Below, in pieces: positions 1 through 64,000 of a DNA stretch of 64,000 nt. Positions within the stretch are counted from its first letter, which is position 1; each line of letters begins with the position of its first letter. The position numbers and the translations under genes are program-made. The notes under the pieces are model-generated. The model had not been told where the DNA came from. It saw nothing but the letters and a program-made list of their open reading frames with translations, and did not search any database. This DNA is from Leptolyngbya sp. FACHB-321 (GTDB taxonomy: Bacteria > Cyanobacteriota > Cyanobacteriia > Leptolyngbyales > Leptolyngbyaceae), in assembly GCF_014695975.1 (NCBI RefSeq), contig NZ_JACJPI010000073.1, positions 1-64,000 of the forward strand, written 5' to 3'.

Positions 1-182
1 CTCTAGGTTCAGGCGGCCTCGGCTCGCTTCACTTTCGCTGCGCTTGCCTCACCGCTTATCTAACATAACAACAGAAGAAGGAAACGTCAAGCAGGAAAAA
101 AAAGAAATTGGGAGGGTACATCCAAGAACCCCATCTGAGCGAGAATTGTAGGTATCTCGTTGTATCGTTCAGGGAAGAGGTT

Positions 183-1070
183 ATGTACTTTCAAGCTGTG
201 ATTGCTGCGCTGAATAAGTTTTGGAGCGATCGCGGTTGCTTAATTGTTCAGCCTTACGATACGGAGAAAGGGGCGGGAACGATGAGCCCACATACGTTCT
301 TAAGAGCAATTGGTCCCGAGCCATGGTCTGTAGCATATGTAGAGCCATGCAGGCGACCAACTGACGGACGCTATGGGGAAAATCCCAATCGTTATCAGCA
401 TTATTACCAGTATCAGGTTTTGGTGAAGCCTTCACCGAACAATATTCAGGATTTGTATCTTGATTCTCTGAGGGTGTTAGGGATTCAACCAGAGAACCAT
501 GATGTTCGATTTGTGGAGGATAACTGGGAGTCACCGACTTTAGGAGCATGGGGGGTTGGTTGGGAAGTTTGGTTAGACGGAATGGAGGTGACGCAATTCA
601 CTTACTTCCAGCAGTGTGGTGGGATTGACTGTCGCCCAGTCTCAATCGAGATTACCTATGGACTGGAGCGATTGACAATGTACCTCCAAAATGTGAACGC
701 GTTTACAAAAATTCAGTGGAATGATGCTGTGACCTATGGTGATGTGCATCTTCAGGGGGAGATTGAGCAGTCAGCTTACAACTTTGATGCATCTAACCCA
801 GAAATGCTGTTCACCCTCTTTAATCTGTATGAGCAAGAGGCAAGGCAATTGGTAGAAAGAGCGTTAGTTTTGCCTAGCCTTGACTATGTGCTGAAGTGCT
901 CACACACGTTTAATTTGCTAGATGCGCGAGGTGTGATTTCGGTAACGGAGCGCACGCGCTACATTGGACGGATTCGGAACTTAGCGCGGCAGGTGGCGCA
1001 GCTTTATTTGAAGCAACGAGAGACATTAGGCTTTCCGTTGTTCAAGGGTGAAAAGGTTGAAGCAATTTAG
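183..1070 (+). CDS. glyQ: Glycyl-tRNA synthetase alpha subunit
   Basis: This is the alpha chain of the bacterial alpha2beta2 glycyl-tRNA synthetase, which activates glycine and holds the class II catalytic core; the beta chain (glyS) is not in the window. Motifs shared with E. coli GlyQ include [40 protein letters not shown] and [15 protein letters not shown]. At 295 residues it has the family length. The frame stays open upstream to a TTG at 108, but the ATG at 183 aligns with the family N-terminus and follows an AAGAGG ribosome site, so I start there. Identification is firm. Confidence 0.97.
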
Positions 1071-1203
1071 GACACGCTTAAGATTTGCGGGCAATGCCAA
1101 CCAATTTAAGCAGTTGTATTGACATAAAAGCTTCTGCTTATCTCGAATTTAGCTTGAGTACGTAACCAACTTTCTCACAAGAATTTGGTTAGAACGATCG
1201 TCT

Positions 1204-2145
1204 TTACTGAGAATGCCAGAGATAGTCAGCAATCGGGCGATCGCTCTGCATTTTAGGCATGTCGGTGTTGAGTAAGAGTGTAATCTGCTTGAGCGGCTGT
1301 GATCGTGTTGCCTGCATTCGTCGGCCGACCCGTACTGGAATACCATCGCCATAGATAATATGCCCCTGCCCCACTAGTACAACGACAAGCGTTTCTGGCT
1401 GCTTTTGTAACGTGTGGGCAATACGGTCAGCCATCGTTTCATCCCATAGGACTTGCGCTTGAAAGAAGCGCTCAAAGCTGCCGCTTTTACTTCTGCCATG
1501 ATGGATTTCAGCATAAATTTGCTGAAGGCGATCGCGATAGGAATCAGGTCCGAGGACGATCGTTGAGCGGGGTGGAATAAATCGCCGTTCTACCAGTGTC
1601 AGGCTTTCTAATCCGCTGCGGGAGGTTTTGCGGGTGACTTCTGTCGGCGTATTGAGGGCAACCACAGGGAGTCCATTAGCTTTTGCGAAACGGAGTACTG
1701 GTGCGTAAAAGTCCCAACTGTAGCCCCAGCGTTTCTGATATTGGCTCTGGTCTTGCAATGCTGCTTCGGTTAAGCCACCCATAAGATACCGATCCAAAAC
1801 TGCTTGATACGGACGCTGGAACATCTCCATGCCGATCGCCAGTTTTGGGCGCAACTGATGCAGGGCTTGGACAATCGCAAGCTGAGCCTGATGGTCTGCC
1901 AAACGATTGTGGATTTCGCCCAAATAAACAACATCTGCTTGCGCCAGCTTTTGCAGCACGGCTGTAGGGTCTTCAGGCTGTTGTCTTAAAAGGTTAAACG
2001 CTGATACTGCTGATACTACAGTTGGTTTAGCAGCATCAGGTGCAGCAGTAGACAGTACGGCAGCAGTAGGGGCGGCACACAACAACGAAAGGCTTAGCAA
2101 GCACATTCCAAGTTGAGCTACTTGGCGAGTTATTACTGATGGCAT
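1204..2145 (-). CDS. ChaN-family (DUF399) putative haem-binding exported protein
   Basis: The protein matches the ChaN/DUF399 family, whose Campylobacter member is an iron-regulated, haem-binding lipoprotein. Family hallmarks are ADVVYLGEIHNRLADHQ near residue 75, GMEMFQRPYQ, and a late VVLVGQGHIIYGDGIP. The N-terminus is hydrophobic (LGMCLLSLSLLCAAP), so it is exported. The Cys in SLLC could be a poor lipobox, but a plain signal peptide is equally possible. I use the ATG at 2145; a GTG at 2163 would add six residues. It is convergent with glyQ. The haem role is family knowledge and not shown here. Confidence 0.82.
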   Translation of the reverse strand: MPSVITRQVAQLGMCLLSLSLLCAAPTAAVLSTAAPDAAKPTVVSAVSAFNLLRQQPEDPTAVLQKLAQADVVYLGEIHNRLADHQAQLAIVQALHQLRPKLAIGMEMFQRPYQAVLDRYLMGGLTEAALQDQSQYQKRWGYSWDFYAPVLRFAKANGLPVVALNTPTEVTRKTSRSGLESLTLVERRFIPPRSTIVLGPDSYRDRLQQIYAEIHHGRSKSGSFERFFQAQVLWDETMADRIAHTLQKQPETLVVVLVGQGHIIYGDGIPVRVGRRMQATRSQPLKQITLLLNTDMPKMQSDRPIADYLWHSQ

Positions 2146-2440
2146 AACGCTATAAACCTGCACCTGTTAGTTAACACAAGGTTTTTGATACAAGGGACAA
2201 AAGCAAGTAATTCTTCGTAACCTTCGTTAACATGGCACCCTCTTCCCATAAATGAATTGCAATCGCTCAGTAATTTCGCGAAGAAACGAAAAGAGCTTAA
2301 GTAGAGGTTCAGTGATTGCGACAGTTGTTTCTATGACTCCACTGCCTATCCTGGGACTGGAAGCCAAAACCCATGTCGAACCATATTACGGGGAGAGGTG
2401 AGGCGTACCAAGTTCCATCTATCCGTCAAAGGTAAAAATC
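2146..2440 (+). promoter_or_regulatory. Leader and presumed promoter region of the gvp cluster
   Basis: This stretch of about 295 bp separates the divergent ChaN-like gene from gvpA and must hold the promoter of the gas vesicle operon, since gvpA is the first gene. I cannot identify a convincing -10/-35 pair by eye. The gvpA ribosome site AAAGG at about 2428-2432 lies 8 nt before the ATG. No open frame of interest is visible. Confidence 0.5.
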
Positions 2441-2659
2441 ATGGCTGTTGAAAAAGTAAATTCCTCCTCTAGCTTGGCTGAAGTCGTTGATCGCATTTTG
2501 GACAAAGGCATCGTCATTGATGCTTGGGTTCGGGTGTCTTTAGTAGGTATTGAACTGCTATCGATCGAAGCTCGCATCGTAATTGCCTCTGTCGAAACCT
2601 ACCTAAAGTATGCCGAAGCAGTTGGTTTGACCGCTCAAGCCGCAGTTCCCGCTGCTTAG
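2441..2659 (+). CDS. gvpA: Gas vesicle major structural protein GvpA
   Basis: GvpA is the small hydrophobic subunit that polymerises into the ribbed wall of the gas vesicle. The 72-residue sequence has the family core: [18 protein letters not shown], then [20 protein letters not shown], then a short Ala-rich tail. It is first in a plus-strand series gvpA-C-N-J-K-F-G, as usual in cyanobacteria. Only one gvpA copy is present in this window. Two stem-loops directly downstream probably separate its high expression from the accessory genes. Identification is firm. Confidence 0.98.
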
Positions 2660-2721
2660 TGACTTCAACTGTTTGTCAACGTCGATGGGTACATACAGCC
2701 GATCGACATTCAAGCTCACTC

Positions 2722-2775
2722 CCAACAAACCGCAAGCAGTTTGTTGGCTGCTGGGAAACCAGGGGGTTTCCCAGC
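2722..2775 (+). terminator. Two tandem stem-loops between gvpA and gvpC
   Basis: Two perfect inverted repeats follow gvpA. The first has 9-bp arms (2722-2730 and 2739-2747, CCAACAAAC/GTTTGTTGG, 8-nt loop). The second has 11-bp arms (2750-2760 and 2765-2775, GCTGGGAAACC/GGTTTCCCAGC, 4-nt loop). No strong U-run follows, so partial termination or a 3' stabilising structure on gvpA mRNA fits better than full termination. That would favour an abundant gvpA transcript over the longer operon message. Confidence 0.75.
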
Positions 2776-2824
2776 TTACTTGTTAGTCGATCATTCCCCA
2801 TCATAACGGGGAGGAGTTTTAACA

Positions 2825-3826
2825 ATGTCTTTAAAGAATTCCTGGCAGCAACAGCAACAGCAACGTCAGCAGGAAGTCACACAGCGCCAGCAGGAAGTCT
2901 CTGCTTCTTTAGCAGCAACTCGGCAAGACCGCCAAGCCAAGGCAGTCCAACTGCGTCATGAACTGAGCCTCTTCCGTGAGGTGTTAGGGAGTCAAAACAC
3001 AGCACGCCGCACTGAACTACAGCAGTTTTGCCAGCGTTTGCATTTAGAAACGCAATCGTTTTTAGCGGCAGCGGGCGATCGACGTTACGTACAAGCCACT
3101 CAACTAGCCGCAGAACTTAATCTCTTTGTGCAAATGCTCCAACAACAAACGGCAGCGTTTCTTACAGAGGCGCAAGCAGAACGAGCCGTTGCCGCACCAC
3201 AGTTAAAACAAGAATTGGTTGCATTTGTTAGTGATTTGCGTTCAGACGTGCAGAGCTACCTGATTGAACTCGAAGCCGTTCGTGAAAATCAAGCTGTGCA
3301 GTTAAGCCAGGCACTTATTGACGGAAGGGCAAAGCGCGAAGCTGAAACACAAGCGTTATTTCAGCGTCTTGCAGTCTTTCGAGCAGAACTGCAACGGTTT
3401 TCTCAAGATTTACACCATACTGTTTGGGGCGGCGAGAGTGCTGCTAACATCGAAACCCCTGCTGCAAAGCTACCAGCAGTAGCACAAGCCTCTACTAAAA
3501 ATGGGAACCAGCCTACTAGTTGCATAGCAGTGTTACCGAATGAGTCTGTAGCTGTCCCGGCAACAGTAGAAGCACAACATAGCAGTGCCGTTGCTGTTAC
3601 GTCCCCGGCAAAAGTGATGAAGGCGTCACAGGAGGGAATCGGCTGCGAAAAGGAAGTTTATGCTTACATCCAAAATGCACAAGGCGCAAGACTTACAGAA
3701 ATTGAAAGGGCGCTTAATCTAAGCCGTTTTCAAGCCGTAGATGCTCTACGATCGCTGATTAAAAAAGGCTTAATTACCCAGCGTGATCGCATCTATCTTG
3801 CTCAAGGACATCTTGCCCATACGTGA
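2825..3826 (+). CDS. gvpC: Gas vesicle protein GvpC with C-terminal winged-helix-like domain
   Basis: GvpC coats and stiffens the gas vesicle. After a Gln-rich N-terminus, residues about 50-195 form a helical 33-residue repeat; equivalent Phe residues fall at 68, 101 and 134, exactly 33 apart, with the next unit degenerate. A low-complexity linker (about 200-270) leads to a separate domain at 274-326 (GARLTEIERAL, RFQAVDALRSL, QRDRIYL). That domain recurs at the end of the neighbouring GvpN (27 of 53 identical). A strong GGGGAGGAG ribosome site precedes the ATG. The classical Anabaena GvpC is about 190 residues and lacks such a tail, so this copy is unusually long. Confidence 0.92.
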   Translation: MSLKNSWQQQQQQRQQEVTQRQQEVSASLAATRQDRQAKAVQLRHELSLFREVLGSQNTARRTELQQFCQRLHLETQSFLAAAGDRRYVQATQLAAELNLFVQMLQQQTAAFLTEAQAERAVAAPQLKQELVAFVSDLRSDVQSYLIELEAVRENQAVQLSQALIDGRAKREAETQALFQRLAVFRAELQRFSQDLHHTVWGGESAANIETPAAKLPAVAQASTKNGNQPTSCIAVLPNESVAVPATVEAQHSSAVAVTSPAKVMKASQEGIGCEKEVYAYIQNAQGARLTEIERALNLSRFQAVDALRSLIKKGLITQRDRIYLAQGHLAHT

Positions 3827-3954
3827 AGAAAGGAAGCAGGGAAGAAGAATCCATGCAGCGCTAAGCACATCTAGCCCTGTAGCGCACCACCTTACACTCT
3901 CAGACCCTACATCCCCTCACACCGACTCCCCGAACCCCACTCAGAGGTTAAACC

Positions 3955-5304
3955 GTGACGACTATACTTCGAGCTAGCCCCCGTCGATTTGTTAGTACTC
4001 CTGCTGTTGAACGAGTTGCTAGCCGTGCTCTGCGCTATTTGCAATCTGGCTACTCTGTCCATTTACGTGGTCCTGCTGGAACCGGTAAAACAACGCTAGC
4101 ATTGCATTTGGCTGATCTGCTTGCCCGCCCACTCATGTTGATTTTTGGTGATGACGAGTTCAAAACATCTGACCTAATTGGCAATCAGTCGGGCTATACG
4201 CGCAAGCGAGTAGTTGATAACTACATTCACAGCGTTGTCAAAGTCGAAGATGAAGTGCGGCAAAACTGGGCTGATTCTCGCCTCACGCTTGCCTGCCGTG
4301 AAGGTTTTACCCTGGTGTATGACGAGTTCAACCGCTCGCGTCCAGAGGTCAACAACGTCCTACTGTCAGCGTTGGAGGAGAAACTACTGGTATTACCACC
4401 TAGCAATAGCCGTAGCGAGTATGTTCGGGTCAGTCCCCATTTTCGTGCCATTTTCACATCTAACCCAGACGAATACTGTGGTGTTCATGCGACGCAAGAT
4501 GCTTTGATGGATCGGCTGGTGACTATCAGTATGCCTGAGCCAGATGAGCTGACGCAGCAAGAAATTTTGGTGCAAAAAACAGAAGTCGATCGTGCAAGTG
4601 CGCTGCTTATCGTGCGCCTAGTCAAAGAATTCCGTATCCGCACCAATAATGAGAAGTCTTCTGGCTTGCGGTCTTGCCTAATGTTAGGCAAGGTTTGTCA
4701 CGACCATGAGATTTTAGCAACGCCTAGCAATGCTGATTTCCGTGATCTTTGTTCCGATGTCCTCCTCTCTCGCTCCAGCTTGCCTTTAAAGGAAGCAACC
4801 CAAATTCTATGGGAACTGCTGAATGAAACAATCAGCATGAACCTGGTCGAGACAGAACTAAGTGAGACAGAGCAGAATGCTTCACCTTACGGTCTGGCTG
4901 TTGGTTCATCGGATGTGGCGATCGCTCAAGCCGCCGCAATTGCAGAAGACCTGGAAGCACTAGCAGCAGAAGCGCTGACAGCTGAAACAGCTCCGCTGAT
5001 CGTGATTGCAACGGAAGAGCCGACGGACAGCCCGAATGAAATGCCGATTATAGTGACACCATCTGAGTCGGTAGCACCCATTCAAGAAGCAGTAATCGAA
5101 GCGATCGTTCCCGCAATAGAAGAAGTCATTCCCTATGAGCAGGAAATTCTTGCTTATCTTAAGCAAGTCAATGGAGCACGACTGTCTCAGATTGAGCAAG
5201 CCCTGGCACTGGATCGCTTCCGCACAGTAGATGTTTTACGCTTGCTTGCAGAAAAGGGTAGCGTCTTGCTACGCGATCGACTCTATCTTCCTTCAGAGGC
5301 TTAA
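3955..5304 (+). CDS. gvpN: Gas vesicle AAA+ ATPase GvpN with C-terminal winged-helix-like domain
   Basis: GvpN is a MoxR-like AAA+ ATPase needed for gas vesicle maturation. Walker A is GPAGTGKT (residues 39-46), Walker B VYDEF (121-125), followed by [20 protein letters not shown], a sensor and arginine-finger region. Residues about 300-390 are an acidic Ala/Glu linker. Residues 394-446 ([30 protein letters not shown]) repeat the domain at the end of GvpC. The start is GTG, 7 nt after AGAGG. It lies 128 bp after gvpC and 3 bp before gvpJ. Confidence 0.95.
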
Positions 5305-5307
5305 GCT

Positions 5308-5697
5308 ATGACTGCTGCTATACCGACAAGAAGCTACCCCAACACACCGTCATCTACCAAAGACTCAGCGCGATCGATTTCGACCTCGACCTCAGGCTCG
5401 ACGTTGGCAGATGTACTGGAACGAGTGTTAGATAAAGGTATTGTCATTGCTGGCGATATCTCCGTTTCCGTTGCCACAACAGAGCTGCTTACCATTCGCA
5501 TTCGGCTGCTCATTGCCTCGGTCGACAAAGCGCGAGAAATGGGCATCAACTGGTGGGAGAATAATCCTCACTTTAGCGCTCAGTCTCAAAATCTGATTGA
5601 GGCGAACCAGCAATTGATGCAACGAGTAGAGAGCCTGGAAACCGAATTGCGATCGCTTCGCCCAGCGCCAGCCAGCCAGTCAGTACCAACAGCCTAA
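5308..5697 (+). CDS. gvpJ: Gas vesicle protein GvpJ
   Basis: GvpJ is a minor GvpA paralogue thought to act in nucleation of the vesicle. After a Ser/Thr-rich lead of about 30 residues, the GvpA-like core runs LADVLERVLDKGIVIAGDI and VATTELLTIRIRLLIASV. It continues with GINWWENNP and a helical tail (LIEANQQLMQRVESLETELRSL). The ATG follows the gvpN stop by 3 bp, with AGAGG inside the gvpN end, so translation is probably coupled. Length 129 residues, typical for GvpJ. Confidence 0.95.
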   Translation: MTAAIPTRSYPNTPSSTKDSARSISTSTSGSTLADVLERVLDKGIVIAGDISVSVATTELLTIRIRLLIASVDKAREMGINWWENNPHFSAQSQNLIEANQQLMQRVESLETELRSLRPAPASQSVPTA

Positions 5698-5725
5698 GCC
5701 TAGCGCCATCCGCTCTATACGTTAG

Positions 5726-5793
5726 AAACCGGGATTCTTTAATAGCAAGTGGTTGTTTAAACGCGGTCGGCTAGCTTAGAACCCCGGTTTTTT
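5726..5793 (+). terminator. Inverted repeat with T-run between gvpJ and gvpK
   Basis: Perfect 8-bp arms AAACCGGG (5726-5733) and CCCGGTTT (5783-5790) are followed directly by further Ts. The arms are about 50 nt apart, which is long for a simple terminator. AAACCGGG/CCCGGTTT is also a motif of dispersed cyanobacterial repeats, so this may be a repeat element that also acts as a weak terminator inside the gvp cluster. Confidence 0.55.
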
Positions 5794-5850
5794 GGCTGTC
5801 GATCGCAAAATCAAGCAAGATAGAAGCAGGCAACTATATTTGGAAACTGC

Positions 5851-6312
5851 GTGACCGCTTCTGATCTTCCTATTCAGGCTATTGCCACTTCGCCTAAAGC
5901 TAGTAAGGATGCTGGCTTGGCTCCTCTGCTGCTCACCATTGTGGAACTAGTGCGCCAACTAATGGAGGCACAGGTCATTCGGCGCATGGAAACAGGCGAC
6001 CTAAGTGATGAAGACCTCGAACGTGCTGCCGAAAGCCTCCGCAAATTGGAAGAGCAAGTCATCGAAATTTGCGGCATTTTTGAGATTGATCCCGCTGACT
6101 TAAACATTGATCTAGGTGAAGTTGGCACCCTTTTACCAAAAGCAGGTGGCTACTACCCCGGTGAAAGCACCGCCCACCCAACTATTTTAGAACTCCTTGA
6201 TCGTCTCCTGAACACAGGCGTTGTTCTGCAAGGTAATGTCGATTTGGGATTGGCAAACATTGACCTGATTCATGCAAAATTGCAATTAGTCTTAACGGCA
6301 AAACCAATTTAG
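5851..6312 (+). CDS. gvpK: Gas vesicle protein GvpK with GvpA-like C-terminus
   Basis: GvpK is an accessory protein required for gas vesicle formation. Residues about 22-95 hold the GvpK domain: LLLTIVELVRQLMEAQVIRRM, GDLSDEDLERAAESLRKLEEQ and EIDPADLNIDLGEVG. Residues 111-149 (TILELLDRLLNTGVVLQGNV, IDLIHAKLQLVL) resemble the core of GvpA and GvpJ, so the protein looks bipartite. The start is GTG with only a weak purine-rich upstream region; no better start is visible. It is separated from gvpJ by 153 bp containing a stem-loop. Confidence 0.94.
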   Translation: MTASDLPIQAIATSPKASKDAGLAPLLLTIVELVRQLMEAQVIRRMETGDLSDEDLERAAESLRKLEEQVIEICGIFEIDPADLNIDLGEVGTLLPKAGGYYPGESTAHPTILELLDRLLNTGVVLQGNVDLGLANIDLIHAKLQLVLTAKPI

Positions 6313-6434
6313 AACCCAGACGTTAGGGGGCATGCTTGGAAGGGGAACTATAGAAATGAACAGAGATGAACGTTGATCGCAGGTATGGCGATCGCGCCAT
6401 CTGACACCTCCCTGCTTCGTATACCTCCCCCGTT

Positions 6435-7175
6435 ATGACCAGACTCTATCTTTACGGCATTTTTCCTACCCCCGGTCCGCAGAATTTGCAGCTCGAAGGT
6501 CTCGATAAGCAACCTGTGCAGACACAGATTGTCGATGATTTCACCTTTTTATATTCAGAAGCGCAACAAGACCGCTACCTAGCAAGCCGACGCAATTTGT
6601 TAGGGCATGAAAAGGTGCTGGAACAAGCAATGGAAGTTGGTTATCGGACGCTCTTGCCGCTTCAGTTTGGGTTAGTGATTGACGATTGGGCAACCGTGAC
6701 ACAGCAGTTAACCGCGCCCTACAGTCAAGGCTTGGAGAAGCTGTTTGCTAAACTCGACGGACAGCGCGAAGTTGGAGTGAAAGTGTTTTGGGAAGCCGAT
6801 CGTGAACTGCAAATGCTGCTGGCAGAGAATGAGCCGCTGAGAGAAAAGCGAGACAGCATGGAAGGTCGAACGTTGGGCATGGATGAGGTTGTAGCGATCG
6901 GACAAGCGATCGAACGTGCCATGACTGACCGCAAACAGGCTATCATTCATACCTTTCAGGAAACGCTCAATCCACTAGCAGGCGAGCGAGTTGAGAACGA
7001 CACATTGACTGAAGCCATGATTTACAACGCCGCTTACCTGATTCCATGGGAGGCAGAACCTAATTTCAGCACTCAGGTTGAGACGCTAGACAGCCACTTC
7101 GATGGTCGCCTCAAAATTCGCTACAACAACTTCACTGCACCATTTAACTTTGCTCAGCTTGATCGGCTGGAGTAG
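6435..7175 (+). CDS. gvpF: Gas vesicle protein GvpF/GvpL
   Basis: A 246-residue GvpF/GvpL-family protein, a minor component that contacts GvpA during assembly. Family features are LYLYGIFPTPGP at the N-terminus, LPLQFGLVI around residue 75, and a C-terminal alpha/beta part ending YLIPWEAEPNF, GRLKIRYNNFTAPFNF. No ribosome site is visible before the ATG; the upstream bases are C-rich. A palindrome around a HIP1 site (6385-6400) lies in the 122-bp leader. GvpF and GvpL are paralogous, so the letter is by convention. Confidence 0.92.
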   Translation: MTRLYLYGIFPTPGPQNLQLEGLDKQPVQTQIVDDFTFLYSEAQQDRYLASRRNLLGHEKVLEQAMEVGYRTLLPLQFGLVIDDWATVTQQLTAPYSQGLEKLFAKLDGQREVGVKVFWEADRELQMLLAENEPLREKRDSMEGRTLGMDEVVAIGQAIERAMTDRKQAIIHTFQETLNPLAGERVENDTLTEAMIYNAAYLIPWEAEPNFSTQVETLDSHFDGRLKIRYNNFTAPFNFAQLDRLE

Positions 7176-7292
7176 ATGTAGTTGTTAGGAAAAGCAGAAG
7201 CCAGAAGCTAAGTCTTGCAAGGCTAAAAGCTAAAGGCTAAACCAACTCAATCAGAATTTCATTTTTTATCCTTTATCCTTTCCCCTGCCCCT

Positions 7293-7607
7293 ATGCTCCT
7301 CAAACTCCTCTTCGCCCCCGTTACAGGTATGGGCTGGATAGCTGAACAAATTCAACAGCGTGCTGATGCTGAATTTGATGCTACAGAAAATCTTGGTAAA
7401 CGACTTTTGGCATTGCAACTTGCCTTTGATATGGGTGACATCCCTGAAGACGAGTTTGAAGTTCAAGAAGAAGAATTACTGTTAGCAATTCAGGTGCTCG
7501 AAGATAACCTGCGTGCCGAGGCTGAAATGGAAGCGGCAGAAGCAGCAGAAATAGAAGCAGCAGAAGCAATAGAAGTGGCAGCACAACAACTGACTGAGGG
7601 TGTTTAG
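7293..7607 (+). CDS. gvpG: Gas vesicle protein GvpG
   Basis: GvpG is a small helical accessory protein of the vesicle assembly machinery. The GvpG core covers residues 1-70: LLKLLFAPVTGMGWIAEQI, FDMGDIPEDEFEVQEEELL. The tail is an Ala/Glu run (about residues 72-95) coded by near-repeating GAAGCAGCA triplet sets, probably grown by slippage. The leader just before the ATG is pyrimidine-rich (TTTATCC units) and contains no ribosome site. It is the last clearly assignable gvp gene in this direction. Confidence 0.93.
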   Translation: MLLKLLFAPVTGMGWIAEQIQQRADAEFDATENLGKRLLALQLAFDMGDIPEDEFEVQEEELLLAIQVLEDNLRAEAEMEAAEAAEIEAAEAIEVAAQQLTEGV

Positions 7608-7806
7608 ACGAAAGCCTTAAATGACTGATGAGCAAGACGCAATCATTTAGCTATCAGTAGTTAACATTATTTAGCTATTTAGCCTTACAAAAATTTTGGG
7701 TGAAGAAGAAGTAAGCGATCGCAAACCTGCCTATACTTGACCTGAAACAGCATAAACAGCATTTACTTTAAACCGCTGCTTCGGCTCAAACTAAAGCATT
7801 AGAGCA

Positions 7807-8193
7807 ATGGGGAAAATTGCGCCAGTCTTGATATTTTTGATATTGCTTACTCTGGGTGCGGATTTTTTTATTCAGGGATCTACGGAGAGTGTATTCGTTC
7901 TCAATCCGTTGATTGACACGCGATTACCACAAGGTTTTACACAAGCAGGGTTTGATCGCATTCAGCCTGGAATGACTCAAACGGAGGTTTTGAGGTTAAT
8001 CCCGCCCCCCGATGGGTCTAGCCCGAACTTTTGTGCGAGTGAGAGGACGTTTTGTTCGGCAGAGGGAGCTACATGGAGCTATGGGAGTGATGGGGCTGCG
8101 CTTTGGGGGGATTTTGCCTGGTTTCAGTTGACGGTTCAGTTTGACAAAAACGACAGAGTGATCAAAAAAACTCAAAGAGCCTTTTACGATTAG
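7807..8193 (+). CDS. Small exported protein with BamE/SmpA-like segment
   Basis: A 128-residue protein with an N-terminal hydrophobic helix (about residues 5-20, LIFLILLTLGADFF) and no lipobox Cys, so it is probably membrane-anchored or secreted. The segment FDRIQPGMTQTEVLRLIPPP resembles the start of SmpA/OmlA/BamE-like domains (two helices before a sheet). The tail TVQFDKNDRVIKKTQ fits the final strands of that fold. Two Cys residues (NFCASERTFC) could form a disulphide. I do not recognise a specific function; it is probably unrelated to gas vesicles. Confidence 0.6.
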   Translation: MGKIAPVLIFLILLTLGADFFIQGSTESVFVLNPLIDTRLPQGFTQAGFDRIQPGMTQTEVLRLIPPPDGSSPNFCASERTFCSAEGATWSYGSDGAALWGDFAWFQLTVQFDKNDRVIKKTQRAFYD

Positions 8194-8247
8194 GGTGTTT
8201 GACGTAAGTTTAATGACTCATTGGTCATTTAGCTGGTCGCTCTTAAA

Positions 8248-8514
8248 TCAATACTCAAGCACCAACGTGTTTGGATCATCTGCGGCAGTTGCTTTCGGAC
8301 AGACGATCGCCGCTGGTTCGACCGGAGCCGCATCGCGCAATTGGTGAGCGCTTTTTTCGAGTGCATCAATTTCGACATCCAGCCCTGCTAGACGACTTTG
8401 GATGCGATCGCGCCGTTCTTCTAACGCTTGAAACTCCTTTTGGAGGCGAGTCTTCTCATTTACCAGCTTATAAAGATCTAAATAAGCGGCTGCCTCCGTC
8501 TTCTGACGCGGCAT
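8248..8514 (-). CDS. Small coiled-coil protein next to the gvp cluster (GvpV-like candidate)
   Basis: An 88-residue protein from the ATG at 8514; the frame stays open upstream, but the extension lacks helical character and the conserved-looking sequence starts at MPRQKTEAAAYLDLYK. Residues about 12-65 form a coiled coil (LVNEKTRLQKEFQALEER, IQSRLAGLDVEIDALEKS), and the tail is Ala/Pro-rich. Cyanobacterial gvp clusters often contain a small helical gene (gvpV) after gvpG. Position and shape fit that, but the assignment is from memory and context only. It is convergent with the preceding small gene. Confidence 0.5.
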   Translation of the reverse strand: MPRQKTEAAAYLDLYKLVNEKTRLQKEFQALEERRDRIQSRLAGLDVEIDALEKSAHQLRDAAPVEPAAIVCPKATAADDPNTLVLEY

Positions 8515-8637
8515 TGTACTAATGGGGCGGGTGTGTGTGCGTGTCTGGTGAGGGCGCATCGGTATTTCTAGTACTGTGCTTTTAGGATACCCATCGTTGT
8601 TATTTGCTAACGTGATGACGTGCCGCACTAAAGGCAA

Positions 8638-8668
8638 AGAAAAAGCAGAGAGCCATCAGCCCTCTGCT
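8638..8668 (-). terminator. Rho-independent terminator downstream of ferredoxin
   Basis: On the minus strand, 7-bp arms AGCAGAG/CTCTGCT (8662-8668 and 8644-8650, 11-nt loop) are followed by TTTTTCTTTG. It lies 33 bp past the ferredoxin stop and is a good intrinsic terminator for that gene. Confidence 0.75.
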
Positions 8669-8701
8669 ACATTCAGTTTATTTAGACTCTGCTAAAAAGC
8701 C

Positions 8702-9001
8702 TTACATTAGCGCGTCTTCGGCGTGGGTTTGGATGGTGCAGTCTGAGGTTGGATAAGCGTAGCAGGTCAGGACATTACCAGCCGCAATCTGGTCATCATC
8801 CAAGAAGGATTGGTCAGATTGGTCAACTGTTCCTTGCAGCAGTTTGCCATTGCAAGAAGAGCAAGCACCCGCTCGGCATGAATAGGGTAAATCCAGCCCG
8901 TTATCTTCAGCGGCATCAAGAATATATTGATCATCAGGCACATCAATGGTAGTGTCTAAGCCTTCTGCTTCATTGACGAGTCTGACTTGATAAGTTGCCA
9001 T
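8702..9001 (-). CDS. petF: Plant-type [2Fe-2S] ferredoxin
   Basis: A 99-residue soluble ferredoxin that takes electrons from photosystem I and passes them to FNR and other acceptors. The cluster ligands are Cys42, Cys47 and Cys50 in [10 protein letters not shown] and Cys80 in VLTC, the standard spacing. The C-terminus AEDALM matches the family. The ATG at 9001 follows AAAGGA at a good distance; the frame continues upstream but without family similarity. An intrinsic terminator follows. Which paralogue it is (major petF or a minor copy) cannot be told here. Confidence 0.93.
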
Positions 9002-9309
9002 GTCGTAATCCTTTGATTGGTCTTTAAATTGAAATAACGATCGCTGTTGCCCAACAACCGCTTTTGTAGTCTGCCTTGAATGGTGTACCAGTAGCAATCA
9101 ATCTGTAGATGGAGCGTGCTTGGCTAGGTTTCGTTGCAGCGGGCTGCATCCTTCAAGCAAAGATGCCAGAAGTCGCTTTCCGACCTAAGATTGGGCTGGA
9201 GTGATGGCTGTAAAGTGCCTTCAGGATTGAAGAAAGCCACAGCTGCCTCAAAAATTATGAGCGTTCATGCTGTTGATGTCGTCTGCTTGCGGATAGCCAG
9301 TTAAACAAG

Positions 9310-10089
9310 CTAAACGAAACGGGTCAGTTGCACGCGGTAGCGATCCTTCTTAGTTACAGCGATCTCGCCGACTTCGACGCGACCTTTGCCCCGAATGGCA
9401 ATCAAGTCATTGGCTTTAACAGCATGGCTCGCGCTGGTAATTTCCTTCCAGTTAACGCGCACATCACCACCATTAATCAGGTCTGCCATTTTGTTGCGCG
9501 ACATACCAAAGCCAGCCGAGGCGATCGCGTCCAGTCGCAGTGAGGCTTCTACTGTCGTTAACTCTTTCTTTTTGGGTTCGCGTACTTTGAGTTCTGCCAA
9601 ATCAAGGCGACGGGTTTTTACAGGTACCGATCGCACTTGGTTGAGATGCAGTTCCAGAAATTCAACCAGTTCTGGCACCGCGATCGTCTGCGCGCCACGT
9701 TCGCCTAGCACAATAATATCGCCGACCTTCTCTCGGACTAAGCCAGTACCCAGAAGTGCACCTAAAAAATCACGATGACTTGCCTGGTCAAACAGAAAGT
9801 TTCCGGCAATTTCCAGCGCAGCAATTTCAACATGGGTAGTGTCTAGGGGCATTTCCGTGCGTGCGATTGCTAACCGCTGCCGTTCTGCCTGCGGGTAGCC
9901 ACCCCACGCCACAAACTGCACCTCTGACAAACGGCTAAAAATCTGCTGGATATCAGCAATCTCAGGCGGCGACAGAAAGTCAGTCTGCACCACATCCCAA
10001 GTTTTAATTGCCTGGTCTGCCTGATCGATCGCCCGCGCTACGACCTCTCGGTTCTCAACACCTTTTAATAATTCTTCCCTGGGCAACAT
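9310..10089 (-). CDS. Photosystem II S4-domain protein (YlmH-like)
   Basis: This 259-residue protein matches the cyanobacterial family named photosystem II S4 domain protein, related to YlmH of Gram-positive bacteria. The N-terminal two thirds include FVAWGGYPQAERQRLAI and VEIAALEIAGNFLFDQASHRDF (given here in pieces). The last 80 residues are an S4 RNA-binding domain (LRLDAIASAGFGMSRNKM, DVRVNWKEITSASHAVKAND). It probably binds structured RNA. The photosystem link is family annotation only and is not supported by the neighbours. Confidence 0.88.
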   Translation of the reverse strand: MLPREELLKGVENREVVARAIDQADQAIKTWDVVQTDFLSPPEIADIQQIFSRLSEVQFVAWGGYPQAERQRLAIARTEMPLDTTHVEIAALEIAGNFLFDQASHRDFLGALLGTGLVREKVGDIIVLGERGAQTIAVPELVEFLELHLNQVRSVPVKTRRLDLAELKVREPKKKELTTVEASLRLDAIASAGFGMSRNKMADLINGGDVRVNWKEITSASHAVKANDLIAIRGKGRVEVGEIAVTKKDRYRVQLTRFV

Positions 10090-10247
10090 AGTAGCTTCGA
10101 TCGCGAAAAGTCTATTCTAGCGAGCGACAGCAGGCATAACTGCTTACTGTGTTGTCAGCGCTGCAAAACTATACTGTTGTGCAGATTTTATGGCTAGCTA
10201 AATTCGTTAGAACGGAGAGTAAGCTATCCCTTATTTGTAATTATTAA

Positions 10248-11372
10248 ATGCGGCTTAAGGCTCAAAAGCGATCCATTCAAAAACATGTTAAAGCGGTCGT
10301 CACCTCCGACCCGATCGCTTCTGCCGAGGCGATTGGGTTGCGTTACGTCACTGATGACATACCGGGAATACAGCGAAAACGCTCTGGCAAAAAGGGATTT
10401 GCTTACATTGACACCAACGGCGAGCGTATTCGCGACCCAGATGAGATTCGTCGTATTGATGCACTAGCAATTCCACCCGCCTACAAAGATGTGTGGATTT
10501 GTCCCTTTGCCAATGGACATTTGCAGGCTACCGGACGAGATGCAAAAGGGCGTAAGCAATACCGTTATCATCCGTTATGGCGATCGATCCGCGACCAAAG
10601 TAAATTCACCCGTATGTTAGTGTTTAGCCAATCGCTACCGCAAATCCGGCAACGCTTGGAGCATGATTTATCCTTACCTGGACTACCAAAAGAGAAGGTG
10701 CTGGCGGCGATTCTTCGCTTAATGGAACTGACCCGTGTTCGCGTCGGCAACGAAGAATATGCTCGTTCTAATCAATCCTATGGTTTGACTACATTGCGCG
10801 ATGAACACGTTGATATTAAAGGCTCCAAAATTCAATTTCACTTTCGGGGCAAGAGCGGTGTTGAACATGAGATTGAGCTTGCTGACAAACGCCTCGCTAA
10901 AATCGTCAAGCGCTGTCAGGATATTCCTGGTCAGGAACTCTTTCAGTACCGTGATGCGACTGGAGAGTACCAGGCGATCGACTCTGGCGATGTTAACGCT
11001 TATTTAAGAGCCATTACGGAACAAGACTTTACGGCAAAAGATTTCCGCACGTGGGCGGGCACCGTACTAGCCGCCGCAGAACTGGCAGATATTGGTACGT
11101 TCACATCCGAAACAGGTGCTAAGAAGAATATCGTGCAGGCGATTAAAACGGTTGCCTCCTACTTGAGAAATCGCCCTGCAACCTGTCGGAAATACTACAT
11201 TCATCCAGCGATATTAGACGCATATAAGGATGAGTCTTTGCATCAGATTATGGAGGAACACGCTGCAACGATCGTTGAACAGAGTCATGCGCTTAAACCT
11301 GAAGAACTAGCCGTTGTAGCGATGCTAGAACAACAGTTAATGCAAGAGTTGCAGCAAAAAGTAGTAGCTTAA
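10248..11372 (+). CDS. DNA topoisomerase IB (poxvirus type)
   Basis: A type IB topoisomerase that nicks one strand through a 3'-phosphotyrosine link and relaxes supercoils. Residues about 35-100 form the N-terminal beta domain (RRIDALAIPPAYKDVWICP, GHLQATGRDAKGRKQYRYHP). The catalytic part follows (RLMELTRVRVGNEEYAR, YGLTTLRDEHV, KDFRTWAGTVLAA). The nucleophile is one of the tyrosines in RKYYIHPAI near residue 320. No ribosome site is visible before the ATG. Such enzymes are scattered among bacteria, often on plasmids or in accessory regions, and one is not essential. Confidence 0.93.
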   Translation: MRLKAQKRSIQKHVKAVVTSDPIASAEAIGLRYVTDDIPGIQRKRSGKKGFAYIDTNGERIRDPDEIRRIDALAIPPAYKDVWICPFANGHLQATGRDAKGRKQYRYHPLWRSIRDQSKFTRMLVFSQSLPQIRQRLEHDLSLPGLPKEKVLAAILRLMELTRVRVGNEEYARSNQSYGLTTLRDEHVDIKGSKIQFHFRGKSGVEHEIELADKRLAKIVKRCQDIPGQELFQYRDATGEYQAIDSGDVNAYLRAITEQDFTAKDFRTWAGTVLAAAELADIGTFTSETGAKKNIVQAIKTVASYLRNRPATCRKYYIHPAILDAYKDESLHQIMEEHAATIVEQSHALKPEELAVVAMLEQQLMQELQQKVVA

Positions 11373-11383
11373 GCGCTATCAAT

Positions 11384-11604
11384 TTAAGCGACATCAACCG
11401 CAACGCGCTTTGTTCTTGACGTTGCGTCTTGCTTGATACGGATATACGCTTTCGTTACACCCAATGCTTCCGCTAGTAATTGGATGAGTTCTTGATTCGC
11501 TTTGCCGTGTCTACCGGAAAGAACTTCAGCCACAGTGTAAGGCTTTCATCGTCCCGTTTTGAATCAAGCGTCGTTTGGAGTTGGGTTAAACCTTGATGCT
11601 GCAT
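11384..11604 (-). pseudogene. Frameshifted DUF167 (YggU-like) gene
   Basis: Two frames on the minus strand together give one DUF167 protein. From the ATG at 11604 the first frame reads MQHQGLTQLQTTLDSKRDDE then SLTLWLKFFPVD. After about 11507-11510 the homology continues in another frame with GKANQELIQLLAEALGVTKA, then IRIKQDATSRTKRVAVDVA and a stop at 11384. The expected family motif PVDGKAN is interrupted by two extra bases (AC). The intact product would be about 73 residues, the normal family size. It is either a true pseudogene or a sequencing error. Confidence 0.75.
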
Positions 11605-11665
11605 TCATTGGGCGCGGTGAAAAGCATGAGTGAGATCGATTAAGCGATGTTAGTAAGGATCATGC

Positions 11666-12487
11666 CTAGCTCAAGAACGGCAGGATAAGAGACGCTAATT
11701 CAGCCGCATACTTTTGCGGCAAAGCGTGATCAGCACCAGGAATAATTGCCAGTTTGGCATCTGGTATCTGGTCAGCATACGTCTGTGAGTGCCAGAGAGG
11801 AATCGTTTCGTCACGATCGCCTGTGATCACCAACGTTGGCACTTGCAGACGATAAATGTCCTTCTCTACCGTGTCGATCGCGTCTTCAGGCCGAAGGCGA
11901 TCGAGCAAAAAGGAGCAGGCAGCCGGTTGTACCATCAGTTCCCGTCGAAACCAGGCAATCTGCTCTACGGCTGGACGCTGCCCAATGAGAGCAGCGATCG
12001 GGGATGCCAAAGCTAACGCCCAATCAACAACTGGAGTGCGCCAGAGCAGCGGACGCAGATGGTCATATCGTCCACAAAAGCTATCGTCGCGAATGCCAGC
12101 AGGAGCCGCCAGCAAAAGCCCTTTGACTGCGGCTGGATATGCTAGCGCATAAGCAGCACCCACCCAGCCGCCAAAGGAATGCCCCAGTATATAGCAAGAC
12201 TCAATGTTTAAGTCTGCTAAGACTTGATGCACAAACGCAACTTCCTGGGCAATGTCGTAACGAATAGGTGGTTTGGCAGAGTTGCCAAAACCTAACAAAT
12301 CAAGACCAATGCAGCGAACGTGTGGGGCTAACCGTTCCATCAGCGGCAGCCAGTTTGTTGCATCGCCCAAAAAGCCGTGGAGCATCAGAAGCGGCATACC
12401 ATTGCCTTGCTCCAGGTAGGCGGCTGTGTGAGAAGCCTGACCGGCTATCAGATTCGATCGCAGGGTAAGAATTTGCTTTTTGTGCAA
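11666..12487 (-). CDS. Alpha/beta hydrolase
   Basis: A 273-residue alpha/beta-fold hydrolase of the epoxide-hydrolase/esterase type. It has the HGFLG oxyanion region, nucleophile elbow GHSFGG, acid in ITGDRDETIP and catalytic His in GADHALP. The substrate cannot be predicted. The start is unusual: the only initiator near the family N-terminus is a TTG at 12487. That codon follows the TAA stop of the upstream methyltransferase with no gap and in the same frame, and it has no ribosome site. Translation probably depends on termination and restart at that stop. Confidence 0.85.
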   Translation of the reverse strand: MHKKQILTLRSNLIAGQASHTAAYLEQGNGMPLLMLHGFLGDATNWLPLMERLAPHVRCIGLDLLGFGNSAKPPIRYDIAQEVAFVHQVLADLNIESCYILGHSFGGWVGAAYALAYPAAVKGLLLAAPAGIRDDSFCGRYDHLRPLLWRTPVVDWALALASPIAALIGQRPAVEQIAWFRRELMVQPAACSFLLDRLRPEDAIDTVEKDIYRLQVPTLVITGDRDETIPLWHSQTYADQIPDAKLAIIPGADHALPQKYAAELASLILPFLS

Positions 12488-13621
12488 TTACGTATGAACC
12501 AGGAGATATTGACCATTCCCATTGTATTCACCTTCGCACGACTCAAAGATCGTTCCTAGCAGCAGCAGATAGAAGCGCCAAATCCGTCGGAATTTAGCAT
12601 AATCCATGCCATAGTCCAGATGCTTCACAAGCTCTTGACTAGCGTCAAAGCGGTGCAACCAGTCTGTCAGCGTCTTGTGGTAATTAGAGCCGTTGAGATA
12701 CCACCGATTGATTGTTTTCAGATCCCGGTTGTGGTTCGGCACTGCATCATAATTCCAATAGCGGCCATGTGGAAAGATATATTTGTGCGTAAAACCAGAC
12801 GACATATTGTTAGGAATGCGCGCCGTGATGATGTGAATAAAAACCTTGCCACCGCTCTTAAGCAAGGATGCTAACTTCTGAAATGCATTCGTCATATTAC
12901 CAACATGACAAAAGACTCCGATCGACAGAATCTTGTCGAACTTCTCTTCAAACTGAACCTCATTCAAATCACCTTCACACAGTGTAAAGCGACCAGAACT
13001 TAAATAGCTCTTAGGATCTTGCATCTTTTGACGCATATACTCACATTGCTCATGGCTCAAGTTCAACCCTGTAAAGCGTACGTTGGGAAACTTGGAAAGA
13101 ATATAGTTGGGCACACAGCCCCAGCCACAACCAAAATCCAAAATATTATCGCCATCTTTAATCTCTAAGCGCTCAATCACCTGATCGATCATGTGCTTTT
13201 GTGATTCTTCTAAATCCACCGCGCCACGTTCCCACAAACCCATGCTGTACTTGGGATAAATCACTTCCCAGTTGCCCAACATTTGATTTAACATTGCCTG
13301 AGGACGATCGTATTGAACCTTCATCAGCTCTCGTGATCCTTCAGCAATATGGTCAGTTTCATTGAGCACCCATTGGTAAGGAGCAAGCAGACCAGGGCAG
13401 TGTTGAAACAACAAAGGCATGGAAGTATGAATCATCGATCGCACAACCGAATCTGGCACTTCCAAGCCATTAATATAAGCTTCTGCTAGTGCCATTTGAG
13501 CGGTGTTGACGGCTCTCGCTGCCCCTCGTGTGGCTTGATAGGCAAGTGGCGTTTTAAAGTTAATATCGCCTGTAATAGGAAGATGTTTCCGAATGGTTGG
13601 AAAGGCGCTTACAGAAGTCAT
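12488..13621 (-). CDS. CFA-synthase-like SAM-dependent methyltransferase
   Basis: A 377-residue class I methyltransferase of the cyclopropane-fatty-acid-synthase / coclaurine N-methyltransferase type. The SAM-binding motif is ILDFGCGWGCVPNYIL near residues 160-175. Upstream are YPKYSMGLWERGAVDLEESQ and downstream NLSHEQCEYMRQKM, LSIGVFCHVGN. The about 110-residue N-terminal part is helical. Start ATG at 13621 with GGAGAG upstream. It directly precedes an alpha/beta hydrolase and follows a desaturase on the same strand, which suggests lipid or small-molecule methylation; the substrate is unknown. Confidence 0.83.
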   Translation of the reverse strand: MTSVSAFPTIRKHLPITGDINFKTPLAYQATRGAARAVNTAQMALAEAYINGLEVPDSVVRSMIHTSMPLLFQHCPGLLAPYQWVLNETDHIAEGSRELMKVQYDRPQAMLNQMLGNWEVIYPKYSMGLWERGAVDLEESQKHMIDQVIERLEIKDGDNILDFGCGWGCVPNYILSKFPNVRFTGLNLSHEQCEYMRQKMQDPKSYLSSGRFTLCEGDLNEVQFEEKFDKILSIGVFCHVGNMTNAFQKLASLLKSGGKVFIHIITARIPNNMSSGFTHKYIFPHGRYWNYDAVPNHNRDLKTINRWYLNGSNYHKTLTDWLHRFDASQELVKHLDYGMDYAKFRRIWRFYLLLLGTIFESCEGEYNGNGQYLLVHT

Positions 13622-14060
13622 TTTGTCTGCTCTCCACTTAAAGTACTGTTCAGTGAATCTTGAAACTTAGTAAATCAATGGTGCAGCCCACGTAGGAGTC
13701 CACCGTGGAACACATACTGAAAGCGTATGAGAAAGATTCCAATTATTCCATCGTATTCAACTGAAGAATTGTTAAGACCAGACTATCCTCTTTGCTTTCA
13801 ACGACTTACTTTCTAAGAATTTGTCTTGTATTGTTTTTAGCTCTTAGCTTTACATCTCATGCTAAGCGTTCAGCAAAAATAATTTCATCCGCTATAACGT
13901 TTAATCACTCCTGTTGAATGATCGTTTTACTTAATGATTTTTAGTAGCTTTTATTTACAATTAACGAAGCGACTCTTAGCGAAGAATCTCCCGAAGAAAA
14001 TATTTCATCTCTCCGAGAAATTATAGTCATTCTGAAGAATTTTGCAACTGTAGGCGGAAT
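13622..14060. other. AT-rich gap between desaturase and methyltransferase
   Basis: About 440 bp richer in A and T than the flanking genes. It probably carries the 3' end of the desaturase message and the promoter of the methyltransferase-hydrolase pair, both read leftward. I see no open frame, tRNA or convincing terminator hairpin in it. Confidence 0.4.
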
Positions 14061-14966
14061 TTAAATTAATGTCTCTGCTTCAGTAGCAAGCGCTACTTTT
14101 TGGTAGCTGTAATCTTTTGCCCGTTCAAGCAATTCTTTTTCGGATGGCACTCGAATTTTTGATGCTAGATTGAAAAACTCAAGCAATTTGATCAACTCAA
14201 AGGTGGGATCTGGCAAATAGGCGACTTGCCCCATTTGCAAAGTGATGCCGTGGCGAGCGGATGACTGAAACGCATGATGCAGATTGTGCCAGCCTTCACC
14301 CAAGGCAACAATCGCAACGAACCAATTATTGCGGCTGTGATCGTTTGTGATAAACGGTTGATCTCCCACCGTATGAGTTAGTGAGTTAACCAAGGCGACA
14401 CCGTGAAAGAGAACGGTCGTGCTGAGGAAAAAAGCAGCGAGATATTCCATGCCACCTAGGAAATAGGAAAGCAGACCAAGCGCAAGGGTAGGAACAAAGT
14501 GCAGTCGATCGATCAGCCTCATCACAACATCGCTCTCAACATCAGGGGGCAACTTTGCAGGCAAAAATTCTGAAGAGAAGAGCCACCCCGCTTGAGACCA
14601 CCAAAAGCCTCTTGCACCTTTAAAGGGTTGGTACGGCGAGTGCGGATCGTGATTCTGGTCAGAGAATTGATGATGCCTTGTATGGTGAGCCTTCCACCAA
14701 CTAGGTCCCATTTGACCAGCGGCGGCAGCTACAATGCTACCTAGCCACAAGACTGGCGCTGGCGCTTGATAGCTCTTGTGCGTTAACAACCTGTGATAAA
14801 TGCCAGTCGTGGCAAACATTCGAGTGACGTAGAGTAGCACTGCCCAGGCGATCGCGCCCCAGGATAAGCCAGTAAACAGCACGAGTAGTGCCCCAAAATG
14901 ACTCACCACGATCAACATAGGACCGATGATGTAAGAAACAACGGTGAGTTGCGAGTACGGCTTCAT
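14061..14966 (-). CDS. Delta-9-type fatty acid desaturase
   Basis: A membrane di-iron desaturase that inserts a cis double bond into membrane-lipid acyl chains. The three histidine boxes are HRLLTH (58-63), HHTRHH (94-99) and HNLHH (227-231), the pattern of stearoyl-CoA/DesC-type enzymes. Four hydrophobic segments are visible. At 301 residues it is slightly longer than typical DesC. Start ATG at 14966, with AAGGAA upstream. DesC-like activity is inferred from the box spacing; the regiospecificity is not certain. Confidence 0.88.
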   Translation of the reverse strand: MKPYSQLTVVSYIIGPMLIVVSHFGALLVLFTGLSWGAIAWAVLLYVTRMFATTGIYHRLLTHKSYQAPAPVLWLGSIVAAAAGQMGPSWWKAHHTRHHQFSDQNHDPHSPYQPFKGARGFWWSQAGWLFSSEFLPAKLPPDVESDVVMRLIDRLHFVPTLALGLLSYFLGGMEYLAAFFLSTTVLFHGVALVNSLTHTVGDQPFITNDHSRNNWFVAIVALGEGWHNLHHAFQSSARHGITLQMGQVAYLPDPTFELIKLLEFFNLASKIRVPSEKELLERAKDYSYQKVALATEAETLI

Positions 14967-15059
14967 TAAGCGTTTAGATTCCTTAAAGCGGTGAACGAGA
15001 AAGGCAAGATAGCAGTCGAGCTTGACTCAACATTATGTCTGCTCACACTTTGCTCCATA

Positions 15060-15109
15060 GTGGTGTAAAAAAAGTCAAACTAGAGTGGTGTAAAAAAAGT
15101 CAAACTAGA
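15060..15109. repeat. Perfect 25-bp tandem duplication
   Basis: A 25-bp unit (begins GTGGTGTAAAAAAAG, ends TCAAACTAGA) is present twice, head to tail, at 15060-15084 and 15085-15109 with no mismatch. It lies between the desaturase and the DUF4126 gene, so it could duplicate a promoter or regulator site, or be a recent slippage product. Confidence 0.9.
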
Positions 15110-15192
15110 AGTAGCAGAATGCCACTGCTACCGTGAACTCGATTCACTGACTTCTGGCAGCGAAAGGAGCTAAATCTAGTTCAACCATTCCT

Positions 15193-15789
15193 ATGATTGA
15201 AATACTGGCTGTGCTTTCTGCATCTGCCGCAGGAGGTATGAGAATTGCGCTCCCACTGCTCTTAATTGGCTTGCTATACGGGGGAGACCTGTGGTCGCAA
15301 GTGCCATTGTTATCTCGCCTTTCACCGCCCGTTGTGTTGGGGGTGCTAGTCAGTTGGTCTTTGGTAGAAATTTTTGCGTCAAAAGATCGGCTGGGGCAGC
15401 GATCGCTCCACCTAGTTCAGCTCCTATTTAGTCCTTTAGTGGGTGCCATTATGGGCATGGCAGTCGCTCAGGCGGCAGGCATTCCTACCTGGCTGGTATG
15501 GTTGCTTGGTGGCATTGGCGGACTGGTCGCGTTGGTACTGCAACTGGTGCAAGTCGGTTGGTTTTACCGCTTGCAGAAAATTCCCCTTTGGGTCGTCTTT
15601 GCGCAAGATGCCCTCTGTTTTGTGCTGGTGCTGTTTGCACTGGACGCACCACGGCAGGGCGGTTTAATTGCTCTACTACTGCTGTGGCTGGCAATTCGTA
15701 GTTCTAAAGAGTGGCGACGCTGGTATCTCGACCAAGCTAAGGCAAGCGATCGCACACGCCCAAGACGCTACAAGCAAGACCCAGATTAG
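15193..15789 (+). CDS. DUF4126 family membrane protein
   Basis: A 198-residue integral membrane protein with about five hydrophobic segments. The N-terminus LAVLSASAAGGMRIALPLLL and the following SWSLVEIFASKDRLGQRS fit the DUF4126 family. The C-terminus is basic (SSKEWRRWYLDQAKAS, RTRPRRYKQD) and probably cytoplasmic. No function is known for the family. Confidence 0.75.
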   Translation: MIEILAVLSASAAGGMRIALPLLLIGLLYGGDLWSQVPLLSRLSPPVVLGVLVSWSLVEIFASKDRLGQRSLHLVQLLFSPLVGAIMGMAVAQAAGIPTWLVWLLGGIGGLVALVLQLVQVGWFYRLQKIPLWVVFAQDALCFVLVLFALDAPRQGGLIALLLLWLAIRSSKEWRRWYLDQAKASDRTRPRRYKQDPD

Positions 15790-15902
15790 AGGACGCGATT
15801 ACTTCTAGCCCCTCTTCTCTAAAAGATCCTCAAGTCGCTCCTTAAACAATACTCTTGCAGCAGGCTTCTACTGGACAAATCTTAGAGCTGGCGCAGTAAC
15901 CA

Positions 15903-15963
15903 CTATGTGACTGCAATCCCAATCACATAGCAAGACAGCAGCCAGTTGTTTGCTGACTGCTGT
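15903..15963. terminator. Two tandem hairpins between convergent genes
   Basis: CTATGTGA/TCACATAG (15903-15910, 15923-15930) and ACAGCAG/CTGCTGT (15935-15941, 15957-15963, with additional inner pairing CAG/CTG) lie between the DUF4126 gene and the convergent helical-protein gene. Neither has a long U-run, but position and pairing suggest a shared termination zone. Confidence 0.5.
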
Positions 15964-16014
15964 TCGAAGCTAAGGGCGCTTTATGCCGTTTGTAGAAGAG
16001 CCGCTTAAACGAGC

Positions 16015-16848
16015 TTATGGTTCGATCGAGCGATCGCTAGGGGTGGGCGGTAGCTGGTGCGTTGGGCGCGTCGTGATTGTCGCGTCATCCTCTTTCACAG
16101 CTTCCGAAGCGCGATGCAGCAGGGCGCTCAGCAGCTTACGGACTTCACGCTCCCGACGAGCAAGAGCTCCTCCGGCTTCACTAATTTGCTGTTCAAGCTG
16201 TGCAAATTTATGATCTGCCTGACCTTTAGCAGCTTCGGCTTTAGGACGCGCCTTACTATACCAATGCTTGGCATCATCCAAATGACCTTGCGCCTGATCG
16301 TAGTAGGACTCAGACCGAGCCGCTAACGTCGCACGTAAGAGGGCAGCCTGAGCTTGCAATTGGGCATAACGCTTTTTCAGTAACGCTGCTTCTTCGCTAT
16401 TTTGGAAGGTTCCAATGGCATCTTCAACCATTGCCTTGACTTTCGTAGGCGCTGTACTAGCGGCATCTTGAATACCTTCTAAGCCAGTCGCGATCTCTTG
16501 CTCTAACTCATCTTGTTGTGCCGAAAGTTTTGTTTGCAGTCGCTTCACTTCAGCTTCCGTTTCGGCAATTTTTTGCTGACGGGCACTGCTGATACCATCC
16601 ACAATGCCTTCGATCGATGCTTCAATTTCTTCTTTGGTTTCCTTGCCGTTTTCTTGCAAACTTGTGATCGCAGAGGAAAAAACGTCTTTTATAACCGAGC
16701 GAAAATCACGGGACCCTTCTTGGACTTCGTGAGTGACTTGCGACACAGCCGCACGAATGATTTCACGTACGCGATCACTGCGTAGTTTACCAACTTCTTT
16801 GACTTGCTTTAGATCAGTTGAAAGCTTTTCTTTAACTGGAGTAGACAT
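16015..16848 (-). CDS. Large helical / coiled-coil protein, unknown function
   Basis: A 277-residue soluble protein predicted almost wholly helical, with no signal peptide or membrane segment. Residues about 95-125 (KRLQTKLSAQQDELEQEIAT) and 160-235 are coiled coil, including AQAALLRATLAARSESYYDQ. The tail is disordered and Pro/Thr-rich. It resembles stress-type amphipathic helical proteins but I recognise no named family. The ATG at 16848 has AGGAG 10 nt upstream. Confidence 0.7.
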   Translation of the reverse strand: MSTPVKEKLSTDLKQVKEVGKLRSDRVREIIRAAVSQVTHEVQEGSRDFRSVIKDVFSSAITSLQENGKETKEEIEASIEGIVDGISSARQQKIAETEAEVKRLQTKLSAQQDELEQEIATGLEGIQDAASTAPTKVKAMVEDAIGTFQNSEEAALLKKRYAQLQAQAALLRATLAARSESYYDQAQGHLDDAKHWYSKARPKAEAAKGQADHKFAQLEQQISEAGGALARREREVRKLLSALLHRASEAVKEDDATITTRPTHQLPPTPSDRSIEP

Positions 16849-17310
16849 CGTTACAAACTCCTGAGTTGAGATAGATTGATCAGTCAGAATTAAATGTGAT
16901 TCAGCTTCAAACGTTTTATCAACCTTGCCAAAAAGCTGCGTCTAGAAACAATTTATGATTAACCATCACCTGACTGCTCATCTTCATCTTGCCAAAGACG
17001 ATCGTAAATTACGTCCCTCCAGAGGTAGGAAAGCCACCCACAATTAGTCGTAGAAACCGAAAGCAGGTGCGCTTTAGAAGACTAGCCTTTATCATTTTCC
17101 TCAGTATTTGCAGAAAAGGCAGAAAAGATAGTTGTCCAAAAGGGCAAAATCATTGTCCCAATCAGCTTTGGTTTAGCTATGCCCGACGACGATTAAGTAA
17201 GGCAATCAACAAAAACGCGGAGTAGGGTCAGCATTGCCTCCCTTTCTCCGCGTTCTTAACTCTGCGTACCAATTAGATGCGACTAGATGGAACTACTAGC
17301 CATATCTAAC
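16849..17310. other. Gap with a minus-strand terminator
   Basis: About 460 bp between two leftward genes. Apart from the intrinsic terminator at 17215-17253 and the presumed promoter of the helical-protein gene near its left end, I see nothing coding. A 78-codon plus-strand frame here is basic, low in expected structure, and is not credible. Confidence 0.4.
17215..17253 (-). terminator. Intrinsic terminator of the small porin gene
   Basis: On the minus strand the arms CGCGGAG/CTCCGCG (within 17246-17253 and 17215-17222, 8 bp with ACGCGGAG/CTCCGCGT) enclose a loop with further AGGG/CCCT pairing and are followed by TTTTTG. It lies about 58 bp downstream of the beta-barrel gene stop. Confidence 0.75.
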
Positions 17311-17865
17311 CTAAAAGCGATAACCGACACCAGCTTGGAAGCTTAGAGCATCAGCAGGGCTGTTCTTGTAGGCATCAATGCCCCACTTGGCATCGCCATA
17401 AACAACAACGTTTCTGCCAATACCTGCTTCAGCACCAGCAGTAAGAACGGGAGCGTTCTTGTTACCTAATGGAGAGGGCTTGCCTTCTTTGTCAGCGAAG
17501 GAATAACCGGCTCCAGCATAGATATTAGCGTTGTCAGAGACGGGCACATCGTAGGTGAGAAGGGGCATAATGGCTGCACTTTCATCACTAAACAAAACGG
17601 CACCTCGTACAGAAATAGGTGCATTGGGAACGGCGAAGCGACCTTGAATATTACCGCCCAAGGTAGCAGCATCACCGTTTTGTCCACCGTTTGTTACGCC
17701 AGCAGAAACACCTGCACCAATATAGCTGTCGTTAAATGTAATGGGTCGAGCAGAGGCAGCGCCAGCCGAAAGAATAGCGGGTGCGATCGCCAAAGCAGCG
17801 AGTGCAATGATGCGAGCGGGCAGAGCGTTACGAAGAATGGTGGAAAAGGTTTGAGCGCGTTGCAT
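17311..17865 (-). CDS. Small outer-membrane beta-barrel protein
   Basis: A 184-residue exported protein. Residues about 1-40 are a signal peptide (ALAALAIAPAILSAGAASA, cleavage probably after ASA). The rest alternates polar and hydrophobic residues (DSYIGAGVSAGV, NIYAGAGYSFADKEG, NVVVYGDAKWGI) and ends GVGYRF. A terminal Phe is the usual recognition signal for outer-membrane barrels. The ATG at 17865 has GAGGA upstream; a GTG five codons earlier is possible but places the site inside the gene. A strong terminator follows. Confidence 0.78.
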   Translation of the reverse strand: MQRAQTFSTILRNALPARIIALAALAIAPAILSAGAASARPITFNDSYIGAGVSAGVTNGGQNGDAATLGGNIQGRFAVPNAPISVRGAVLFSDESAAIMPLLTYDVPVSDNANIYAGAGYSFADKEGKPSPLGNKNAPVLTAGAEAGIGRNVVVYGDAKWGIDAYKNSPADALSFQAGVGYRF

Positions 17866-18586
17866 AGTAGAGTTCCTCACAGGGTTAAAGTTCGTTTGAC
17901 TCAGTTACATCTAAAGTCGAAAAACGAGTTAGAGAAGTTCCAGAGATAGCAAGGAATTAACTGTTTTAAGAAGTTGCGGAATAGACAATCCTTGTGCAGT
18001 TTTCTTACCAAATTAATGCCAATGGAAGATACACAGCCAAAAGAGTAATTTCCGCAATTTAAAACATCAAATTGGTCTTACCTTCTCTTTTAGGTATAAC
18101 GTTTCACTCAAATTAAGCAATGCTCAAAAGGGTCTGTTGTGCAACTGTCACAGATAGTTTTGAGAAGAGAAACTAATCATTCTGCTAACAAGAATCTAAT
18201 CAATCGCATGGGTCATCCAAGTGGATGTAGCGATCGTATCGAGACTATGCTAGCGAGCTCATTTTGCTTCACTGCTGCTACGTGTATAAATGTCATGTGA
18301 GCAGAGCAGTGCCGAAGAAAAGAGTTACGCCAAGCAGCAGATAAAAGTTAGACAGCAAAAGGATGGTTTTGGGTCAAAACATTTGCTGATACGTCAGAAC
18401 TGGCATTGTGAAGCGAGGCGGCATTAATTGTATGACGCATGGCATTCCAAAGGTTCCTGCTTGCCATTAAGAGGACAAAGACTGAGAACGAAGACTGCCC
18501 ACTATAAATCCCTCCCATATCTATGAGGGCTTTGGTCTAGCAACTACATAGCGCTTTGAACGCGCATCAATAGCAAGGCTTAAGCG
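17866..18586. other. Long intergenic region upstream of the barrel protein gene
   Basis: About 720 bp between two leftward genes without a credible reading frame. It should contain the promoter and leader of the barrel-protein gene near the left end. A short inverted repeat CCCTC/GAGGG at about 18510-18528 lies about 60 bp past the stop of the histidine kinase and may help end its transcript. Nothing else is recognised. Confidence 0.35.
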
Positions 18587-19831
18587 CTACATCACGACGG
18601 TAGAGTTGGGCTGCTCGTCACTACTTTGCGTCTCAAGCGGCAGCACAACTGTAAAGGTAGAGCCAACACCCACTTCCGAGGTCAGGCTAATCTCACCTTG
18701 CAGCAGTTTTACCATGCGAGCAACGATCGCTAGACCCAGCCCCGTACTGTTAGTGAGCCGATCGGGTTCAGACGGTAGCACCTGAAAGAACGGTTCAAAA
18801 ACGTGAGCCTGGTTAGCCTCATCAATGCCGATTCCTGTATCGATCACGGCGATCAACCACCAACCATCTGAGAGGACCCGACACTGTAAAGTCACGCTAC
18901 CTACCTCGGTATAGCGAATGGCATTACTCATCAGGTTGACCAGAATTTGTTGCAGCCGTAGCGGATCAGTAACAACACGATCGGGGGCCCGCTCATCGTC
19001 TAGCAAAAGCTGCAAACCACTCGCTGCTGCCAAAGGCTGTATTACTTCAAACACGGTTTGAATAACGCCACGGACATTGGTTGGCTCTAGCCGGAGCAGC
19101 ATTTGACCCGCTTCGTAACGCGACAACTCCAGAGTGTCATTGATCAAGCGCAAAAGCTGACGACTATTACGCACAACGCGCTCAATATGCTCCAGACTAT
19201 GCGGCGTGTCTCGCACGACTGGCTGTTGCTGCCGTAAAAAGAGCTCAGAGTAGCCAATGATAGAGGTCAGTGGGGTCTTCAGTTCGTGGGCGAGAACAGA
19301 CAGATTCTCCTGACTAGAATGCACCAGACGATCGAGTTCTTGATTCGTAAGCAGCAACTGTCCCCGCAGTTTATCCAGCTCTTGCAAGCGCTCAGCAACA
19401 TAGCTCTTAAAGCACTGAGCGATCGCGCCATCCACTACAGCATCAATAAGCGCGACTGCCCGCAATACTTCCTCGGCTGTACATTGAAGCAGATCGGCGC
19501 GGAGAACATGGATGATTTGCGATCGCAACAGATGATATTCGCGTGCAATCTCAGTCGGGTCAAAGCCTTGTCCGGCTCGCAGGGCACCATGTTGAAGACT
19601 TGCTCTGATAATCGTTTCAATATCGCTCTCTTGCGTCTCTGCCAGCACTGTTGCCAGGGCTGCAAGAATATGGGGAATGTGGTCACGAATGGCAGTCGGT
19701 GAAAGCTGATCAGCACTTTTGATCTGCTGATCCTGAATAACCGCTTCTACCCATTGAGCGGTAATGGTTTGCGATCGCTCAGTCAGCAAGACGCTTAAAT
19801 CAGGCATTGGTGATAACTGAGAAAGAGTCAT
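18587..19831 (-). CDS. Histidine kinase with RsbRD-type N-terminal domain
   Basis: A 414-residue cytoplasmic sensor kinase. Residues about 10-140 look like the RsbRD N-terminal helical sensor (LLTERSQTITAQWVEAVI, LRAGQGFDPTEIAREYHLLR). HisKA has the phospho-acceptor His182 in LSVLAHELKTPLTS, and the ATPase domain has NLMSNAIRYTE, DTGIGI and STGLGLAIVARM. There is no membrane segment and no receiver. The ATG at 19831 has GGGAG upstream; a GTG four codons earlier is less likely. It is divergent from the large hybrid kinase gene. Confidence 0.9.
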   Translation of the reverse strand: MTLSQLSPMPDLSVLLTERSQTITAQWVEAVIQDQQIKSADQLSPTAIRDHIPHILAALATVLAETQESDIETIIRASLQHGALRAGQGFDPTEIAREYHLLRSQIIHVLRADLLQCTAEEVLRAVALIDAVVDGAIAQCFKSYVAERLQELDKLRGQLLLTNQELDRLVHSSQENLSVLAHELKTPLTSIIGYSELFLRQQQPVVRDTPHSLEHIERVVRNSRQLLRLINDTLELSRYEAGQMLLRLEPTNVRGVIQTVFEVIQPLAAASGLQLLLDDERAPDRVVTDPLRLQQILVNLMSNAIRYTEVGSVTLQCRVLSDGWWLIAVIDTGIGIDEANQAHVFEPFFQVLPSEPDRLTNSTGLGLAIVARMVKLLQGEISLTSEVGVGSTFTVVLPLETQSSDEQPNSTVVM

Positions 19832-20266
19832 ATGGGCTCCCACTAAACGCGAATATCATCCTTAGCGGAAAACACGCCTAAAACGATTTATCCTTACTCT
19901 TCCCCAAGATAGACATTCATTCTACCTTAGGGAAGATGTTTAGAGTGGTAGCCGTTTTGTACTGCCCTTGCGCGATCACCTATTTCGTCCAACACGATGC
20001 TGCCATCCCGTTATTCAGCAGCCAGAGTTTAAGCCCATGAACTTACAATGAGAATCCGGTCTGGATAGATGTTTGGCACTGAGACCAACGTTTTTTTGCA
20101 GCGGTAGCGATTGAGCTTAGACCATTGAGGCTGCGACGTAACTACAAAGTAAGGTGCCGAAACATGCGTCTAGCCCTACTTAGAAGGCTGAAGCAGCAAT
20201 TAATACTGGTTTGAAGCGTTTGATGTCCTAATATTCGCTATCGTTAATTGTCACTTGTCAGTCAGT
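19832..20266. promoter_or_regulatory. Divergent control region between two kinase genes
   Basis: About 435 bp separate the leftward RsbRD-type kinase from the rightward hybrid kinase, so both promoters lie here. An inverted repeat TCTTCCC (19898-19904) / GGGAAGA (19930-19936) sits near the leftward gene and could be an operator. No coding frame is credible. Confidence 0.4.
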
Positions 20267-23200
20267 ATGCTCAACCGTTTAAAGATTGGTACCAAGATTG
20301 GAGCCGGTTTTGCACTTGGGGTGGTCTTTTTTGCAATGTTCTCGGCGATCGCTTACCGCAGTACGAAGCAACTAGTTGAGACAACCACAAATGAAGCCCA
20401 CACATATGCGGTGCTCGGCGAGCTTGAAGCCTTACTGTCTCAGCTTAGAAGTGCCGAAACAGGACAGCGTGGCTATTTGCTAACAGGCAAAGACGAATAC
20501 TTACAGCCCTATAGAAGTGCAGTTCCCGTCTTGGACAGCAAGCTCCGCAGCTTGCGTTCGCTAACGACAGACAACCCGACCCAGCAGAACAAGCTTGATA
20601 CGCTGGAGCCATTGGTGGCAGCCAAGATGGCTGAACTAAATCAAACGATCGAGCTACGCCAGCAAAAGGGCTTTGAAGCCGCTCAACAGCTTGTTTTAAC
20701 AGAACGGGGCAAGCTACTGATGGATGACATTCACAATACCTTGCTCTCAATGAAAGCAGAGGAGCAGCGCTTGCTGGAGCGTCGATCGCACGCTAATACC
20801 GTCGCAGCCCAGCAAACAACCGATACTGTGATCTATGGCATTCCCCTTTATTCGCTGCTGTTAATCATCATTGGCTTGACACTCTCACGACACATTTCGC
20901 GACCGCTCCACCAAATCTCAACCATTGCTACTGAAGTTGGAGCAGGCAATTTAGAGGTAGATGCGCCGACAAGCCAGCGTAAAGACGAAATCGGTATTCT
21001 GACCCGCGCCTTTGGGGAAATGCTCACCAATTTGCGCGATACCAGTCGGCGTACCGATGAGCAAACCTGGCTCAAATCAAATCTGGCTAGCTTCAGTCGG
21101 TTGCTTCAAGGTCAGCGCAACAATGAAGTAGTGGCACGTCAGCTTCTCTCCCAACTGGCACCCCTCGTAGGTGCACAGCAAGGAGTTTTCTATCTGATGG
21201 ACACTGATACTAATCCTCCTACGCTGAAGTTACTCAGCAGCTACGCCTATCAAGAACGCAAGCATCTGGCAAATCAGTTTCGTTTGGGTGAAGGGCTCGT
21301 GGGGCAGTGCGCCCTGGAAAAACAGCGCATTTTGCTAACCGACGTGCCTGGCGACTACATCCAAATTGCCTCTGGCTTGGGTGCAGCGCCGCCCCTCAAT
21401 ATCGTGGTCTTGCCCCTCCTGTTTGAGCAAGCGGTTACTGGAGTCCTTGAACTAGCGTCTTTACAGCGGTTTAGCCCGATTCAACTGAGACTACTAGATG
21501 AGATCAGCGAAAGTGTGGGCGTGGTGCTTAATACGATCGCTGCCGACTTGCGTACAAGTGAACTGTTGCACGAATCGCAGATGTTGACTGAGGAACTCCA
21601 GCAGCAGCAAGACGAAATTCAGGAAACTAACCGCCTGCTAGAAGAACAAGCCGAAACGCTGCAAGTATCAGAAGCCCAACTGAAAGAACAGCAAGAAGAA
21701 ATGCGGCAGAGCAATGATGAATTGCAGCAACTGAATGAAGAGTTAGAAGAAAAGGCACAACTGCTAGTAGAACAAAAGCAAGAAGGCGATCGCAAGAATG
21801 AAGCCATTGAACTAGCAAGACAGGCGCTCGAAGAAAAAGCGGAAGAGCTTGCCCTTAGCTCTCGTTACAAGTCTGAGTTTCTTGCCAATATGTCTCACGA
21901 ACTGCGAACGCCACTGAACAGCTTGCTCATTTTGGCACGCCTGCTAGGCGAAAACGGTGAGGGCAACTTGACCGAGAAGCAGGTGGAATACAGCCGCACG
22001 ATTCATGCTGCTGGCAGCGATTTGCTCGACCTCATCAACGAGATCCTTGATCTGGCAAAAATTGAATCTGGCACCATCTCAGTTGATATAGAAACGCTAC
22101 CGTTTGCCGACTTACAGCACTTTCTAGAGCGCACGTTTCAGCAGGTGGCTCAAGGCGCAGGGCTAGATTTTCGCGTCGAGCTAGCGCCAACACTGCCGCC
22201 CTCAATGCAGACTGACCCCAAACGTCTCCAGCAAATTCTGAAAAACCTTTTGGCAAACGCCTTTAAATTTACAGAGCAAGGCAGCGTCACTGTGCATATT
22301 GCGCCGAGCGATCGTCCCAGTGCTCTTGCCAGCCCGATACCGATGGTTGCTTTCACCGTTGCCGATACAGGCGTTGGCATTAACCCTGAAAAACAGGCAA
22401 TTATCTTTGAAGCCTTTCAGCAAGCCGATGGCACCACTAGTCGTCGTTATGGCGGTACCGGGCTTGGTTTATCTATCAGCCGCGAGCTTGCTCAACGGTT
22501 AGGTGGACGCATTGAACTTACTAGCCAGCCTGGGCAAGGCAGTACATTTACACTGGTGCTGCCGCTCGAGCTTAGGGGAGAGGAGAGAGGAGAGAGGAGA
22601 GAGGAGCCACGAATCAGCAGTCAGCGATCAGCAGTTAGCAAAACTCAATCAAACCTCAAAACTCAAAACGACCCGACCGACCCTTTACTTCTTGACCCTC
22701 GCCCCCTACCGCCTAACGAAGTTGATGACGATCGTGCCTTGATTCAGTCTGGCGATCGTGTGCTGCTGATTATTGAAGATGACATTCACTTTGTCCGCAT
22801 TTTGACAGACATGGCGCGTCAGCAGGGCTTTAAGGTGCTATCTTCGCTGCGTAGTCAGCCAGGATTAGCGCTGGCACAACTGTTTAAGCCCGATGCCATC
22901 ATGCTAGATCTGCGCCTGCCCGATATGGATGGCTGGACGGTGCTCGATCGACTGAAGCATGACCCAGCAACCCGCCATATTCCCGTACATATTCTTTCAG
23001 TGGATGATGAGCAGCAGCGCAGCTTGCAGTTGGGTGCGATCGCCTACCTGCAAAAGCCCATTTCATCGGAAGCACTGACACAGGCATTGGTAGATATCAA
23101 AGGCTTTGTAGAACGCCCAGTCAAGAACTTGCTGGTAGTAGAAGATGATTTGGTGCAAGCACAAAGCATTCGCGAACTGATTGGCAATGGCGATGTTTTG

Positions 23201-23926
23201 ACCACGATCGTGGGGACAGGAGCGGACGCACTAACAATGCTGCAATCGAGCCGCTTTGACTGCATGGTGCTGGATCTGGGCTTGCCCGATATGCCTGGTT
23301 TTGACTTGATTGAGCAAATTAAACAACAGCCGCAGTTTTCTCGCCTGCCCATCATTGTTTACACAGGTAAAGAACTCACCCAACAGCAAGAAACGCAACT
23401 GAGGCGACTGGCAGAAACCATCATTGTCAAAGATGTGCGATCGCCCGAGCGCCTGCTTGATGAAACTGCCCTCTTTTTACATCGAGTGCAGGCAGCGCTA
23501 CCAGAGTCAAAACGACAAATGCTGGAGCAACTGCACCAGAGCGATCCGGTGCTGGCAAACAAAAAAGTGTTGATTGTCGATGATGATGTTCGCAATATTT
23601 TTGCGCTGACTAGCCTGTTAGAGCGTTACCAGATGCAGGTATCGTATGCCGAGAATGGGCTTGACGGTATTACCGTACTCCAAAGCCACCCTGATATTGA
23701 TGTCATTTTGATGGATGTCATGATGCCAGAGCTAGATGGCTATGAAACGACGCGGGCAATTCGTCAGCTTGACTCCTTTCGATCACTACCCATCATTGCG
23801 CTAACGGCAAAGGCTATGCAGGGCGATCGTGAAAAATGTCTCGAAGCGGGCGCATCTGACTACATTACTAAACCCGTTGATACAGAACAGCTTCTATCGC
23901 TGCTAAGGGTCTGGCTCTACCGTTAA
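20267..23926 (+). CDS. CHASE3-HAMP-GAF hybrid histidine kinase with three receivers
   Basis: A 1219-residue membrane hybrid kinase. In order: TM1 (about 11-31), periplasmic CHASE3 (35-185, with the family motif [17 protein letters not shown]), TM2 (189-206), HAMP, GAF (285-430), a long Gln/Glu coiled coil (436-530), HisKA with His544 in [10 protein letters not shown], ATPase ([12 protein letters not shown]), a repeat-derived linker, and three receivers with phospho-Asp in [24 protein letters not shown] and [12 protein letters not shown]. The ATG at 20267 is used. CheR, CheB and a REC-kinase follow. The coil may be the methylation target; that is inference. Confidence 0.93.
22577..22606. repeat. 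Heptanucleotide tandem repeat inside the hybrid kinase gene
   Basis: GGAGAGA occurs three times in tandem (22582-22602) with partial units on both sides. It begins an in-frame linker between the ATPase domain and the first receiver; the bases after it (CAGCAGTCAGCGATCAGCAG) also look like intergenic repeat DNA. The encoded residues ([11 protein letters not shown]) are unlike the flanking domains. Confidence 0.8.
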
Positions 23927-23973
23927 AGAAACGTATAGCAAGCGGCTTGGTTTAAGAAACGATCACTCCGACG

Positions 23974-24327
23974 TTAGCGCCGCTGACAGTTTTGATTTCG
24001 CACAATCTCGCCATACACTTTGACGGCTTTTACCTCTTCATTGCTTTCTTTGGCGTGTTCAACTGCAGCTTGATTAAGTTCTTGCTGTGACCCAGTAGAC
24101 TCGGCGACCTGTGCGTGTTCATACGAGGCGATCGCATAGCGTTGCGTTTCTTTACCAGCCAGCTCAATAGACTTACCTTGTGCTTCTGTCACTCGATCAA
24201 CACTAGCTTCAATGATCTTGCCAAAGGCTTCTACCTTTTTGCCCTTTTCTTCAGACTTTTTAGCACAACTTTGTGCTGCTCTCGCTTGCTCTTTTGACAC
24301 CTTATGCATCACGGTTTGATCCATCAT
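23974..24327 (-). CDS. Small helical protein, unknown function
   Basis: A 117-residue charged protein, predicted fully helical (EKGKKVEAFGKIIEASVDRV, GKETQRYAIASYEHAQVA). It is rich in Lys, Glu and Gln and has no membrane segment. It is convergent with the hybrid kinase gene, ends 48 bp from it, and is divergent from cheR. I recognise no family. Start is the first of two adjacent ATGs at 24327. Confidence 0.6.
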   Translation of the reverse strand: MMDQTVMHKVSKEQARAAQSCAKKSEEKGKKVEAFGKIIEASVDRVTEAQGKSIELAGKETQRYAIASYEHAQVAESTGSQQELNQAAVEHAKESNEEVKAVKVYGEIVRNQNCQRR

Positions 24328-24556
24328 GTTTGACTATCTCTACTCCAGCAAACCTTGGTAGCCTTAGTCACTACACTATGGTTAAGTCTGGGTTGAACCG
24401 TTTGCAGATCCAGACTCTATCCTTAGATAGTGCTGAGAGTAAACGTGCAACTGCTAGAGTCGATGGGATGATCTGTTGCTCTATCTCCCGCTATAGATTT
24501 AGGTTTAAACTCGCACCAGACTATAGCTTTAGAGCCAGTGTTTTTGATACCAGCTA

Positions 24557-25387
24557 ATGGCTCTGTCCAACTCCAACCTAGAAGATATTGAGGTTCAGTT
24601 GCTTTTAGAAGGCGTGTACCGTTATTACGGTTTCGACTTTCGAAACTATGCACCATCATCAATGAAGCGTCGCATCCGTAAAGTTTTGGCGACGGAAGCA
24701 CTATCCACTGTTTCGGCACTGCAAGAGCGACTATTGCATGATGCTAGTTGTCTGGAGCGGTTTCTGTTGGGATTAACGGTTAACGTGACATCAATGTTTC
24801 GTGACCCTAGTTTTTTTGTTGCTTTTAGGGAAACAGTTGTCCCACTTTTACGTACTTACCCCTTTATTCGCATTTGGCATGCGGGCTGCTCGACTGGGCA
24901 AGAAGTCTATTCGCTGGCAATTTTGCTGCAAGAAGAAGGGCTTTACCACCGCTGCCGCATTTACGCAACTGATACAAACGAGATGGTTTTACAGAAGGCG
25001 AAGCAGGGTATCTACCCGATCGATCTTATGCAGGAATACACGCAACTTTACCTAAAAGCAGGCGGCAGGCGATCGTTTTCGGAATACTACACGGCTGGCT
25101 ATGGTAATGCAATCTTTCGCAACTCGCTAAAAGAAAACATCGTTTTTTCACCCCATAATCTGGCAACCGACAGTTCCTTTAATGAATTCAACGTCATCTT
25201 GTGCCGCAATGTTTTAATTTATTTCAACCGCACACTGCAACAACGGGTACATCAACTGTTTTACGATAGTCTTTGTTCGTTTGGGGTGCTGGGGCTAGGG
25301 CAGCGAGAATCACTGAAACTGACTGCGTATGAACAATGCTATGAAGAAATTGCGAAGGGAGAGCGGCTCTATCGGAGGCTCGACTGA
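24557..25387 (+). CDS. cheR: CheR-type protein-glutamate methyltransferase
   Basis: A 276-residue CheR that transfers methyl from SAM to Glu side chains of receptors. The N-terminal helical domain contains YGFDFRNYAPSSMKRRIRK; the SAM domain has IWHAGCSTGQEVYSLAILL and YATDTNEMVLQKAKQGIYP; VILCRNVLIYFN is the family signature near residue 215. No TPR tail is present. Its stop overlaps the cheB start as TGATG, so the two are translationally coupled. No methyl-accepting receptor gene is nearby. Confidence 0.93.
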   Translation: MALSNSNLEDIEVQLLLEGVYRYYGFDFRNYAPSSMKRRIRKVLATEALSTVSALQERLLHDASCLERFLLGLTVNVTSMFRDPSFFVAFRETVVPLLRTYPFIRIWHAGCSTGQEVYSLAILLQEEGLYHRCRIYATDTNEMVLQKAKQGIYPIDLMQEYTQLYLKAGGRRSFSEYYTAGYGNAIFRNSLKENIVFSPHNLATDSSFNEFNVILCRNVLIYFNRTLQQRVHQLFYDSLCSFGVLGLGQRESLKLTAYEQCYEEIAKGERLYRRLD

Positions 25388-25959
25388 TGCACTTTAAACT
25401 GCTTGTTATAGGCACATCGTTAGGTGGCTTTTCAGCGCTCAAAGTGGTGCTTGGAGGGTTAATACCACCGTTCCCGCTGGCGATCGCCGTTGTACAGCAT
25501 CGCCATAAAGAGTCTGGCAGTTTAATGAGTGGTTCGATGCAGCAATACACGAAGCTCTCAGTGCATGACGCAGAAGATAAAGACGAGTTGATGCCAGGAC
25601 ACGTCTATTTAGCTCCCGCAGATTATCACTTGCTGATTGAGCAGGACTACCTGGCGCTTTCGGTCGATGAACCTGTCTGCTTTGCGCGTCCGTCGATTGA
25701 TGTCTTGTTTGAATCGGCAGCCGATGTCTATGGCGATCGTACCATCGGTGTTATCCTGACCGGGGCAAATCATGATGGTACTAAGGGACTGGCGCGCATC
25801 AAAGCTCGTGGTGGGCTGGCGATCGTTCAAGATCCGGCAACGGCTGAAACGAGAACGATGCCACAAGCGGCGATCGACATGACCAGGGTTGATGCCATTT
25901 TACCCCTCCCAGACATCGCGCCCTATTTAGTGAATTTGTTATGCCGTGCGAGGAGTTAA
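25387..25959 (+). CDS. cheB: CheB-type methylesterase, catalytic domain only
   Basis: A 190-residue stand-alone CheB catalytic domain that removes methyl groups added by CheR. The catalytic residues are Ser11 in GTSLGG, His38 in VVQHRH and Asp130 in GANHDG. The usual N-terminal receiver is missing, so it is not controlled by its own phosphorylation. It overlaps cheR by one base (TGATG) and is followed after 4 bp by a REC-kinase gene, whose ribosome site lies inside the cheB end. Confidence 0.92.
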   Translation: MHFKLLVIGTSLGGFSALKVVLGGLIPPFPLAIAVVQHRHKESGSLMSGSMQQYTKLSVHDAEDKDELMPGHVYLAPADYHLLIEQDYLALSVDEPVCFARPSIDVLFESAADVYGDRTIGVILTGANHDGTKGLARIKARGGLAIVQDPATAETRTMPQAAIDMTRVDAILPLPDIAPYLVNLLCRARS

Positions 25960-25963
25960 TGCC

Positions 25964-27688
25964 ATGTCGCCTCAAGTCAACATTCTTCTCGTTGATGATC
26001 ATCCCGAAAATCTGCTGGCGCTAGAAGCGATTTTGGGCGACCTAGACGCAACCTTAGTGCGGGCAAACTCTGGTCAAGAAGCACTGCGGTGCCTACTCAA
26101 CCAGGATTTTGCTGTCATTTTGCTGGATGTGCAAATGCCTGGTATGGATGGCTTTGAAACGGCAACGCTAATTCGTAGCCGGGAACGATCGCGCCAGACT
26201 CCCATCATTTTTCAGACTGCCTTTAGCACCAATGAACAGCTTATGTTCAAAGGCTATGCCTTAGGCGCAGTGGATTACCTGCTGAAGCCGATCGATGCCA
26301 GTATTTTGACCTCTAAAATCACCGTTTTCGTTGATTTATTCAGAAAAACTGAAGCCGTGAAGCAGCAAGCCGCCCAACTCGCTGCTATCAATAATGAACT
26401 CAGCGAAAGTGAAGAGCGCTTTCGCTGTCTCAGCGCTTGTTCGCCTGCGGGCATTTTTCTCACTGATACGACTGGTGCCTGCACGTATACCAACCCACGC
26501 TTTCATGCGCTCGCCGACTGCAAGCTAGAGGAAACGTTGGGCAATCGCTGGTTTCAGCAGCTCCATCCAGACGATCGCGATCGTGTTTCTCACGAGTGGC
26601 AGTCTTACACCAGCGGGCAAGTGACGGAATATGCCACTGAATATCGCTTCCAGCATCGTGATGGAACAGTTCGCTGGGTGTCTGCTCGTTCCTCACCATT
26701 GTTTTCTGACCTGTGTGAACTTACAGGCTATGTCGGGACGATCGAAGACCTGACCGAGCGTAAGCAGGCAGAAGAAGCTCGTGCCCAGGTGATTCAAGAG
26801 CAGATCGCACGGCGAGAAGCTGAGGCAGCAAACCGGATGAAAGACGATTTTTTAGCAGTGCTGTCGCATGAATTACGCACGCCGCTGAACTCCATACTGG
26901 GCTGGTCGCGTTTATTGCGGGGTCGCCAGCTAGACGATGAGACGATCGTCCGTGCGTTAGAAACCATCGAACGTAACGCTCTGGCGCAAGCACAGCTTAT
27001 CAATGACATTTTGGATGTCTCTCAGATTGTGCGTGGCAAACTACGGCTGAAATGCCATGCGCTAAACCCACTTTTTATTGTAGAGGCGGCGATCGATTCG
27101 GTACGTCCACTGGCTGAGGTCAAAGCCGTTCAGCTTGAGTCAAAGCTGGATGCAGACGTTGGGCAAGTTTGGGGTGATTCTGTACGTTTGCAGCAGGTCG
27201 TGTGGAATTTGCTAACCAATGCCATTAAATTCACGTCTGCCAACGATACGATTACGGTGCGGCTGTCTACTGTACCGCCATCGCTTACAGAAGGACAACA
27301 GCGCTCCGTTCAGATTCAAGTAAGCGACACAGGCATGGGCATCGAACCCGCTTTTTTACCGCACGTGTTCGATCGCTTCCGGCAAGCAGATAGCACCACC
27401 AGTCGTCCCCATAATGGTCTGGGACTGGGGCTGGCGATCGTCCATTACCTGATCGAACAGCACAAAGGTAGCGTGCGGGCAGAAAGTCCAGGTGTTAATC
27501 AAGGAGCCACGTTCACTGTCACACTGCCGCTCTTAGACCCCACAACTGATGGCTCAATTATTGAACACAACGGCTATGTGAGCCAAGACACTAAGGTAGA
27601 GGCAAAGGAGTTAGAAGGAAATGGTGATAACGCCCCCAGCAATGCGATGCAGGCAATGCTAACAACGTTCCTTTATGCCGCCTCATAG
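25964..27688 (+). CDS. REC-PAS-histidine kinase
   Basis: A 574-residue cytoplasmic protein starting with a receiver (NILLVDDHPENLLALEAIL, phospho-Asp in VILLDVQMPGMDG), then PAS (SACSPAGIFLTDTTGACTYT, HRDGTVRWVSARSSP), HisKA ([16 protein letters not shown]) and ATPase (NLLTNAIKFTS, GLGLGLAIVHYL). Receiver-first kinases of this type are often the output step of cheR/cheB/hybrid-kinase sets. The ATG at 25964 has AGGAG 8 nt upstream; an overlapping GTG at 25946 is less likely. It probably shares an operon with cheR and cheB. Confidence 0.92.
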   Translation: MSPQVNILLVDDHPENLLALEAILGDLDATLVRANSGQEALRCLLNQDFAVILLDVQMPGMDGFETATLIRSRERSRQTPIIFQTAFSTNEQLMFKGYALGAVDYLLKPIDASILTSKITVFVDLFRKTEAVKQQAAQLAAINNELSESEERFRCLSACSPAGIFLTDTTGACTYTNPRFHALADCKLEETLGNRWFQQLHPDDRDRVSHEWQSYTSGQVTEYATEYRFQHRDGTVRWVSARSSPLFSDLCELTGYVGTIEDLTERKQAEEARAQVIQEQIARREAEAANRMKDDFLAVLSHELRTPLNSILGWSRLLRGRQLDDETIVRALETIERNALAQAQLINDILDVSQIVRGKLRLKCHALNPLFIVEAAIDSVRPLAEVKAVQLESKLDADVGQVWGDSVRLQQVVWNLLTNAIKFTSANDTITVRLSTVPPSLTEGQQRSVQIQVSDTGMGIEPAFLPHVFDRFRQADSTTSRPHNGLGLGLAIVHYLIEQHKGSVRAESPGVNQGATFTVTLPLLDPTTDGSIIEHNGYVSQDTKVEAKELEGNGDNAPSNAMQAMLTTFLYAAS

Positions 27689-27850
27689 CCAGAGCAAAAG
27701 CAAGTTGGCTTTAGGTTTGAACAGCAGGCAGACTGGAAGAAAGGCACATAATCACGACTAGCAATTTCGGCTAAGGATTGACCTCGACGCTTTCTAACGT
27801 TATTAGCTCCTGTGCCTATAGAAGCAACATTGCTTCCGACTCCTGATTAC

Positions 27851-29932
27851 TTATGCATTAACCCCGTCAACACGATAACCGCTGTCTGCAAGTAGGGCAT
27901 AGTCTACCTGACTAGGGGCATAGAGGCGATAGAGCCAGCCATACGACATAATCGATTCTACGCTGTCGGCAGGGTGAGAATAATCGTAGGTGCCTGTCAC
28001 CGGGTTAGCGCCATCCTGGGATTGTAGTGCGACGTAGTTTCCACCATTAGCGGCTCTGGCATAGTTGCCCTTAAAAACAGCCGTCTGCGGTGTGGTGCGA
28101 TCTTGCAAATTATAGCCAGTCCAGTTCAGCCCTACCAAACCCAGTACGTGCCCAAGCTCGTGCGTCACGACCTGATACAGTAGCCAGCCAGAGGGGTCAT
28201 TGGCAGCCGAAAAGCTATTGGGATTGATCGCAATTTGTCCCACTCGTGGCATCACATCAGGGGAAGAAATCCAACCGCCAAACTCATAATCGGGTCCGCC
28301 AATCGCAGGTTCGTCACTACCACTGCTTTGATAAGGATTGACAAAAACCAGTAGATCATCAACGTAGCGTTTGCTGTTGAAGCTATAAGTGCGATCGCCA
28401 AAGCTTTCGAGTTTGCCGATCGTGCTGTCGAGTTGAAAATCAGTCCACTCATTTTCGATTCGCGTTGCCCAGTCAGCCGCCGCTTTTTGAGCGATCGCCT
28501 GCTTTGCAGGAGTCCAAAAGCCAGAGGAGTCGTTGCGAAAATCCAAATCAATGTTGAAGTTGTTGGGGTCAGGAGCATACGTGTTCGTCACGCGTCCCAA
28601 TTCATAGGCAGCGTTACCCGTAAAGCCACCGCTGAGAGCATAGCTCACTGTATTGCCTAACACTCGATCAACGCTAGAGTTATCGGCTTCAGCAAGGAAC
28701 GAAACAGTTTGTGCGGTTCGCCAGTTTTGCGGCGTAAAGGTAAGGGTGTTTTGCGATCCGTTAGCGACCCTACCATCGGCATCCACCACTATGAAAGTAC
28801 CCGTCGAAAACGTAAGAGTCACATTTGCAGTGGGTGCTTGAGTTAGCTGAACTTTGAACGTCCCGACATCGCCTTCTTGTCCGCTAAAGGTGCGATCGCT
28901 AATTTTGACACGGCTTGGAGCGGCAAAGGTGTCCTGCAAGCCAATCTGCCAGTTTGTATCGCGAACAGACAGTATGGGTTGTGGTTCCTGGTTAGCAGCA
29001 TACGTCAGGTTATTCAGCAGCCAAGCTTCATTCTCTCCGGAGGCAGCATTGTGCCACAGAAGATCGGTCTTACCATCACCATTGATATCCTCAGCACCCT
29101 GAACTTGCCAGCTCAAATCACTCTGTGATCGTAAAAAGGTTGTACTGGTGATCGTCGTACGATTCATTGTCCAGACAAAATTCTCGCCTGATAAGTAGTT
29201 GCGCCACAGAATATCTGACCGACCGTCTTGATTAAAGTCTGCGGCTGCCTGGATTCTAAGGTTATCCCCAATAACCGTGGGGAGAAATGTGGAGGTACGG
29301 AACGTAGCGCCATCTAGCGCCCAGACTGAATTTTCGCCTGTCGCGTAGTTGCGCCACAGAAGATCGGTCTTACCATCACCTGTGAAATCAGCCGTACCTT
29401 GAATTTGCCAGTTTAGATCTGCGACTGTGGGCAATAGAGGCAAACCTGAGCGCAGTGTTACACCATCCATCTCCCAAATCACATTCTGCCCAGTGGCGTA
29501 GTTGCGCCACACAATGTCCGTTTTGCCATCGCCTGTAAAATCACTTGCTCCTTGTATGCGCCAGTTAGGATCTTCAACAGGAGCCAAATAAGTGCTAGAT
29601 AAGAGCGTCGTACCGTTCATGTACCAGACAGCATTTTGGCCCGTGACATAATTGCGCCAGAGCAGATCGGTCTTGCCGTCCCCGTCAAAATCAACATCAA
29701 CCTTCGAGGGCACTGGTGATGCAGCAGCAGGAGCCGGAATCGCGGTTTGCGGCAACTCCAACTCAACAGTACTAGAGCCTGCAAGGCTAGAGCTATTGAA
29801 GTTTGGTGTTTCCAGCCCACTAGCAACGCTCTCCAAACTTAGCGGTTGGTCAGTGGTTAGCGGTGCGGCTCCGTAATTCTGACTAAACGAAGGCTTTAAG
29901 CCGGACGTACTGCTGTCGCATTCGGCAAACAT
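27851..29932 (-). CDS. FG-GAP/VCBS repeat protein with C-terminal zinc metalloprotease
   Basis: A 693-residue protein. Residues about 75-320 hold five FG-GAP-like repeats (DFTGDGKTDLLWRNYATG in variants), a calcium-binding propeller-type module. Residues 335-440 are Calx-beta-like (GQEGDVGTFKVQLTQAPTAN). The C-terminus has the zincin motif HELGH at 591-595 and SIMSY about 66 residues later. The metzincin position for a third His (HExxHxxGxxH) is Gly here; His653 in DYSHPADSVESIMSY could replace it, as in leishmanolysin-type enzymes with an insert. No signal peptide is seen, so export would need another route. Confidence 0.82.
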   Translation of the reverse strand: MFAECDSSTSGLKPSFSQNYGAAPLTTDQPLSLESVASGLETPNFNSSSLAGSSTVELELPQTAIPAPAAASPVPSKVDVDFDGDGKTDLLWRNYVTGQNAVWYMNGTTLLSSTYLAPVEDPNWRIQGASDFTGDGKTDIVWRNYATGQNVIWEMDGVTLRSGLPLLPTVADLNWQIQGTADFTGDGKTDLLWRNYATGENSVWALDGATFRTSTFLPTVIGDNLRIQAAADFNQDGRSDILWRNYLSGENFVWTMNRTTITSTTFLRSQSDLSWQVQGAEDINGDGKTDLLWHNAASGENEAWLLNNLTYAANQEPQPILSVRDTNWQIGLQDTFAAPSRVKISDRTFSGQEGDVGTFKVQLTQAPTANVTLTFSTGTFIVVDADGRVANGSQNTLTFTPQNWRTAQTVSFLAEADNSSVDRVLGNTVSYALSGGFTGNAAYELGRVTNTYAPDPNNFNIDLDFRNDSSGFWTPAKQAIAQKAAADWATRIENEWTDFQLDSTIGKLESFGDRTYSFNSKRYVDDLLVFVNPYQSSGSDEPAIGGPDYEFGGWISSPDVMPRVGQIAINPNSFSAANDPSGWLLYQVVTHELGHVLGLVGLNWTGYNLQDRTTPQTAVFKGNYARAANGGNYVALQSQDGANPVTGTYDYSHPADSVESIMSYGWLYRLYAPSQVDYALLADSGYRVDGVNA

Positions 29933-30160
29933 TTGGATAAAGCAGAAAATTATTGTTTCACTTTATACCGTTTTTACTTGTTAGTGTGCAATTTCGCCTA
30001 GATTGCAGCGCCATTTCTGCTCTAGCTTAAACATTCGGTAAAGTCGATCGAAAACGCTGTAAAGCATGCTACGCCTAACGATGGTCTATAGGCGGATCGG
30101 CAACGATGCCTGCAATCACAAGGCGGCTCCACTGAGTACAGCTTATTATGCCTGTATCAT

Positions 30161-30454
30161 TTAGGTCATTATGCTATACCGAGTAAGAATACTCATGACT
30201 TCTCCAGGATTGGCACTTGGTAGCAGCGGACTCCACTCATGAACCTCGGCAAACCGCAGCCGATGGAGCGTCTGAATTGTACCAAGCACGCCTTGACGCG
30301 AACCGATGACCAAGATTCGTAGTGACTCACGATCGGATGTACGTTCAGGCGTTGCTTCCGTAGATGTTGTGTTGACTGGAGACTCAGAAGCTTTACTGGT
30401 AGGAACCTTACTGGTAGAAGCATTACTGGCAGAGACTAAAAAACTTTCAGGCAT
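30161..30454 (-). CDS. Small conserved cyanobacterial protein, unknown function
   Basis: A 97-residue protein. After a Ser/Thr-rich, probably disordered lead (residues 1-45), the body RILVIGSRQGVLGTIQTLHR and FAEVHEWSPLLPSANPGEVM looks like one compact alpha/beta unit, similar to a small protein family I remember from other cyanobacteria without a function. The ATG at 30454 is set by a perfect GGAGG 7 nt upstream; the longer frame is rejected. It is monocistronic. Confidence 0.65.
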   Translation of the reverse strand: MPESFLVSASNASTSKVPTSKASESPVNTTSTEATPERTSDRESLRILVIGSRQGVLGTIQTLHRLRFAEVHEWSPLLPSANPGEVMSILTRYSIMT

Positions 30455-30852
30455 AGAGCGACCTCCAACGGTAGGTAAAGAACGTTGTATTAACCAACAG
30501 ACATAAACTTTGAAGCTTCCTTTGAGCAAGGGCTTCGATTCATCTCTCATCCTTTATCCTTTTGCTCTAACTTTGCACCATAGATGAGGCAGCAAAGTTT
30601 GTAGGAGTAAACGGTAATTTACCTTTACAACCGCTTTATTCGTAGCAGAGCACAAGCTGGCATTAAGACTAATTACAATCTACACGGTGGCGTATTAAAA
30701 GTCAAAAAGCTGACAGCAATCTGTGCGTAGTGCTTTGCAACTATAGTTTCAGCCGTAGAAATAGGTAGCAACTCCGAACGATCGCAGTGCCTGAATAGCT
30801 TAATTCCAATTTTTTCATCACTAACGGCTAACAGCCGATTGCCCACTCTTGT
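30455..30852. other. Intergenic region with repeat remnants
   Basis: About 400 bp between two leftward genes. It contains a pyrimidine stretch TCATCCTTTATCCTTTT near 30548, the same type of unit that precedes gvpG, and a short hairpin CGGCT/AGCCG just after the S9 peptidase stop that may end its transcript. No coding frame or RNA gene is recognised. Confidence 0.4.
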
Positions 30853-32829
30853 TTACTGACGGGCACCATCAGCGGTATCAGCCTGCAGCAAATAATTTTG
30901 CATAAACAGCACCATGGCGTAGAACTGGAAGTCGACATTCTTTTTCTTAGCAAAGCCGTGCCCTTCATCCTTTGCAACCAGCGACCAGACAGGTATATTG
31001 TTTTGACGTACGGTTGCGACGATCTGTGTCGCTTCGTTCAACGGTACGCGAGGATCGTTCTGACCATGAATGACAAAGAGCGGCTTTTTGATCTTTTCGG
31101 CGTTGTTAAGGGGCGAGATTTTGAGCAGGAACTCACGCATTTTGGGGTCACGTTCATCGCCATATTCCACTCGTCGCAGATCTCGGCGATAACTTTCAGT
31201 GCGCTCTAAAAACGAAACGAAGCTGGAGATGCCAACGATGTCGATCGCCGCTCGAATGCGATCGCTGTAATGGGTTGCCACTGCTAGAGACATATAGCCG
31301 CCGTAGCTGCCGCCTGTGACTAAAATGCGATCAGCATCTAGAGTTGGCTGTGTGGCGATCCACTCCAGCAGTGCCCCAATATCCTTGACCGAATCTTCGC
31401 GCAAGTAACCATTGTCCAGCTTCAAAAAGGTTTTGCCATAGCCAGACGAACCGCGCACATTGGGAAAAAGCAGCGCAACGCCCAGTTCATTAAGATAAAA
31501 GTTGTTACGCCCCAAGAAGCCCGGACGGTATTGTCCTTCGGGTCCGCCGTGAATGTTAATGACGACAGGGCGCTTGCCAGTAAAGCGAGCCGACGGGCGG
31601 TACAGAAAGCCAGAAATAGTCTTGTTATCAAAGCTTTGCCAGCGCACTAACTCTGGTTCCGAGAATGTGGCAGTGTTTAGCCCACCCGTTTCGCTTTCAG
31701 TCCAGCGTTCTACTGTGTTAGTTGCCACGTTTAACGAGTAAACATCAGCCGTTGATCGTGCCGAAATCAGCGTTAAGCCTAAATCCTGATTGTTAGAATG
31801 CCAGGAAAGGCTGGCGATCGCACCCAGCGGCAAGGTTGGCAAAGGCAGTGTTTTTTGGGTTGCTGTCTCCAGCAGATGCAGCACGCTGGCTCCATCTTCG
31901 TTAGTAACAAACGCAAGCCGTTTACCATCATCGGACAAGTCAAAGTCTTCTACATCCCACGGAATCTGGCTGGTCAGGTCGGTATAGCGGTTGCTGGCAA
32001 GATCCAGGTAGGCAAGACGCTGAAATTCTGAGCCGCGATCGCTAATCACATATAGCCCTTTACCATCTTTGCTAAAAACGCCGCCACCATAAGCGACAGG
32101 TTCCTGCCCTTGCACAGTGAGCGGTTTCTTTGCGCCAGTGGTTGTATCGAACAGCCAAAGGTTGCTTTTGTTGATTGACAGAAACTCCAGCACTAAAAGC
32201 TGGCGATCGTCCGGCGACCAATCCAGCGGATACCAGCCGCCACCTGTCACTTCCGCTAGCAGACGATTAGACGGTGGCGTTCGCGGATCAATAATGTACA
32301 GGTCAGTGTCGGCACCATTACGGCGGGTAGACGTATATGCCATGCGATCGCCCGCTTGTGACCACACGCCACGACTATTTTTAGACCTGCCATCTGTGAG
32401 CAGCGTTACGTCTCCTGTGGCAATGTCATAGCGGTAATTTTGGTTAAACTCATTGCCGCCAACATCACGGCTAAACACGAAGTAGTTACCCTCTGTGGGC
32501 TGGTAGGTGGCGCCAAAAGGTGCCTCAGCAAAGAACGTCAACTGCTTGCGTGCGCCTAGGGGAAACTGCACAGAATGGATCTGGGGAACATCACCAAAAC
32601 GCGTGCTGATCAGCATGGCTCGCTTGGTAGGATGCCAGCTTGAAAGCCCAGCCGACCGAAACTCAGTGTAGCGGTTGACTGTTTCCACTAGCGCTGATGG
32701 AATCGCAGGAATACCTTCTGTAACCAAGTTTTCGTTTGGGGCAACGGTCGCTGCTTGAGCAAGGGGCATCGGCATCAGGCTGAAAACAGCTACCAGAATT
32801 ACGGCAAAAAGCGATCGAACCAGTTGCAT
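30853..32829 (-). CDS. Exported S9 family serine peptidase
   Basis: A 658-residue prolyl-oligopeptidase/acylaminoacyl-peptidase family enzyme. Residues 1-26 are a signal peptide (LFAVILVAVFSLMPMPLAQA). Residues about 45-390 form a beta-propeller with repeated WSPDDRQLL-like blades. The C-terminal alpha/beta hydrolase domain carries the nucleophile in TGGSYGGYMS, Asp in HGQNDPRVP and His in KDEGHGFAKK. It should cleave short peptides in the periplasm. The ATG is at 32829. It is not obviously in an operon. Confidence 0.92.
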   Translation of the reverse strand: MQLVRSLFAVILVAVFSLMPMPLAQAATVAPNENLVTEGIPAIPSALVETVNRYTEFRSAGLSSWHPTKRAMLISTRFGDVPQIHSVQFPLGARKQLTFFAEAPFGATYQPTEGNYFVFSRDVGGNEFNQNYRYDIATGDVTLLTDGRSKNSRGVWSQAGDRMAYTSTRRNGADTDLYIIDPRTPPSNRLLAEVTGGGWYPLDWSPDDRQLLVLEFLSINKSNLWLFDTTTGAKKPLTVQGQEPVAYGGGVFSKDGKGLYVISDRGSEFQRLAYLDLASNRYTDLTSQIPWDVEDFDLSDDGKRLAFVTNEDGASVLHLLETATQKTLPLPTLPLGAIASLSWHSNNQDLGLTLISARSTADVYSLNVATNTVERWTESETGGLNTATFSEPELVRWQSFDNKTISGFLYRPSARFTGKRPVVINIHGGPEGQYRPGFLGRNNFYLNELGVALLFPNVRGSSGYGKTFLKLDNGYLREDSVKDIGALLEWIATQPTLDADRILVTGGSYGGYMSLAVATHYSDRIRAAIDIVGISSFVSFLERTESYRRDLRRVEYGDERDPKMREFLLKISPLNNAEKIKKPLFVIHGQNDPRVPLNEATQIVATVRQNNIPVWSLVAKDEGHGFAKKKNVDFQFYAMVLFMQNYLLQADTADGARQ

Positions 32830-33034
32830 CAGACGGTCTCACAAACGTTAAGCAGTTAGATAACAGTGACCGCACCTCAAGGCAAGCAGCGCTGAAGTCA
32901 CGTTCTGAACAAAAACTCTGAACGAGCGATCGCACGACGGTTCTCAACCACTCTACACCCTGCAACGTTTGGCTGGCGCTCACGTTAAAGCCCGATGTCC
33001 ACCGCCGAACCGAGTGCCTGTACTGACGGACAGC

Positions 33035-33268
33035 TTAAACCCAGTTGACACCGCGTAGCCATTTCCATACGCCTGTACCACGCCTCACTAATACGCCCTG
33101 ACTCTGTTCTTTAGCGATCGCCATCAGTTCGGCAGTTGTAAAGCTGTAGCCCAGTTGCTCTGTGATCTTCAAAAAATCATCTGGGTTTGTCACCCCTTCA
33201 AACCGATCACGTAACGTTTCATCAGACGCAACTGCCTCAAGAAACCGATTTGCACTTTCCGTAGACAT
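33035..33268 (-). CDS. Nif11-family small protein / leader-peptide-like
   Basis: A 77-residue Nif11-domain protein: STESANRFLEAVASDETLRD, then FLKITEQLGYSFTTAELMAI. This domain is the leader region of many cyanobacterial RiPP precursors. The remainder (KEQSQGVLVRRGTGVWKWL and four more residues) is short and Trp-rich, without Cys and without a GG cleavage motif. No lanthipeptide synthetase, radical SAM enzyme, C39 transporter or nif gene is nearby, so it is an orphan. The start has AAGGAGAC 8 nt upstream, an excellent ribosome site. Confidence 0.82.
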   Translation of the reverse strand: MSTESANRFLEAVASDETLRDRFEGVTNPDDFLKITEQLGYSFTTAELMAIAKEQSQGVLVRRGTGVWKWLRGVNWV

Positions 33269-33454
33269 GACCCAAGTCTCCTTCCGCTATGGCACCGCGA
33301 ACCAATTTCGCGATGATGCTTACCGTTAATATTGCCCTCATTTTCGCTCACATTAGCGCGTACGACTAGGAAAGAAGCAACACACAGTGAGTTGGGGCAG
33401 TAGGATGAAAAGCCGTGCGTAACTGTATGCTGATGGTCAGGCAAGTCTACACCG

Positions 33455-34771
33455 CTATAGCTTCTCTGCAAAGGTTATGGGAATAGTCATGCTAAATTCT
33501 GTACCTTCATTAGGCGTTGAGTCATAGCTAAGATGACCATTGTGCTTCTGCACAACAATTTGATAGCTGGTAGCAAGCCCTAAGCCAGTGCCTTGACCAA
33601 CAGGTTTGGTTGTAAAAAAAGGTTCAAATAAGCGCGCCTTAGCTGACTCTGGAATACCAATGCCATTGTCTTGAATGCGGAGTGTAACAGTCTGTGCGTG
33701 ACTTAACTCTGTACGAATCCAAATAGTGGGCGTTTGGTCAAGCCTTTGATTCGACGCTGTAGGGGAGCCAAATTTTTGCTCTAGTGCATCGATCGCATTG
33801 TTCAGTAGGTTCAAAAAGACCTGATTCAGTTCACCCACATAGCAAGTTACGAGGGGAATCTCGTTATAAACCCGCTTGACTTCGATCGCAGGCATACCTG
33901 CTTTGCCAGCCAGCCGATGCCCTAATAACAGTACGGTACTATCTAACCCTTCATGAAGATCAATTGCCTTAATATCCGATTCGCCTAAACGAGAAAAAAT
34001 TCGCAGTGCTAAGACAATCGAACTAACCCGTTTTGCCCCTGCCCGCATCGATCGAATGATGTTTTGCAGATCGGCGGCAACAAAATCTAGATCAGTTTCT
34101 TCCAAAAGAGTTTGTACTGCTGGCGATGGCTCTGGATACTCCTGCTGGTAAAGGTTAATGAGCTGAAGCAGCCTCTCTATGTGTTCATGAGCCGGATTGA
34201 GATTGCCGACAATAAAGCCAATGGGATTATTCAACTCATGGCAAACACCAGCTACTAACTGCTCCAGACCAAGCATCTTCTCTTTACGAATAAGTTGAGC
34301 CTGCATCTGCTTTAAATCAAGCAGTGCTTGTTGAACCTGGCTGTTCTTTATCTGTAGCTGTGATTGCAGTTCTTGAATCTTAAGATGGGTCTGAATGCGT
34401 ACCAAAACATCTTCAAACTGAAATGGTTTAGTAATGAAGTCGATCGCCCCAACCTGGAACGCTTTGACTTTATCAGTCACCTCATCCAAAGCACTTAAGA
34501 AGATGACAGGCACCATTGCTGTTTTTTCATCAGCTTTAAGCTGCTTACAAACTTCAAACCCGTCCAGATCGGGCATATTAACATCTAGCAAAATTAAATT
34601 TGGAGGAGCAGCTTGGGCAGCCGTAAGCGCCATTTTACCGTTAAGAGCTTTACGAACCTGATAGCCCTGCTGTATCAACATCGCAGCAAGAAAACGAATA
34701 TTTTCTGCGGTGTCATCAACAACGAGAATATCAGCAGTTTTTGAGGTAGCTTGACTAAGATTAAATTGCAT
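33455..34771 (-). CDS. Response regulator-histidine kinase (REC-HisKA)
   Basis: A 438-residue soluble protein. It opens with a receiver (ADILVVDDTAENIRFLAAML, phospho-Asp in LILLDVNMPDLDG, Lys in FITKPFQ), a coiled-coil linker (LQSQLQIKNSQVQQALLDLK), a HisKA region with LVAGVCHELNNPIGFIVGNL, and an ATPase domain (NLLNNAIDALEQ, GQGTGLGLATSYQIV). The HELNNP box is the HisKA form seen in many cyanobacterial receiver-kinases. The ATG at 34771 is chosen over a TTG seven codons upstream. It lies 220 bp after the ethylene-sensor-like kinase on the same strand and may receive its phosphate. Confidence 0.92.
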   Translation of the reverse strand: MQFNLSQATSKTADILVVDDTAENIRFLAAMLIQQGYQVRKALNGKMALTAAQAAPPNLILLDVNMPDLDGFEVCKQLKADEKTAMVPVIFLSALDEVTDKVKAFQVGAIDFITKPFQFEDVLVRIQTHLKIQELQSQLQIKNSQVQQALLDLKQMQAQLIRKEKMLGLEQLVAGVCHELNNPIGFIVGNLNPAHEHIERLLQLINLYQQEYPEPSPAVQTLLEETDLDFVAADLQNIIRSMRAGAKRVSSIVLALRIFSRLGESDIKAIDLHEGLDSTVLLLGHRLAGKAGMPAIEVKRVYNEIPLVTCYVGELNQVFLNLLNNAIDALEQKFGSPTASNQRLDQTPTIWIRTELSHAQTVTLRIQDNGIGIPESAKARLFEPFFTTKPVGQGTGLGLATSYQIVVQKHNGHLSYDSTPNEGTEFSMTIPITFAEKL

Positions 34772-34990
34772 GACGCTGCTCTTTCGTTGCAAGGATGCTC
34801 GTTAACATTCGTTTGAAAAGATGCTTTTGCCTAATCAGCGTTGGCATCTAAAAGGATAACGTTTTCGTTTACGAGCGTTGTCTAAAGAAATGATTTGATC
34901 ACGCCTTTTAATCCAGTGTCTAGATAGCTTAATAGCGAAGCCTTACTAAAGGCTTGTTACGAAACCTTGTTTAAGCAACCTCTGCAAAGG

Positions 34991-37900
34991 TTAGGCTAAA
35001 TCGCCAGTGCCGATTGCATCAGCCAGAGCAATAAGTGTCAAAATTTGATCAAACTGAAAATTCTCAGCTAGCTGAATGAGCGATTCTTTTAAGGCTACTT
35101 GTGACGCTGGCATTTGCTCTAGAAGCTCAAACATACGCGAGTCACTGCCTTCTAATGCTGCACGCTTTAACTGTACTCTCCATGTTTCTGGCAACGTTGC
35201 CAGAACCGTCTTCAAACTATTAGCTTTAGACGCATTAGTTTGTGCTAGATGTTCAGGTTTCAGGGGTGTACATGGCTCACACTGGAGTGTTGCTTGATCG
35301 CGATCGGCTGCTTCATGCTGATACTGTATGCCCAAATGTTGACTAATTTTGCTAAAGAGAAGATGCCGTTGAAAGGGTTTGCTAATAAAGTCATCACAAC
35401 CAGCTCCTAAAAACGCCTGCCGCTGTTCTTCAAAGGCGCTAGCAGTCAGCGCAATAATCACCGTTTGATCTATCTGAGCATCGGCTTTAATGCGTCGTGT
35501 TGCTTCAACCCCATCCATCACCGGCATGCGCCAATCCATGAAAATTAGATGCGGTTGCCACTGCTTGCAAAGCTCGATCGCCTCCTGCCCATTATCAGCC
35601 CACTTCAATTCAAAGCCTGGTATGTGCAGCATTTCTGAGAGCAAATAGCGATTGGTGACATTATCTTCAGCAATCAAAAGACGATAGGTTGGTTGACCAG
35701 CAGCGACCCCAACGATCGTTTCAAGCGGCGGCGAGACTGGAGTAGCAATTGCATCGACATAATTGATTGGAATTGCAAACGCAAACGTACTGCCCTGGTT
35801 CAGTTCGCTAGTGACAGTGATTTCGCCACCCATTAAGTGCACAAATTTTTGGCTGATTGCCAATCCTAAACCAGTGCCCTCCGAGGCAGATAAACCGGCT
35901 CTCGTTTGTTCAAAGGGTTTAAAGAGCTTTTGCTGCTCATTGGGTGCAATGCCTGGTCCGGTATCCTGAACTTCAAAGTGCAGCAGCATTGCTTGTGCTT
36001 CAGGCGAGGCGATCGCACCAGGGAGGCTGTTGGTCGTCTGCTGTTCATCGCTACCGTAAACCCTGAGCGTGACACTACCCTGCTGAGCAAATTTAATGCT
36101 GTTGCCTAACAGATTAAGCAATACCTGTTGCAGTTTACCTTCATCAGCAATTACATCTTGGGGCACAGTATCTGAGCAAGCAAAGATAAGCTGTAAACCT
36201 TTGGATTCGGCTCGTAGTCGCAGCATATCCTCTAGATTGTGCAAAAGGTGGTGCAGGTTGAAGCGATTGACATCCAGAGCAGTCCGTCCCGCTTCAATTT
36301 TGGACATTTCTAACACATCATTAATCAGCTTCAACAGGTGAGCACCGCTGCGGTTGATAATGCGGACGTGTTCCTGCTGCGTCTGCGTTAGCGACGAGTC
36401 GCATGCCATCAGTTGAGTAAAGCCCAACACAGCATTAAGGGGTGTGCGTAGCTCATGGCTCATATTTGCCAGGAATTCGCTCTTAGCGCGGCTAGCAGCA
36501 TCGGCAGTTTCTTTCGCCTGTCTCAGTGCAGCTGACTGTTGCTGCGTTTGAGCAAACAGTTCGGCTTGTTGCACTGCTACCCCAAGCTGGCTGCTGATTT
36601 GAGAAACAACCCGAATTTCTGCATCTTGCCACTGGCGGGGAGCAGTGTTTTGATAGGTTGCCAGTAGTCCCCAAAGCTGGCTGCCGCAAAAAATCGGCAC
36701 GATGACGTAGGCACGCGCTTGCAGCGTTTCAAGCAGTTCCAGGTAGCATGGGTCAAAACCAGCTGCGTAAACGTCAGGCACAGAGCAATAACCAGTCTTC
36801 TGACGGAAGCGCCCGCCTTCGTTTCCTTGCAGGTACGTGTCTTGAATCAAGCTTTCGGTGCCATTGAGCCGTTTGACAACGCAGTTTGGCTGATCAATAG
36901 CAATCTTTGCTAACTCTGGATCGTCTATGCGAAACGGCACGATCGCTTTCCAATCTGCTGCCACCGATTCAGCAACAACATTGCCGCTCCAGTCTGGGTT
37001 AAAGCGATAAATGAGGGCACGATCGCACCGCACTGCTTGCCGCAATTCCACTGTCGTAGTGCTAAAAACATCGTCCAGATCTAAACTCTGGCGCATCCGC
37101 AGGATGATGCGAGTGGTGACACGTTCCCGTTCTGCCATCCGCTGCAACTCTGCTTCTGCTGCAATGCGTTCCTGAATTTCAGCTTCCAGTGCTGTGTTGA
37201 TGTCAAGGAGTTCAGTCGTGCGTTCTTCTACGCGAAATTCTAGCGCTTCATAGGCTTCTTTACGGGCTTGCTCTAGCCACTGGCGCTCAAGTTCAGCCGC
37301 CGCACGGGCAGCAAACACTTTAAAGAGGGCATTTTTACTTTCGTCTGCTGCTAGAGGCTTGGTGTGCAGCAAACACAAATTACCAATAACACGACCCGAT
37401 GTACCCAGTAAGGGCATCCCCAAATAGCTCTCTGCCTGCATCGCTTTAACGATAGCTGAGTTGGGAAAACGCTGCTGCAAATTATCTGGGTAATGACAGA
37501 GTTGAGCACCTTGCACAACAACACTGCAGGGGTTACCTGCCATAGTCAAGGTGCAATGCTCTCCAATTGGTTGATCAGTCCATGCAGCCAGAACTCTAAG
37601 CTGTTCAGGCGGATCGCCTAGTGCTTCGGAAATGATCACGTGAGGTACATCCAGCGCGATCGCCAAATGCTTGACCAGTGCGGGAAAAAAGTCTTTACCC
37701 GTAGCAGAAGCAGTGCCAGTCACAATATTTCGCAGTGCTTCTTCTGCCCGCTGCCGTTCCAAGATTTCAGCCTGTAGTTCTTGGTTCAGCGCTTCAAGGG
37801 CGTCGGGTGTTTTGAGCGCGAGAAATTGGGGTAGCAGGTTCACAAGCTGCAATGCGGTGTAGCAAGAGACTAAAGCTGTCAGCGCCCGCACGCCGCCCGT

Positions 37901-38179
37901 TAACCAATAAGCAGGATGCCACAGTGTCCAAATATCAAGCAAGTGTCCGGTGCCGCAAAGCACAATGAAGACACCAAACATAGCAAAGACAAAGGAGAAG
38001 GGGATGTCTTTCCGCTTGTTAATAAAGTAAACAAGCATTATTGGGATGGAGAAGTAGGCGATCGCAATGAGCGCATCACTCACCACATGCAACCCAACCA
38101 GCGATGTTTGCCAGAGGTAGCATTGCCCATGAGGCATATAACCATCAGGCGAAAGCAGATTTTTGAGAAATTCCAGCAT
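34991..38179 (-). CDS. Ethylene-receptor-like hybrid kinase with cyanobacteriochrome-type GAF
   Basis: A 1062-residue hybrid kinase. Residues about 30-120 are three membrane helices matching the ethylene-binding domain of ETR1: Asp35, Tyr42, Pro46, Ile72, Cys75 and His79 correspond to ETR1 Asp25, Tyr32, Pro36, Ile62, Cys65 and His69 at a constant offset of 10. A GAF domain (about 160-300) is followed by a second GAF (365-540) of cyanobacteriochrome type (RCDRALIYRFNPDWSGNVVA) with Cys478 in FDPCYLELL. HisKA has His575; then ATPase, a receiver (IFMDWRMPVMDG) and a helical tail. The domain plan resembles Synechocystis Slr1212 (SynEtr1/UirS) plus a receiver. The ATG at 38179 is chosen by family alignment. 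Confidence 0.9.
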   Translation of the reverse strand: MLEFLKNLLSPDGYMPHGQCYLWQTSLVGLHVVSDALIAIAYFSIPIMLVYFINKRKDIPFSFVFAMFGVFIVLCGTGHLLDIWTLWHPAYWLTGGVRALTALVSCYTALQLVNLLPQFLALKTPDALEALNQELQAEILERQRAEEALRNIVTGTASATGKDFFPALVKHLAIALDVPHVIISEALGDPPEQLRVLAAWTDQPIGEHCTLTMAGNPCSVVVQGAQLCHYPDNLQQRFPNSAIVKAMQAESYLGMPLLGTSGRVIGNLCLLHTKPLAADESKNALFKVFAARAAAELERQWLEQARKEAYEALEFRVEERTTELLDINTALEAEIQERIAAEAELQRMAERERVTTRIILRMRQSLDLDDVFSTTTVELRQAVRCDRALIYRFNPDWSGNVVAESVAADWKAIVPFRIDDPELAKIAIDQPNCVVKRLNGTESLIQDTYLQGNEGGRFRQKTGYCSVPDVYAAGFDPCYLELLETLQARAYVIVPIFCGSQLWGLLATYQNTAPRQWQDAEIRVVSQISSQLGVAVQQAELFAQTQQQSAALRQAKETADAASRAKSEFLANMSHELRTPLNAVLGFTQLMACDSSLTQTQQEHVRIINRSGAHLLKLINDVLEMSKIEAGRTALDVNRFNLHHLLHNLEDMLRLRAESKGLQLIFACSDTVPQDVIADEGKLQQVLLNLLGNSIKFAQQGSVTLRVYGSDEQQTTNSLPGAIASPEAQAMLLHFEVQDTGPGIAPNEQQKLFKPFEQTRAGLSASEGTGLGLAISQKFVHLMGGEITVTSELNQGSTFAFAIPINYVDAIATPVSPPLETIVGVAAGQPTYRLLIAEDNVTNRYLLSEMLHIPGFELKWADNGQEAIELCKQWQPHLIFMDWRMPVMDGVEATRRIKADAQIDQTVIIALTASAFEEQRQAFLGAGCDDFISKPFQRHLLFSKISQHLGIQYQHEAADRDQATLQCEPCTPLKPEHLAQTNASKANSLKTVLATLPETWRVQLKRAALEGSDSRMFELLEQMPASQVALKESLIQLAENFQFDQILTLIALADAIGTGDLA

Positions 38180-38771
38180 TGTTCCTACAGCGTTCTTACA
38201 GCCACAACCTGTCCCCGATCGCAAATGGTAGCCAAACCTAAGCACCCATCAAGAAAATAATTCGGTTGAGTTCACATCGCGATCCATTCGCTAAAGCGTT
38301 GGAATCTGCTTTAGAAGTGTTATAGGCTACACAGCACGGAGTATCAGGCAGCACATAGGATGAACTACCTATGGTATGTAGTTAAAGAGCGCCAGCATAA
38401 TGAAGCCCCTATGTAGAACTGCCAGAGCGTCTATCTTGCAGAAATTTTCAAAGGCGTAGTCCTTATAAGACCAACCCTGTTGCTGCCGAAGACTGTACCT
38501 AGGAAGCTCAGAGATACTTGTATCGCTACAAGCGTCTCAAAGAAACGCTAAATATGCAGATTGCTAATCTCTATTGTGCCCATCTCTTCGCAAGAATGCT
38601 TGGTTTTACAGGCTTGATCCGATTCTTTAAAGAATTGAATCGTAATAGTTTCGGGCAAAATACTGAGTCGTATCAATGATCCCGAGCTAGCTGGGCACAC
38701 TAGAAAGTGAAGTAGGTTTTCGCTCGCGTTTGCCTGCTTGTTCATTTAGCGTTGGGACACCTGGCTGCGCT
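38180..38771. other. Divergent intergenic region
   Basis: About 590 bp between the leftward hybrid kinase and the rightward hypothetical gene, so both promoters lie here. A perfect small hairpin CTTGTA-TCGC-TACAAG occurs at 38517-38532. A 65-codon minus-strand frame at 38548-38745 has no family likeness and is not called. No RNA gene is recognised. Confidence 0.4.
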
Positions 38772-39569
38772 ATGTCTGCACAAAAAATTCAGCTCGAAGC
38801 GCTTCAAAAAATTCGGCAGCATATGCAGCACGGATTCGCACTGCCCACCTCAGAAAATCAACCACGATCGTGGTCTTCATCTAGCAACGAGGCAGAACTC
38901 CCAGAACCAGATTCCCTTAGCGATCTAGGCGATTTGTTTACGTTTGGGGGCTCGATGGCAGAGCCGACGCATGCGCCAAACAGCCGTGGCGAATGGTTTA
39001 TCAGCACTGCAAACCCTGGTGCAGTACTCATGAAGCTGCCAGGACTGACGTTAAAGCCAGCGGTGCGACTCGTCGGCTATTTACATCGGCAGCCAGAAGC
39101 AGGCATTGGAGTCATTTGGGCAGTGCCAGAGTCGTTAAGCACCACTGCCCACCTGGAAAAAGCGCTAGCAGCCAGCAGCGATCGTGCCCATCCTCCCCGA
39201 CCCGAAGGCGCGTTCGCCAACCTGATGGAAGCTGTACAGGGCGATCGGACTCCAGCATCCTTTATCATTGCCTCGCTTCTACAGCGCGAATTGAGAGAAT
39301 TTGGGCGATTGGGCAAAGCCTGCAATTGGTCACACCATCGCCTCATCAGCGCCCCACCGGCTCAGATGCAGTGGCAGTGGCAGGTAGAGCCGCCCAAAGA
39401 CCTATCGCCCAAAGTACGAGTATTTCCTGATGGCAGAGCCGTGATCGAGTTTTTTAGCTGCCGTGTTGTACCGCCCATTACTCTCTTTCAGCACCTTGAT
39501 CAGTATCCCAGTACCAATTATGGGGCAGCGGTTTCAGACCGAGCGATCGCTGTAGCAAAGCGAGCCTGA
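38772..39569 (+). CDS. Conserved-looking hypothetical protein
   Basis: A 265-residue soluble protein from the ATG at 38772. Residues 1-60 are polar and Ser-rich; the rest is a mixed alpha/beta domain (GEWFISTANPGAVLMKLPGL, RLVGYLHRQPEAGIGVIW, VFPDGRAVIEFFSCRVVPP). There is no signal peptide or membrane segment. It does not match a family I can name. Composition and codon use look like the neighbouring genes, so it is a real gene. It is convergent with the glycosidase-like gene, with a 56-bp gap. Confidence 0.65.
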   Translation: MSAQKIQLEALQKIRQHMQHGFALPTSENQPRSWSSSSNEAELPEPDSLSDLGDLFTFGGSMAEPTHAPNSRGEWFISTANPGAVLMKLPGLTLKPAVRLVGYLHRQPEAGIGVIWAVPESLSTTAHLEKALAASSDRAHPPRPEGAFANLMEAVQGDRTPASFIIASLLQRELREFGRLGKACNWSHHRLISAPPAQMQWQWQVEPPKDLSPKVRVFPDGRAVIEFFSCRVVPPITLFQHLDQYPSTNYGAAVSDRAIAVAKRA

Positions 39570-39625
39570 CAACAAGCGAGCCTAACAAAGTAGCGTAAGT
39601 GCCGTACAGCAGTTTTGCACTCGTC

Positions 39626-40831
39626 TTAGTTACTGATTGGGGTGAATTTCTTGACAAGCGCAGCCGTTTCTTCGGGTTTTCCAGAAGAGGGAAACAAGAG
39701 CACACTCTTGATTTTGGTGTTATTAACCAGTTCCTTCAAACGATATAACTGCTGATCTGAAATGGCGACTCCCGCATATTTCTTGGCATAATCCAGTTCC
39801 TGGTTGAAATTGGCATCATTGTACGTTTGAATAAAAACGCGATCGACATTCCAATTTTGCCAATCAGCCGCAAAATAACGCTTGCCCCAATAGGGGTTGT
39901 GATGGCAAAGATCAAAGCTAACAGAGGGGTTAGCTTTCTTCATCTCAGCTCTCATCTGTCGCACAAACTTAGTCAAGCGGTCAGTGCGATCGACCTTGCC
40001 GGGTAAGCCAGCATGGTAGCCCAGGTAGTCATCCCACTGCACAGCATCAATAGTTGGGTACTTTTGGACAAACTCTACTGCTATCTTTCTGAAAAAGTTA
40101 GCAACTTCTGGAACCTCCATGTCCAGAACGTAGTGATCAATGCCAGCGTAGGTTTTATCAACGCCGGGCACAAGCCATCGTTTAGAGATTGCCAGGTCAA
40201 AGATCGGACTATTTTTATCAATCTTAATGCCCTTCTCAAAATAAGCATGTACTTGCATACCCTGCTTGTGAGCCTCATCAATCAGCCAGTTTAACCACTG
40301 ATCTTGAAATTGATTAGGGCAACTTTTGTAGCCCAATATCTGCTGCATAACATCGCTGTTATACATTGTGCAGCCGTTACCCCATACTCCATGAATAATT
40401 GTATTAATGCCTTGATCGCGATAATAACGCACTCGCTCACGGATCATTTTTTCACTAGCATTATTAGTAGCTTGATAGCGGCTTAAGTAGATGCCTCTAA
40501 TTGCTTTTTTCTCCCAAAGAGCTTGAGGTGATGGTCTTTTTTTGAGAGTTGATGATACTGGTGCAGCTTGTGGCTTAGTTAGTCTAACAGCAGAGATTTT
40601 TGAGGGGGGAGCGTTGGTAACTACTACAGGCTGACGGGGCGCTGGAGTAAACACAGGAGCAATAGGTGGTTGAGTAGTAGTAGCTGGCTCTTGAGCAGCA
40701 GTCAAAAATTGATTGAGCTTTGAGCGATCGATCTGTGTGAAGCCCCAATAGCCAATGCCTAATACAACTAGGATGAATGAGATTGGAATACTTGAACATC
40801 CACATCCACTATTTTCTTTTTTAGATGGCAT
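39626..40831 (-). CDS. Membrane-anchored glycoside-hydrolase-like (GHL10-type) protein
   Basis: A 401-residue protein. An N-terminal membrane helix (about 15-33, IPISFILVVLGIGYWGF) is followed by a Pro/Thr-rich linker to about 110. Residues 112-400 form a TIM-barrel-type domain like the GHL10/DUF4015 putative glycosidases: RGIYLSRYQATN, YRDQGINTIIHGVWGNG, GMQVHAYFEKG, IDAVQWDDYLGYH, FIQTYNDANF. Asp residues in VQWDD are likely in the active site. The cysteine-rich start (GCGCSS) is odd. The polysaccharide substrate is unknown. Confidence 0.75.
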   Translation of the reverse strand: MPSKKENSGCGCSSIPISFILVVLGIGYWGFTQIDRSKLNQFLTAAQEPATTTQPPIAPVFTPAPRQPVVVTNAPPSKISAVRLTKPQAAPVSSTLKKRPSPQALWEKKAIRGIYLSRYQATNNASEKMIRERVRYYRDQGINTIIHGVWGNGCTMYNSDVMQQILGYKSCPNQFQDQWLNWLIDEAHKQGMQVHAYFEKGIKIDKNSPIFDLAISKRWLVPGVDKTYAGIDHYVLDMEVPEVANFFRKIAVEFVQKYPTIDAVQWDDYLGYHAGLPGKVDRTDRLTKFVRQMRAEMKKANPSVSFDLCHHNPYWGKRYFAADWQNWNVDRVFIQTYNDANFNQELDYAKKYAGVAISDQQLYRLKELVNNTKIKSVLLFPSSGKPEETAALVKKFTPISN

Positions 40832-41265
40832 AGCAATGCTAATAAAGGTTCAACAAGTAAAAGAACTAACTTTTACGCGATCGAGACAAACTGTAGTCAC
40901 TATTGCGAGGTAGCAGAAGGAATCACTTAGGGCTTAGGTGCTACATTAAGCTACTTCACTCCATCGTGCAGTTCCGCATTGTGTTCGCTTGCTTTATCTT
41001 TATTTTTCCCAAGTTGCTCTGCTTGCTATGCAGTTGTTGCCTTAAATTTGGGAGAGCCTAATAAGGCTGCTAAGAAGCAACAGCGTTAGCGACCAATTGC
41101 CCCACCCCGTACAGATTAGGTGGGGATTATGCAAACAAATTGAGTAGTCGAGCTATCTAACCGTTAAAGACTTCATGATGAATGCCATGAATACGATCGC
41201 CCTAGCTTTACAAGGCTAGGCAAGGGCATCCTTCAATCCAGAAGTGTCAATCAGTTACCGTTTCT
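40832..41265. other. Intergenic region with inverted repeats
   Basis: About 430 bp between two leftward genes. CCCCACC (41100-41106) / GGTGGGG (41119-41125) is a strong stem, and CCTAGC (41201-41206) / GCTAGG (41215-41220) lies about 50 bp past the HD-protein stop and may terminate it. AGCCT/AGGCT occurs near 41055. The rest appears to be leader of the glycosidase-like gene region; no frame is credible. Confidence 0.5.
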
Positions 41266-42102
41266 TTAATCTTCTGGCTGCTCATGCTCGATCACAAACA
41301 CGTTGGAGTAGAGATTTGCCACAATCTGCTTTCCTTGCTGCGTTAGAGACAGGTAGTAGAGTGCATCTTTGATGTACGGAAACACACCATGCCAGTAAAA
41401 CTTGGGATAGTTTTTGCGGAGATCGCCGGGATGCCGATAGCCGAGAGCTTTATTAACACCCGTTTCTTCAAATTCGTAGAACAGTGCGCCGATTTTCTTT
41501 AAGTAGCGAGGATCGCTAAGTTGCCCAATCAGGTCAGAGGCGCGAATTAAGCCAGGATAGTTAATGGTGTCTTGATGATCTTCGGCAGCAGGAACAGGAA
41601 AGCGAGTTAGTTCGATATTGCGCTTGACCAGTTCGGCATCAATAAGTTTATGTCCGCCGAAGCGTTCTTCGATAAACAGCTTGGCACGATCGACGTGATA
41701 CGGTGTCAAGCCTGCATCCGAGGAGCCAGGTGGCAGATTCACCATACTGTCGTCTTTGCCTGTTGCATACCTCCCTTCGCAATCTTGACGGCAAACGCCC
41801 TTCACGTAGCCAATATCATGGCAAACGAGCGAAATGATGAAGTGCAGCCAGTCTTCGCAGGAAACACCACCCATGCGAATGTGCCTGCCGCGCAAAATCT
41901 CCTGCCCGACCAGCGTTACTAAAATGGAATGCTCAACGTTGTGGTACAGAGCATCACTGTTGGCAATATTTTCCATCGCCATCGAGCCAACCCAACCAAT
42001 GATGTCTTCATAGTCAGACTTCCAACCTCCGTAAGTGCGGCGATAGCCTTCCTTGAGTTTCTTAACGAAGTCTTCGATGAGAAGTTCAGTAGCGTTGAAC
42101 AT
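41266..42102 (-). CDS. HD-domain metalloprotein, Npun_R2479 family
   Basis: A 278-residue soluble HD-fold protein of the cyanobacterial Npun_R2479 family. Likely metal ligands are His in LYHNVEHSILV and the HD pair in LVCHDIGYVKG. Other conserved-looking stretches are YGGWKSDYEDIIGWV and IRASDLIGQLSDPRYLKK. HD proteins hydrolyse phosphoesters, often nucleotides; the substrate here is unknown. The ATG at 42102 leads straight into FNATELLIEDF. Confidence 0.85.
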   Translation of the reverse strand: MFNATELLIEDFVKKLKEGYRRTYGGWKSDYEDIIGWVGSMAMENIANSDALYHNVEHSILVTLVGQEILRGRHIRMGGVSCEDWLHFIISLVCHDIGYVKGVCRQDCEGRYATGKDDSMVNLPPGSSDAGLTPYHVDRAKLFIEERFGGHKLIDAELVKRNIELTRFPVPAAEDHQDTINYPGLIRASDLIGQLSDPRYLKKIGALFYEFEETGVNKALGYRHPGDLRKNYPKFYWHGVFPYIKDALYYLSLTQQGKQIVANLYSNVFVIEHEQPED

Positions 42103-42561
42103 ACTAGCAACTTGCTTGAGTTAAAGGCGTTGGGAAAAAGGTACAGCAAGCAATAGCCAGCATAGTTAGGACGAGTAGGGCGTTGCCTCCACACTCTGCT
42201 CCTAATGCCCTAACCTTTTTGGCGATAGCTATCGATAGACGCGAGGAACTCTAGAAACGTTTATACAGGATGACGTGGCAGATGCTGAACATTCAACTAA
42301 ACTCAGTGAGCTTCTTCATGTATAACAACTCAGACTGATTAATGGACTAAGCTCCTACAATCGCCAACAAAAAACCTGAGCTTGAATACGGCGATCGCGC
42401 AGCTTCTAGCAACAAAAATTGACAGTTAGACAAGTGGCACCTAAATCAGCGGCGATCAACCCTGTAACTTCTAACCTGAGAGTAATGCGAGACCCGGACA
42501 AACTGAACGAGTCTTGGTGGCTGGCAGCAATTTGGTTGAGTTATTTGGGTGAGGTTTGTCA
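42103..42561. promoter_or_regulatory. Divergent promoter region, HD protein / sigma factor
   Basis: About 460 bp between the leftward HD gene and the rightward sigma factor gene. Both promoters should lie here, and ECF genes often control themselves, but I cannot assign an ECF-type promoter pair by eye. A HIP1-like site occurs near 42392. No coding frame is credible. Confidence 0.35.
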
Positions 42562-43218
42562 ATGGACTCATATCTGCCTGTATCCTGGTCATCAGTTACG
42601 GCAATGATCCCTCAAGCATTGGTGTCAGTAAAAGACCTATCCAACCACGATCTAGTTCTGCGCTGTCAGGCTGATCATCGTCCCGATAAAGCGGCGTTCG
42701 CTGAATTGTTGCGACGCTACCAGTCTCACGTTGAAAAAGTGCTTTACCATCTCGCACCCGATTGGCAAGATCGGGCAGATTTGGTGCAGGAAGTTTGGAT
42801 TCGAGTGTACCGTAACATTCGGCGGCTTAATGAACCGAGCAAGTTCCAGGGCTGGTTGAGCCGCATTGCTACCAATTTGTTTTATGACGAACTGCGGAAG
42901 CGCAAACGTCATGCCACTCCCTTATCTCTGGATGCGCCCATCACCTTTAGCGACGGCGAAATGGATTGGGAAATTGCGGCTGATACGCCAGAGCCAGACG
43001 AAGAATTGAGTCGGCAAGAATTTTATGGGCAACTGCAAGCGGCGATCGCTGATTTGCCAGAGGTCTTCCGCACGACGATCGTTCTCCGCGAAATCCAGGG
43101 CATGAGCTACGAAGAAATTGCCGAAATCACTAAAGCGTCTCTGGGCACCGTCAAGTCTAGGATCGCTCGTGCCCGTCAGCGCTTACAGCTTCAGTTACAA
43201 CCCTATTTAGACGAGTAA
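42562..43218 (+). CDS. ECF (group 3) RNA polymerase sigma factor
   Basis: A 218-residue ECF sigma factor. Region 2 is clear (FAELLRRYQSHVEKVLYHL, DLVQEVWIRVYRNIRRL, SKFQGWLSRIATNLFYDELR), then an acidic linker, and region 4 (LPEVFRTTIVLREIQGMSYE, GTVKSRIARARQRLQ). It looks closest to cyanobacterial SigG-type factors. The ATG at 42562 has GAGG 7 nt upstream. No anti-sigma gene follows; the next gene is convergent, which is unusual for this group. Confidence 0.9.
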   Translation: MDSYLPVSWSSVTAMIPQALVSVKDLSNHDLVLRCQADHRPDKAAFAELLRRYQSHVEKVLYHLAPDWQDRADLVQEVWIRVYRNIRRLNEPSKFQGWLSRIATNLFYDELRKRKRHATPLSLDAPITFSDGEMDWEIAADTPEPDEELSRQEFYGQLQAAIADLPEVFRTTIVLREIQGMSYEEIAEITKASLGTVKSRIARARQRLQLQLQPYLDE

Positions 43219-43267
43219 GTATTCAGTTACAACCCTAGTTCGCTGGGTCTTGTTTAGCATTGCTTCC

Positions 43268-43807
43268 CTACCATTGCAGGTCCTGCACGACTGTTAGTAA
43301 GGCTCGATCAAGTTCGTCATCAAGGCTGAGAACACTCTCTAGTTGGTTGGGTTCGACCCATCGCCACATGTCGTATTCATCCGATCGCAACTTAACCTGC
43401 TCTTTCTCCTCTAACGTCAATTCGATTTGATATGTAATGTTCACGCTATGAGAGCCGTGATGCTGAGGGGGCTGATGGCGAACCGCGAAACAAGTAGAAT
43501 AAACGCCAACACACTGAAAGCGGGTAGCCTCTAAATTTTTCAGGTTAGCTTCTTGCCATGCTTTTCTGATCGCTGTAGCTTTTGGTTCTTCGCCTGCTGC
43601 CATTCTGCCACCCACAATCCACCAGGACGATCGCGGCTTGGTATTTCGCTTTGCCAACAGCAGTTGGTTCTGGTAAGTGAAAACTAGATCCACACAGGTA
43701 AACACCAAAAAGTCGAGTGCTGTACTGTAAGCGGCTTCTGGCATCCGATCGTCAGGAGCCACAGGATTAAGCCGTCCCGCTTCCTGGAAGTGTAGAACAT
43801 CGCGCAT
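43268..43807 (-). CDS. Nudix-fold protein with degenerate Nudix box
   Basis: A 179-residue Nudix-fold protein. The Nudix helix region reads GRMAAGEEPKATAIRKAWQE followed by ANL. Compared with GX5EX7REUXEEXGU, the first Glu and Arg are kept, but REUXEE is RKAWQE and the Gly is Asn, so two metal-binding Glu positions are lost (one becomes Lys, one Gln). The N-terminal VFTCVDLVFTYQNQLLLAKR and WWIVGG fit the fold. Pyrophosphatase activity is therefore doubtful; a GDP-mannose-hydrolase-like enzyme with altered box is possible. Confidence 0.8.
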   Translation of the reverse strand: MRDVLHFQEAGRLNPVAPDDRMPEAAYSTALDFLVFTCVDLVFTYQNQLLLAKRNTKPRSSWWIVGGRMAAGEEPKATAIRKAWQEANLKNLEATRFQCVGVYSTCFAVRHQPPQHHGSHSVNITYQIELTLEEKEQVKLRSDEYDMWRWVEPNQLESVLSLDDELDRALLTVVQDLQW

Positions 43808-43861
43808 GACTGTGTTTAGAGGCGTGTAAAGAACTCCTCTACTGTGTCATAAGGAACTGCG

Positions 43862-45565
43862 TTATAAAGAGCGATTCCCGTTCGTGTCATTGCCAGAAGT
43901 GGGACGGGGTAGCTTGGTCAGTGGTTGGGCTTTGGCAGCACTTAGTTGCTCATCTGCGATCGCATACCAGACTTGCCCAAACGTGCGCGGATTCAGCGCC
44001 TTACCCTTTTGATCAGGAAACAGTTGCCAAAAGCGACCATCTGCCAGTGCATCCAACCGTGGGCTCTTTTTGGCACCCGTTTCGCCTAACGTTGCCAGCC
44101 ATTGATCATAGTCTCTACGGCGGTAGCTACCGAGCTTCTGACGCGATTCAGGCTTGAGGGTTGCCAGCTTGTCCATGATGCTGCTGGCGATCGCGTTCCA
44201 TTCTGTGCGTAGCTTGGCTTGTTCTGAATTGCCGAGGCTTTGCGAGCGCAGTTGGGGATACTTAGCGTAAAACGCCTCATCCACCAGGTTTGTGAAGAAC
44301 TGAAAGTCAATGTTGAGCTGACGACGGTGATCGCGCAAGGCGTCCTCTGAAACAGCTTTAGCGCTAGGAGATGGGCTTGGCGAGGCAGCAGGCTCATTCG
44401 GCGAAGCAGCAGGACTCACTGCCACTGGTGACGGTGAAACCGCAGGTTTGGCAGTGGGCTGTTTATGCGGCAAGAACCGCCAGGCGATCGCAGCGAGCAG
44501 CAGCACCAAACCCACCACCATCGCGGTAGAAGCACGTGGATCACTGTTGCCCTTCCGCTTGGGACGTAAACGCTTTTTGGGTAAGCGGGCGGGGAAGGGT
44601 TGTAAGGCATCGCTCGCTTCAGTTGCTTCGGGCGTGCTCTTTGTAGGTAAATGAGTGGGGAAGGGTTGTAAGGCATCGCTTGCCTCGGTTGCTTCGGGCG
44701 TGTTTATTGGTGCGGCATCAACAACAGCGGTTTCCAGCAATGGCTCTAAGATATGTGACACCTGTGCGGCTGAGGCAAGCCGTTTTTTGGGCTGGGGATG
44801 CAGCATCTGGCGCAGCAACCGCGTTAAGGTTGGGTTTACTGCCACCAGTGGTTCCCAGTCAAGCTGCTGAGTCTGGCTGTTATAGAGCGCTTGTGGCATT
44901 TTCCCTGTCAAGAGGGCGATCGCGGTGACTGCTAAAGCATACAAATCACTAGTAGGGTCAGCCTTGCCGTGAAGTTGCTCTGGTGGCACAAAGCCCCATT
45001 TTCCTAAGGTCTCATTTTGATCAAGGGGATGAAGCTGCAACTGCGTGACTAGTTCTCGCACCAGCCCAAAGTTAATCACGATCGGCAACTGGTCTTGCTG
45101 CCGCAAAATCAGCGTATCGAGCGACAGGTTGCGATGCACCACTCCGCGATTATGCAGATAGGTCAGCACTGGCAACACTTTGAGTAAAAACTGAATGACT
45201 TCTGCTTCGGAAAAACACTGCCCCTGTGCTTGGCGCTCGCTCAACAGCACACCGTAGCTTTTGCCTTCCACATAATCCCGTATCCAGTAGAACCGCCCAT
45301 CTTGGGCAAACATCATGCGGAGGCGGGGCAACTGCGGGTGCTGAAGCTCATACAACCCTGACACTTCTTGATGAAAACGCTGCCGCAAGCTTTCTACCAC
45401 TGCAGGATCTTGCTGCACTGGCGTAAATTCTTTAACGACACAAAGTTCATTCAGCCGCTTTTGGTCGCGTGCCAGGTAGGTTTGACCAAATTTACCCTGT
45501 CCCGCTGCACCAATGAGACAGTAACGGTTTTGAAGCAGAGTTCCAGGAGCGATCGGAGGGCGCAT
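43862..45565 (-). CDS. Membrane serine/threonine protein kinase homologue, probable pseudokinase
   Basis: A 567-residue kinase-fold protein. The Gly-rich loop (AAGQGKFGQTYLA) and ATP-anchoring Lys45 (VVKEF) are present. The catalytic HRD is HRN (144-146) and the metal-binding DFG is NFG (165-167), so both key aspartates are replaced by Asn. The APE-like segment is VPPEQLHG. A near-duplicated 22-residue unit (PEATEASDALQPFP) precedes a membrane helix (about 345-365), then a Pro/Ser/Ala linker and a 150-residue extracytoplasmic helical domain. Signalling by binding, or weak activity, is more likely than normal kinase chemistry. Confidence 0.88.
   Translation of the reverse strand: MRPPIAPGTLLQNRYCLIGAAGQGKFGQTYLARDQKRLNELCVVKEFTPVQQDPAVVESLRQRFHQEVSGLYELQHPQLPRLRMMFAQDGRFYWIRDYVEGKSYGVLLSERQAQGQCFSEAEVIQFLLKVLPVLTYLHNRGVVHRNLSLDTLILRQQDQLPIVINFGLVRELVTQLQLHPLDQNETLGKWGFVPPEQLHGKADPTSDLYALAVTAIALLTGKMPQALYNSQTQQLDWEPLVAVNPTLTRLLRQMLHPQPKKRLASAAQVSHILEPLLETAVVDAAPINTPEATEASDALQPFPTHLPTKSTPEATEASDALQPFPARLPKKRLRPKRKGNSDPRASTAMVVGLVLLLAAIAWRFLPHKQPTAKPAVSPSPVAVSPAASPNEPAASPSPSPSAKAVSEDALRDHRRQLNIDFQFFTNLVDEAFYAKYPQLRSQSLGNSEQAKLRTEWNAIASSIMDKLATLKPESRQKLGSYRRRDYDQWLATLGETGAKKSPRLDALADGRFWQLFPDQKGKALNPRTFGQVWYAIADEQLSAAKAQPLTKLPRPTSGNDTNGNRSL
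44591..44702. repeat. Near-identical 46-bp direct repeat in the kinase homologue gene
   Basis: Copies at 44591-44636 and 44657-44702, 66 bp apart, differ at only three positions (all silent-type changes near the middle). The period is 22 codons, so the repeat keeps frame and doubles the PEATEASDALQPFP juxtamembrane unit. Confidence 0.85.
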
Positions 45566-45931
45566 GGCAGTGTTGGCTTAACGTGGGCGATCGACAAAAC
45601 GGGCAACAGCTAAAAAGGCGCTAAAGCTAGCTTTCGGACAGAGGTAATGCACTTTTTTTGCTGCAAACAACCAAAGGCAAGGCGCTTAAACAGCAAAATC
45701 TGGAGCCGTTGCGGTCTAGATGTTAGCCCATCTCATGCCCAACGCTCACAACTCAACCGTCAAATTTAATCACTTGAGGGTTGACAGAATTATAGGACAT
45801 CTGTACTAAAATCGTGCCATATTTGTAAGCAATTGTCGCGTAACGCTTGAAGAAAAGTTGCAGGAATGGTGGAAACCATAATGCCCTTACGGCATGGCTT
45901 CAGCGATCGTGCCTCACCATTAGTACGCCCG
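45566..45931. other. Intergenic region with an unassigned promoter-like site
   Basis: About 365 bp downstream of a possible small gene and upstream of the kinase homologue. A perfect TTGACA at 45781-45786 is followed by TACTAA (17-nt spacer) and TAAAAT (20-nt spacer), pointing rightward where no plus-strand gene follows for 650 bp. The kinase promoter should lie near the left end. Nothing coding is recognised. Confidence 0.35.
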
Positions 45932-46177
45932 TCACCATCTAATGCTAGAGGAAGGGCGATCGTTTGCGAAAGCAACCTTAATATGGCTGTAGCGAATGTT
46001 AAGCAGTTTAACAAGTAAGCAGTTTAACAAGGCTATGTGGTAGCAAGCCTGAAGCATTGAACACATCAACATTAGTTGATCGGCGACGGTCTTTGCGTCC
46101 TTCAAAAGCATTACAGAGTCAAGCGGTGAACCCTTCTCTTCCATCACGCTGGATTCGCCCTGAGCAGAACTCTCCAT
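45932..46177 (-). CDS. Possible small protein downstream of the YciI-like gene
   Basis: An 81-codon frame whose ATG lies 3 bp after the YciI-like stop, with GGAG in the overlap region 6 nt upstream. The central part (LKDAKTVADQLMLMCSMLQA, ALLNCLLVKLLN) could form two amphipathic or membrane-associated helices. I know no homologue, and the 3' half contains a 16-bp tandem repeat, so it may be a chance frame. Position and ribosome site are the only arguments for it. Confidence 0.3.
   Translation of the reverse strand: MESSAQGESSVMEEKGSPLDSVMLLKDAKTVADQLMLMCSMLQACYHIALLNCLLVKLLNIRYSHIKVAFANDRPSSSIRW
46000..46031. repeat. 16-bp perfect tandem repeat
   Basis: TAAGCAGTTTAACAAG occurs twice head to tail (46000-46015 and 46016-46031). 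Each unit contains the near-palindrome GTTTAAC. It is within or just after the doubtful small gene. Confidence 0.85.
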
Positions 46178-46180
46178 GCT

Positions 46181-46447
46181 CTACTCCACAGCCACTCGCC
46201 ATTCGTACAGTTTGTAATGCACGCAGCCATTCTGTACAAGCGGATCTTGCGCTACGATCGCGGCGGCTTCATCCATCGAAGCGGCTTGAAAGAGAAGCAT
46301 ACCGCCGCCATAGCAACCCCAATAGCCCGATTTTGCCTGGTGTCCTTTGGCAATTAAACCGCGCACGAAGGCTTTGTGAGCCGGAACATATTGGTCGAAT
46401 AGGGGCTTATCGACGATTCCTTCTTCAATCTTGACGAACCACGGCAT
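46181..46447 (-). CDS. YciI-like protein
   Basis: An 88-residue ferredoxin-fold YCII-related protein: PWFVKIEEGIVDKPLFDQYV, AHKAFVRGLIAKGHQAKSG, MDEAAAIVAQDPLVQNG, YKLYEWRVAVE. The family is thought to include small enzymes, with a conserved His/Asp pair (AHKAF, QDPLV). The ATG at 46447 is set by the family start; the longer frame runs into the divergent neighbour. Its start codon is only 14 bp from the start of the plus-strand RNA-ligase-family gene. Confidence 0.87.
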   Translation of the reverse strand: MPWFVKIEEGIVDKPLFDQYVPAHKAFVRGLIAKGHQAKSGYWGCYGGGMLLFQAASMDEAAAIVAQDPLVQNGCVHYKLYEWRVAVE

Positions 46448-46461
46448 GACAAGGTGTTCCT

Positions 46462-47019
46462 TTGAGTCAAACAAACGATCGTTTTTTTGTTGCGTTGTTA
46501 CCATCACAGGCGATTCAGGACTACGCCAATGAGGTGAAGCAGGTTTTTGTCGATCGCTACAACAGTCGCGCAGCGCTAAAATCACCACCCCACATCACGT
46601 TACAGCCGCCTTTTGAATGGAGGACGGCAACGCATTCTGACCTGAGCGCAACCTTAAACGAGTTTGCTGCTCAATTTGCGCCAATACCCATTATGCTGTC
46701 GGGTTTTGGGGCATTTGCACCGCGCGTGATTTATATCAATGTTATCAAGTCAGCGGCGCTGCTGACCCTACAGACCGCGTTAATGCATCGTTTGGAAGAG
46801 TCTCTAGGGATTGTCAATTTGAGTGCAAAAACGCGATCGTATGCGCCGCACATGACCGTTGGTTTCCGCGATTTGACACCAGAAAATTTTCGGGCGGCTT
46901 GGGCAGAGTTTCAGTCGCGCCCCCTGGAGCTTGAGTTTACGGCCACTCATCTAACCTTGTTAAGGCATGATGGGCATCAGTGGAGCGTTGACACAAAATT
47001 TGCGTTTTTAGCAAGTTAA
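46462..47019 (+). CDS. 2'-5' RNA ligase family (2H phosphoesterase) protein
   Basis: A 185-residue 2H-superfamily protein. The paired HxT motifs are PHITLQPPFEW (about residue 43) and PHMTVGFRDL (about 127). Members act on 2',3'-cyclic or 2'-5' phosphodiester bonds in RNA or nucleotides. The initiator appears to be TTG at 46462, preceded by AAGGTG; the first ATG in frame is far inside the conserved region. It is divergent from the YciI-like gene with 14 bp between start codons, so its promoter must lie within that gene. Confidence 0.85.
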   Translation: MSQTNDRFFVALLPSQAIQDYANEVKQVFVDRYNSRAALKSPPHITLQPPFEWRTATHSDLSATLNEFAAQFAPIPIMLSGFGAFAPRVIYINVIKSAALLTLQTALMHRLEESLGIVNLSAKTRSYAPHMTVGFRDLTPENFRAAWAEFQSRPLELEFTATHLTLLRHDGHQWSVDTKFAFLAS

Positions 47020-47066
47020 CGGCTCTAGCGTTTAACTATTAGCGTTCAGCTATCAGCGGTCGGCCA

Positions 47067-48248
47067 TTAATTCGTGCGTATGTCCTTAAGTGTCAATCGC
47101 TCGATTGGCAAATAGCCCTCGATTAACAAATCTGACCCGATCGATCGCCATTGCAGTTGTTCCAGTAACAGTGCCTCTGTCATTGTTGTGAAACCCAAAT
47201 CGCTGACTGGAGAGGGTGCCGTGCTGCCGCCGATGATTTTGGGGGCGACGAAGGCAAGGACTTTTTGGATCGCACCATCCGCGATCGCTCGTGCTGCCAG
47301 CGTACCGCCACATTCCCACAAGACGCTGAGACAACCGCGATCGTACAAATGCGCCATCACTCTGGCAGGCGTTAAGGAGGTGCTTTCAATCACTTCCACG
47401 CCCTGTTGTCTGAGGGCGTTTTGCACATCTGGTTTTGCTGTTGCTTCAGTGAAAACTAACGTGGGGGCGATCGCTGTTTGCCAAAGTTGGGCATCGAGGG
47501 GCAGATCGAGCGATCGACTCATCACGACTCGTAAGGGCGTGGTTGCTTGACGGCTCGTGAGGAGAGGATTGTCGCGCCGAACGGTGTTGCCACCCACAAT
47601 AACAGCATCGCAAGTGGCTCGTAGCTGATGGACTTCAGCACGAGCGGCGGCACCTGTCACCCAGGCACTATGCCCGGTAGTGGTCGCAATCTTGCCATCT
47701 AACGTCATGGCGTACTTCAAAATGCCAAACGGACGCTGGTGCAAAACCCGATGCACAAACGCTTCGTTCAGCTTGCGACAGTCTGCTTCTTCGATGCCAA
47801 CCGTGACTTCGATGCCTGCCTGCCGAAGCCTGGCAATCCCACCTCCCGACACTCTGGGATCCGGATCGACCATGCCAACCACAACGCGCTGCACGCCTGC
47901 CGCAACGATCGCCTCGGAACAAGGTGGCGTGCGTCCATAGTGGTTACATGGCTCCAAATTTACATAGAGCGTTGCGCCCAGGGCGCGATCGCCTGCCTCT
48001 CGCAGCGCAAAGACCTCCGCATGAGGCTGTCCAGCAGCAGGATGAAAGCCTTCACCGACGATCGTGCCTGCTTGCACAATCACAGAACCCACTAAGGGAT
48101 TGGGTGCCGTGCGTCCTAATGCCCGTCGTGCCAAAGTCAGACAGCGCTGCATCAGAGCACGATCGTCCATTCCTGAATTGTCCATCGCTGAATCGTTCAT
48201 ATTTGGATCGTCCTGATCTGGATCGTCCATTGCTGCGGCATGGCTCAC
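47067..48248 (-). CDS. ribD: Riboflavin biosynthesis protein RibD
   Basis: RibD is the bifunctional deaminase/reductase for the second and third steps of riboflavin synthesis. The zinc site of the deaminase is HAEVFAL (His76, Glu78) plus PCNHYGRTPPC (Cys101, Cys110). The reductase half has FGILKYAMTLDGKIAT, TGHSAWVTG, VGGNTVRRDNPLLT and LWECGGTLAARAI. The first about 28 residues are an Asp/Met/Asn low-complexity lead (DDPDQDDPNMNDSAMDNSG) not found in usual RibD. The start GTG overlaps the upstream stop as GTGA, implying coupling with the GGCT-like gene. Confidence 0.95.
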   Translation of the reverse strand: MSHAAAMDDPDQDDPNMNDSAMDNSGMDDRALMQRCLTLARRALGRTAPNPLVGSVIVQAGTIVGEGFHPAAGQPHAEVFALREAGDRALGATLYVNLEPCNHYGRTPPCSEAIVAAGVQRVVVGMVDPDPRVSGGGIARLRQAGIEVTVGIEEADCRKLNEAFVHRVLHQRPFGILKYAMTLDGKIATTTGHSAWVTGAAARAEVHQLRATCDAVIVGGNTVRRDNPLLTSRQATTPLRVVMSRSLDLPLDAQLWQTAIAPTLVFTEATAKPDVQNALRQQGVEVIESTSLTPARVMAHLYDRGCLSVLWECGGTLAARAIADGAIQKVLAFVAPKIIGGSTAPSPVSDLGFTTMTEALLLEQLQWRSIGSDLLIEGYLPIERLTLKDIRTN

Positions 48249-48646
48249 TTGAGAACGCTGGCTTTATACGCTGCCCAACCACCGAGGTCAGAAATGTCTA
48301 ACCAGCCGTACTTTTCAACCAGTTCACGCGGGTAGAGAATTGCCGTCAGCACCTCGCCATCTTCTAAAACAACATCAGCAGGATACATATGAGGCGGTTC
48401 GGTGGCTAGCAGGTGCTCGTACTCGGCGATCGTTAGTTCATACACTTCACCCGGAATCGAAATGCCACCCTCAGCAACTTCGTAAATAGCAGGATGCCAG
48501 CCATCGGCAGCGGCGTGTAAGCGATACTGCGATCGCGTCTTGGCTTCTCGAATGAACGTTGCCGCTTGCAGGTTGCCGTGGTCAGGTTGTCCCCGTAGCG
48601 CCGATCCACAAATAAACACTCGCTTCGCACCCGTCGTTTCCGTCAT
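48245..48646 (-). CDS. Gamma-glutamylcyclotransferase-like / AtzF-C-terminal-like protein
   Basis: A 133-residue protein of the gamma-glutamylcyclotransferase-like fold: RVFICGSALRGQPDHGNLQ at the start resembles the YGSL-type loop, with YRLHAAADGWHPAIYEVAEG and IPGEVYELTIAEYEHLLATE after it. It is close to the family that includes the C-terminal domain of allophanate hydrolase. The ATG at 48646 has AAGAGG upstream; the longer frame is rejected. The stop overlaps ribD by four bases. An M20 amidohydrolase that could act on ureides lies divergently next door. Confidence 0.78.
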   Translation of the reverse strand: MTETTGAKRVFICGSALRGQPDHGNLQAATFIREAKTRSQYRLHAAADGWHPAIYEVAEGGISIPGEVYELTIAEYEHLLATEPPHMYPADVVLEDGEVLTAILYPRELVEKYGWLDISDLGGWAAYKASVLK

Positions 48647-48810
48647 GACGCCTCTTAAATTCGTGACAATAGGGATTTTAGCGGGAGGAACTTTGAGCAA
48701 GTATTTGTACACCTTGAACTACTGGCTCCCGCTGGGTTGTTCTAAGTTTAGGGTTAGCCCGTTCTTTGTTACAAGTTAGACCACCAAGAATCAAAGCTGA
48801 GGGAATGCTG

Positions 48811-50076
48811 ATGCCTGTTCTTTCCAAGCTCACAGTCAATGGCGATCGCCTCAACCGTACGCTCTGGCAACTGGCAGAAATCGGCAAACTGCCGGACGGT
48901 GGCGTGAGTCGGCTTGCCTTTAGCGCTGACGATTTATTAGCGCGTCAACAGGTGCAAGCCTGGATGATCGAGGCAGGGATGACTGTTCGGGTTGATGCGG
49001 CAGGTAACATCATTGGCAGCTATGCAGGACGCTACCAAGGGGCAGCAGCATTGGCAACTGGCTCACACATTGACACTGTGCCGATCGCAGGACGCTACGA
49101 TGGCTGCCTGGGTGTTTTAGCAGGCATTGAAGTGGTGCGAGTGCTGCATGAACAGAACACGCGGCTGAACCATCCCCTTGAAGTCATTGTCTTTACGGAT
49201 GAAGAGCGTTCAGTACTGGGCTGCAAGGCGATGGCGGGCGAGGTCAAAGAACCACCAGAGTATTACGCGCGGTTAGATGGCTCACCGATTCAGGAGTGTC
49301 TACAAAGGATTGGGGGAGATTGGTCAAAGATTTCTACGGCTCAACGCACCCGTTCAGAGCTGGCTGCCTTCGTAGAACTCCATGTCGAGCAAGGCGGCGT
49401 GCTGGAGCATCAAGCGGTGCCAATCGGGGTGGTAGATGGCATTGTGGGACAGTATCGGTTTGCGGTCAACGTGATGGGACGCATGAATCACGCAGGCACA
49501 ACACCTATGCATCTGCGGAAAGATGCACTGGTGGCTGCGGCTCAGATGGTGCTGGCAGTGAACAAAGTCGGAGTTGAAATTCCTGGTGATCAGGTGGCAA
49601 CAGTTGGATATCTCAATGTTTCGCCTAATGCGACAAACACGGTGCCTGGTAACGTCGATTTCCGTATTGACCTGCGCGATCTGTCCCAAGAACACCTGGA
49701 GTTGTTGGTGAACCGCTTGAAGGATGAATTTGCCGCGATCGCCACTGCTACCCAGACCGAATTTACCCTCCGCGAGACGCTTCATATCCTGCCTACTATT
49801 GCGGCTCCCCATATCAAAGAAGTGATCAAGCAGGTTTCCGAGCAGCTTGCCTTACCTTACATTTGTCTTCCCAGTCGCGCCGGACACGATGCCCAAGAGA
49901 TTGGACGTTTCACCGATATGGGCATGATTTTTGTCCCTAGCCAGAATGGCATCAGTCACTCAATCGACGAATACACAACACCGGAACAATGTGCTCAAGG
50001 TGCCAACGTCCTACTGCATACCTTTTTGCAGTTGGATCAAGCGTACCCAATCAACGAGACAGCTATTAACGGCTAA
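48811..50076 (+). CDS. M20-family Zn-dependent amidohydrolase (carbamoylase/allantoate type)
   Basis: A 421-residue M20 peptidase-family hydrolase of the N-carbamoyl-L-amino-acid hydrolase / allantoate amidohydrolase group. Metal-site motifs are TGSHIDTVPIAGRYDGCLGV (His, Asp), TDEERSVLGCKAM (Glu pair) and ELHVEQGGVLE. The lid domain has MGRMNHAGTTPMHLRKDAL, and the C-terminus SRAGHDAQEIGRF, SHSIDEYTTP supplies further ligands. The exact substrate cannot be told. Of two ATGs I choose 48811, which has GAGGGA at the right distance; 48805 touches it. Confidence 0.88.
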   Translation: MPVLSKLTVNGDRLNRTLWQLAEIGKLPDGGVSRLAFSADDLLARQQVQAWMIEAGMTVRVDAAGNIIGSYAGRYQGAAALATGSHIDTVPIAGRYDGCLGVLAGIEVVRVLHEQNTRLNHPLEVIVFTDEERSVLGCKAMAGEVKEPPEYYARLDGSPIQECLQRIGGDWSKISTAQRTRSELAAFVELHVEQGGVLEHQAVPIGVVDGIVGQYRFAVNVMGRMNHAGTTPMHLRKDALVAAAQMVLAVNKVGVEIPGDQVATVGYLNVSPNATNTVPGNVDFRIDLRDLSQEHLELLVNRLKDEFAAIATATQTEFTLRETLHILPTIAAPHIKEVIKQVSEQLALPYICLPSRAGHDAQEIGRFTDMGMIFVPSQNGISHSIDEYTTPEQCAQGANVLLHTFLQLDQAYPINETAING

Positions 50077-50195
50077 GAAGACGCTCACGACCGAGGCCTG
50101 AGGCATTAAACTCAAGTGAGATATACATTCGTTCACAAACCAGATAAACTTTTCGCTTGTAAGTAGTTTTACGCTCGTTAAAACGGAACTAAGTC

Positions 50196-50639
50196 ATGGT
50201 CACGTATCGATCTGTTATCGCTTTTGTTTTAATGCTGCTCACTACGATGCTGGTTAGTTGTAGCAGCGTTACAGAAACAAAGCTGCTGTCTTACACCACA
50301 GCACAGGTAGAGGAAATTCAAACGTATGCAGGGGATCTTTTAGAACTGCGCGATCGCCTGCCCGAGCTTGCCGATCTGGTGCAAAAAGAAAACTGGACTT
50401 TTGTGCGTAACTTCATTCACGGTCCATTGGGAGAACTGCGTACCAAGATGATCTATCTTTCGCGCAATCTACTTCCCAATGATCAGGAAAAAGCTGCTGC
50501 ACTAGCAAAAGAAACCTTCCAAAGCCTAGTAGCGCTTGATGCCGCCGCCGAGAAAGCGGATTACAAAGTAGCAGTTCGCAATCTAAGCAAGACAGTGGCG
50601 GGTCTCAATGACTTTCTGGAGCTAGTGCCTAAAAGTTAG
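50196..50639 (+). CDS. psbQ: Photosystem II lipoprotein PsbQ (CyanoQ)
   Basis: A 147-residue extrinsic PSII subunit on the lumenal side that stabilises the oxygen-evolving complex. The signal peptide ends in a lipobox LVSC with lipidated Cys22, as in cyanobacterial PsbQ. The mature part is a four-helix bundle (TAQVEEIQTYAGDLLELRD, LIYLSRNLLP-like segment MIYLSRNLLPNDQ, VRNLSKTVAGLNDFLELVP). It is a single-gene unit by its spacing. Confidence 0.93.
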   Translation: MVTYRSVIAFVLMLLTTMLVSCSSVTETKLLSYTTAQVEEIQTYAGDLLELRDRLPELADLVQKENWTFVRNFIHGPLGELRTKMIYLSRNLLPNDQEKAAALAKETFQSLVALDAAAEKADYKVAVRNLSKTVAGLNDFLELVPKS

Positions 50640-50749
50640 GGAGTAAGGAGCCGAAAAGAGGAAGCAGGCTTTCAGCGCTTCCCCTATTGCTTGCAGCGAC
50701 GGCTCACTGCTTCACTGACGGTGACTCAAAACTGTTCCCCTTACAGTGC

Positions 50750-51865
50750 ATGACTAACGTTGTAATCGTCGGCTGTGGTGTGGTTGGGGCAGCGATCGCC
50801 TATGAACTCAGTGATGTTGAAGGTTTGGCAGTAACAGTACTCGATCGTCAGCAGCCTGCTCAAGCGGCAACGGGGGCAGCGCTCGGTGTGCTGATGGCAG
50901 TCATTAGTCAGAAAACAAAGGGCAACAACTTGCGGATGCGGCTAACAGGCATTGAGCGCTACAACGCCTGGATTCCTGCGCTAGAAGCAATCACTGGTCA
51001 GACCATTTTGTTTAACAAACATGGTCTATTGCGCCTTTGTTTTGAAGGGGAGCCGTTGGAACGCTGGCACAAACTAGTAGAAATCCGGCGATCGAAGGGT
51101 TTTCAGCTAGAGATGCTCGATCGCGCCCAACTAGCAGCTAACTATCCCCAACTTGGTTTGGAACGAGTGACGGCAGCAGTTTATTCGCCGGACGATCGAC
51201 AGGTTGATCCAACTGCACTCACACAAGCGTTGGTAGCTGCCGCCGCACAAAAGGGCGTGACATTTCAGTTTGATACCAATGTTGAGGGCGTTGAATGCTG
51301 CGATCGCTCTCATTTACTTTCTGAAACCGCTTTACAACTGTGTCAGCAGATTCAAACGACTAAGGGTACGCTGCCAACAGACTGGCTGGTGATTGCTGCT
51401 GGCTTAGGTTCTACGCCACTAACTGCCACACTTCAGCAGCCTGTTGATCTTCGTCCTGTCTTGGGGCAAGCAATCCATGTGCGGCTACCGTACCCGCTAA
51501 AAACATTGCAACCGCAGCCTGTGATTACAGGTGAAGATGTTCATATCGTCCCGCTAAGCGGCAAGGACTACTGGATTGGCGCAACGGTAGAGTTTCCGAC
51601 TGGCACACTAGCATCCACACCAGATGCAATGGCGTTGGAGACAGTTATGCAGCAGGCGATCGCCCTTTGCCCAGCTTTTTCAGAAGCAGCGATTATCCGT
51701 GCCTGGTCAGGGTTGCGTCCCCGACCCGAAGGTCGCCCTGCCCCGATCGTCGAACACCTTTCAGGTTATGGCAACGTGCTGCTAGCAACGGGGCACTACC
51801 GCAATGGCGTCCTGCTGGCACCTGCAACAGCAGAAAAGATTCGACAACTTATTGGTGTTGGCTAA
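50750..51865 (+). CDS. FAD-dependent amino-acid-oxidase-type oxidoreductase
   Basis: A 371-residue DAO/glycine-oxidase-like flavoprotein. The dinucleotide motif is VVIVGCGVVGAAIAYEL at the N-terminus; other family parts are QAATGAALGVLMAVISQKTK, DRQVDPTALTQAL, WLVIAAGLGSTPLT and SGLRPRPEGRPAPIVE near the end. It probably oxidises an amine or amino acid; ThiO-like function in thiamine synthesis is possible but unproven. The ATG at 50750 begins the flavin fold; the upstream frame extension has no family likeness. It is convergent with pbpC. Confidence 0.87.
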   Translation: MTNVVIVGCGVVGAAIAYELSDVEGLAVTVLDRQQPAQAATGAALGVLMAVISQKTKGNNLRMRLTGIERYNAWIPALEAITGQTILFNKHGLLRLCFEGEPLERWHKLVEIRRSKGFQLEMLDRAQLAANYPQLGLERVTAAVYSPDDRQVDPTALTQALVAAAAQKGVTFQFDTNVEGVECCDRSHLLSETALQLCQQIQTTKGTLPTDWLVIAAGLGSTPLTATLQQPVDLRPVLGQAIHVRLPYPLKTLQPQPVITGEDVHIVPLSGKDYWIGATVEFPTGTLASTPDAMALETVMQQAIALCPAFSEAAIIRAWSGLRPRPEGRPAPIVEHLSGYGNVLLATGHYRNGVLLAPATAEKIRQLIGVG

Positions 51866-51894
51866 CAAACAAGTTTGAGAGAACCGTTCTCTCT

Positions 51895-54375
51895 TTACTG
51901 GGCAACAGAAAAACCCTTGCGGGTCGATCGAGTTTCTGCCATCTGTACTTCAAAGCTGACACGATCGCTCCTGTCGCCAGTTTTCACCAGCAACGTCCAA
52001 CGTCCCGGCTTCGGCACCCAAAAAATGGAGCCAGGGGTTTGAGTTGCGAGCGGTTGCCCATTCAGCAGCCATTCCACAGTTTGGTTTGATGGGCTTGCCA
52101 GCTTAAATTGAAGTCGCTGAGCAGAGTCAGTGGCTCCAGGTTCTAGTAAAAAGACATCACCATTACGAGGTGAAAGAATTCTTAAACCATCGGCAGCGGT
52201 TGGTATAAGCGGCTGCATTGCCAGCCATTCGTTGTATTCTGGCGGCAGTTTCAAGCGATACTCGCGCTGCCCCTTGCTAGTTGCCACTGCTTGATAAAAC
52301 GGATCGGGTTGGCGATCGTACTCACCCAAAGCCTGTGGCTCGAAATACTCCTGCACCACCGAGGGACAAGCAGGGGTAGGCCGCGCACCCGACAGCGCAC
52401 AGATTGGACGCTTGACTAGCCCACTGGGTGCTGGAAAAGCGCTTGGTTCTCGCTGTTCATGCAAATGCAGCATGATACGATTCCACAACGGAGCCGCACC
52501 CGTAATACCTGACACTTGACGCATCGGTGCGCCATCAAAATTACCAACCCAGACCGCCACGGTGTAGTCTCTGGTAAAACCGATCGTCCACGTATCGCGA
52601 AAATCAGACGAGGTTCCGGTTTTAACCGCTGCCGGAAACGGCAGACTCAACAGCGAATCAACCCCAAACGCTTTAGCACGAGCGTGCGGATCATTCAGCA
52701 TATCGGTGATGAGAGACCAAGTGGAGGATGAAGCATGAGGGATGGAAGATGGAGCATAAGGAATGAGAAGTTTTGCATTTTGGGTTTTGCGTTCATCCTG
52801 CCTTCTGCCTTTTGCCTTTTGCCTTCTGCCTTCTGCCTCCTGCTTCCTGCCTTCTGCCTCTCTCATCCCCCTCAACGCCACTGGCTGTCCTTGATTTGCC
52901 AAGACCAAATAGGCTCGTGCTAGCTCCCACAGGCTGACTTCGCCGCCGCCGAGAGCAAGCCCCAAGCCATAGTGGTCAGCGGTTTGAGTCAGGTGGGTAA
53001 AACCAAGCTGATGGAGGCGATCGAGAAACGCTTTCACGCTCACCTTCTCCAGCACCCGTACGGCAGGCACGTTCAAAGAGTTTGCTAAAGCGACACGCAC
53101 ACGCACAGGTCCTTGAAAGGTTTCGCTGTAGTCTGAGGGCGTGTAAAGCTGGGCACCGGGAATAGCATAGCGGGTCGGAATGTCAGCAAGGATCGTATTC
53201 GGACGAATCACTCGTCGCTCCAGCGCTAGTTCGTAAAGGAAGGGTTTGAGCGTAGAACCAGGTTGACGGAGCGCTTGCACACCGTCGTTTCGACCTTTTT
53301 GAGCATCTGCAAAGTAGTCCGGTGACCCGACATACGCCAGCACATCGCCAGAACGGTTATCTAGCACCAAAGCTGCGGCATGATGGACATTATGTGGCGC
53401 TAAAGCTTGGATCATCTGCTGCACTTGCGCTTCAGCAAACTGCTGCAAGGGGAGATCGATCGTCGTCTGTACCTGAGCAGGATGGGTCGATCGCTGATCA
53501 GCTAACCAAAACAGAAAGTGTGGTGCTGCAACAATGCCCTGCTGCCGACGTTGTAGCGATAGTTCTTCTTGCCACGCTCGATCCGCTTCTGCACGGCTGA
53601 GATACCGATCCTGGGTCATACGGTCAAGGACATACGTCTGCCGTCGTTTTAGCGCCTCCCAGTGATCGTAGGGGTTGAGATGATTTGGATCATTCGGAAT
53701 TGCCGCTAAGACGCTGGCTTGAGCAACGTTTAGATCGCTAGCAGGAATGCCGAAATAAATGCGTGCTGCCGCTTCTACGCCGTAAATGTTGCCGCCCATG
53801 GGCAGCCGATTGATATATGCCTGAAGGATTTCGTCTTTGCTCATGCCAGCGGTTAAGCGCCAGGAGAGCCAGATTTCCTTTAGCTTCTCTGGCAAGGTGC
53901 GGGGCGACGGTTCTAGCATCCGCGCAAGCTGCATCGTAATGGTCGAGGCACCACTGACAATCTGACGGGCTTGAAGCGCTTCCAACATGGCACGCCCGAT
54001 CGCCCAACCATCCAACGCCCCATGCTGATAGAACCGCCGATCCTCTGCTGCCACGATCGCCTGGATAAAGTGAGGCGACACCTGCTGCAACGGCACAGTA
54101 ACGGTATGCTCCTGGTCGCGCGTTAGCACAGTGCCCAGCAGCAACCCATTACGATCAGTAAACTCGATCGCCTGCTGATCTTGCACCAAATGCACAGCCC
54201 GAATGGGAGCCAGGTAGGGCAGTGATCGCACCACGATCACCAAGACAACCAGCGTCAGGATGAGCTTGGCAAGTGAATGTTTGGCATACCATCCTGTAAG
54301 GACAAGCAGCCATCGTCGCTGCACCTGAATCATGTTTTTCAGTTGCTTGGTGTGTAACCACCTGCGTTGCTGCAT
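51895..54375 (-). CDS. pbpC: Penicillin-binding protein 1C
   Basis: A class A PBP that polymerises and cross-links peptidoglycan in the periplasm. A membrane helix (about 35-55) precedes the GT51 glycosyltransferase (VAAEDRRFYQHGALDGWAI, GASTITMQLARML). The transpeptidase has Ser in PGSTLKPF, ANSLNVP (SxN) and VKTGTSSDFRDTW (KTG), and a C-terminal BiPBP_C domain (LRILSPRNGDVFLLEPG) marks PBP1C. About 49 residues between LRG and WSLITDML come from heptanucleotide repeat DNA (52720-52866). Of two close ATGs, 54375 is best spaced from AGAGGAG. Confidence 0.94.
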   Translation of the reverse strand: MQQRRWLHTKQLKNMIQVQRRWLLVLTGWYAKHSLAKLILTLVVLVIVVRSLPYLAPIRAVHLVQDQQAIEFTDRNGLLLGTVLTRDQEHTVTVPLQQVSPHFIQAIVAAEDRRFYQHGALDGWAIGRAMLEALQARQIVSGASTITMQLARMLEPSPRTLPEKLKEIWLSWRLTAGMSKDEILQAYINRLPMGGNIYGVEAAARIYFGIPASDLNVAQASVLAAIPNDPNHLNPYDHWEALKRRQTYVLDRMTQDRYLSRAEADRAWQEELSLQRRQQGIVAAPHFLFWLADQRSTHPAQVQTTIDLPLQQFAEAQVQQMIQALAPHNVHHAAALVLDNRSGDVLAYVGSPDYFADAQKGRNDGVQALRQPGSTLKPFLYELALERRVIRPNTILADIPTRYAIPGAQLYTPSDYSETFQGPVRVRVALANSLNVPAVRVLEKVSVKAFLDRLHQLGFTHLTQTADHYGLGLALGGGEVSLWELARAYLVLANQGQPVALRGMREAEGRKQEAEGRRQKAKGRRQDERKTQNAKLLIPYAPSSIPHASSSTWSLITDMLNDPHARAKAFGVDSLLSLPFPAAVKTGTSSDFRDTWTIGFTRDYTVAVWVGNFDGAPMRQVSGITGAAPLWNRIMLHLHEQREPSAFPAPSGLVKRPICALSGARPTPACPSVVQEYFEPQALGEYDRQPDPFYQAVATSKGQREYRLKLPPEYNEWLAMQPLIPTAADGLRILSPRNGDVFLLEPGATDSAQRLQFKLASPSNQTVEWLLNGQPLATQTPGSIFWVPKPGRWTLLVKTGDRSDRVSFEVQMAETRSTRKGFSVAQ
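52801..52856. repeat. Eight tandem heptanucleotides (CCTTCTG type) inside pbpC
   Basis: Eight successive 7-bp units, CCTTCTG with variants CCTTTTG, CCTCCTG and CTTCCTG, run from 52801 to 52856. Further degraded units and other repeat-like sequence extend to 52720 and 52866. The whole insert is a multiple of three (147 bp), so pbpC stays open. It matches the type of short tandemly repeated repetitive (STRR) elements known from cyanobacterial intergenic DNA. Confidence 0.88.
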
Positions 54376-54533
54376 CGCCATCTCCTCTGCATCGCCAACG
54401 TCGCTGTCAGTTGACTACATTCCACGCTACAGGCTATCCGGCAAGTCACACAATCTGTTAAACCCAAGAATCCTCTGGGAACTATGAAACAGATCAAACA
54501 GGGTCTGTCTTGCGATCGCCAGGGTGCTTCTTG

Positions 54534-55091
54534 ATGAAAATTAAGCCTCACTATAGGACTGCTCTCGCCAAGCAGTTCTCTCAGCCGCCTGCTGCCGGGT
54601 TCTCCTTGCTAGAAATGATTGTGGCTATCGTCATTAGCAGCACTCTGTTTGCCATTATGGCTCCTAGTTGGGCAGAGTTGGTCAAGCTACAGCGCCTCAA
54701 CGCTGCTCAAGAAAGAGTGCTGCAAGTCATGTACGACGCTCAGAATCGCGCCAAACACAAACGCATCGCTATGCAAGCTAGTTTTCGAAACCCGGACGGA
54801 GTGATCCAATGGGCAATCCACCCAGTCAGTGTTACACCAACGGCAGCACTCTGGAACCGGCTCGACGCCAATGTGAAAATGGATGACGAAACAACGTTAC
54901 AGCAGTCAGATGGCGTTCGCAGAGTACAGTTTGACCACGACGGCACTGTTAATGGGTCTCTTGGAAGGCTTACCCTGTCTGCCATAAGCGGCGGCAAAGC
55001 CAAACGCTGTGTCATTGTCTCGACGCTATTAGGAAAGCTTCGCACCGGGACAGAGCATCCAACCAAAAAAGACGACAAGTTTTGCTACTGA
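54534..55091 (+). CDS. Type IV pilin-like (GspH/FimT-type) protein
   Basis: A 185-residue prepilin-like protein. After a leader of about 22 residues the prepilin peptidase site is [10 protein letters not shown], with Glu at position +5, followed by a hydrophobic helix ([20 protein letters not shown]). The C-terminal globular part ([28 protein letters not shown]) fits GspH/FimT minor pilins. The ATG at 54534 is chosen because it gives a normal leader. It is isolated from other pilus genes and its last 7 bp overlap the convergent glgB end. Confidence 0.85.
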
Positions 55092-57388
55092 TGGTTAAAC
55101 GCGTTCAACACCTTTTCCGTTTTTTCACGATCGATCTTCAAGACCAACGTCCCCAGCGGTGGCAAACAGAGGTCAATCGAATAAGGCTGATTGTGGTACG
55201 CCCATTCTTCTGTCCACTTCCCGCCAAGATTTCCCATATTACTGCCGCCATATTCACGCGAATCGCTGTTAAACAGCTCGGTATAGAAACCTTGCTGAGG
55301 CACACCCACACGATAATGTGAGTGAGGTTGAGGCGTAAAATTGCACACCGTCACGACAAATTCGTCGGAATCTTTAGCCCTACGAATGAACGAAACAACG
55401 CTATGGCGATTATCGCTACAGTCAACCCACTCAAAGCCATCCTGACCAAAGTCTTGAGTATAAAGCGCTGGTTCACTGCGATAAAGCTGGTTTAGTGCTC
55501 CTAGGAAGTGCTTGAGCTTTTGGTGAGGTTCGAACTGAAGCACCTGCCAGTCTAAATCACTCCAAACGTTCCACTCGTTCCACTGCCCAAACTCCATGCT
55601 CATAAACAGCGTCTTCTTACCGGGATGCGTGTACATATAGGCGTACAGGCAGCGCAAGTTCGCAAATTTTTGCCATTCATCCCCCGGAATTTTACCCAGC
55701 ATATTGCTCTTGCCGTGGACAATCTCATCATGAGAGAGCGCCAGCATGAAGTTTTCGCTGTGGTTATACCAGATGCTGAAGGTGAGGTTGTTTTGGTGAA
55801 ACTGACGGAACCACGGATCCATGTGGAAATAGTCCAGCATGTCGTGCATCCAGCCCATGTTCCACTTTAGGTTGAAGCCCAGACCACCAACGTAGGTGGG
55901 CCAGGAGACCATAGGCCATGAGGTCGATTCTTCTGCGATCGACAGAACGCCAGGAAAATAGCTAAAGACAGTGTGGTTCATCTGGCGAAGAAAATCTGCC
56001 GCTTCAATATTTTCTCTGCCACCATACTGGTTCACGAGCCATTCACCTGGTTCGCGACAGTAGTCGAGGTAGAGCATTGATGCAACAGCATCCACACGAA
56101 TCCCGTCAATGTGGTATTTGTCAAACCAGAAGAGGGCATTGGCGACGAGATAATTCCGCACCTCGTTACGGGCGTAGTTAAAAACGAGGGTGCCCCATTC
56201 CTTGTGTTCCCCCTTGCGAGGATCAGCATGTTCGTAAAGGTGGGTGCCGTCAAAAAACGCTAGCCCGTGCCCGTCTTTAGGGAAATGACCAGGAACCCAG
56301 TCCACGATGACACCAATACCTTGAGCATGGCACTGATCCACAAAGTACATAAAGTCTTGCGGGGTGCCGTAGCGAGAGGTGCAGGCGTAGTGACCTACAA
56401 CCTGGTAACCCCAGGAACCGTCAAACGGGTGTTCGGCAATCGGCAGCAGTTCGATATGCGTGAAGCCCAGATCCTTCACGTAGGGAATGAGTTTGGCAGC
56501 GAGTTCCCGATAGGTCAGAAACCGTGCTCCAGGTTTAAGTTCAGAAACGGCCACAACGGGTTCTGGCTCACCGTTCGGTAACAGAGCAGGTTCATTAGAG
56601 GCAGCGTGCAGCCAGGAGCCAAGATGACACTCATAAACGGTGATCGGCTGGGTTAGTGGTTCCGTATGACGGCGCTGTGCCATCCAGTCATCGTCATTCC
56701 AGGTGTAGGTTTCAAGATTGGTGACGATCGACGCAGTTTTGGGCCGCGCCTCTTGCTGAAAGCCATAGGGGTCAGATTTTTCGTAAATGTGACCATCCTG
56801 GTTTTTGATCTCGTACTTGTAGCGAGCATCCACGCCAATTTCGGGAATAAAGAGATCCCAAATGCCACCACCCAGTTTCCGCATCTGGTGCTTGCGACCA
56901 TCCCAGGAGTTGAAGTCACCCAGCACAGACGCGCTGCGAGCATTGGGCGCCCAGACAGCAAAATAGACACCGCTAACACCGTTCATTTCGGTCAGGTGGG
57001 CACCCATCTTTTCGTAGATGCGATGATGATTGCCTTCTGCAAAGAGATGAACGTCGAAATCAGTCAGGTAGGGCGATCGAAACGCATACGGGTCGTAGAT
57101 AAAGCGCTCGTGTTCACCTTCTTGCAAGCGAAATTGATAGTTAGAAAGTTCGACACCCTTGATCGTGCACTCAAAGAAGTGAGGATGGTGGGTTGCTTGC
57201 ATAGGATATTCTGCCCGTTGCTCTGGCAGCACTACCCAAACAGCGTCAGCATTCGGCTGATAGGCTCTCACAATCCAGGCTTGCTGACCATCGTTCTCTA
57301 CCATATGGGGACCCAGCACCTCAAACGGATCATGATGCTGATTCCAAACGATCCGCTCTACTTGGTCTGAAGTGATGGTCATTGTCAT
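55085..57388 (-). CDS. glgB: 1,4-alpha-glucan branching enzyme
   Basis: GlgB makes alpha-1,6 branches in glycogen, the carbon store of cyanobacteria. The 767 residues include an N-terminal CBM48-type part ([20 protein letters not shown]), and a GH13 barrel with nucleophile Asp in [17 protein letters not shown], acid/base Glu in [10 protein letters not shown] and [10 protein letters not shown]. The C-terminal beta domain follows. The ATG at 57388 has AGGTAG upstream. The stop overlaps the convergent pilin-like gene by 7 bp. Confidence 0.97.
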
Positions 57389-57725
57389 GAAGCTACCTGC
57401 CTAAGAAAAAATATTAAGTCGCAAAATAGGTTAAATGATGCGTAATCAACTGTAATAAACCGTAGCAAATCATTGCTAAAGTCTCAAATTTTATTTGCCT
57501 CAGTACATAATTTTAGGCGGCATCGGTCTACCATTGCTCGACTTAATCATAGCAAGAGCCGAACTACCACCGATCTAAAGACATAAACACAAAACCCGCC
57601 CCAACTTTATCATCTACCAGTCAGGGCGGTTATGCGTTTGACAAGCTCCTAGAGCTTGCTCGTTTTTCGTGTAAAAAGGCTTTCCGCGCCTTGCCCTAGC
57701 AATAGAACACGCGATCGCCCGTTCC
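57389..57725. other. Gap between PSRP-3 and glgB
   Basis: About 340 bp. The right part holds the PSRP-3 terminator hairpin (57596-57629); the left, AT-rich part should be the glgB promoter and leader. A 76-codon minus-strand frame overlapping the PSRP-3 end is a shadow with very basic composition. Confidence 0.45.
57596..57629 (-). terminator. Intrinsic terminator after the PSRP-3 gene
   Basis: On the minus strand CCGCCC (57629-57624) pairs with GGGCGG (57601-57596) and is followed by GTTTTGTGTTT. It lies about 97 bp past the PSRP-3 stop. Confidence 0.65.
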
Positions 57726-58025
57726 TCAAGCGCTACCTGTAAACGTAACCTCTGGAAACTTTGCCTGCGCTTCCGCCATGGGTCGCCGCTTGCCTTCCTC
57801 TTGCCAGTAGTTGATAACCTCAGTCGCCTGGTTAAGCAACTCAACGCGATCGACCTCAGAAATCCAATGCTTCGCTTCCATCTCTGTCTTTAGCTGTTCC
57901 CACGCGTCGTTACGGGGCCAAAAAAAGTAAGATGTCAGCGGGCTAGTACCCTTGCCTACAACCTGATCGACAGCTAATGCAACGTTCTCATCTAACCAGA
58001 GAACTTTTAAAATAAACTTCGACAA
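57726..58025 (-). CDS. Ribosomal protein PSRP-3 (Ycf65)
   Basis: A 99-residue plastid-type 30S ribosomal protein (PSRP-3/Ycf65, cS23) shared by cyanobacteria and chloroplasts. Core: [55 protein letters not shown]. The start is probably TTG at 58025, giving MSKFILK, because a perfect GGAGG ends 5 nt before it. The frame continues to another TTG at 58067 but has no ATG. Non-ATG starts for a ribosomal protein gene are uncommon and worth noting. Confidence 0.9.
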
Positions 58026-58215
58026 CCCAACCTCCAGCTTGTCCCAAACATTTCGCTTGCTCTGCAACTTAGCATTCTATCTTACTGCCGGAAGAATCAC
58101 CAGCATAATCCTCGGAATCAGCCGTAAGTGCGCGGTTGGGCAAACGTGTAGGGTATAGATGCAGGCAGCATGATTCGGTATGGTGCTAAGAGTAGAAATA
58201 GAGCAGGCAGGCGTA

Positions 58216-59010
58216 ATGGATATGGAGGCAATCGTCGTTTTTGACATTGATGGCGTGATTCGTGATGTGGGAGGATCGTATCGCCGTGCGTTAGCAGATA
58301 CCGTCGAACATTTCACGCAAGGAGCCTATCGTCCGTCACCGGAGGATATTGATGCACTCAAAACAGAAGGACTCTGGAACAACGATTGGGAAGCGTCTCA
58401 GGAGCTGCTCTACCGCTATTTTGAAGCACAGGGACGATCGCGAGAAGCTACAGCCACGAACCCAATTAGGCTGGATTATGACGAACTGGTTGCTTTCTTT
58501 CAGTCTCGTTATCGCGGCACAGACCCAACACACTGGACAGGCTATATCTGTCAGGAGCCGCTGCTACTGCAACCAGCCTATCTAGAGCAGTTGACTCAGG
58601 CAGGCATTTTGTGGGGCTTTTTTAGCGGTGCCACGACGGGATCGGCACGCTATATTCTGGAGCAACGCTTGGGACTGCGATCGCCCGTTCTCGTAGCCAT
58701 GGAAGATGCACCCGGCAAACCTGATCCGACTGGGTTACTGCAAACAGTGCGCCTGCTGCATGGTTCTGATGCCGCGCCTGTAATCTATGTGGGCGATACA
58801 GTGGCAGATATGCACACGATTACTAAGGTGCGCCAAGTCCAGCCCGATCGCCCGTGGTTTGCCGTTGGCGTTTTGCCACCCCATGTTCAAAAAACTGAGG
58901 TCAACAAGCAAGCCTACATTGCTACACTCCAGCAAGCAGGCGCACAGATCGTTTATGACAATGTGCAGGAGTTGACCGTAGAGGCGATCGAGAAATTAGT
59001 GAGGGGGTAA
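58216..59010 (+). CDS. HAD-superfamily phosphatase (TIGR01548-like)
   Basis: A 264-residue HAD hydrolase. Motif I is VVFDIDGVIRDVGGSYRRA (nucleophile and acid Asp), motif II lies in WGFFSGATTGSARY, motif III Lys in EDAPGKPDPTG, and motif IV in IYVGDTVADMHT. The family is a cyanobacterial/plant-type HAD group related to IGPD-linked and phosphoglycolate-like phosphatases; the substrate is unknown. The ATG at 58216 precedes the motif by 6 residues and follows a GGCAGG stretch. Confidence 0.86.
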   Translation: MDMEAIVVFDIDGVIRDVGGSYRRALADTVEHFTQGAYRPSPEDIDALKTEGLWNNDWEASQELLYRYFEAQGRSREATATNPIRLDYDELVAFFQSRYRGTDPTHWTGYICQEPLLLQPAYLEQLTQAGILWGFFSGATTGSARYILEQRLGLRSPVLVAMEDAPGKPDPTGLLQTVRLLHGSDAAPVIYVGDTVADMHTITKVRQVQPDRPWFAVGVLPPHVQKTEVNKQAYIATLQQAGAQIVYDNVQELTVEAIEKLVRG

Positions 59011-59127
59011 GCAAGTGTAGAGGAAAGAGCAGAGGGAAAGGGGTGCAAGAGAAGATGGTTTAGCTTTCACCTTTAATCTTCCTCCCCCTTTGCCCTTCAC
59101 TCTCCTTAACTCCCCTGCCTTCTTTAT

Positions 59128-60024
59128 CTACGCTTTTAGCTTCAAAAACTTCTCCATTGCAGACACCATTTCTGGGGGCCAGCGGCGATCGTTTCTGAGC
59201 CAATTTAGATCTTTGTAGCGCGAGTCGAGACCAACGGCTGAAACCCATTGACTTTCGGCTTCTCCTTGTTTTCCCTGCGCCCAAAGTGCGGCAGTGAGGG
59301 CGGCACGCATATCGGCAAATTGAGGATATTTGCGCACCAGATTCCGCATTTTGCGAACAGCTTCATCCTGCTTACCAAGCTGATAAAGCGCTAGAGCATA
59401 GTTGGCGTTAGCAAACGCATAATCACGGACAAGCTCGGTCGCTTGTTTGTAATCGACTACGGCGGCTTCCCATTGCCCCAGCCCAGCTTTGGCATTGCCG
59501 CGATTGTTAAAAGCAGCGGGATCTTTAGGATCGAGTTCCAAAACACGATTGTAGTCGGCGATCGCCTCTTCCCACTTGCCCAAACCTTCTAGTGCGGTGC
59601 CACGGTTCAGGTATGGATCAGGCGCATCTGGCGCTAGCTCGATCGCCTTGTTGTAGTCAACGAGAGCACTCTGCAATTTATTTTGGCTCACTTTGGCATT
59701 GCCTCGGTTACTCCAGGCAGCCGCTGTTTGAGGCAGTGTCTCAATGATTTGCGTCCAATAGTCCTCAGCCGTACGGAAGTCGCCTTCATTGGTTGCTTTA
59801 AAGGCTTTGTCGGCGATCGCATCAAGCTGCTTGTAAAGGTCTAGCGCTGTTACCTGGGGTGCTGCTGGTGAAGGCGAAGCTGCTTCTGGTGGCGGTACGG
59901 TTTCTGCTGGCGCTGCTGCTGAAGCTGCCACGGGAATCTGTTCTACTGCCAGGGCTGGATAGGGAAACCAGACCAGAAGGCTAGAGAGAAGAACACTCAA
60001 GAGAAACAGAAAGAGGCGAATCAT
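59128..60024 (-). CDS. Exported TPR-repeat protein
   Basis: A 298-residue tetratricopeptide protein. Residues 1-26 are a signal peptide (LFLFLLSVLLSSLLVWFPYP, then ALA). A Pro/Ala linker precedes about five TPR units (AAWSNRGNAKVSQNKLQSAL, DPYLNRGTALEGLGKWEEAI, AAFNNRGNAKAGLGQWEAAV) and a tail ending RNDRRWPPEMVSAMEKFLK. Close cyanobacterial relatives act in the lumen or periplasm, but no partner is visible here. It is convergent with the HAD gene. Confidence 0.85.
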   Translation of the reverse strand: MIRLFLFLLSVLLSSLLVWFPYPALAVEQIPVAASAAAPAETVPPPEAASPSPAAPQVTALDLYKQLDAIADKAFKATNEGDFRTAEDYWTQIIETLPQTAAAWSNRGNAKVSQNKLQSALVDYNKAIELAPDAPDPYLNRGTALEGLGKWEEAIADYNRVLELDPKDPAAFNNRGNAKAGLGQWEAAVVDYKQATELVRDYAFANANYALALYQLGKQDEAVRKMRNLVRKYPQFADMRAALTAALWAQGKQGEAESQWVSAVGLDSRYKDLNWLRNDRRWPPEMVSAMEKFLKLKA

Positions 60025-60075
60025 AAAAGACTACCGAATAGAGAGCCAGGAGAATTGAGTGAGCATGAGCAGCAG

Positions 60076-60888
60076 TCAAGCATTTTTTCGCAAAACGAGA
60101 ATCATTTCATCTTTGTTCTTGAGAAACAGCTCGACTTCAAACCCAAACTGCAAGGTTTTCTGTAAGGTCGCTAGCAATTCTAGAATTTCGGTCTGTGTCC
60201 AAACGTGGTAGTGAATGCTGTAGTCCATCGCTATAAAGCGATCAGCTTCTGCTTCGATTCTGGGGTCGTCTTGACCGTCCTGTTCACTGGTATAGCCCAA
60301 CGAAGGAAATTTTGCCCAGTCTAGAAAATGCTGTTTCTTCGACCATTCTGGACCCTCGTTATAGTCTTTGAGGAGATGGTCGATCGTCGTCAGTGGACGA
60401 TGAACATCGAAGGTATACCGTTTGTCTGGTATGCCCATGTAGAGAATGCCCGCGGGCTTAAGCACCCTCAGCATACTCTGCATTGTTTTGATCGGATTTT
60501 GGCAGTGCTCAATGAAGTGGTTAGCAATCACAAAATCTTGCGAGGCAGGGGGAATATGGGTTAGCTCTTCACCGTCATCCAGAATATCTACCTCAACCAG
60601 TGGCAGCTCGCTTAGCTCGGGATAGTGCTTTTTGAGGTCTGCAACAGACATCCGGTCTACGTATTGCACCTGGATTGTATCGGAGACGTGAAGCGGATTA
60701 TGTAAAGCGCCGATTTCAATGCCCTTGCCTTTGAGGTAATGGTCGGCAACACCCCGGCGATCGAACGTAGAGGGCGCAATGGTTTGCGACAGCGTTTGCG
60801 TTAGATCGGAGGACGCGCGGAAGACTTTTTTGAGCAAGCCTTCAACTTTTAGCCTCAGACGGTGTGGCGCATTGACAGTGTTGGTCAT
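60076..60888 (-). CDS. Class I SAM-dependent methyltransferase
   Basis: A 270-residue methyltransferase-11/23-type protein. The first 55 residues are helical, then KGIEIGALHNPLHV (SAM-binding GxxxG region, degenerate), VDILDDGEELTHIPPASQDF and VIANHFIEHCQNPIKTMQSM, RVLKPAGILYMGIPDKRYTF. This form is common in sugar- or glycan-related clusters, consistent with the ABC polysaccharide exporter a few genes on. The ATG at 60888 follows AAAAGGAT; the earlier in-frame start lacks support. Confidence 0.83.
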   Translation of the reverse strand: MTNTVNAPHRLRLKVEGLLKKVFRASSDLTQTLSQTIAPSTFDRRGVADHYLKGKGIEIGALHNPLHVSDTIQVQYVDRMSVADLKKHYPELSELPLVEVDILDDGEELTHIPPASQDFVIANHFIEHCQNPIKTMQSMLRVLKPAGILYMGIPDKRYTFDVHRPLTTIDHLLKDYNEGPEWSKKQHFLDWAKFPSLGYTSEQDGQDDPRIEAEADRFIAMDYSIHYHVWTQTEILELLATLQKTLQFGFEVELFLKNKDEMILVLRKNA

Positions 60889-60959
60889 GAGTTCAGATCC
60901 TTTTCTCCTCAAACATTATCACTGGCTTTAGGGGAGCAATGGGTAAGCCAAGTGGCTGG

Positions 60960-62177
60960 CTAAAGCATCGAAAGCTGATTGCTAGGTGGCGTATAGCCCA
61001 GATGTTTCCAGGCAGCAGGAGTCGCAATGCGACCACGCGACGTGCGGTTGAGATACCCAATCTGCAAAAGATAGGGTTCGTACACTTCTTCGATCGTCTG
61101 AGCATCTTCGCCTGTAACGGCTGCCATTGTCTCTAACCCGACGGGACCACCGCCAAAATGTTCGATCATAACCGTTAGCAAGCGGCGATCGGTCCAATCT
61201 AAGCCACAGGGGTCAACGTTAAAGCGCTCTAATGCCTCGGCGGCGATCGGCTGGTCGATCGTGCCCATCTCTTTCACTTGCACATAGTCACGCACTCGCT
61301 TGAGCAGACGATTGGCAACGCGGGGAGTGCCACGGGCGCGGCGGGCAATTTCCGTAGCGCCTTCAGATGTCACAGCGGTAGTAAGCAGTTTTGCTGTTCG
61401 CAGCACGATTTGCGTCAGTTCATCTAGTTCGTAAAAGCGTAACCGTTGAATTAGCCCAAAGCGATCACGTAGAGGCGATGTGAGCGCACCGACCCGTGTT
61501 GTCGCGCCAACCAGCGTAAACGGCTGTAATTTGAGCGATCGTGTGCGGGCGCTGGAGCCTTGCCCGATCGTCAAATCAACCCGAAAATCCTCCATTGCCG
61601 GATACAGAAGCTCTTCGCTCACTTTGTTCAAGCGATGAATTTCGTCAATAAAAAGCACATCACCCGGCTGCAAGTTTACCAGCAGTCCCACAATATCTTT
61701 GGGGCGTTCTAGCGCGGGCGCACTGGTAATTTTGCAATTGACCCCCATTTCGGTTGCCAAAATCAGTGACATCGTTGTTTTGCCCAATCCGGGCGGACCA
61801 TAGAGCAGCAAATGATCTAAGGTTTCATGCCGAGCTTTGGCAGCGCGAATGGCAATATCCAGAATTTCTTTCAGGTCTTTCTGCCCAACGTATTCTGCAA
61901 GGCGCTGCGGGCGGAGGCGCTCTTCCTGTTTGCCGCACTCCTCTGGTTGTGAATTGGGCTGCAATAAAGAAGCTGACCGCGCTGGTTTAATGTTGCTGTC
62001 GTCCGTACCAGTAGCGTCTTCGATAATCTTCAGAGGCAACTGCTGCTCCTGTTTTCGCGTCCTGGTTTTTGCTGGTAGCTCCTTGCTGCTGTCGTTAGCA
62101 GTCTCCAGAGGTAACACATCGTCACGCGCTGGATCATCTGCATCTGGAGTCGGTTGTTTAGAGGAAATTATTGCCAT
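60960..62177 (-). CDS. ruvB: Holliday junction branch migration ATPase RuvB
   Basis: RuvB drives branch migration with RuvA in recombination repair. Walker A is GPPGLGKTT, Walker [10 protein letters not shown], sensor [18 protein letters not shown], and the C-terminal winged helix includes [20 protein letters not shown]. At 405 residues it is longer than the usual 335-350 because of a disordered N-terminal extension of about 75 residues, a feature seen in cyanobacterial RuvB. The ATG at 62177 is chosen over a TTG five codons upstream. Confidence 0.96.
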
Positions 62178-62354
62178 ACTTTGGAGAAGCAATCAGCGGT
62201 CAGCCGTTTACAATTCAGTCATCAGCTGCCGCAAAGCGGAAACAAGCTACAGCAGGCAACAGCTTTGAGACCCTTCTAGCTTATCGTCCCAGTGCCAGGT
62301 TGATAGCTGAGTGCTGAACGCTCAATATTCATCATACCGAGAGAACTTTAGAAC

Positions 62355-62891
62355 ATGGCAGTTGAGCCTCGTTTGACGTCTGATGACATCAGTTTTGCAG
62401 ACGCGATCGCCGTCACGCAGGCACTCCTAAACGACCTTGAGCAAGGTAACGTTGATGCTTTTGGGGCAACGGTGCGTGAGTTAGTTCGCAGTGAGAATGG
62501 GGCACGAGGCTTTTTTGTGACGTATTTGAGCGACGATCGCCCGCTAGCCGATCACCTAACACCTACACTCATTGCAGCGCTGCAAACATCACCCGCGATC
62601 GTTGCGCCACTGTTGATCAAAAACCTGGTGATGTCTACAGCAATGGCAATGACGCATCGCCGTAACCAGAATGAGGACTTGGTGCAAGGGTCAGCACGAG
62701 TACGATCGCGCACAACACAACTCATACAAGCACTCCAGTTGCCTCAGGTGCAGGCAGAAGCACAGAGCTTGCTAGGGACGATCGCCACAAAAACAGGAGA
62801 CTATCAAGCGTTCTTAGAGCGCTGGGGGTATGATTTGGAGCAGCAGCAGGCAATGCAACAAACTTTAATCGCGCTGGGTTTTGCTCAATAA
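62355..62891 (+). CDS. Helical hypothetical protein, unknown function
   Basis: A 178-residue soluble protein, predicted mostly helical: FADAIAVTQALLNDLEQGNV, GFFVTYLSDDRPLADHL, AIVAPLLIKNLVMSTAMAMT, GDYQAFLERWGYDLEQQ. It has no membrane segment or signal. I think similar proteins occur widely in cyanobacteria but I cannot name a family. It is divergent from ruvB across a gap that contains GCTGA-type repeat remnants. Confidence 0.65.
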   Translation: MAVEPRLTSDDISFADAIAVTQALLNDLEQGNVDAFGATVRELVRSENGARGFFVTYLSDDRPLADHLTPTLIAALQTSPAIVAPLLIKNLVMSTAMAMTHRRNQNEDLVQGSARVRSRTTQLIQALQLPQVQAEAQSLLGTIATKTGDYQAFLERWGYDLEQQQAMQQTLIALGFAQ

Positions 62892-63108
62892 GCCTGGCTT
62901 CGGAGCCTAAAGCGTTCAGGCAATGGAACCAGAAGCTTGTTTCAGCGTCTCAATAGAGTGATGATGGGCACTCGTCAAAATCTACTTTTCTCTCAATACT
63001 GACAAAGCTTCTAGCCCTTCTGGTTTGTCACATGGTTGACATTGGCACCAAATACAGGGAATTTAGATCAGCAATTGCAACCAGAATTCACTTCGGTTTG
63101 ATCCAAGC

Positions 63109-63984
63109 ATGGCAATCTCACTTCGGAAAAACCTTTCTCGTTCCGAGTCACAGCGCTACTGGGAATTGCTGCGTGTTTTGGTTGAACGCAACCTGAGTGC
63201 TCGCTATCGCGGTTCCATCTTGGGCATCTTCTGGTCGCTGCTGAATCCTCTGACCATGACTGGGCTGTACACGGCGATTTTTGGCGGTATTTTTGCAGAA
63301 GTGTATCACGGCTCGCTGATCAGGTATGCTCTGGCAGCCTTTACAGGGCTAGTGATCATTAACTTCTTTTCAGCAGCCACGTCGCAAGCGCTCACGAGTG
63401 TGGTGGGCAACGGACCCTTACTGAATAAAATCCGTCTGCCCGTCAGCGTTTTTCCAGTGTCAGTGAATGTAGCGAATATCTTCCAGTTTGCCGTGGGTCC
63501 TTTGCCTTTTCTGGCAATCTTTACGGTGATTAACGTCCGGCATCATGTTTTAGAAACCATGACCACGCCGTTGTCACTGCCAGATTTGGTCGGGACGATC
63601 GTTACTAAAAGTTTGATTAATCTAGCAATTTTTCCGCTACCGTTTCTGGCGCTCGTACTGGTTTGTTTAGGCGCGGGTTTTCTTGTTGCGGGCTTGTTTG
63701 TCTTCTTTCGAGACTTACCTTACTTTTACGAATTGATTGTCTTTGTGCTGTGGATTAGTAGCCCTGTATTTTACCCAGCCTCCATTGTGCCACCACAAGT
63801 AAGACCCTTCTTAGACCTGAATCCGCTCTTTCCCATCATCGAAAGTACCCGTCAGATTGTGTTGTCAGGCGAACCGCCAGAGGTAGGTATGCTAGTGCGT
63901 GCGCTGTTGGGCGGCTTAATTATCTTTGGGCTGGGATGGAGTTGTTTCCGATCCTGGCGATCGCAGTTTATGGACTTACTCTAA
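63109..63984 (+). CDS. ABC-2 permease of a polysaccharide / O-antigen exporter
   Basis: A 291-residue ABC-2 type permease (Wzm/KpsM/TagG group) with six membrane helices. Family signatures are YWELLRVLVERNLSARYRGS, ILGIFWSLLNPLTMTGLYTA, LNKIRLPVSVFPVSVNVANI and the late IVFVLWISSPVFYPASIVPP, LDLNPLFPIIESTRQIVL. It should export a surface glycan with an ATPase subunit, whose gene starts immediately after its stop (TAAATG) at the window edge. Confidence 0.92.
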   Translation: MAISLRKNLSRSESQRYWELLRVLVERNLSARYRGSILGIFWSLLNPLTMTGLYTAIFGGIFAEVYHGSLIRYALAAFTGLVIINFFSAATSQALTSVVGNGPLLNKIRLPVSVFPVSVNVANIFQFAVGPLPFLAIFTVINVRHHVLETMTTPLSLPDLVGTIVTKSLINLAIFPLPFLALVLVCLGAGFLVAGLFVFFRDLPYFYELIVFVLWISSPVFYPASIVPPQVRPFLDLNPLFPIIESTRQIVLSGEPPEVGMLVRALLGGLIIFGLGWSCFRSWRSQFMDLL

Positions 63985-64000
63985 ATGGAAGTAATTCGCC
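63985..64000 (+). CDS. Start of the ABC exporter ATPase gene (partial)
   Basis: An ATG directly abuts the permease stop and reads MEVIR before the window ends. Cyanobacterial Wzt-type ATPases that follow such permeases commonly begin in this way, so this is almost certainly the ATP-binding partner, cut by the window edge. Only five codons are visible. Confidence 0.6.

Follow-up and report, generated by a model that had tools for sequence, protein, structure and literature searches.

The window, by which we mean the whole 64,000-nt stretch of Leptolyngbya sp. FACHB-321 DNA that was analysed, carries on its + strand a gas vesicle cluster that runs from gvpA (2441-2659) through gvpG (7293-7607). 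Its genes, and the parts of two of their products, are as follows:

2441-2659, + strand: gvpA, shell protein (Pfam Gas_vesicle, 63.4 bits, cut-off 25)
2825-3826, + strand: putative gvpC, ATG start, ORF of 333 aa
2825-3427, + strand: GvpC body, residues 1-201, coiled repeats, ending near a VWG motif (from the ORF and self-comparison)
3428-3643, + strand: GvpC linker, residues 202-273, low complexity (from the sequence)
3644-3802, + strand: GvpC tail, residues 274-326, predicted winged helix (from identity to the GvpN tail, AlphaFold2 and Pfam TrmB)
3955-5304, + strand: gvpN, GTG start, 449 aa
3955-4824, + strand: GvpN AAA+ ATPase part, residues 1-290 (TIGR02640 match at residues 12-273)
4825-5133, + strand: GvpN linker, residues 291-393, low complexity, partly disordered in the model (from pLDDT and identity)
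5134-5292, + strand: GvpN tail, residues 394-446, predicted winged helix (from identity to the GvpC tail and AlphaFold2)
5308-5697, + strand: GvpJ-like protein (Pfam Gas_vesicle, 61.6 bits)
5851-6312, + strand: GvpK with a C-terminal GvpA-like domain (Pfam GvpK, 112.5 bits; Gas_vesicle, 52.1 bits)
6435-7175, + strand: GvpF/L, gvpF (Pfam GvpL_GvpF, 213.7 bits)
7293-7607, + strand: GvpG (Pfam GvpG, 83.1 bits)

The product of 3955-5304 can be assigned firmly to GvpN by its match to TIGR02640 (396.7 bits vs. a cut-off of 266.8, residues 12-273). The identification of GvpC rests on the position of its gene between gvpA and gvpN, as for cyanobacterial GvpC, together with a 33-residue periodicity: when the protein was compared with itself, an offset of 33 scored 0.32 per site against a 95th percentile of 0.037 in shuffled sequences, ranking second to an offset of 51 (0.39), and the GvpC repeat model TIGR02641 gave 15.9 bits, below its cut-off of 18.8. 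Calling the gene at 5308-5697 J is a guess from its place in the cluster. The Gas_vesicle domain found at the C-terminus of GvpK (5851-6312) is a full-length GvpA-like domain.

GvpC and GvpN end in similar tails. The initial annotation had aligned residues 274-326 of GvpC (3644-3802) with residues 394-446 of GvpN (5134-5292), gap-free and with 27 of 53 residues identical, and this alignment is reproduced exactly. A BLASTP comparison of whole GvpC with whole GvpN yielded 67.8 bits (E 6e-17, in an aligned stretch that takes in linker), and an ungapped BLOSUM62 comparison of the C-terminal portions (residue 201 onwards of GvpC, residue 291 onwards of GvpN) scored 149 at best, whereas 300 shuffles reached no more than 54; chance or composition as the cause of the likeness is ruled out by these two results. 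When 26 GvpC tails were aligned as a group with 34 GvpN tails by hhalign, the E-value was 1.4e-31. Judged from sequence, the tails share a common ancestry, as paralogues of a single domain.

The tails had also been described as winged-helix-like, and structure prediction agrees for both. An AlphaFold2 model of the GvpC tail, whose input was an alignment of 46 tails with the GvpC tail first, has a pLDDT of 89.7, with helices at tail residues 3-13, 18-25 and 29-42 followed by strands at 45-48 and 51-54 (order H-H-H-E-E), i.e. the winged-helix pattern of three helices and then a two-stranded hairpin. A model of full-length GvpN, from an alignment of 38 GvpN proteins, has helices at 393-405, 410-417 and 421-433 and strands at 437-440 and 443-446 (ten-residue pLDDT means of 85-96), preceded by a linker whose pLDDT is below 50 at residues 312-318 and 344-390; the two tails are therefore predicted to have the same order of elements, rather than unrelated folds. 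In a Foldseek search of the PDB with the tail model no match fell below E 0.001, the top one being a DNA-binding protein (7bzh, E 7.8e-3, TM 0.80), and VIA-align 2 superposed the model on a chain of 7bzh over 57 residues with an rmsd of 1.3 A (Z 10.7). Many other winged helices lie near 7bzh in the VIA-align 2 results, including Z-DNA binders, RPA32 (RPA32C) and ESCRT-II. The winged helices of RPA32 and ESCRT-II bind proteins, and since the structural neighbours thus include both DNA binders and protein binders, the fold leaves the function undecided.

The Pfam family nearest to the tails is TrmB (PF01978), matched at E 0.01 or better by 19 of 26 GvpC tails and 26 of 34 GvpN tails. Against its cut-off of 25.6 bits, the isolated GvpC tail of Leptolyngbya sp. 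FACHB-321 (61 aa) scored 26.9-27.5, the isolated GvpN tail 12.2 and whole GvpC 23.1, the last two below the cut-off; a sequence search for relatives of known structure gave no match below E 0.3. The tails are accordingly similar to the TrmB/MarR winged helices (PF01978, PF01047) in fold and weakly so in sequence, but those domains sit on regulators, whereas the tails sit on the shell protein GvpC and the ATPase GvpN.

The guess that similar tails exist in other entries was right, and part of the likeness is already in print, as one clause on a short GvpC-GvpN resemblance in a single genus, Planktothrix (PMC5259702, 2017). All non-planktic strains in that study have a GvpC of about 40 kDa (GvpC40), whose C-terminus has 28 residues in common with GvpN at 64% identity, whereas planktic strains have a GvpC of 16-28.6 kDa; aerotopes showed no difference in abundance or size between one planktic and one non-planktic strain. 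In the parts of that paper that concern GvpC only the short Planktothrix stretch is given, with no domain, fold, wider spread or function. A GvpC C-terminal stretch common to GvpN, which characterises the GvpC40 type, is also found in Leptolyngbya sp. FACHB-321, where 17 of the 28 residues are identical. In our own genome set, G157 (locus L085) has a GvpC of 39.5 kDa with 18 of 28 residues identical to its GvpN, and because these values reproduce the published ones it is probably a GvpC40-type, non-planktic (benthic-type) Planktothrix strain. Genome G255 (L086), of the same genus, has two gvpC frames of 28.6 and 20.4 kDa (L086 6989-7729 and 8813-9349), both untailed, beside a tailed gvpN, and is probably a planktic-type Planktothrix. 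What is new here is the fold of the tail, its near-exclusivity to gvp genes and the survey across cyanobacteria; among the matches listed in open-licence PubMed Central, we found no paper on the tail domain, its fold, spread or role. Classical short GvpC proteins such as that of Anabaena are not known to carry a tail of this kind, and this may explain why the domain has attracted little attention.

Of 386 Cyanobacteriota genomes, 56 have a GvpN above the cut-off. A profile built from 26 aligned GvpC tails and run at E 0.01 on the whole sequence of these 56 gave 47 matches in 25 genomes, comprising 19 in GvpC-type genes, 26 in GvpN and two in other genes, whose products resemble, by eye, a MarR-type regulator and an SbcC-like coiled-coil protein. 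In each of the 19 genomes where GvpC was tailed, GvpN was tailed as well. Run on all 386 genomes at E 1e-5, with at most 16 candidates scored per genome, the profile found GvpC-type or GvpN genes in 45 of 46 matches. In Leptolyngbya sp. FACHB-321 there are just two copies at the thresholds used, those on GvpC and GvpN. Within the cyanobacterial genomes searched, the domain recognised by this profile lives almost only on gas vesicle proteins. Plasmid gvp loci from outside the cyanobacteria (Methylosinus, Octadecabacter, Spartinivicinus and Halobacterium, four loci only) gave no tail below E 0.4.

Several individual loci may be described here. The single E 1e-5 match outside gvp genes is a 138-aa frame at G299:C9:42392-42517. 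Four genomes of family f7 (L119, L120, L121 and L122) have a short tailed GvpC (frames of 211-276 aa) kilobases downstream of gvpN and not upstream; all four frames match a GvpC N-terminal model at E 1.9e-12 or better, and a tailed gvpC lying several kb 3' of gvpN would be overlooked if only the gvpA-gvpN interval were inspected. Cyanothece sp. SIO2G6 (L031 1388-4027) has an 880-aa GvpC frame with extended alanine/glutamate-rich repeats before the tail. Genome G320 has two near-alike gvpN genes about 4 kb apart (L076 5866-6852 and 9885-10838), and G262 has two gvpN loci, one with both tails (C29, L087) and one with a diverged GvpN tail only (C148, L109).

Co-occurrence of the tails was scored from 85 GvpN frames, drawn from 30 named loci and from 53 of the 56 gvpN-bearing genomes (all but G237, G312 and G357). 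Of these frames, one was dropped as truncated and four because a Walker-motif filter missed them (L067, L085 and L087, with both tails, and L081, with neither); three identical cores were merged, near-identical ones being kept, which gave 77 rows. Since rows were found via GvpN, a tailed GvpC without a genomic GvpN would appear only in the 386-genome search. The status of the GvpC tail was scored by cluster, so that L109 counts as GvpN-only though another cluster of the same genome, G262, does encode a tailed GvpC; the exceptions are L068, L069, L071 and L072, where a tailed GvpC several kb away was counted. Around named loci without a tailed GvpC, up to 9 kb was inspected on each side.

Both tails are present in 28 rows, the GvpN tail only in 12, the GvpC tail only in three and neither in 34, so that GvpN retains its tail in 28 of the 31 rows where GvpC is tailed vs. 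12 of the 46 where it is not. The survey called for by the initial annotation thus bears out a strong association, while the 12 and three exceptional rows go part of the way towards the outcome that the initial annotation named as refuting, a tail on one protein independently of the other. Fisher's test gives 2e-8, which is not a valid p-value because the rows share kinship. On well-supported branches of the tree, two independent pairs differ in the GvpC tail, with GvpN following in 1.7 of them on average, and six differ in the GvpN tail, with GvpC following in 1.6 and showing no difference in 4.3; this test of dependence is not significant. Co-occurrence is therefore strong but not strict, and there are not enough independent events for dependence to be proved. 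A single well-supported clade of 33 rows, which includes Nostoc, Calothrix and Tolypothrix loci, accounts for 11 of the 12 GvpN-only rows; GvpC in this clade, where seen, is a short repeat protein that ends at or near a SIFG- or SVIG-type motif. The remaining GvpN-only row is G255. The same tail is found on an annotated GvpN of Nostoc sphaeroides plasmid p4 (WP_118171795.1, E 6e-25), where the tail profile matches no further frame of the 13.7-kb locus, not even GvpC. The GvpC-only rows are L012, L014 (Drouetiella) and L016 (Kaiparowitsia), in which a GvpN tail is undetectable.

Purifying selection acts on both tails, to judge from median dN/dS values of 0.068 (GvpC tail) and 0.055 (GvpN tail) across Leptolyngbya sp. 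FACHB-321 and six close relatives (21 pairs); dS in these pairs is high and near saturation. In both proteins the linkers of the same seven sequences change faster than the tails (GvpC linker, mean amino acid identity 0.57 and median dN/dS 0.18; GvpN linker, 0.40 and 0.34). Across 32 GvpC proteins the tail is the best-conserved part, with a mean majority-residue frequency of 0.69, compared with 0.61 over the N-terminal 45 residues, 0.48 over what remains of the body and 0.33 over the linker. The recognition helix and wing, the face with which winged helices usually grip DNA, are almost invariant in GvpC tails (R29, Q31, Q47, R48, D49, R50), and all 32 carry R50 plus Y, F or H at position 52, as do 19 of the 31 GvpN tails whose GvpC is tailed too. 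The mean net charge is near zero (GvpC tails, +0.7; GvpN tails in rows with both, +0.1).

GvpN tails differ according to whether GvpC is tailed. Where GvpC is tailed, 28 of the 31 GvpN tails keep R17 (or K), 25 keep E22 and 30 keep R37 (or K); where it is not, the corresponding counts are 1, 1 and 4 of 11. Ten of these 11 partnerless tails belong to the clade with tail-less GvpC, where R17 or E22 is kept in none of the ten; in that clade the GvpN copy has lost residues common to GvpC and GvpN, or has vanished. Such decay could fit a common interface that degenerated after loss of the partner, although with ten of 11 in a single clade it may be one event. The eleventh tail, that of G255, retains R17, E22, Q31 and R37, and this genome represents a separate, perhaps recent, loss of the GvpC tail. 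Within-genome co-evolution of the two tails is weak: GvpC-GvpN tail identity is 0.446 within genomes and 0.431 between genomes (permutation p 0.03), and the partial mirror correlation given the GvpN core is 0.23.

What might the tails do? A common partner had been proposed in the initial annotation, and this is plausible: near-exclusivity to gvp genes, co-occurrence and the decay in one clade speak for it, as does the binding behaviour of GvpC in Halobacterium (PMC9372576), whereas the 15 exceptional rows (12 and three of 77), the non-significant independent pairs and the undecayed GvpN tail of G255 speak against it. Halobacterium salinarum GvpC, like the protein described here, has a globular end after its repeats (aa 329-382), which binds itself, GvpN and GvpO in split-GFP assays (rf about 10-21) and has been described with a zinc-finger motif (PMC9372576); the authors suggested a possible role of GvpN in breaking the GvpC mesh where the vesicle grows (PMC9372576, PMC9501494). 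When the Halobacterium gvp locus (L134) was searched with a profile of 46 tails, by sequence comparison alone, the best E-value was 0.61, and the Halobacterium domain is thus best taken as an analogue, not a shown relative.

The reading that we favour, and hold tentatively as a serious possibility, is that the tails are an accessory docking module on a flexible tether, through which GvpC would pair with GvpC and with GvpN. GvpC lies on the exterior of the vesicle, and its tail would reach outward from the surface on the flexible linker. Like would pair with like, GvpC tails joining those of neighbouring GvpC molecules as well as the tail of GvpN, and this pairing may bring the ATPase to the growing vesicle, or may loosen the GvpC mesh where new GvpA enters. 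The near-neutral charge, the dispensable wing of GvpN and the near-confinement to gvp genes favour a protein partner in this docking, which we infer; in contrast, the almost invariant recognition helix and wing of GvpC tails favour nucleic acid. The GvpC tail is likely accessory, because the genome with a planktic-type 28.6-kDa GvpC has no GvpC tail, and gvp clusters of other lineages do without the GvpC copy.

One may also consider that both tails bind not each other but some third protein, be it a further Gvp factor or one from the host. We think this possible though rather unlikely. The near-exclusivity and co-occurrence data speak for it too, and in Halobacterium the partners of the GvpC C-terminus include GvpF, H, I, L and O (PMC9372576, PMC9501494), but when gene families present near gvpN in at least five of 80 loci (cut at differing lengths) were tallied, no real family was enriched with the tails. 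In this tally the gvpA, gvpJ and gvpK families occur at similar rates with and without tails, and GvpF, GvpG, a second GvpF/L, an ArsA-like ATPase and tandem-AAA families are rarer near tailed clusters. The ArsA-like ATPase, near gvpN in 35 of 46 loci with untailed GvpC vs. none of 34 with tailed GvpC, was considered as an accessory gene tracking the tails and rejected, since a close homologue lies beside a tandem-AAA gene on contig C83; as C83 belongs to Leptolyngbya sp. FACHB-321, the pattern there reflects linkage, not absence. On that contig a double-domain ArsA-type ATPase and a tandem-AAA ATPase are found together (L139 8017-9999, - strand, and 12458-14374, + strand), and homologues of both adjoin gvp in Nostoc-type clusters.

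It is unlikely, in our estimate, that the two tails do separate jobs and co-occur merely as products of one old duplication that were co-inherited and lost at different times. The exceptions in both directions and the non-significant independent pairs would be expected if this were so, and in G255 the GvpN tail is undecayed without a GvpC tail. On the other hand, the GvpN tail is absent from 34 of 46 rows without a GvpC tail vs. three of 31 with one, and R17 or E22 persists in none of the ten GvpN tails of the tail-less-GvpC clade.

Somewhat less likely still is that the tails bind nucleic acid, with vesicles or the ATPase tethered to DNA or RNA in the service of partition, of regulation or of assembly close to the gvp mRNA. 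Many of the nearest structural and Pfam matches are DNA-binding winged helices, and the near-invariance of the GvpC-tail recognition helix and wing is what such a role would predict, but protein-binding winged helices (RPA32C, ESCRT-II) are also among the nearest matches, 12 of 31 GvpN tails in GvpC-tailed rows lack the combination of R50 with Y, F or H at 52, and no other Leptolyngbya sp. FACHB-321 protein has the domain at the thresholds used. The near-zero net charge is likewise something one would not expect of a nucleic-acid binder. The bolder version, in which vesicle coat and ATPase bear nucleic-acid-binding winged helices that tether vesicles to the chromosome or to gvp messages, and planktonic lineages dropped the tether, strikes us as improbable; if true, such a tether would help vesicles to be inherited, regulated or assembled locally. 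Repeated recruitment of a widespread DNA-binding domain was rejected as the simplest reading, because the profile matches almost solely gvp genes.

The GvpC and GvpN tails make a small soluble pair that is directly testable, and the tail could perhaps be used as a natural tether for engineered gas vesicles in imaging. The ATPase GvpN is needed for vesicles to grow past the bicone stage (PMC11445434), and the tail domain that it has in common with GvpC bears on how GvpN reaches the vesicle shell.
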